Below, one piece after another: positions 1 through 23,358 of a stretch of 23,358 nt of DNA. Position 1 is the first letter of the stretch; every line of letters starts with the position of its first letter. The stretch is from positions 1 to 23,358 of the IMG/VR virus record IMGVR_UViG_3300037076_000359; one strand, given 5' to 3'. Made by a program: the position numbers and the translations under genes. Below the pieces are notes generated by a model. It was not told the DNA's origin. It searched no databases and was given only the letters and a program-made list of their open reading frames with translations. The stretch is from a virus.

Positions 1-15
1 CGTCCTCGTGGCCAT
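1..15 (-). CDS. Start of a further tail-region gene (partial)
   Basis: Only five codons (M-A-T-R-T) lie inside the window before the left edge. The start is supported by a GAGGAG ribosome binding site seven bases upstream, within the end of the preceding tail gene, whose TGA stop lies one base upstream of this ATG. By position in the late operon it should be another minor tail, receptor-binding or lysis gene. Nothing about its function can be read. Confidence 0.5.
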
Positions 16-16
16 G

Positions 17-1291
17 TCACGTCTCCTCGCGCACGATGACGAGGCCCGAGGTCGCCGCGGCCGGGAGCGTGACCGTCGCCGCCTTCGTGATCGGGACGCC
101 GTTGTTCGCGGGGTAGAGGCCGGGCGAGCGGTTCGCCCAGAGCACGATCCCGAGGTCGGTCACCGCCGGCTGACCGAAGTTGAGCCAGACCCGCGACGTC
201 TCGGCGAGGTCGTCGAGGTCCGCGTAGATCCAGACCTCGTAGAGGCCCCGGGTCCCGGACCCGCCCGACGCGATCCGGATCTCGACGTAGGTCGTCGTCC
301 GCGGAGCCGGGAGCGCGTAGAGCGCCCGTGTCGCCCCGACCGGATACTCCGTCCCGACCGGAGCTCCAGCAGGAACCGCGGTGCCGCCGTTGACGTTCGC
401 GCCGCCATCCGAGAAGCGGAACTCCGGGATGCCCCAGCTTGTCCCGCTGGCTTCGAGCGCGATGGCGACGATCCTCTTCGCGGTCCCGAAGGTGAAGCGG
501 ATCCACGCCGCCGCGCCCCCGTTGGACGCCCAGACCGTCGAGGCGAGCCGATCAACCGCGTTGCCGGCGACGTTGGAGCCGTTCGTCGAGTCGACGGTGA
601 TCGTCGCCCCCGCAGCGAGCTCGACGAGCTCCCCGAAACCATCGCCGTAGAGGTCGACCTGGCCACCTGCGTATTGCTCGACGGGGTCGATCTTCATGAG
701 CCACGGGAAGACTTCGCCATCGCGCCTCGCTTCGTAGAGGTAGAGAGAGCGAGTCAGGGGCGCGAGCGCCGGGATGGCCCGGTTCGCGTACAGGTAGAGC
801 GCCCTGGACGCGACCGAAATCGCCTGTTGCGTCTTGTTCTCGTAGAGGTAGAGGCTGCGGGCCGCGATCGTGGTCGCCCCGATGCCCTTGCTCAAATAGA
901 GGTAGAGCGAGCGAGGGATGCCCGCTCCGCCCTCCTCCGTGAAGCTGAACGTCGAGGCATACCGCCCGGTCACGCCGACCGCCCCGCCGACCGCCGCGGT
1001 CGAGCGCGCTCGCCAGTACCAGCGGCCGTTGCCCGGCGTCGTCGGCGACCAGGAGGCGACCTGGCCGCCGATGCCGTTCACGCCTGCACTGGTCACGAGC
1101 GCCGGGGAGGTGAAGGTGCCGATGCGATCGAGCCAGAAGGTCGTCGTCGACCGGCGCGCCAGAGGATCGACCGGACGCGCCTGCGCTTGGAACGTCCCGG
1201 TGCTCGTCGTCGCGTCGCCCGGCGTCTCGAGGCGTGTGTCGGCGCGTTTCGCGTAGCAGCCCAGGATCGCCGCCGCGGGGTTCAGTCCCAC
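17..1291 (-). CDS. Tail tip / receptor-binding protein with LYLY repeats and discoidin-like domain
   Basis: A 424-residue protein from a GTG one base after the upstream stop. An alternative GTG at 1333 would overlap that gene by about 40 bases. Residues about 40-120 resemble a fibronectin-type sandwich (WYWRAR followed by a strand ending STFSF). Residues about 127-190 hold four 18-residue repeats, each opening R-S/A-LYLY, at exact 54-bp spacing. Residues about 230-357 look like an F5/8 type C (discoidin, galactose-binding-like) domain, with a VDRLASTVWAS stretch and a later YVEIRI strand. Such domains bind carbohydrate or other surface ligands, so a host-adsorption role is inferred. It is last but one in the visible tail operon, downstream of the distal tail gene, as expected for a receptor-binding component. 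No chaperone or hydrolase motif is visible. The domain calls come from pattern recognition only. Confidence 0.7.
   Translation of the reverse strand: MGLNPAAAILGCYAKRADTRLETPGDATTSTGTFQAQARPVDPLARRSTTTFWLDRIGTFTSPALVTSAGVNGIGGQVASWSPTTPGNGRWYWRARSTAAVGGAVGVTGRYASTFSFTEEGGAGIPRSLYLYLSKGIGATTIAARSLYLYENKTQQAISVASRALYLYANRAIPALAPLTRSLYLYEARRDGEVFPWLMKIDPVEQYAGGQVDLYGDGFGELVELAAGATITVDSTNGSNVAGNAVDRLASTVWASNGGAAAWIRFTFGTAKRIVAIALEASGTSWGIPEFRFSDGGANVNGGTAVPAGAPVGTEYPVGATRALYALPAPRTTTYVEIRIASGGSGTRGLYEVWIYADLDDLAETSRVWLNFGQPAVTDLGIVLWANRSPGLYPANNGVPITKAATVTLPAAATSGLVIVREET
733..913 (-). repeat. Four 54-bp in-frame repeats encoding R(S/A)LYLY units
   Basis: On the plus strand a block close to cgtagaggtagag recurs at 733, 787, 841 and 895, exactly 54 bases apart. 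On the coding strand each unit gives 18 residues beginning R-S/A-L-Y-L-Y, followed by a variable 12-residue stretch. The last unit runs into the following domain. The LYLY core is conserved while the rest diverges, which suggests a selected structural repeat, possibly a beta-rich linker, and not a recent duplication. Confidence 0.85.
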
Positions 1292-1292
1292 G

Positions 1293-1604
1293 TCAGGAGC
1301 CGAGGAGCGTCCCGGTGAACGCCTTGTTGACACCCGCCGCGTGGAGGACCTGGACCACGCAGGACTGCGTATTCGGGATCGTCGTCGGCGCGTCGTAGAT
1401 CTGGGCCGAGGAGCCCGCCAGGGCGGCCACCCCGGCGATCGTCGTCACGCCGTTGATCGCCATCCGCGCCTCGAAGGCGACGGCCGCGTCGTCGCACTTC
1501 ACGGCGAATCCGATCACCTGCTTCGTTCCGTCGCCGGTGACGCTGGTGACGGTCGTCCACGTCGCCGTGGCAACCGCGACGGCGGTAGCGTTTGCGAGGG
1601 CCAT
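1293..1604 (-). CDS. Small tail-region virion protein, function unknown
   Basis: A 103-residue protein with no recognised family. It is alanine-, threonine- and valine-rich with few charged residues and alternating beta-like strands (WTTVTSVTG, CVVQVLHAAG), as in small decoration or fibre-associated proteins. The ATG follows a strong GGAGGAGG ribosome binding site that overlaps the stop of the upstream gene. It lies between two larger tail-region genes in the late operon. A structural role is inferred from position and composition only. Confidence 0.65.
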   Translation of the reverse strand: MALANATAVAVATATWTTVTSVTGDGTKQVIGFAVKCDDAAVAFEARMAINGVTTIAGVAALAGSSAQIYDAPTTIPNTQSCVVQVLHAAGVNKAFTGTLLGS

Positions 1605-1616
1605 GGTTGCCTCCTC

Positions 1617-2588
1617 CTACGTGTAGCTCGAGACGGTTGTCACGATCCGGGCGAAGCGCGGACCGAGGAGGTTGCCGGGGGCCGGCGTCGTGCAGCGGAC
1701 GTACATCGTGGCCGACTGCGCGCCGGGTCCGAGCGAGGCGATGTTGATCGTCACGACCCACGTGGTGCCGTCCGACGAGATCGCGAAGTCGGCGTCGTTG
1801 CATTGGACGGTGATCGAGTTGGCCGTCCTCGTCGTGGAGGTGTTCTTGAGCCGGAACTGTCGGACCACGGTCGTGCCGAGCGGCTGGTCCCCGAAGTCCT
1901 CCGGCGCCGCGTACTCCGCTCCGGGCGTGTCGTCGTGGTTGATGTAGATCACGTCGTCGGGCGTCTGTCCCGCGACCTTCTCACCGTAGAGGTGGAGACC
2001 GACAATCTGGAGGTTCTGGGTGATGGAGCACTCGGCCTTGACGCCCGCCCGGACCGTGGCCTTGCCTCCGGTGAATGAGATCGCTCCGATAACCGCCCTC
2101 CACGCCTCGAACCGAGACCCGGCGTATGCGAGATCGTTCAGCGGAGCGGTGACCGATTGCCATCCGCCTGGGATACTCGCAGACTCCCACGTCCCGTCCA
2201 CGCCGTTTGCGGAGTCGTTCGATCCCTGGAGCAGGGAGAGGTCTGTCCGGATCCCCGAGCTTGTCCCGAACGTCCCTGCCATGCCGCCCCCTCCGTTCAC
2301 CAGAATGGATAGCCCGGTGACTGTCCGCCGCTCCGGAAAGAACCACCAGACCTGAGTCGAGGCTTGCCGCGAGCCGATTCCGACCGAGCCCATCAGGGGC
2401 AGAGCGCCCGCCGTCGCGTCCTCGTCATTCATCTCGGACATCTCTGATCCGCTCATCCACGAGGTGACACCCGCGCCGAAGTTGCAGGGGTTTCCGTTGC
2501 CCGAGCTGTTCCCCGATGAACTCCATCCGACCGCTGTTCCGTCGTTGTCGTAGGGGATCCGCATGTCCGGGAGCGCCGTGTAGGCCAT
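1617..2588 (-). CDS. Minor tail protein with C-terminal Ig-like domain
   Basis: A 323-residue protein; GAGGAG lies six bases before the ATG. The N-terminal two thirds are glycine-, serine- and asparagine-rich with aromatic beta strands (STQVWWFFPE near residue 80, WESASIPGGWQSV near 135), resembling a jelly-roll-like adsorption module. From about residue 205, after a conserved-looking HLYGEKV stretch, there is an Ig-like beta-sandwich: DQPLGTTVVRQFRLKNTS, then NSITVQCNDADFAIS and a closing YVRCTTPA strand. The gene follows the distal tail gene by 11 bases. A baseplate or tail-tip role is inferred from order; no exact family is recognised. Confidence 0.7.
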   Translation of the reverse strand: MAYTALPDMRIPYDNDGTAVGWSSSGNSSGNGNPCNFGAGVTSWMSGSEMSEMNDEDATAGALPLMGSVGIGSRQASTQVWWFFPERRTVTGLSILVNGGGGMAGTFGTSSGIRTDLSLLQGSNDSANGVDGTWESASIPGGWQSVTAPLNDLAYAGSRFEAWRAVIGAISFTGGKATVRAGVKAECSITQNLQIVGLHLYGEKVAGQTPDDVIYINHDDTPGAEYAAPEDFGDQPLGTTVVRQFRLKNTSTTRTANSITVQCNDADFAISSDGTTWVVTINIASLGPGAQSATMYVRCTTPAPGNLLGPRFARIVTTVSSYT

Positions 2589-2599
2589 CGTCGGCTCCT

Positions 2600-3418
2600 C
2601 TACAGGTACGGAGGGGAGAAGGTGACCGCGAGCGAACCGCCCGGGGTCGTCGCGCTGACCCGCAGCGTCTGCGCCCCGGGGTCTAGCTCGAGGAAGCGGT
2701 AGGCGCCCGAGTGGCGGATCGAGCCGATCGCGTTCGCGCCGTCGTTGCTGGCGGTGAACGCCGTGACGTCGATCAGGAGGTGCCTCGCCGAGGCGACGGT
2801 GACGAGCGCCTCGACGTACTGGCCGTTGCCAAGGTTCGTCACCCGCGGGTTGGCGATCGGGCCGGTGAAGTCCAGCACGAGCTTCCCGCCCCGGACGGTC
2901 CCCGGATGAGTGATCGCGAGATCGGTCGGCGAGGCAGGCGTCGCGCCGGACACGACCATGTCCGCGCCGTAGAGGTACGGGTCGGCGAGCGCGAAGTCGA
3001 CCACGAGGCCGAACAGTTCTCCCGACAGCGGGTCGGTGAAGCCCGAGACGTCGACGACCTCCGCCATCGCCGTCCGGCTCGAGGCGTCCGGGAGGGTGCG
3101 CACGAGCGCCTGCTGGGCCCGTCTACCCAGGACCGCATAGAGCTCATCGAGGTTCTTGCGCGCCTGGCGGCGGTTCGAGGGCTCGACGAGGGTGCCCGCC
3201 GCCGTGAGCGGGGCGACCCACAAGCCGAGCGCCAGCCGTCGGGCATCGGGGAGCTTGCCCATCGGCCGCCGGCCAGGGAGCCCGGTGAACGGCGCGTCCT
3301 CGCCACGGAGCTTGGGGAACTCGTCGGCGCCGCTCACCTCGCGGACCAGGTAGGCGTAGCTACTGAGGTCGAGCCCGCCGAAGGTCCAGCGGTCCGGCGC
3401 GACCGCGAGGGTCGTCAT
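2600..3418 (-). CDS. Distal tail protein (Dit-like)
   Basis: A 272-residue protein. The ATG at 3418 overlaps the tape-measure stop as ATGA, so it is chosen over the longer open frame upstream, which only mirrors the tape-measure gene. The N-terminus (WTFGGLDLSSYAYLVREVSG) and the following turn-rich GLPGRRPMGKLPDARRL segment match the usual Dit pattern. Residues 65-145 carry the typical arm (RRQARKNLDELYAVLG, then a FADPYLYG-like stretch). The C-terminal half is a beta-rich galectin-like fold. Dit forms the hexameric hub joining tail tube and tip in siphoviruses. Position directly after the tape measure supports the call. Confidence 0.8.
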   Translation of the reverse strand: MTTLAVAPDRWTFGGLDLSSYAYLVREVSGADEFPKLRGEDAPFTGLPGRRPMGKLPDARRLALGLWVAPLTAAGTLVEPSNRRQARKNLDELYAVLGRRAQQALVRTLPDASSRTAMAEVVDVSGFTDPLSGELFGLVVDFALADPYLYGADMVVSGATPASPTDLAITHPGTVRGGKLVLDFTGPIANPRVTNLGNGQYVEALVTVASARHLLIDVTAFTASNDGANAIGSIRHSGAYRFLELDPGAQTLRVSATTPGGSLAVTFSPPYL

Positions 3419-5541
3419 GCCAGGACCCCGAACGCGGCGAGCTTCTGGAGCTCCCGCTTGGTCGAGGTCGACGCGGGCTCCGGCGTCGGGTTGTAGACGT
3501 TCACAGTGAGAGCGCGACCGGACGGACCCGACCCCTGCGCGGCTGGCGCCGCGAGCACGCTGCGGCCCGCCCGGATCGCGGCGGACTCGGCGGCCGGGAT
3601 GATCATCTCGCCCGCGTGGACCAGCGCCGTCATGTCCCGCGGGATGAACGGGCTGCCGACCGCGAACGAGGGCAGCTCGATCTTGGGGAGGTCGATCGTG
3701 ACCCCGGCCGAGCTGATGTGGAATGGGCCGATGTCGATCTTGATCGAGCTGAATGCGGCCACGACCGTGTCGAGGAGCTGGCCCGGAAGCGAGGCCATGC
3801 CGCGGATGATCCCGCCCACGATCTCCGCGCCGATCCCGATGACCTTGCCCGGGATCGCGAGGAAGAAGCCCACGACCTGGCCGACCAAGGTGCCGACCGT
3901 CGAGAGGATCCGGCCCCCGAGGTCGATGAAGAAGCCCGCGATCGTCCCGACGAGCCCCGCGATCCGCCCGGGGAGCGCGAGGTAGAAGCCGACCACCGAT
4001 CCGATGAAGCCGGTCACGATCCCGATCACCTGGCCGCCGAGGGTCGCGAACTGGCCGGCGACCGCGCCGATGAGGCCGACGATCTGCCCCGGGATCGAGA
4101 GGACGAAGCCGACGACCCGACCGACGAGCCCGAGCACGATCGAGGCGACCCGGACCTGGAGGCCGATCCACTGCTGGACAAGGCTGACGAAGAACCCGGC
4201 GAGCTTGCCCGGGATGCCGCCGATGAAGGCGACGATCTGGCCGACGGCACCCCCGACGGCGGCGACGGCCGCGGCGAACGCGGTCGCGAAGACCTCGCCC
4301 AGAGTGCCGAGGAAGTCGCCGATCGCACCCAGGATCGAGCCCACGAACTCGGCGATCTTGCCGACGATCTCGGGGTTTGCGATCAGGAAGGCGACCGCGG
4401 CAACGAGCGCCCCGATGAGCAGGACCGGCAGCAGGGCCATCCCGATCGGGATGGCCGCCGCGAGAAGGCCGCCCGCCGCGGTCCCCGCGGCTGTGATGAT
4501 CGGGGTGAGCGCTGGCAGGAGGGACGAGAAGCCGAGGATGAGCGGTCCGAAGTTCGTCCCGATCTCGGCGAGCGCGCCGCCGAAGTTCTTGAGGATGAGC
4601 TGGGCCTGGTTGCCGAAGCCGCCCTCGATCGTGGCCGCCGCCTTGTCGGTGGCGCCCGCGGCCTCGTCCATCCCGATCGTGAACTGATCGAGATTGCCCT
4701 TGGACAGCGCGGTCGCCAGCTGCGGCCCGGCCTTCGCGCCGAACAGGTCGATCGCCTTCTTCGCCCGCTCGAAGGGATCCGTCGTGGCCGCGATGTCGGC
4801 GATCAGGGCCTTGAGCTCGGCCGGGCTCTTCACCTTGCCCAGGGCCTTCGTCAGCGCCTGTGGCGCCTTCGATGCGTCGATGCCGGCGGCGTTGAAGAGG
4901 TTCAGCATCGCGATGCCGTCGTCGACCGTGAGGTTGGCCGCCGTCATAGCTGGCGCGAGCGCCTTGAGGCTCGCCTCGCTCTCGGCGATTGATCCGCCGA
5001 ACCGCTGGTGGCTCACGATCAGCTTGTCCATGATCGGTCCGGCGTCGGCGGCGGTCAGGTTCCAGGCATCGAGGATGTCGTCGAACGCGGCGACCGCCCC
5101 ACCCGCGTCCTGGCCGGTCGCGGTCCCGAACTTGAGGAACTTGGCGGAGGTCTCGTCGGCCGCTTGTCCGGTCAGGCCGAGGTCGTTGTGGACCTTGGCC
5201 ATCGCGTCGGCGATCTCGCTGAAGCCCTGGAGGTTCGTGCGGAACAGCTCGCCGATCGTCGACTGCGCCTTGGCGGCCTCTTCGGTCGTGGCCCCGGTGT
5301 CGGCCGCGAACGCGGTCACCGCGGCGTTGAGCTCGGCGCCGCCCTTGAGCGCCATCCCCAGGCCGGCGGAGAGCGCCCCACCGATCGCGCCGCCGATCCC
5401 TGCCTTGAGCGCGGTCCCCATCGTGACGCTGAAGCGCTTCCCTGCCGCGGTCCCGGCCGTGTCGCCGGCCTTGGCCGCATCGACCTGGAGTCCGGTGTCG
5501 TCGCCCCGGAACAGGAAGAAGAGGTCGCCGATCGAAGCCAT
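3415..5541 (-). CDS. Tape measure protein
   Basis: A 708-residue protein, the longest in the late operon, starting at a TGATG junction with the frameshifted chaperone gene. Residues about 70-310 resemble the phage minor-tail/tape-measure core (PhageMin_Tail-like), with helices rich in Ala, Lys and Asp. Residues about 334-420 are strongly hydrophobic and could form membrane-spanning helices. Residues 436-567 hold three full 40-residue repeats and part of a fourth, built on VVGF-x-L-x-IPG. The C-terminal region has the common tape-measure ending ALVHAGEMIIPA (residues 639-650). Tape measures set tail length and are ejected into the host envelope. The length predicts a moderately short siphovirus tail. 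Confidence 0.93.
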   Translation of the reverse strand: MASIGDLFFLFRGDDTGLQVDAAKAGDTAGTAAGKRFSVTMGTALKAGIGGAIGGALSAGLGMALKGGAELNAAVTAFAADTGATTEEAAKAQSTIGELFRTNLQGFSEIADAMAKVHNDLGLTGQAADETSAKFLKFGTATGQDAGGAVAAFDDILDAWNLTAADAGPIMDKLIVSHQRFGGSIAESEASLKALAPAMTAANLTVDDGIAMLNLFNAAGIDASKAPQALTKALGKVKSPAELKALIADIAATTDPFERAKKAIDLFGAKAGPQLATALSKGNLDQFTIGMDEAAGATDKAAATIEGGFGNQAQLILKNFGGALAEIGTNFGPLILGFSSLLPALTPIITAAGTAAGGLLAAAIPIGMALLPVLLIGALVAAVAFLIANPEIVGKIAEFVGSILGAIGDFLGTLGEVFATAFAAAVAAVGGAVGQIVAFIGGIPGKLAGFFVSLVQQWIGLQVRVASIVLGLVGRVVGFVLSIPGQIVGLIGAVAGQFATLGGQVIGIVTGFIGSVVGFYLALPGRIAGLVGTIAGFFIDLGGRILSTVGTLVGQVVGFFLAIPGKVIGIGAEIVGGIIRGMASLPGQLLDTVVAAFSSIKIDIGPFHISSAGVTIDLPKIELPSFAVGSPFIPRDMTALVHAGEMIIPAAESAAIRAGRSVLAAPAAQGSGPSGRALTVNVYNPTPEPASTSTKRELQKLAAFGVLA
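3841..4236 (-). repeat. 40-residue repeats inside the tape measure gene
   Basis: Residues 436-475, 476-515, 516-555 and 556-567 of the tape measure align as 120-bp units. Each begins with a VVGF-like tetrapeptide (IVAF in the first) followed by x-L-x-IPG, and the middle copies carry IAG/VAG and LGG at fixed offsets. Hydrophobic and glycine positions are conserved while the DNA has drifted. Unit number would alter tail length in steps of 40 residues. Confidence 0.85.
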
Positions 5542-6268
5542 CAGTGGGTGAACTCCGTGCCCCGGGCGACGAACGCTGGGAAGTCCGCGAGCAACTGGCG
5601 CAGGCCGCGGCTGGCCATCGCGCGGCGCTGCTCGGGGTCGGGCCGCAGGTACGAGGGGACCTGCGCGCCGCCGCGTGCCTTGGCCTTGCCGGTCGCGACG
5701 TTGCCCGCGACGTAGCCGTCGCGGACGCCGACGTAGAGCTCCGCGAGTCGTTCGCGGCCCTCGCGGGTGACCCGGCGCTGGCCGGCGGTCCAGAGCATCT
5801 CTAGCTGCCGTCCGTCGAGGCGCCCCTCAAGGGCGATCGGGTCGAGGCCCCAGTGGGCGAGGGCCCACTCGTAGAGCTCGGCCCGGGTGACGGTGCGACC
5901 GCTGGACCGCCCGGAACCCCGGCCCGCCGATCGAAAGGGAAGACGGCCTCGACGCACGCGGTGAAGATCGGCCCGAGCTCGCGTGGCCAGGCGTGCTCTT
6001 CGAGCCACTCCCGACCGCCAAGGGCCGACGTTCGGTCGTAGGCCACGATGAGATCGAGCATCGTGTCCTCGGCGAGCTGGAGCTTGGCCGGCATGTCGGC
6101 CCAGTCGTTGGCGTCGATCTGCAGCCCGGCGATCGGGGCGACCTCGGCGGCGAGGCGCTTGCGCCACTCGCGGGCGTCGCGGATCGGCAGGGTCGGCATG
6201 GACTTCTCCATCCCGCCGACGGTCACGGTCAGCAGGCCCGCGAGGACCTGCTCTTCGCTGGCGGCCAT
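5541..6268 (-). CDS. Tail assembly chaperone, long form by -1 frameshift
   Basis: The predicted fusion is about 242 residues: residues 1-112 of the short chaperone, then a -1 shift at CCCTTTC and 130 residues in the other frame to the stop at 5541. The downstream frame has no convincing start of its own near its conserved part but is clearly protein-like (TRAELYEWALAHWGLDPIAL, then ARGGAQVPSYLRP), ending where the tape measure starts. This is the lambda G/GT arrangement: the short form coats the tape measure and the T extension recruits tube subunits. The extension contains the YEWALAHWGLDP segment typical of the second chaperone ORF in many siphoviruses. Its existence as a fusion is inferred from sequence. 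Confidence 0.8.
5801..6268 (-). CDS. Tail assembly chaperone, short form
   Basis: A 155-residue protein in the slot between major tail protein and tape measure. The ATG follows the major tail stop by four bases. Residues 1-112 look like a folded helical domain (REWRKRLAAEVAPIAGL, EDTMLDLIVAYD, GREWLEEHAWPRELGPIF). After the slippery site the 0-frame continues only as a low-complexity Pro/Ser/Gly/Arg tail, as expected where that frame has no selected fold. It should chaperone the tape measure during tail assembly and be absent from virions, by analogy with lambda gpG. Confidence 0.8.
   Translation of the reverse strand: MAASEEQVLAGLLTVTVGGMEKSMPTLPIRDAREWRKRLAAEVAPIAGLQIDANDWADMPAKLQLAEDTMLDLIVAYDRTSALGGREWLEEHAWPRELGPIFTACVEAVFPFDRRAGVPGGPAVAPSPGPSSTSGPSPTGASTRSPLRGASTDGS
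5933..5939 (-). other. Slippery heptamer CCCTTTC for -1 ribosomal frameshifting
   Basis: On the coding strand the 0-frame codons read TTC-CCT-TTC, giving C CCT TTC, an exact X XXY YYZ heptamer. After a -1 slip both tRNAs re-pair with synonymous codons (CCC and TTT). The site lies at the point where the 0-frame stops looking like a folded protein and the -1 frame begins to. A GC-rich stretch just downstream includes CCGG-GGTT-CCGG, which could form a small stimulatory hairpin. Confidence 0.8.
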
Positions 6269-6272
6269 CGGA

Positions 6273-7076
6273 TCAGGCCGGGATGCGCAGGCGCCAGGAC
6301 GGCAGGGCGAGGTTCGCCCCGTCGCGCCGGGTGCCGAGCGAGACCTTGATCGCGGCCATCGACTCGTCGCCGAACGTCACCTCGGCGGCGTCGGTCTTGC
6401 TGATCGCGTTGTAGAGGTAGAGCTCGTAGTAGTCGGACGGGCTCTGGGCGACGAGGACGAAGTCGTTGTAGGCCGAGAGCGGCTGGCGGCGGACGGTGCC
6501 CGGCGTGATCTCGGTCTTGCCGTCGCCGATCGTCTCGACGACCGCCACGCCGCTCGCATGGGCCTTGAGGAGCGGGTCCCGGAACTGCAGGCCCGTGCCG
6601 CCCGCGCCCACGGTGCCGACGACGTCGATCCGGCGGTACTCCGCGAGGACCCCGGCGACGTTGATCCGGATGTAGTCGCCGACCGCCGCGTTCGTGACCC
6701 CGACGACCTTGACCGTCGTGTCGCCGATCGCGGCCGCTGCGGCCAGGGTCGTGGAGAGCGGCGTGCCGCTGGCGTCGGTCGTCGCGAGGGTCGCGGACTG
6801 GGCGCCCAGCACCGCGAGGGCGAGCTTGGAGCCCGCGAACTCGGGCATCGTGAACTCGGCCTCCGCGCCCGCCTTGCTGATGTAGTCCATCTCGCGGATC
6901 GGTTCGAGGACGCCGTTGAAGGTCTCGGATGGATTGAAGGTTGTCTGGTTCACCCGGAAGACGACGTCGTCGATCGTCGCCCCGATGCTCGACCAGGCGC
7001 CGCTGGCCCCGATCGCGCGGTAGTAGACCTCGGCCGCGCCGATGATGTACGCCTTGGGATCGATGACGAGTCCCAT
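6273..7076 (-). CDS. Major tail (tube) protein
   Basis: A 267-residue protein. The ATG is preceded by AAAGGAG at seven bases, a strong ribosome binding site fitting a highly expressed virion protein. The N-terminal third has the tube-protein pattern (MGLVIDPKAYIIGAAEVYYR, then FNPSETFNGVLEPIREMDYI). A middle insertion around residues 95-175 is a beta-rich Ala/Thr/Val/Gly module, and the C-terminus returns to tube-like strands (YNDFVLVAQSPSDYYELYLY). It lies between the tail terminator and the chaperone, the conserved siphovirus order. It would polymerise as hexameric rings forming the tail tube. Confidence 0.85.
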   Translation of the reverse strand: MGLVIDPKAYIIGAAEVYYRAIGASGAWSSIGATIDDVVFRVNQTTFNPSETFNGVLEPIREMDYISKAGAEAEFTMPEFAGSKLALAVLGAQSATLATTDASGTPLSTTLAAAAAIGDTTVKVVGVTNAAVGDYIRINVAGVLAEYRRIDVVGTVGAGGTGLQFRDPLLKAHASGVAVVETIGDGKTEITPGTVRRQPLSAYNDFVLVAQSPSDYYELYLYNAISKTDAAEVTFGDESMAAIKVSLGTRRDGANLALPSWRLRIPA

Positions 7077-7100
7077 GCCAGTGCTCCTTTCGCCTTCAGT

Positions 7101-7514
7101 TCATGGCGCGACGACCGTCGTCGCCGCGAAGAGCGAGATGACCCCGTCCTCGTGGGGTTGCCCCGTGTCGGGGTCCGTCTGGGCGCCCATCCCGGCGTCG
7201 TCGAAGGTGCGGTGGATCAGCACCCCTGCCGCCCCGATCCGGGGCCCGACGTTGTGGATCGCGTCGGACACCGCGCCGTAGAGGGCGGCCGCGTCGGCGA
7301 AGCTGGTGCCGTAGCAGCGGAGGCCGATCCGGACCTCCTGGACCGGCGCCCGCTTCTCGCGGGTCGATCCGAGGCGCACGAGGACGACGAAGGGCGCAAA
7401 GGGGCTGGCCACGTCGCCGGGGGCCGGCTCGCCACCACGGATGCGCGTCGTGAGGGCGGCCACGCCGGGGTTGGCGGCGATCTCATCGAGCAGCGCGTCG
7501 AGCGGGTCGATCAC
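7101..7514 (-). CDS. Tail terminator / tail completion protein
   Basis: A 137-residue protein overlapping the preceding gp10-like gene by ATGA. It opens with a short helix (DPLDALLDEIAANPGVAALT), followed by strands including PFVVLVRLGSTRE and VQEVRIGLRCYG, and a helix near residues 75-90 (ADAAALYGAVSDAIHN). It ends in ISLFAATTVVAP. Size, fold pattern and position directly before the major tail gene fit the ring that caps the tail tube at the head side (lambda gpU / SPP1 gp17 functional class). Confidence 0.72.
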   Translation of the reverse strand: MIDPLDALLDEIAANPGVAALTTRIRGGEPAPGDVASPFAPFVVLVRLGSTREKRAPVQEVRIGLRCYGTSFADAAALYGAVSDAIHNVGPRIGAAGVLIHRTFDDAGMGAQTDPDTGQPHEDGVISLFAATTVVAP

Positions 7515-7915
7515 TTGACGGCCGCCAGTCGCTTGGCGGTGGCCGCCTTGATGAACGGCGCGGCGCCGGGCACGGTGGCCAGCAGGGCCGGCGTCAGGAA
7601 CGGCCGCGCCGGCTGGTGGACCGTGCCGAGCTCCTGGAACCGGGCCGGGAAGGGGAAGCCGCCGGCCACGGCGACCCCCATCTTCCGAACCTTCATCGCC
7701 GAGGGCTTCTTGGCCGCCCCGCCGACCTTCTTGCCCGCGACATAGGCGACGGTCCCGCCCTCCTCGATCAGGCCGATGCCGAGGACCGGCGCGTCAGGCA
7801 CCTTGGTCGCCGCGATCACCGCGTCGGCGAGCGCGAGCAGGCCGTCGGCCATCCCGAGCGTGATCGCATCGAGGGCCGCGCGGTTGAGCACGACGCGGTT
7901 GTTCTTGCGGGCCAT
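7511..7915 (-). CDS. HK97 gp10-like head-tail protein
   Basis: A 134-residue protein starting at a TGATG junction with head closure and ending in an ATGA overlap with the tail terminator. It is basic, with a helical N-terminus (NRAALDAITLGMADGLLALADAVI), a central beta region with GGTVAYVAGKKVGG, and a short RFQELGTVHQPARPFLTPAL segment. ELGT followed by a PARPFL motif is characteristic of the HK97 gp10/minor capsid family. The family sits at the head-tail junction; its exact role is less clear than that of its neighbours. Confidence 0.8.
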   Translation of the reverse strand: MARKNNRVVLNRAALDAITLGMADGLLALADAVIAATKVPDAPVLGIGLIEEGGTVAYVAGKKVGGAAKKPSAMKVRKMGVAVAGGFPFPARFQELGTVHQPARPFLTPALLATVPGAAPFIKAATAKRLAAVK

Positions 7916-8253
7916 CAGACGCCCGCCTCGATGAGGGTGAGGTCGATCGTGAGGTGGTGGCGGGCCCCGATGAGCCGGATGCCGGTGATCTCGAAGCGTC
8001 GGCCGTCGTCGGGCTCGAAGCGGATCCGGTCGCTCGCCCGCAGGTCGCGCGGCCGGGTGCGGAGGGTGTGATCGGAGACGACGGCGCCAGCACCGTGGAG
8101 CGCGGCGATCTCGCGGGCGGACTTCGGTTCGAGCCGCCCGCGGAACGTCGCGAGCGTCGCGTAGGTGCGGGTCGGCTGACGATAGGCGTCGAGGGCGCCC
8201 GAGGTGGGTCGCTCCACGGCGAGGGTGTGGATCAGGAGACGGTCGAAGCTCAT
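7915..8253 (-). CDS. Head closure / head-tail joining protein
   Basis: A 112-residue protein whose ATG overlaps the adaptor stop as ATGA. The sequence follows the SPP1 gp16 / phage head-tail joining pattern: LLIHTLAVERPTSG at the N-terminus, a central TFRGRLEPKSAREIAAL, then VVSDHTLRTR, and a C-terminal RRFEITGIRLIGARHHLTIDL. This ring closes the connector after DNA packaging. The larger open frame upstream is only a shadow of the adaptor gene. Confidence 0.85.
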   Translation of the reverse strand: MSFDRLLIHTLAVERPTSGALDAYRQPTRTYATLATFRGRLEPKSAREIAALHGAGAVVSDHTLRTRPRDLRASDRIRFEPDDGRRFEITGIRLIGARHHLTIDLTLIEAGV

Positions 8254-8837
8254 GCCGGCTCCGCCGATGAGCGCAGGCGCATCGCGTAGGCCGGCCGGCG
8301 CAGGAGCACGCTCCGGGCGAGCGCGAGCCGGCCGAGCCGCGTGGCCGCGCCGCCCCGGCTGTAGCTGTAGTCGCCGATCGTCTCGGCGTCGCTGCCGGTC
8401 TCGGCGAGGGTGCCCCGGACGAGCTCGATGACCGCCCGGGCCACGGCGTCGGCGTCGGTCGGGGTGTACGTGACCTCCACGGGGCCGGTCCAGGTGCCGA
8501 GCCCGCTCGCGGAGTCGGTCCACGGCCAGGGGCCGGGCCATGGACCCGGCCATGGGACGTTGATCCGCCGGATCAATCCGGTCGCCGGCACGAACCACAG
8601 GTCGCCCGCGGGCACAGCGACTCCGTTGTCCGTCACGCTGATGGCATCGGTGCGCCGCGAGAGGTAGATCGGGGCATCGGGGAGCGCCGGGCGGAACGTC
8701 TCGGTCCGTTCGCCGGTGAGCGCCCCGATCCGGGACGCGAGCCAGCCCTCCTCGCGGTCGAGGATGGCCTGGAGGTCGACGTCGGTGAGGCCCGTCTCGA
8801 CGAGCGCACGGACCTCACCGAGCATCACGAGCGACAT
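8250..8837 (-). CDS. Head-tail connector adaptor (gp6/gp15-like)
   Basis: A 195-residue protein. ATG at 8837 is chosen because GGGAG lies eight bases upstream; a GTG at 8852 would add five residues. The N-terminus (LGEVRALVETGLTDVDLQAILDREEGWLASRIG) is the classic adaptor start. The C-terminal helical part contains DADAVARAVIELVRGTLAE. Between them is an unusual PWPGPWPGPWPW segment (near residue 95), encoded by short GGCCATGG-like direct repeats. It should bind below the portal as a dodecameric ring. Confidence 0.8.
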   Translation of the reverse strand: MSLVMLGEVRALVETGLTDVDLQAILDREEGWLASRIGALTGERTETFRPALPDAPIYLSRRTDAISVTDNGVAVPAGDLWFVPATGLIRRINVPWPGPWPGPWPWTDSASGLGTWTGPVEVTYTPTDADAVARAVIELVRGTLAETGSDAETIGDYSYSRGGAATRLGRLALARSVLLRRPAYAMRLRSSAEPA

Positions 8838-8859
8838 GGGGTTCGCTCCCACCCGCTCG

Positions 8860-10149
8860 TCAGGCGACCTTGAGGTTGCGGTAGACCGCAGCCGCCTTGG
8901 ACGCCTTGAGCGCGACCGAGACCGGGCCCATCTCGACCTCGCCCGTCTTCACAGCGCCCGCGGTGCTGAAGTCGGGCAGCCACTGCTTCACGAGCGATCC
9001 GGTGACCGCCACGCCGTGGAAGCCGTCGAGCCCGAAGCGGACCGCGAACAGGTCGGTGAGCCCCGTCTGACCGGACCCCGTGCCACCGCCGCCTGGCGTG
9101 GTGGTCGTCACGGCGACGGCCGGCGTCGTGCCGCCAGTGAGGCCGGTGCCGCTGGAGGTCATCTGCGGGACGTTGACGCCCGCGTACTGGCCCTTGAAGG
9201 TGACCGCAACCGGGGTGCCCGGCAACGCGCCGCCCGATGCGGTCACCTCGCCAGCCTCGATATTCGCCAGGGCCTCGAGCGCCGAGACGACCGCCGCCGA
9301 TGCCGCGTTGTAGGCGATCGGCGCCGTGGTCTGCCCGGCGAACGTCAGGGTGAACGTCCCGCCGGTCGGGGTGCCGGTGATCGTGACGGTCTGGACCTCG
9401 TTGGTCCCCCCATACGTGGCGATCACGTCGAGCGAGGACCCCGCCTTCGCGCCGAGGTCGACGAGCGGGATGTCGCGGTAGGTCGAGACCGGGCGGCCGA
9501 AGGCGTCGGTCGCCGAGCGCAGCTGACCGGACAACGCGGCGATCAGGGTGAACCAGGACAGCGCCGTGCTGTTCATGAGGATCGCGTCGGGCGTGCCGTC
9601 CATGAGCCCGAGCCAGGCGTTGATCTTCTGCATCGCCTGGAGCGCGAGGATCTGGCTGTTGATCCCGGTCCAGTCGTCGATGTTGTCGGCGTTGTACTCG
9701 GTGGACGAGCCGATGAGGGCCTTGCTGAGGCCGTCGAAGCCGTCGGTCGTCACCGCGCTGTCGCCGTTGATGACCTGGTCGGCGAAGTACGCCTTGGCGG
9801 CCTTGATGAGTTGGCCGATCTGGAACGAGACCTCGCTGATCGCCCCGATGCCGTCGAGCACTCGGTCGATCTGGAAGCTGCCGCCGAGCGGCCGGAGGTT
9901 AGTCGTGTACTGCGCCTTCTCAACCTCGGCCGGGGTGTACTCGGCGTTGATCGCGCGGAAGGCGGCCGAGCGCTGGGTGATCTGGCGCGTGTAGCCGTAG
10001 ACGAGGGTCGAGCCGCCGCCGGCGGGGTTGACCGACTGGTCGAAGGGCAGCCGGTCGAGCAGGAAGCTCGACTTGCGGAACTCGTCGATGACGTTGCGGT
10101 CGAGGTCGGTGGTGGCGTTGAGGCTCGCCTGGGCGAGAGTCACGGGCAC
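8860..10149 (-). CDS. Major capsid protein with inserted beta domain
   Basis: A 429-residue protein from GTG, with AGGA nine bases upstream. Residues 1-248 and about 359-429 read as an HK97-fold capsid protein: N-terminal arm, AEYTPAEVEKAQ, GGSFQIDR, FADQVINGD, GLSKAL, then SWFTLIAALSGQL, FGRPVSTYRDIPLV and a closing RFGLDGFHGV. Between residues 249 and 358 lies a Thr/Gly-rich beta module (EVQTVTITGTPTGGTFTLTF, then ALEALANIEAGEVTASGG and a TTTTPGGGG linker), which interrupts the capsid fold. It follows the scaffold gene and precedes the adaptor, the usual order. Confidence 0.9.
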   Translation of the reverse strand: MPVTLAQASLNATTDLDRNVIDEFRKSSFLLDRLPFDQSVNPAGGGSTLVYGYTRQITQRSAAFRAINAEYTPAEVEKAQYTTNLRPLGGSFQIDRVLDGIGAISEVSFQIGQLIKAAKAYFADQVINGDSAVTTDGFDGLSKALIGSSTEYNADNIDDWTGINSQILALQAMQKINAWLGLMDGTPDAILMNSTALSWFTLIAALSGQLRSATDAFGRPVSTYRDIPLVDLGAKAGSSLDVIATYGGTNEVQTVTITGTPTGGTFTLTFAGQTTAPIAYNAASAAVVSALEALANIEAGEVTASGGALPGTPVAVTFKGQYAGVNVPQMTSSGTGLTGGTTPAVAVTTTTPGGGGTGSGQTGLTDLFAVRFGLDGFHGVAVTGSLVKQWLPDFSTAGAVKTGEVEMGPVSVALKASKAAAVYRNLKVA

Positions 10150-10168
10150 GGTGGTCGGTCCTTTCTAT

Positions 10169-10183
10169 CGCCCGGATCGGGCG
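10169..10183 (-). promoter_or_regulatory. Small perfect hairpin before the capsid gene
   Basis: CGCCCG-GAT-CGGGCG on the plus strand gives six-base arms with a three-base loop in the 35-base gap between scaffold stop and capsid start. On the mRNA it lies just after the scaffold stop and ahead of the capsid ribosome binding site. No T-run follows, so it is more likely an mRNA processing or stability element than a terminator, if it is functional at all. Confidence 0.4.
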
Positions 10184-10184
10184 G

Positions 10185-10775
10185 TCAGTGCTGCTGCTCG
10201 TAGTGGGTGCGGATCGACGATTCGAGGTCGCGTGGCCGGTCGGCGTGCGGCGTCTGAACGCCTCGGGTGACCGTTCCGGCCAAGGCGGCCGCGAATAGCT
10301 CGGGCGCGTCCTTCCGCAGTTGCGCGATCGCCTTGTCGAGGTCGGTCACGCGGCCCTCGTCGTCGACCGCGAGGGCCGCGAAGAGGTCGGACTTCAAGGC
10401 GAGCTCGACGAGGGCGTCGTTCGTGAGGCCGGCCGACCGCAGCGCGGAGCGGACCTCCGCCCGGCGGAGCTTCGTCTCGAACTTGGCGCGCTCCTCGGCG
10501 GCCGCCTCGCGCTTCGCCTGCGCGAGCGCCTTCTCGCCGTCGGTCTGTGTCGCCGACCGGAGGTCGGCCAGCTCCTTCTCGGCGGCCTCGGCGCGGCGCT
10601 GTGCCTCGCGCTCCGCGGCGCGAAGGTCGCGAAGGATCTTCTTGCCGGCCTCGCCGAGGTTGTCCTCGCCCGTCGCGGGCGTGGACTCGGCTGGAGCCGT
10701 GGGAGGGGTTCCGGCCTGCGCCGGCGTCGCGCCGGTGCCGGGCGTCGCGCCCGTGGTCGGGTCGTTCTCGCTCAT
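10185..10775 (-). CDS. Capsid scaffolding protein
   Basis: A 196-residue protein between portal and capsid genes. Residues 1-40 are a disordered Thr/Pro/Ala/Gly stretch, residues about 42-110 form a strongly charged coiled coil (AAEREAQRRAEAAEKELADLR), and the rest is helical with VTDLDKAIAQLRKDAPELFA, ending in a charged tail. This matches phage scaffold proteins of the DUF4355/minor structural type, which direct procapsid assembly and then leave. No protease motif is visible in it or next to it. Confidence 0.85.
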   Translation of the reverse strand: MSENDPTTGATPGTGATPAQAGTPPTAPAESTPATGEDNLGEAGKKILRDLRAAEREAQRRAEAAEKELADLRSATQTDGEKALAQAKREAAAEERAKFETKLRRAEVRSALRSAGLTNDALVELALKSDLFAALAVDDEGRVTDLDKAIAQLRKDAPELFAAALAGTVTRGVQTPHADRPRDLESSIRTHYEQQH

Positions 10776-10784
10776 CGCGTCTCG

Positions 10785-12281
10785 CTACCTTCCTGCTGGT
10801 GTGGGGATCGCCGAACCGGGATCGGCAGGCGATGGGGTTGTCCCGGTCGCCGCTGGTCCGGGCGGGATGGACAGATCCGTGATCGGCGGCCCGACCGGCG
10901 TGGGCGGCGGCGCCTCGGCGATAAGCCGTTTGATCCGGGCGACCTGCTGGGGTGAGTAGCCGAGGCCTTCCCAGAGGATCTCGTCGGGGATGCCGAGGCT
11001 GCGCTGCTTCACGAGGGCGTCGGTGTGGACGGCCTCCGTCCGGCTCTCCGGGTCCTTCCAGATGATCTCGGCGGCGGTGTCCTTCGCCCGCGGGTCGCCC
11101 CGGAAGGCGAAGTTCAGGCGGAAGATCTCCTCCCAGGACTCGCCCTTGTTGAGCATCGAGTCGGCGACCTTGGCCATGAGCCCCGTCTCGGACGACTTGA
11201 GCGACTCGCCCGACGGCGGCTGGCCCGACTGCGGGAGCAGGTAGTGGTAGGGCGTGCGGCTGATCGCGCCGAGGTGCTGGACCTCGGTGTCGATGCCGGC
11301 GTAGATCGGGGCGAGGTCCGTCTGCTCGAACTCGCCGAACTCGACCTTGGGCGGGTTGGGGTCGTCGGGGTCCGGCGGCGGGACCATCCACAGGCGGTCG
11401 ACCGCGGAGCGGAAGGGCTCGACGGGCTGCCCGGTCTCGGGGTCGATCGGGATGTCCATCCCGATGATCCAGCGCTGGCGGAACGAGGCGAACTCGGCTG
11501 CGATGAGCGCGTCGGCGCGGAGCTTGTTGATCGCGTCCTGGTTGCTCATCACCATCGCGATCTCGGACTGGCCGTCGCCGGCGAGCCTCGGCCGGTTGAC
11601 GATCGGCACGATCGGGATGACCCCGAGCGGGTTCGCGACGGGCCACGACTCGGTCGCGATCTCGTCCCGCGTCCAGGTCGCGACCGACGCCCACGACGGG
11701 GCGCTGAACCAGTCGGTGCGCTGCTCGGAGCGGAACTTGTAGATCCCGTCGGGCAGGTAGAGCTCGGCCCGGTAGCGGCCATCGTCGTCGAGCCAGCGCT
11801 TGAGGGCGGCCCGCCGCTTCCAGCTCTTGCCGGGCTCGGTCTCGACTACGACCTGAAGCGGCGACTCGATCGTCACCTCGGGCAGATGCGTCGCGGGATC
11901 CGGCCAGACGAGCGCGTAGGCGACGCCCTTGACGAGGGACTCGGTGTGCGCCTTCTGCGACTCGGCGTCGAGCCGGTTCTCCTGCCACCAGCGCCAGGCG
12001 TCGGCATCGCCTTCCGGGGCGTCACCGATCCGGATGCCCTGGACATGGAGCCGCTCGCGGTGGGCATCGACCACGAGGGCCATGAAGTTGGACGAGAAGG
12101 CCGGGAACCGGTCCCCGAACGCCTGGCGGAACTTGGCCGACGCGAAGGCGAGCGGCTGGACGCCCGCGTAGTAGTCCTCTAGGCGGGTCATCGGGACGCG
12201 CCGGTCGTCGAGGCGCTTGCCCAGCCGGGCGAGCCACCAGTCGAGGGAACCCGGGATCAGGGTGCGGGTCGGGTCGAGCAT
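10785..12281 (-). CDS. Portal protein (SPP1 gp6-like)
   Basis: A 498-residue protein. ATG at 12281 lies two bases after the large terminase stop and is chosen over the much longer frame that continues upstream as a terminase shadow. Features typical of SPP1-type portals: the start LDWWLARLGKRLDDRR, a LEDYYAGVQPLAFASAKFRQAF segment near residue 35, the NPLGVIPIVPIVNRP strand, and a helical stem near residues 290-400 (QHLGAISRTPYHYL, then ESLKSSETGLMAKV). The last 45 residues are Pro/Thr/Ala-rich and probably disordered. The dodecameric portal is the DNA entry vertex and terminase docking site. Confidence 0.92.
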   Translation of the reverse strand: MLDPTRTLIPGSLDWWLARLGKRLDDRRVPMTRLEDYYAGVQPLAFASAKFRQAFGDRFPAFSSNFMALVVDAHRERLHVQGIRIGDAPEGDADAWRWWQENRLDAESQKAHTESLVKGVAYALVWPDPATHLPEVTIESPLQVVVETEPGKSWKRRAALKRWLDDDGRYRAELYLPDGIYKFRSEQRTDWFSAPSWASVATWTRDEIATESWPVANPLGVIPIVPIVNRPRLAGDGQSEIAMVMSNQDAINKLRADALIAAEFASFRQRWIIGMDIPIDPETGQPVEPFRSAVDRLWMVPPPDPDDPNPPKVEFGEFEQTDLAPIYAGIDTEVQHLGAISRTPYHYLLPQSGQPPSGESLKSSETGLMAKVADSMLNKGESWEEIFRLNFAFRGDPRAKDTAAEIIWKDPESRTEAVHTDALVKQRSLGIPDEILWEGLGYSPQQVARIKRLIAEAPPPTPVGPPITDLSIPPGPAATGTTPSPADPGSAIPTPAGR

Positions 12282-12283
12282 CG

Positions 12284-13807
12284 TCAGAAGCCCACCGGCG
12301 CCCGTGGCGTGCGGACAAACGGCGTCGGCGCCTCCTGGCTCGCCATCGCGATCGCCCGGACCATCGCGACGGCGGCCACGTTCGGGCGCGTCGAGCCGTG
12401 CTTGGAGCGGGTGATCTTCATCCCGCGGTCGGTCAGGACCGCGGTCGTGTTGGCGACGTGCTCGGCGAGGAGCGGGTCGTCGTCGTGGACGAGCCGCCCG
12501 GTCGTGATGAGCTCGTAGGCGAGCGTCGAGGGCGGGCCCATTACGGCCGCCGTCATCGGGACGTCGACCATCGCGAGCCCGTCCGCCTCGAGGATCTCGG
12601 CCGACTCGCCGAAGGCCAGGCGGTCGAAGGCGAAGGCGGGCCCGGCCAGCGCCCGCTTCGTCTTCTCGTCGCGGGACTGCGCCAGGGGAAACTCGAGGCG
12701 CAGGTCCCGGAGGCGAACGCGCATCGCCTCGGCGCTGGCCATGCCGGTCGCCGACTCCGGGGCGAACACCTGCGCCCTCACCACGACCCGGTCCCCCTGG
12801 CGCTGCGCGACCGCGACCGCGCCGAGCGAACCGTCCGGGCTGCGGTCGATGCCCACGCCGATCGGCAGGGCGACGTTGAGCGGGAGGTCGCCCGCGGTCG
12901 CCCGCCACGCGCCCTCACGGAGCCAGGTGTCCTCGAACCCGACGAACTGATTGAGGTGGTAGCGCCGCCACTCCAGGAGCGCACCGCGGGCCTTGAGCCG
13001 TGCGAACTGGGCGCCCAGGTACTTGCCGTCGTGGAGCCAGGAGACGGGGTTCGCGGCGTACCAGACCGCGGGGTCCTCGATGTCCGCGTCGCGCGGGGCG
13101 CCATACCAGTAGATGAGGGTGCCGTTCGTCCGGTCGCGGTAGATGAGCAGCGAGCCCCGGTCCTCGAGCTCGCCGGATCCGGTGAACATCGAGTCGAAGA
13201 GCTCGGCGAGGATGCCCTCGCCGGCCACGCCGGCCGTCGTGATCCAGAGCGTGAAGGGCTGCTCGCGGGCTCCGGTGCCGGTCGTGAGCGCGGTGTAGAG
13301 CTCGGCGGACTTGTGGGCGTGGAGCTCGTCGACGATGTTGGCCGAGGGGTTGAGACCGTGCTGGAGGGCGGCATCCGACGAGAGGGAGCGCATGATCCCG
13401 CCGTTGCGGGGGCACTCGATCGCGTACCGGTGCGGGACGAGGCGGTCGAGCAGGAGCGGGCTGCGCTGGACCATGCTCCGGGCCTGTCCAAGCACGATGC
13501 CGGCCTGGTTGCGGGCGGCCGCGGCGACGTACACCTCGGGCTCGGGCTCGCCGTCGGCGTCGAGCATGTAGAGCCCAGCGGCGCTGGCCATCGTGGACTT
13601 GGTGTTCTTGCGCGGGATGCCAAGCCCGACCTCGTTGTAGATCCGCAGACCGGTCGCGGGGTCGAACTCCAATGCCTCCCACCAGAACTCTCGCTGCCAG
13701 TCCTCGTAGATGAGCGGCCGGCCGGCCCAGCGGCCCTTCGTGTGGCGGATGTAGCGCTCGCAGTACGCGGCGAAGTGGGGGCCGCCGGAGAGGGCATCGG
13801 GGACCAC
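12284..13807 (-). CDS. Large terminase subunit (Terminase_1 family)
   Basis: A 507-residue protein starting at GTG three bases after the small terminase stop. The ATPase domain shows a Walker-A-like IPRKNTKST (residues 64-72), a hydrophobic strand ending VDE (159-161, Walker B with catalytic Glu), and the coupling motif TTAG (190-193). The nuclease domain begins around residue 316 with GVGIDRS, giving the first metal-binding Asp (D321). The motor pumps DNA into the procapsid through the portal and cuts the concatemer. Length and motifs match HK97-like terminases. The partner small subunit is directly upstream. Confidence 0.95.
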   Translation of the reverse strand: MVPDALSGGPHFAAYCERYIRHTKGRWAGRPLIYEDWQREFWWEALEFDPATGLRIYNEVGLGIPRKNTKSTMASAAGLYMLDADGEPEPEVYVAAAARNQAGIVLGQARSMVQRSPLLLDRLVPHRYAIECPRNGGIMRSLSSDAALQHGLNPSANIVDELHAHKSAELYTALTTGTGAREQPFTLWITTAGVAGEGILAELFDSMFTGSGELEDRGSLLIYRDRTNGTLIYWYGAPRDADIEDPAVWYAANPVSWLHDGKYLGAQFARLKARGALLEWRRYHLNQFVGFEDTWLREGAWRATAGDLPLNVALPIGVGIDRSPDGSLGAVAVAQRQGDRVVVRAQVFAPESATGMASAEAMRVRLRDLRLEFPLAQSRDEKTKRALAGPAFAFDRLAFGESAEILEADGLAMVDVPMTAAVMGPPSTLAYELITTGRLVHDDDPLLAEHVANTTAVLTDRGMKITRSKHGSTRPNVAAVAMVRAIAMASQEAPTPFVRTPRAPVGF

Positions 13808-13810
13808 GTC

Positions 13811-14302
13811 TCAGCCCACATCGGCGACCACCCGAAGCCTCGGCGGGAGGCCGATGTCGGCGGTGAGCGCGTCGAGGGCGTGCTCGGGCTCGATCCGCAG
13901 CCCCACCCTCGCCGACGGCGAGAGGCCGAGTTCGCGGGCGAACCCGCGGATCTCGTCGGCGTTGTCGCGGGCGACCTGGTGGAGCGGGTTCTTCACGAGG
14001 TTCCCGTCGCGCGAGACGATGGGGCCCGATTGCGCGTAGAGGCGGGCCGCCTGGGCGTAGCGGCTGACCGCCTCGCAGTAGCAGCGCAGGACGTCCGCGT
14101 CGGCGGCCCGGATGACGCCCGTGTGGCGCATGTCGCGCAGGACCCGCCGCCAGACGGCCTTCGCCGCGTCGTCCATGTCGGTCGGCATCTTCGGGACGTC
14201 CGGCGAGGGCATCGGCTCGCGCAGGTTCAGACGGCTCGGGCGCGTCTCGCCGCGCAGCATCTTTACCTTCGTGGGGGTTGGGGCCGGGCCGCGCCTACCC
14301 AT
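13811..14302 (-). CDS. Small terminase subunit (P27 family)
   Basis: A 163-residue protein. The ATG at 14302 sits inside the end of the methyltransferase gene (eight-base overlap), and the longer frame upstream is a shadow of that gene. The N-terminus (MGRRGPAPTPTKVKMLRG) is the hallmark basic arm of P27-type small terminases. A helical core follows: DDAAKAVWRRVLRDM, ADADVLRCYCEAVSRYAQA, and the C-terminal NPLHQVARDNADEIRGFARELGLSPSAR. It recognises the packaging site on viral DNA and hands it to the large subunit. Confidence 0.92.
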   Translation of the reverse strand: MGRRGPAPTPTKVKMLRGETRPSRLNLREPMPSPDVPKMPTDMDDAAKAVWRRVLRDMRHTGVIRAADADVLRCYCEAVSRYAQAARLYAQSGPIVSRDGNLVKNPLHQVARDNADEIRGFARELGLSPSARVGLRIEPEHALDALTADIGLPPRLRVVADVG

Positions 14303-15674
14303 CGACGCGCTCGGCCGTCCGGCCCGTGAAGTTCTGCCACCGCTCGATCGCGACCTGGACGTACTTCGGGTCGATCTCCATCGCGTAGCAGCGCCGGCCC
14401 AGGGTCCCGGCCGCCATGAGCGTGGTGCCTGACCCGCTGAAGGGCTCGTAGACGGCCTCGCCTGGGCGCAGGTGGTTGCGGATCGGGATCTCGGAGAGGA
14501 CCACCGGCTTCTGGGTCGGGTGGTCCTCCTTGTGCTCCTTGGAGCCCGAGCCGATCCGCTTGGGCGAGGGGGCGCGCCAGATCGTCGCCTGGTCGTGCTC
14601 GCCGATGAAGAGGTTGGGCACGCCGGGCTTCCGGACGACGAGGCAGGGCTCGTGCGCCCAGTGGTACCAGGAGCGGCCGATCGAGAAGAGGCCCTTGTCC
14701 CAGATGATCTGCTGGGCGAGCTCGAAGCCGATCCCCAGGAGGCCCTGCAGCACTTCGAGGGTGTGGGCGCTCGCGTACCAGATGTAGCCGACCTGGAGCG
14801 AGGGCACGAGGGCGAACGCCTCGGACCAGTCCGCCCGGACATCGCCGCTGATCGAGGTGTGCCGGTGGCCCGCGGTGCGCCCGTGGGCGCCACGGGTGGC
14901 CCGTGTGGCGTCGTCGCCGTCGGGCTGGCCATCTGGGGCCTCGCGCATCATGTACGGCTTCGCGGCGCCCGCGACGACGCCCCAGCCCCGCACGCGCTTC
15001 CGCGGGCCGTTGTACACGCCGTCGCGCCACGTCTGGTCGAGTTGGACGCCGTAAGGCGGGTCCGTGGCGAGGAGCGTCGGTGCCGCCCCGGCCAGGAGGC
15101 GCGCCACGTCCGCGGGGCTGGTCGCGTCGCCGCACAGGAGCCGATGGTCGCCGAGCAGGTACAGCTCGCCCGGCTTGACGTAGGGCTCCTCAGGAGTCTC
15201 AGGTACCTCGTCGGGGTCGGTCAGGCCGGCCTTCGGATCGTTGCCGGCGAGATCGCCGAGCAGGGCGAGGAGGCCGGCATCGTCGACACTGATGTCCGCG
15301 AGGAGGGCCCGGAGCTTGTCCTCGTCCCGCCCGGCCATCGCGCTGATCGGGTCGAGGGTGGCGAGGACGAGCGCCTCCTCCTCGGGGTCCAGGTCGACGT
15401 ACAGGACCGGCACGGTAGGCTCGCCGCGGCGCAGGGCGAGCGCCACCCGAGCGTGGCCATCGACAACGAAGCCCGAGCGCCGGTTCACGAGGACCTGCTG
15501 GACCCAGCCGACCTGGTCGAGCGCGCCGACAAGGGCGTCCTGTTGCGCCTTCGGGTGGATCCGCCAGTTCGCCGGGTTGGCGAGGAGTTGGTCAGGCGCC
15601 TCATCGCCGGAGCCCGTGATCCGGTTGCGCCAGGCCGTGGTCGGGGCCGCAGCGACGGGCGTCTTCGCCGTCAT
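14295..15674 (-). CDS. ParB-like N-terminal domain fused to DNA methyltransferase
   Basis: A 459-residue fusion. Residues 30-110 resemble a ParB/sulfiredoxin-type domain with VVDGHARVALAL (71-80). Residues 170-459 are a beta-class DNA methyltransferase, with motif IV TDPPYG (204-209) before motif I EPFSGSGTT (410-418), plus HPTQKP near 385-390. DPPY with this order predicts N6-adenine or N4-cytosine methylation. Residues 220-272 form a poorly conserved-looking, Arg/Gly/Asp-rich insertion after DPPY. It is first in the visible packaging operon, has no good ribosome binding site, and overlaps the small terminase. Methylation of phage DNA, for protection or packaging control, is inferred. Confidence 0.88.
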   Translation of the reverse strand: MTAKTPVAAAPTTAWRNRITGSGDEAPDQLLANPANWRIHPKAQQDALVGALDQVGWVQQVLVNRRSGFVVDGHARVALALRRGEPTVPVLYVDLDPEEEALVLATLDPISAMAGRDEDKLRALLADISVDDAGLLALLGDLAGNDPKAGLTDPDEVPETPEEPYVKPGELYLLGDHRLLCGDATSPADVARLLAGAAPTLLATDPPYGVQLDQTWRDGVYNGPRKRVRGWGVVAGAAKPYMMREAPDGQPDGDDATRATRGAHGRTAGHRHTSISGDVRADWSEAFALVPSLQVGYIWYASAHTLEVLQGLLGIGFELAQQIIWDKGLFSIGRSWYHWAHEPCLVVRKPGVPNLFIGEHDQATIWRAPSPKRIGSGSKEHKEDHPTQKPVVLSEIPIRNHLRPGEAVYEPFSGSGTTLMAAGTLGRRCYAMEIDPKYVQVAIERWQNFTGRTAERVDG

Positions 15675-15775
15675 CGGGCGACTCGCGAGCTTCGGCCTTG
15701 CATCGTCGCGCCGGCAGCGTGATGGATGGGCGGCCCAACGCCAGATCGGCGTAGGCGAGCGAAAGGACGAGCGAG

Positions 15776-16090
15776 ATGGCGGACATGCGCAAGTGCATCG
15801 GATCGGCGAAGTTCGGGATCGAGGCGCACCAGGCGCTGGCCGACGAGTTCCCGGCCCAGCCCAGCCAGAAGGACGGCCTTGGCCGGATGTGCAAGCCCCA
15901 CTGGAACCAGTACACGAGCGCGCTGCGCAAGGCGGCGCTCGCCCGCAAGGCCGCCGACGGCGACGTCGCCGTCGAGGTGGTGCCGACCGAGGCGGAGCCC
16001 GACCCGACGCCCGAGCCGATCCGGACGCGGGCCCCTCGCGGGCGCAAGACGGTCATGCCGGAGGCCGGTTCCCAGGGCGACGCCGGATAG
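15776..16090 (+). CDS. Small Cys/His protein, function unknown
   Basis: A 104-residue protein on the strand opposite the packaging genes. AAAGGA lies eight bases before the ATG. The first half is compact and conserved-looking: KCIGSAKFGIEAH near the start, then PSQKDGLGRMCKPHWNQYT. Cys7, Cys39 and His42 could be part of a metal site, but a fourth ligand is not obvious. The second half is an Ala/Lys-rich helix and a Pro/Glu/Arg-rich disordered tail. It is followed by a hairpin terminator, so it is probably a single-gene unit. The family is not recognised; a small phage-encoded binding protein is the most one can suggest. Confidence 0.7.
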   Translation: MADMRKCIGSAKFGIEAHQALADEFPAQPSQKDGLGRMCKPHWNQYTSALRKAALARKAADGDVAVEVVPTEAEPDPTPEPIRTRAPRGRKTVMPEAGSQGDAG

Positions 16091-16114
16091 GCCGACCGCA
16101 GCCAGCTGGCCATC

Positions 16115-16143
16115 GGGCCCCGGGCGCCAACCCGGGGCCCTTT
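16115..16143 (+). terminator. Rho-independent-type terminator
   Basis: GGGCCCCGGG and CCCGGGGCCC form a perfect ten-base stem around a six-base CGCCAA loop, followed by TTT. It lies 25 bases after the stop of the small plus-strand gene and also beyond the end of the minus-strand HNH gene. The T-run on the plus side suggests it mainly ends the plus transcript; the short run makes efficiency uncertain. Confidence 0.8.
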
Positions 16144-16176
16144 CACGTTCGGGCGCGCAGGTGGCCAGCATCTCGA

Positions 16177-16659
16177 TCATCGGCCGACTCCGGCGCCCTG
16201 TGGCGCCCGTGGGCGAACGTGGCCGCGGCTGGCGTCGGCGGCGAGGTCCGGGATTATTCGCGAAACTCGGCCGCGTGCGCACAATTGGGAGGCGCGGTCT
16301 TCCAGGAGCGCACAACCTGCGTGTGGGGTCCCCCGGTCGGCCTGTCCGGCACCCTTCGTCGAGTTGCACGACCGGCAGAGGACGGCGCAGTTGCCGATGT
16401 CGAAGGGCGCGCCGCCTGACGCCAGCGGAACGACATGGTCAACGGTCAGGTCGCTGGCAGGGTGGGCGTCACGCTGGTAGCCCGGGCACCAGTTCCCATG
16501 CTCGCCACGCCATGCGCGAAGCACTCGGGCGCTGAGGCGCTGCCAGGCGCGCGTGCTGTACAGGGCGTTGTGCCGACTGCGGTTCGATTGGCGCGCGTGC
16601 TGCGTGCAGCGACTGCCAGGTCGGCTGGTGACCACGCCGCAGACCGTGCAGAGCTTCAT
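16177..16659 (-). CDS. HNH endonuclease
   Basis: A 160-residue protein. The fold carries a CTVC pair (residues 4-7) with C18/H21, then a second zinc region. The HNH core is VDHVVPLASGG (His75), DIGNCAVLC with the Asn at 90, and CRSCNSTKG (95-103). Such HNH proteins next to terminase genes in HK97-like phages are needed for cos cleavage during packaging, and position upstream of the packaging operon supports that role. The last 50 residues after CNSTKG are Arg/Ala-rich and unlike the family, perhaps a non-conserved tail. A free-standing homing endonuclease is the main alternative. Confidence 0.85.
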   Translation of the reverse strand: MKLCTVCGVVTSRPGSRCTQHARQSNRSRHNALYSTRAWQRLSARVLRAWRGEHGNWCPGYQRDAHPASDLTVDHVVPLASGGAPFDIGNCAVLCRSCNSTKGAGQADRGTPHAGCALLEDRASQLCARGRVSRIIPDLAADASRGHVRPRAPQGAGVGR

Positions 16660-16859
16660 CGCACGCGCCGACTGTCTGCGCGGAGGGGCGCGAATGCCGC
16701 GCCCGTGCCGTACATGACGCTCGATCCAACGCTCGTCGACATCCAGAGGAGCGTGCGCGACGACGCCGATGGGGTCTATTCGCCTGCGGTGCTACGCCTG
16801 CAAGGCCAGGGTCGTACCCGCGGTGCAGGCCGCTTCGTCACCGAGTGCTCTCTCGTCGT

Positions 16860-17192
16860 TCAGCGCCTCGATGCTGCCTTCGGTCGCGGACCGGGTTGAT
16901 GTCGTCGAAACTGGAGGACGGCGGCGAGATCGCCCGAGACCGCGGCATCGCGAGCCTTCGCCTTACGGAAAGCAATCACAGAGTCGGCGAGTTCCGCTGC
17001 CGACTCCGGGGCAGCCAGAACCAGAGCTGCCACCAGTTCCTTTCTGTTCGTCCGGGCGCCCTCGGCGTCCGCGAGCTCAACGAGCCTGTCGAGCCTCTCA
17101 TTCAAGGGACCCGGGAGTCCGATCGTGATCGGCCGCTCTTGGCATGACGTGAGTCTCGCTTCGGGACTGAGCACGACATTGCTTTCGTCCAT
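16860..17192 (-). CDS. Putative ribbon-helix-helix-like regulator
   Basis: A 110-residue protein. Residues 21-65 read as a short strand (PITIGLP) followed by two helices (LNERLDRLVELADAEG and NRKELVAALVLAAP), the layout of a MetJ/Arc-type DNA-binding domain. A third helix (ELADSVIAFRKAKARDAA) and a basic tail follow. It diverges from the PRTase-like gene over a short intergenic space filled with TAGAC/GTCTA half-sites, fitting autoregulation. No ribosome binding site precedes its ATG; TAGTCT lies five bases upstream as a possible -10 for a leaderless message. Assignment is from pattern only. Confidence 0.6.
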   Translation of the reverse strand: MDESNVVLSPEARLTSCQERPITIGLPGPLNERLDRLVELADAEGARTNRKELVAALVLAAPESAAELADSVIAFRKAKARDAAVSGDLAAVLQFRRHQPGPRPKAASRR

Positions 17193-17231
17193 AGTCCAGA
17201 CTACGATAGACGACGATTAGACACAGGTCTA
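17192..17231. promoter_or_regulatory. Candidate operator array of TAGAC / GTCTA half-sites
   Basis: Two palindromes lie between the divergent genes: TAGTC-CA-GACTA (17192-17203) and TAGAC-ACAG-GTCTA (17218-17231). A further TAGAC stands at 17207-17211, exactly 11 bases before the next. Half-sites at one-helical-turn spacing are typical of cooperative ribbon-helix-helix operators. The array overlaps the predicted promoters of both genes. Confidence 0.55.
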
Positions 17232-17235
17232 TAAC
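17207..17235 (+). promoter_or_regulatory. Promoter for the PRTase-like gene
   Basis: TAGACG (17207-17212, -35-like, four of six bases matching TTGACA) is followed after 17 bases by TATAAC (17230-17235, -10). Transcription would start near 17242, with GAGGG just before the ATG at 17263. Both boxes overlap TAGAC/GTCTA half-sites. Confidence 0.55.
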
Positions 17236-17262
17236 TTGTCTTCCGGAAGGTACGAGGGATCG

Positions 17263-17724
17263 ATGGAGCAGGTGCGCGGAGAGCCGGCTCGACAGCCACG
17301 ACCCGACAGCGACTGGATCGGCATAATCCATAGGGCCGGGCGAGATCTCGAGGAGTCGCTGTCTGATCCAGATCGACTGAGGGAGCTGACATCTCAACTA
17401 GCCGACTTTGCGGTGGTCACTGGAGCAGGGATGATCACGGGTTCATCGCCGCTCGGGAATCAGCTGGCCGGGCTCGTTGTGGGCATGGCGAAATCACCGC
17501 TCGCCCTCTGGGCACAGAACGGAGCCCACGGGACGGTGCTGGTCATTGAGGGCGTCCTCGCATCTGGGGCGCAGCTGACCAGTACGGCGAGGCGCGCTCG
17601 CGCGGCTGGGGCAGACCGTGTGGTGGGAGCCGCAGTGGTCGCCGAGTCGAGTGGCCTAGCCAGTTGCCGCAAGGAGCTCGGCGACGAAATCCGTGCGCTT
17701 CGGGAACTAGCTCTCACCCCCTAG
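17263..17724 (+). CDS. Phosphoribosyltransferase-like protein
   Basis: A 153-residue protein. The ATG at 17263 has GAGGG close upstream; a TTG at 17236 would add nine residues. Residues 92-105 (VLVIEGVLASGAQL) match the PRPP-binding loop of type I phosphoribosyltransferases, followed by the expected helix and strand (RRARAAGADRVVGAAVVAES). The usual paired acidic residues before the loop are E-G here, so catalysis may be altered or lost. Before it, TGAGMITGSSPLGNQLAGLV resembles the early substrate-side loop. It diverges from the small regulator gene. A nucleotide-salvage role, a regulatory PRTase or a defence-type effector are all possible. Confidence 0.6.
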   Translation: MEQVRGEPARQPRPDSDWIGIIHRAGRDLEESLSDPDRLRELTSQLADFAVVTGAGMITGSSPLGNQLAGLVVGMAKSPLALWAQNGAHGTVLVIEGVLASGAQLTSTARRARAAGADRVVGAAVVAESSGLASCRKELGDEIRALRELALTP

Positions 17725-17741
17725 ACCTGGCGGACGCACAA

Positions 17742-18200
17742 TCAATCGCATTCCGCGAGAACGAGGGCGCCAAGCCCAGCCACGACCGCGTCCCGGTCTA
17801 GGTCTCCTAGGAGACGGGTCGCCGTGGCTTCGATCTCGATCTTCGAGACCCCGCAGAGGTCCCCAATCTCCCGCCCTGAGTAGGCCGCAACGACGGGAAC
17901 TACGCGACGCGCAACGGACAGCAAGACCCCCTCCACCTGGATTCGTGGCCGCGCGACGTTCTCGCGTCGGGCCTGGAACCAATCCATCGCTCTCACGACG
18001 ACAACAGCCGGAGGAAGCTTCCCGAGCTCGTGGTCGAGGTCGTTCGCCAGGAGCATGAGAGCCCGAGCCCGGTCGGTCGATTCGCATCGGTGCAGGAAGA
18101 CCTGCCGGCCCGTCGGCGCGGCTCGCGATCCCGTCAACTCAACCCCAACCACGACGGGGTTCCCGTGATCGATCCTCACCGCCATTCCCCAGACCGTCAC
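17742..18200 (-). CDS. RuvC / RNase H-fold-like protein
   Basis: A 152-residue protein from GTG with AAGGAGG five bases upstream. The pattern is RNase H-like: first strand VVVGVELTG (acidic residue E21), a helix, then PPAVVVVRAMDWF, a segment IQVEGVLLSVARRVVPVVAAYSGREIGDLCG resembling RuvC resolvases, and a final helix with DRDAVVAGLGALVLAE. RuvC enzymes need acidic residues at several of these points; the one expected in the VVVV strand is Arg70, so activity is doubtful. It converges on the PRTase-like gene with a 17-base gap and diverges from the kinase. A DNA-junction-binding protein or non-catalytic homologue is plausible; low certainty. Confidence 0.45.
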   Translation of the reverse strand: MTVWGMAVRIDHGNPVVVGVELTGSRAAPTGRQVFLHRCESTDRARALMLLANDLDHELGKLPPAVVVVRAMDWFQARRENVARPRIQVEGVLLSVARRVVPVVAAYSGREIGDLCGVSKIEIEATATRLLGDLDRDAVVAGLGALVLAECD

Positions 18201-18211
18201 TCCATCCTCCT

Positions 18212-18217
18212 TACAAT
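18212..18217 (+). promoter_or_regulatory. -10 box for a leaderless kinase transcript
   Basis: TACAAT differs from the consensus TATAAT at one base and ends six bases before the kinase ATG. No Shine-Dalgarno sequence lies in the gap, so transcription would start at or next to the ATG. No good -35 hexamer was found. Confidence 0.5.
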
Positions 18218-18223
18218 GGCCGA

Positions 18224-19252
18224 ATGATAGGGACGACGTTCGCGAATCGCTACGAGATCCTCGGCAAACTTGGCGAGGGCCTGAACGACGTCTGGAAGGC
18301 CCACGACACTCATCAGCAGCAACTCGTCGCCCTCAAGACGTTCCGGCCTGGATCATCGACCATCCACGTGTATGGGGAAGCCACGATCCTGACGGCGCTC
18401 GAAGGCGAGCACGTGCTGCGGGTCTACAACGCCGACACATACGACGATATCCCGTACATCGCAGCGCGGATCGCCCCATTGGGATCCGCGGAGGGTTTCC
18501 GCAAGGCGAACCTGCTCGGGCTGCCAGCCGATACGGTCGTTAGCTGGATCCGGCAGGTGCTGGTCGGGCTTGGCGCCTGTCACGACCGGGGCCTCCTCCA
18601 CCGCGACATCAAGCCCGACAACATCTTCCTCGACACCCCGGAGTTCGCGTTGTTGGGCGACTTCGGGCTTGCCTACCAGCTTGATCGGGATGGAACGGCT
18701 CCCGCGGAGGGGAGCCCCTACACGATTGCCCCAGAGATGTGGTCGACGGGGCGGGGAACCGTCGCTTCCGACATCTACTCCATGGGCGTGACGGCCTATC
18801 GACTGCTCACGGGCCAGTGGCCCTTCGATCGACCATCGCGTGACGAAATCCGGGCTCTCGTCCCCACGGGCCGCTATACGCGGGTTCGCGACCTTGCTCC
18901 GCAGGTGTCAAGACGCCTCGCGGACCGCATCGAGAAGGCGATGTCCCTCGAACCGGCCTCGCGGTATCCGTCGTGGCGAGACATGCACGCAGACCTCGGG
19001 CGGGCGGGCGTAGTCGGGAATGTCTGGCGCTGCACCACGCCTCACGGCGACCACGATCGATGCTGGACCCAGACTCGATCCACGCATGGGTCACTCCATG
19101 AGGTATGCGTGATCCGGACGGCGGCGAGCCGATTGGACGTAGAGGTTCGACACGCTGGGGGAGCGGGCCGACGGATCATGGGTATGTGTCGGAGCGGCGT
19201 CGAGGAGCAGCGAATGGCAGTCGCTCTCCGCGATGTGTTTGATCACCTTTGA
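18224..19252 (+). CDS. Serine/threonine protein kinase, first gene of nuclease operon
   Basis: A 342-residue Hanks-type kinase. Visible motifs: glycine-loop region LGEGLNDVWKA (16-26, with Asp in place of the third Gly), VALK with Lys38, Glu52 in GEATIL, catalytic HRDIKPDN (126-133), DFG (146-148), APE (169-171), then DIYSMGV. The catalytic residues are intact, so it should be active despite the changed loop. There is no transmembrane segment or PASTA repeat, unlike PknB, so it is soluble. Residues 265-342 form a separate Cys/His-containing domain (WRCTTPHGDHDRCW, ending LRDVFDHL) of unknown role. It overlaps the GIY-YIG gene by TGATG. Phosphorylation of the downstream proteins, or stress signalling, is inferred. 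Confidence 0.92.
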   Translation: MIGTTFANRYEILGKLGEGLNDVWKAHDTHQQQLVALKTFRPGSSTIHVYGEATILTALEGEHVLRVYNADTYDDIPYIAARIAPLGSAEGFRKANLLGLPADTVVSWIRQVLVGLGACHDRGLLHRDIKPDNIFLDTPEFALLGDFGLAYQLDRDGTAPAEGSPYTIAPEMWSTGRGTVASDIYSMGVTAYRLLTGQWPFDRPSRDEIRALVPTGRYTRVRDLAPQVSRRLADRIEKAMSLEPASRYPSWRDMHADLGRAGVVGNVWRCTTPHGDHDRCWTQTRSTHGSLHEVCVIRTAASRLDVEVRHAGGAGRRIMGMCRSGVEEQRMAVALRDVFDHL

Positions 19253-20049
19253 TGAACCCGCTGCCGACGCCAGACCAAGCCCTCCGTCGACTGATGGACG
19301 CTCGCGGACGTGTAGCCCCAACTGAGCTACACCGGCTGAGCGGTACGGGCGAGCCCGGGATCTATGCCTGGTTCGTCGATGTGGAGGGAGCGGGGCAAAT
19401 CGCGGATGGTATCGGCCTGCCCGTCGACGCCGGCCTCATCTACGCTGGCCAGGCTGGCGCTGGAGGTAGCCACGCGACGCTGGGGAGCCGGATCCGTGGG
19501 AACCACATGGGCTGCGACATCTACGGCTCCACGTTCCGCCTGACCCTCGCGTCACCCCTGCGAATACAACTCGGGCTCGAGCCGATCGGTGGGGGCCACA
19601 TGAGCCGAGACGGCGAGGGTCAGCTGACCGACTGGATGCGCCAGCACCTCATGGTGTCGGTGATCGCCTATCCCGATCGTCTCGGGCTCGATGCGTTCGA
19701 GACGCTTGTCCTCGCCCGCCTGGACCCACCGCTCAACATCGCCAAGCGCCCTGCCACGCCGGTTCGCGCGATGCTCACGAGGTTGCGGCGGCCATTCAGC
19801 AGATCGGGGGATGGTGCTCCCCGTATCGAGCGGCCGCCCCAGCCGTCCGCGAGATCGGCGTTGCACGCCGGCGACGGCCCGACGCCGGAAGACCTCGCTC
19901 GGAGCCTGGGGCTCCGAGACGCGAATAGGGTCCGGGCCTTCCTGCGTGCCCGCTATCCGCGGCCGACGTCGGAGATGAGGACGCGGTGGGGCGCCTTGAC
20001 GCCGGACATGGAGCGAGCCGTGCGCGACCGCTTCCGAGCTGGTCGATGA
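19252..20049 (+). CDS. GIY-YIG nuclease domain protein
   Basis: A 265-residue protein. ATG at 19252 is chosen (TGATG with the kinase stop); a TTG one codon earlier is unlikely. Residues 35-165 read as a GIY-YIG nuclease: PGIYAWFVD (35-43), LIYAGQAG (62-69, YAG replacing YIG), Arg80 in SRIRGNH as catalytic arginine, a helical LTDWMRQHLMV segment, and Glu150 in FETLVLARLDPPLN as the metal-binding glutamate. After a Pro/Arg/Ser-rich linker (165-208), residues 210-265 form a helical module (PEDLARSLGLRDANRVRAFLR) resembling a DNA-binding helix-turn-helix. It overlaps the next gene by ATGA. It likely cuts or nicks DNA. Confidence 0.82.
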   Translation: MNPLPTPDQALRRLMDARGRVAPTELHRLSGTGEPGIYAWFVDVEGAGQIADGIGLPVDAGLIYAGQAGAGGSHATLGSRIRGNHMGCDIYGSTFRLTLASPLRIQLGLEPIGGGHMSRDGEGQLTDWMRQHLMVSVIAYPDRLGLDAFETLVLARLDPPLNIAKRPATPVRAMLTRLRRPFSRSGDGAPRIERPPQPSARSALHAGDGPTPEDLARSLGLRDANRVRAFLRARYPRPTSEMRTRWGALTPDMERAVRDRFRAGR

Positions 20050-20789
20050 CGGGGACCAGCGCGGAGGGCGTCTACCTCCGCCTGCTCCAGGCCGTGGGCG
20101 CCAACGCGGGCGATATCGGTCGAGGCATCATCGCGGCCCACTGGCCTTTCGTGGGGTCGGACTACCACGGCCTGGTAGTCGTTGGGCAAGCACTCCAGGG
20201 CTGGGATGCAGCGGAGACGCCGGCGCGCTGGACCGCCGCGGAAGCGTCGACGCCTGAAGGCCAACAGCGCCTCCTCGAAGGGGCGCAAGAATGGGCAAGG
20301 AATCGTCGCGAACCGTTGTGGGAGGTCGTCCGGCGGGGACACCGATCGGGTTCGCCCTTCTGGTCGGTGTCGCGACGGCTCGTTCCTGTGCTGGAACCAG
20401 ATCGAGCAGGCGTCTGGTACAGCCGATACGCTTGGTGGAACGTCTACCCGCTCGGCTGGGACGACCCAGACAAGGGACCTGACGGCGCCCTGAAGGCAGT
20501 GCAGACGCCCCTCGTCGGCGAGCTCTTCTGGGCCGTGATGGACGACATCGGCGCTCGCAGGATCGTGCTCGTGGCCGGCAAGGATTGGTGGCCGGAGGTC
20601 CGCGAACTTCTCGATCTCCGCGACCTTCGCCATGGGGAGCGTCCAGTGCTCGCGGTGGGGCGTAGCCACGGCCGGCACGTCGTCGCCTCCTACCATCCTC
20701 GGGGCGCCCGCCAGCAAGGGATCCGCGACGGGCAACTTGTCGAGGCGATCGCTGCCGCCTTCGCAAGGATCGACCAGGAGGAGCCATGA
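20046..20789 (+). CDS. Uracil-DNA-glycosylase-superfamily-like protein
   Basis: A 247-residue protein. ATG at 20046 overlaps the GIY-YIG stop; the longer frame upstream only shadows that gene. The motif layout resembles the UDG fold: LVVVGQAL (43-50, motif-1-like), an aromatic YAWWNVYPLG (128-137, with an Asn-Pro pair as in the uracil pocket), LVAGKDWW (175-182, in the place of the VLxG strand), and SYHPRGARQQG (215-225, the HP motif before the last helix). The catalytic Asp or Glu expected in motif 1 is not evident, and no Fe-S cysteine cluster is seen. It may excise or bind modified bases. A search is needed to confirm the superfamily. Confidence 0.5.
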   Translation: MTGTSAEGVYLRLLQAVGANAGDIGRGIIAAHWPFVGSDYHGLVVVGQALQGWDAAETPARWTAAEASTPEGQQRLLEGAQEWARNRREPLWEVVRRGHRSGSPFWSVSRRLVPVLEPDRAGVWYSRYAWWNVYPLGWDDPDKGPDGALKAVQTPLVGELFWAVMDDIGARRIVLVAGKDWWPEVRELLDLRDLRHGERPVLAVGRSHGRHVVASYHPRGARQQGIRDGQLVEAIAAAFARIDQEEP

Positions 20790-20953
20790 CGCGGCGCCCG
20801 CGCGCCGTCGGTCAGCCCAACCTACAGCAGACGGAGTTGCTCATAGGCTGCCCCCAGCGTCCCACCGTACGCCGACAGCCATGCAGGCGGAGAGTCAGCC
20901 TTGAACCGCAGCCAGACGGTGTCCGTCCCGGCTTGTCCCCCATGCTGGTGTGA
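20786..20953 (+). pseudogene. Apparent remnant of a fourth operon gene
   Basis: An ATG overlaps the UDG-like stop (ATGA) with AGGAGG four bases upstream, the same coupled junction as between earlier genes. The frame begins MTRRPRAVGQPNLQQTELL but runs only 55 residues, and from about residue 13 it lies antisense to the 3' end of the endonuclease gene. A truncated gene cut by arrival of the restriction-modification module is the simplest reading. A genuine short peptide or a chance frame cannot be excluded. A CGGCGC-CCGC-GCGCCG hairpin lies at 20792-20807. Confidence 0.4.
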
Positions 20954-21385
20954 CAGCCCGGCCTTGAATGGCTGTTCCAGGAGGACAGGCTTGGGAACGA
21001 CCCAGCAGGAGCCCGAGAACGGCGACAGTCCGAGGAGCAGGGCTACGTCGTAGCGCTGGTTTCGAATCTGTTGGAAGACATAGTCTCCGGACTCCCAGAG
21101 CGTCGAGAACTTGATTTCGACGCGCTTTCCGTCAATTACCCGGTCGGCGTCCGAGTCGCCGGTGCGGATGACGTCGAGGCCCTTGGCGGCGAACCAGCCC
21201 GCGACCAGTTGCTCGCCGATCGAGCCGACCTGACGGGACGGGCGAGTCTTGATCCAAGCGAACGGACTCCCGAGCCACGGGTCGTCCGCCCCCTTGACGT
21301 AGTCGCCCATGAGGGCGGCCGAGATGGACGCCAGTAGCGCCACGTCTTGGTCGGAGATAGGCCGCGACGGACCCACGATGCTCAC
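20822..21385 (-). CDS. PD-(D/E)XK restriction endonuclease, partner of the methyltransferase
   Basis: A 187-residue protein from GTG, two bases after the methyltransferase stop, so co-transcribed and probably coupled. Residues 54-95 carry the nuclease core: Glu58 (GSIGEQLVAGWFAAKGLDV), Asp79/Asp81 in DSDADRV, and the catalytic pair E90-x-K92 in VEIKFS. The following RNQRYDVALLLGLSP segment fits the fold. The rest, including PPAWLSAYGG near the C-terminus, is not assigned. Gene order and size match a type II restriction enzyme cognate to the adenine methyltransferase. Confidence 0.78.
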   Translation of the reverse strand: MSIVGPSRPISDQDVALLASISAALMGDYVKGADDPWLGSPFAWIKTRPSRQVGSIGEQLVAGWFAAKGLDVIRTGDSDADRVIDGKRVEIKFSTLWESGDYVFQQIRNQRYDVALLLGLSPFSGSCWVVPKPVLLEQPFKAGLSHQHGGQAGTDTVWLRFKADSPPAWLSAYGGTLGAAYEQLRLL

Positions 21386-21387
21386 CG

Positions 21388-22299
21388 TCAGCCAGCCGCG
21401 AAGAGGGTCGTCTGGACATCAGCGTCTGGCGGGTTCAGACCGCGGTAGGCAACGCCTTCGAACTGAGCGAACCGCTCCGCCATCACGCGAGCAGCTTCGG
21501 GGTTGTTGTCCACCAGGAGGAAGCGACGTCCAAGTTCGTAGGCTGCGGCGCCCGCGGTGCCACTCCCCGCGAAGAAGTCGGCCACCAGGCCTCCCTCCGG
21601 GCAGGACCCTTGAACGACGCGCCGCAGGATGCCCAGCGGCTTCTGATTCGGGTAGCCGGTGCGCTCCTTCCCGTTCGTCGGGACGATGGTGTGCCACCAC
21701 GTGTCGGTCGGGAGTTTCCCGCGGGCCGCCTTCTCGGGCCCGACCAGCCCCGGCGCCATGTATGGGATCCGCTCGATTGCCTCGGCGTCGAAGAAGTAGC
21801 GGGCAGGATCACGGACGTAGACGAGGATGTTGTCGTGCTTCGGCGGCCACTTCTTGTTCGTGCGGGCGCCATAGTCGTATGCCCAGATGACTTCGTTGAG
21901 GAAGCAGTCCCGGCCGAAGATCAGATCGAGGAGCACCTTGCAGTAATGCACCTCGCGGTAGTCGATGTGGAAGTACAGGCTGCCGGTCGGCTTCAGGATG
22001 CGCCGCATCTCGACCAGTCGGGGTTCGAGGAACGCGAGGTAGTCGTCGTGAACGTCGACGTAGCTGCTGCTGCCGACCTTCACGGTGCGGTATCGGTTCC
22101 CCTGAAACCCGGTCCTGTCACCATCTTCATCTCGGACAGTCTTGATGCTCGTCAGGGTCTGGCGCTTGCCGGTGTTGAACGGCGGATCGACGTAGATGAG
22201 GTCGATACACTCGTCTGGCAGACCCGCCAGCACCTCAAGGTTATCGCCCAGCAAGACCTGACCGCGAGCGCCGTCCAAGACTGGGTCCGAGGCTGTCAT
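21388..22299 (-). CDS. DNA adenine methyltransferase (type II R-M)
   Basis: A 303-residue protein. ATG at 22299 is preferred to an upstream start that would overlap the divergent nuclease gene. Motif IV DPPFNTG (38-44) precedes motif I DFFAGSGT (241-248), the beta-class order. DPPF points to N6-adenine methylation. Other family landmarks are RRILKPTGSLYFHIDY (99-114), the HDNILVY strand, YPNQKPLGILRRVV (216-229) and FLLVDNNPEA. It would protect host DNA from the neighbouring nuclease. No ribosome binding site is evident; TAGGCT eight bases upstream may be a -10 for a near-leaderless message. Confidence 0.9.
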   Translation of the reverse strand: MTASDPVLDGARGQVLLGDNLEVLAGLPDECIDLIYVDPPFNTGKRQTLTSIKTVRDEDGDRTGFQGNRYRTVKVGSSSYVDVHDDYLAFLEPRLVEMRRILKPTGSLYFHIDYREVHYCKVLLDLIFGRDCFLNEVIWAYDYGARTNKKWPPKHDNILVYVRDPARYFFDAEAIERIPYMAPGLVGPEKAARGKLPTDTWWHTIVPTNGKERTGYPNQKPLGILRRVVQGSCPEGGLVADFFAGSGTAGAAAYELGRRFLLVDNNPEAARVMAERFAQFEGVAYRGLNPPDADVQTTLFAAG

Positions 22300-22356
22300 A
22301 GTGGCCGAGCCTAGCACATCACTCCGAACGCTTTTCGATGGCCCAAGGAGCCCCCG

Positions 22357-22878
22357 ATGCCTGTACTCGTTTCGCTCACCGAAGCCGAGGTCGACGAGGC
22401 AAACCGCCTCGGGGACGCGACCTACGAAGTCTTCAAGGGCCGTCCCGGGTACTACCGCAATCTGCAGGGGAGCCACCGCAAAGGGAAGTACGGGGAGGTG
22501 GCCGTCGAGAAGTGGGCGAAGGCACTGGGTCTTGAGGTCGAGTCGGTCTTTCGCGACATCTCGCAGACGCGTCGCGAGGACCTCGTGATTGGCGGCATCC
22601 GCGTCGAGGTGAAGACGTGGGACGACGGGACTTGGGATGACATGGGCCGGTGCGTCACGCCTGGACAGCTTGGCACCCTGCGCCGCAAGGCAGACGCCAT
22701 CATCTGGTGCTCAGTCGAAGGCAGCGAGGTGACGCTGCACGGGTGGTCCACACTCGACGACATTGAGGTTCAGCCCGTCAAGATGACAGGGCCGTCCCAC
22801 TACCCCGTGGCCAATCATCAAGTACCAGCAGAGCAGCTGCGCCCTCTCGACCGGCTCCTCGACCTAACCCCGCGGTGA
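22357..22878 (+). CDS. Second PD-(D/E)XK nuclease, divergent from the methyltransferase
   Basis: A 173-residue protein; AAGGAG lies six bases before the ATG. Residues 44-90 hold a nuclease core: Glu47 (KYGEVAVEKWAKALGLEV), Asp75 in REDLVIGG and E84-x-K86 in VEVKTWDD. The fold continues with RKADAIIWCSVEG and a WSTLDDIEV strand, and the C-terminus LRPLDRLLDL may be a dimerisation helix. It points away from the methyltransferase across 57 bases. It could be the real cognate enzyme, a second specificity, or a strand-nicking partner. It shares no clear identity with the 187-residue nuclease beyond the core motif. Confidence 0.72.
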   Translation: MPVLVSLTEAEVDEANRLGDATYEVFKGRPGYYRNLQGSHRKGKYGEVAVEKWAKALGLEVESVFRDISQTRREDLVIGGIRVEVKTWDDGTWDDMGRCVTPGQLGTLRRKADAIIWCSVEGSEVTLHGWSTLDDIEVQPVKMTGPSHYPVANHQVPAEQLRPLDRLLDLTPR

Positions 22879-22895
22879 TCCATCGTCGCTGGTCG

Positions 22896-23150
22896 TCAGG
22901 TCAGCGAGGGTTCGAGACTCGGCACCACGAGGCGTCCGGATGCCCGCCCGACGTAGATCAGCTGCTCGGTGGTAAGACCCGACCGTGCACGGAGGTCGGC
23001 GAGGTGACGCTTGACCGTGCTCGGACGGATGCCCACGAGTTCGGCCGCGTCCTGGACGGACCCACCTGCGGCGACGAAGGCAGCGAGCACGTCCATCTGG
23101 CGCTGCGTCGCCCTAGGCGAGAGCGCTCCGCGCAGGTACCCGTCCTTCAT
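22896..23150 (-). CDS. Free-standing LuxR-type helix-turn-helix regulator
   Basis: An 84-residue protein. ATG at 23150 has GAGG eight bases upstream and overlaps an 18-codon frame by ATGA; the frame upstream of it lacks protein character. Residues 10-70 match the GerE/LuxR C-terminal domain: LSPRATQRQMDVLAAFVAAGGSVQDAAELVGIRPSTVKRHLADLR, with TVKRHL as the recognition helix. It lacks a receiver or ligand-binding domain. It sits 17 bases beyond the convergent nuclease, so it may time expression of the restriction genes the way controller proteins do, though those are normally of another helix-turn-helix type. Target unknown. Confidence 0.75.
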   Translation of the reverse strand: MKDGYLRGALSPRATQRQMDVLAAFVAAGGSVQDAAELVGIRPSTVKRHLADLRARSGLTTEQLIYVGRASGRLVVPSLEPSLT

Positions 23151-23203
23151 GCGAAGTGCCTCGCAGCCGCGGCGACCCACTCGTCGCGGCCCTCGATCGG
23201 CAT
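23147..23203 (-). CDS. Possible 18-residue leader peptide before the HTH gene
   Basis: The frame reads MPIEGRDEWVAAAARHFA and ends in ATGA overlapping the regulator start, so translation could be coupled. No Shine-Dalgarno sequence precedes it; TACAAC seven bases upstream may be a -10 for a leaderless message. It could also be chance. Nothing is known of its function. The rest of the window to the right edge (23204-23358) shows no supported gene. Confidence 0.3.
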   Translation of the reverse strand: MPIEGRDEWVAAAARHFA

Positions 23204-23358
23204 GGTGTAGGTTGTAATCGCGCGTCCAACACCTGTCGGGCGCGCTCTCCTTTTGTGTAGTGTCCGGACCTATGCGACGGATCACCGGCGATTGAAGGCG
23301 CTCGCGGCGCCGACTCGTTTGGGTATCTCCGGGCTCGCCTGGCGCCTCCCGCGTCACT

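Follow-up and report, generated by a model that had tools for sequence, protein, structure and literature searches.

A kinase, a GIY-YIG nuclease and a UDG-fold protein encoded by overlapping genes in the accessory cargo of a phage probably belong to two adjoining modules

Do three overlapping genes in the cargo of a phage form one defence system, or do they belong to separate modules that lie side by side? The question is raised by an IMG/VR virus record that was analysed over its whole length of 23,358 bases, here called the window. Its plus strand carries a kinase gene (gene 1, 18224..19252, 342 aa), a GIY-YIG nuclease gene (gene 2, 19252..20049, 265 aa counted from its ATG, with an in-frame alternative start TTG at 19249) and a gene for a UDG-fold protein (gene 3, 20046..20789, 247 aa). 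The overlaps reported by the first-pass annotation are confirmed by the ORF coordinates. Genes 1 and 2 meet in TGATG (TGA at 19250-19252, ATG at 19252-19254), genes 2 and 3 in ATGA (ATG at 20046-20048, TGA at 20047-20049). In each of the three genes, GC at third positions is 0.77-0.78, and dN is well below dS in comparison with their homologues. Thus, all three are truly coding and intact.

The product of gene 2 is, by its sequence, a GIY-YIG nuclease of the GIY_YIG_2 family with predicted nuclease activity. It matches PF20815 at 2e-11 with 44.5 bits against a cut-off of 22.4, and P35, G36, Y38, Y64, G66, R80, H85, E150 and N162 are invariant across seven GIY_YIG_2 homologues (alignment A1), so that the earlier assignment with its landmarks Arg80 and Glu150 holds. 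The protein reads G36-I-Y38-A-W40, a Trp standing where the third Tyr of the GIYxY-YIG motif would be. Its C-terminal extension is common to homologues from Paenarthrobacter plasmids. None of the PADLOC models matched gene 2 at E<=1, and viral scans with the nuclease, which reach close relatives only, found none.

The UDG assignment of gene 3, formerly regarded as the weakest link, was borne out by structure prediction. At the sequence level, the match to UDG (PF03167) was 0.003, under the family cut-off, and PDB sequence searches returned chance matches only. The AlphaFold model (pLDDT 83.2, pTM 0.86) retrieved the UDG superfamily as its top Foldseek matches (best E 1.5e-4), and VIA aligned it with the family-4 UDG 4zby at Z 9.7 and an rmsd of 4.1 over 174 residues. 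Nearly all top rows of both searches were UDGs, the best being family-4 UDG and UdgX. As judged from this model, gene 3 is a UDG-fold protein of the UDG superfamily. Its motifs are G47-Q48-A49-L50-x-G-W, A129-W-W-N132-V-Y-P135 and H217-P218. In the model, GQALQGW follows the strand 43-47, N132 lies at the end of the strand 129-132 and the HP motif (217-218) comes after the strand 210-215, an order and placement as predicted for UDG motifs.

Whether this fold excises bases is less certain. In an alignment of seven UDG-like proteins, built with homologues from Chloroflexota genomes (alignment A2), motif A reads GQ(A/S) instead of GQD, GE or GxN and the usual acid is absent. N132 is kept in six of the seven and H217 of the HP motif is invariant, and the alignment holds not a single invariant Asp or Glu. 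Because motif A is devoid of its usual acid and no acidic residue is invariant, excision by gene 3 may be absent. The family is patchily distributed, with matches, several of them weak, in 11 of the 177 genomes of the class. Distant UDG-like proteins mostly stand alone. An HsdM-type gene adjoins two of the genes (recognised by Pfam in L022, by eye in L026), one lies near an ATPase gene that appears OLD-like by eye, and one adjoins a canonical UDG (L023), to which the gene 3 family profile showed no similarity. A tblastn search with gene 3 against plasmids and phages gave no match, and viral scans with the single protein and with small alignments, likewise confined to close relatives, found none.

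Gene 1 is, on sequence grounds, a Hanks-type Ser/Thr protein kinase. It matches Pfam Pkinase at 1e-32, PADLOC and NCBIfam kinase models match its kinase domain, and K38, HRDIKPDN, DFG, APE and a glycine loop are found. The catalytic core had been described as intact. This is correct for HRDIKPDN, DFG and APE, but the glycine-rich loop (window 18275-18300) is one residue short, reading GEGLN-DV against GEGASADV in a 72%-identical homologue, which may affect the predicted kinase activity. Many PD-T4-6 models of PADLOC match gene 1, as do those for MAD6, MkoA and PglW, all of them over essentially the kinase domain only; for this reason, the PD-T4-6 matches were not counted as evidence of membership. 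The C-terminal region of about 80 aa matched no named family. The homologue just mentioned was the one strong match of the class search. It is encoded by the Chloroflexota genome G041 (locus L182) and is homologous over its full length including the C-terminal region. A search of 400 genomes of the phylum with the C-terminal 80 aa had given noise-level matches only, the G041 homologue not among them, and it was recovered only by the later class search. The same 80 aa matched nothing in plasmids. A viral scan with the kinase, also restricted to close relatives, yielded no close relative and a single match at 30%.

Comparison with G041 places the kinase in a block of four genes. Immediately upstream and divergent from it lies g17742 (17742..18200, minus strand), a conserved protein of 152 aa that is 73% identical and syntenic in L182; the gap of 23 bp between the two genes has the identical size there. 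It has no Pfam match, viral scans limited to close relatives found none, and a suspected RNase-H/RuvC-like nature received no support from profile searches. The next gene (17236..17724, plus strand; 70% identical and syntenic) encodes a putative phosphoribosyltransferase-like (PRTase-like) protein with the PRPP-loop-like sequence VLVIEGVLASGAQL, in which the acidic pair of the loop reads EG. This is a weak call: the top PDB profile match is a PRTase at E 0.08, and the L182 homologue matches Pribosyltran at 0.01. The fourth member, g16860 (16860..17192, minus strand), is a conserved protein of 110 aa that is 75% identical and syntenic. Order and orientation of the four genes are kept in G041 (L182:9143-11512), where the block shares 69% nucleotide identity with window 16885-19066. 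The kinase gene of G041 ends in TAG, with no GIY-YIG or UDG gene behind it. Genes for a tyrosine integrase, an excisionase-like HTH protein, a prim-pol and a serine recombinase surround the block, which therefore lies on a mobile element. The window and L182 are the two loci from which the kinase module is known. In the short intergenic region of the window (18201-18223), a TACAAT stands about 6 nt upstream of the kinase ATG and a TACACT is similarly placed in L182, a placement that suggests a leaderless kinase transcript. An AAGGAGG precedes the GTG start of the divergent g17742.

That the three genes are one system had been made to depend on their co-occurrence in other genomes, and here the comparison came out against the trio. 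Neither the 177 class genomes nor the viral scans, which reach close relatives only, gave a second kinase/GIY-YIG/UDG trio; two profile searches covered 400 genomes of the phylum. The GIY-YIG/UDG pair was encountered elsewhere as a single decayed remnant at the contig end of a Chloroflexota MAG (L006), where the beginning of an HNH gene of phage type is followed by aa 1-47 and, directly fused to them, aa 248-261 of the GIY-YIG protein, by an ATGA junction as in the window, and by aa 1-127 of the UDG-like protein with a frameshift. No kinase is visible, but as the contig stops within this HNH gene, one could lie elsewhere in that prophage. The pair is thus known from the intact copy in the window and a second, decayed one (83-87% identity), which falls short of establishing long-term co-conservation. 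Other GIY-YIG homologues stand alone or with partners other than those in the window. Because the G041 kinase occurs without GIY-YIG and UDG genes and the L006 pair without a visible kinase, the trio splits, and the kinase block and the pair were probably inherited separately as two modules side by side. A literature search found no paper describing a kinase/GIY-YIG/UDG system.

The genomic setting was examined with 23 contigs of related phages (58-93% identity) fetched by a terminase scan. On the terminase side, the locus is bordered by a conserved phage gene for an HNH protein (16177..16659, minus strand) that is 51-76% identical in L092, L095, L099, L100, L102 and L104. The other border is an HTH protein (22896..23357, minus strand; 69-77% identical in L099, L102 and L104), whose true start is probably the internal MKDGYLRG. 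Its gene and that of a serine integrase overlap at about 23174-23248, where the integrase gene has its 3′ end (integrase C-terminus match 2e-8). In L099, L102 and L104, about 1-4.3 kb separates the two borders, and other genes fill this interval. Hotspots of related phages contain a PemK/MazF toxin, Schlafen-AlbA, Gp49-like plus TPR/HTH proteins, or proteins of no recognised kind, and none of the related contigs carries the kinase, GIY-YIG or UDG-like gene. As the borders are conserved, the contents differ and the three genes are absent from the relatives, the locus is variable phage cargo, and the region from 16.8 to 22.9 kb is composite accessory cargo in a phage hotspot. The host of the phage is most likely a member of the Chloroflexota. 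In the hotspot of one relative (L104:2020-2796), a protein of 258 aa with no Pfam or PADLOC match carries an IGINAYLN motif, which may hint at another UDG-like protein.

Downstream of gene 3, the cargo contains a type II restriction endonuclease (20822..21385, minus strand; PADLOC REase_II 2e-57) and a type II DNA methyltransferase (21388..22476, minus strand; PADLOC MTase_II 9e-137, Pfam N6_N4_Mtase 1e-39). Since the conserved domain of the methyltransferase begins near residue 73, its true start is probably nearer 22260. The R-M locus lies on the opposite strand and is convergent with gene 3, which corrects the earlier description. The neighbourhood had been taken for a defence island. The defence-like context with an adjoining type II R-M system stands, but the site is an accessory hotspot of a phage and not a defence island of its host. 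On the other strand, overlapping the annotated N-terminus of the methyltransferase, window 22357-22878 encodes a protein of 173 aa with weak REase_II similarity (7e-4) and an EVK motif, possibly a further nuclease.

A recurrent partner of related nucleases is DUF6884. In the nearest GIY_YIG_2 relatives, which are 41-52% identical to gene 2, DUF6884 is directly attached. It overlaps downstream of the GIY_YIG_2 gene in two Chloroflexota loci (L036, L037), abuts a GIY-YIG remnant in L174 and is fused to GIY_YIG_2 in Rhodococcus plasmids, for instance L002. Within the class, three of five DUF6884 loci adjoin a GIY_YIG_2 nuclease or a remnant of one. A UDG fold was suspected for DUF6884 and dropped: in a Foldseek search, our own model of the domain matched YaaA best, and UDG appeared only at rank 47. 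DUF6884 is a YaaA-fold family according to the Pfam authors, and a member was recovered with abasic lesions and has a predicted base-flipping pose (PMC11701544). In the window, a nuclease of this type thus has a protein of UDG fold as its partner in the place of DUF6884. Conceivably, though we regard this as rather doubtful, GIY_YIG_2 proteins supply the cut in a wider, unnamed class of two-protein restriction modules. The other protein would flip bases and could have one fold or another (YaaA-like, as in DUF6884, or UDG-like), and phages would carry such modules against rivals whose DNA is modified or damaged. Two further arrangements were seen among these nucleases. In L036:6013-7846, GIY_YIG_2, DUF6884 and endonuclease/exonuclease/phosphatase genes overlap in a row, possibly a base-lesion nuclease operon. 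In L086:3944-5325, a GIY_YIG_2 gene overlaps a gene carrying DUF6946 and a second, weaker GIY-YIG match.

The explanation we favour, held at somewhat less than even confidence, is that the cargo is a composite of module A (g16860, the PRTase-like gene, g17742 and the kinase), module B (the GIY-YIG nuclease and the UDG-fold protein) and module C (the type II R-M pair), in which B would be a two-protein, base-directed restriction module. The UDG-fold protein would flip out, and perhaps excise, a non-canonical or damaged base in the DNA of an incoming competitor phage, and the GIY-YIG nuclease would cut at or near the flipped or excised site, the ATGA overlap presumably ensuring that both are made in similar amounts. 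We infer this from several precedents. Brig1 and Brig3 are antiphage glycosylases of the UDG superfamily that excise modified bases from phage DNA (PMC11078745, PMC13160076), CMoRE is a GIY-YIG type IV enzyme that cuts phage DNA with modified cytosine (PMC12923530), and AP endonucleases can enhance base-excision restriction (PMC10273834). Modules A and B would have separate histories. Like other kinases borne by prophages, A is probably a unit of its own for sensing or regulation; it may act as a regulator or as a separate defence and may have gained B as an extra output. Since B begins right at the stop codon of the kinase gene (TGATG), kinase and pair may be transcribed together, and control of the pair through shared transcription is possible from the gene order in the window. 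This order is the sole support for the former claim that the kinase controls the nuclease.

Three other explanations have to be weighed against a composite cargo with a base-directed module B. Gene 3 might excise nothing. Its product would then flip bases or bind DNA as a specificity subunit and in this way guide the GIY-YIG nuclease, a part that DUF6884 may play in related enzymes. The loss of the motif-A acid and of any invariant acidic residue in the UDG-like family, the use of a predicted base flipper of different fold by the nearest GIY-YIG relatives (PMC11701544) and the ability of CMoRE to cut modified DNA with no need of a glycosylase (PMC12923530) agree with this. Retention of the UDG fold, of N132 in six of seven proteins and of the HP-motif histidine, together with excision by the Brig enzymes of the same superfamily (PMC11078745, PMC13160076), speaks against it, and we consider a non-excising gene 3 unlikely, if still a serious candidate.

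A single three-component defence system, in which the kinase senses infection and activates nuclease and glycosylase, appears improbable. Overlapping stop and start codons, three coding and intact genes and the presence of kinases in prophage-borne defence, as described for KKP (PMC11341870), are in its favour, and by their overlap the kinase and nuclease genes could have fused two modules functionally; yet no second trio turned up in 177 class genomes or in the viral scans, which reach close relatives only, the 72%-identical kinase has other partners, and the L006 remnant shows no kinase. We give equally little credence to ordinary repair or phage housekeeping, in which the pair would mend phage DNA that contains uracil or is damaged, and the kinase would regulate lysogeny. 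Against such a role, the pair is absent from related phages, the UDG-like family is patchy (11 of 177 genomes, several matches weak) with some copies adjoining HsdM genes, and the locus sits in a cargo hotspot beside an R-M system, even if several Chloroflexota genomes have UDG-like homologues that stand alone, one of them adjoining a canonical UDG (L023), and the kinase is accompanied by a PRTase-like gene within mobile elements.

Two aspects are of general relevance. Genes that overlap in a single genome should not be taken for a single system, since comparison splits the apparent trio. Furthermore, the antiphage proteins of UDG fold (Brig) and the type IV enzymes of the GIY-YIG kind (CMoRE) were discovered recently and separately, and the phage-borne operon described here couples both types. 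This coupling and the DUF6884-paired relatives suggest a recurring flip-or-excise-then-cut design that is testable with two genes.

Among known systems, Brig1 is a close counterpart of gene 3. Both have a UDG-superfamily fold, and the S. tokodaii family-4 UDG 4ZBY, the best Dali match of Brig1 (PMC11078745, PMC13160076), is also the top structural match of gene 3. Like the Brig loci, gene 3 lies in a defence-type neighbourhood, and Brig3-BapA is also found in an operon with a partner enzyme, which is a deglucosylase for Brig3 and a GIY-YIG nuclease here. The functionally important E147 of Brig1 replaces N82 of the S. tokodaii UDG, whereas the apparent counterpart in gene 3, judged by motif order, is N132. 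Gene 2 resembles CMoRE and PD-T4-3 in being a GIY-YIG protein with conserved Arg and Glu that possibly acts on modified DNA. In contrast to gene 2, which belongs to GIY_YIG_2 and has no PADLOC match, these are single-gene systems with a modification-sensing domain of their own and a GIYxY-YIG motif. The GIY_YIG_2 and DUF6884 pairs and fusions of Chloroflexota and Rhodococcus plasmids share the nuclease subfamily and an overlapping or fused partner, which is YaaA-fold there and UDG-fold here. Finally, gene 1 resembles PD-T4-6, KKP and MAD6-type kinases as a Hanks-type kinase on a mobile element. The likeness is confined to the generic kinase domain, and the kinase of the window is accompanied by a PRTase-like protein and two proteins of unknown function.
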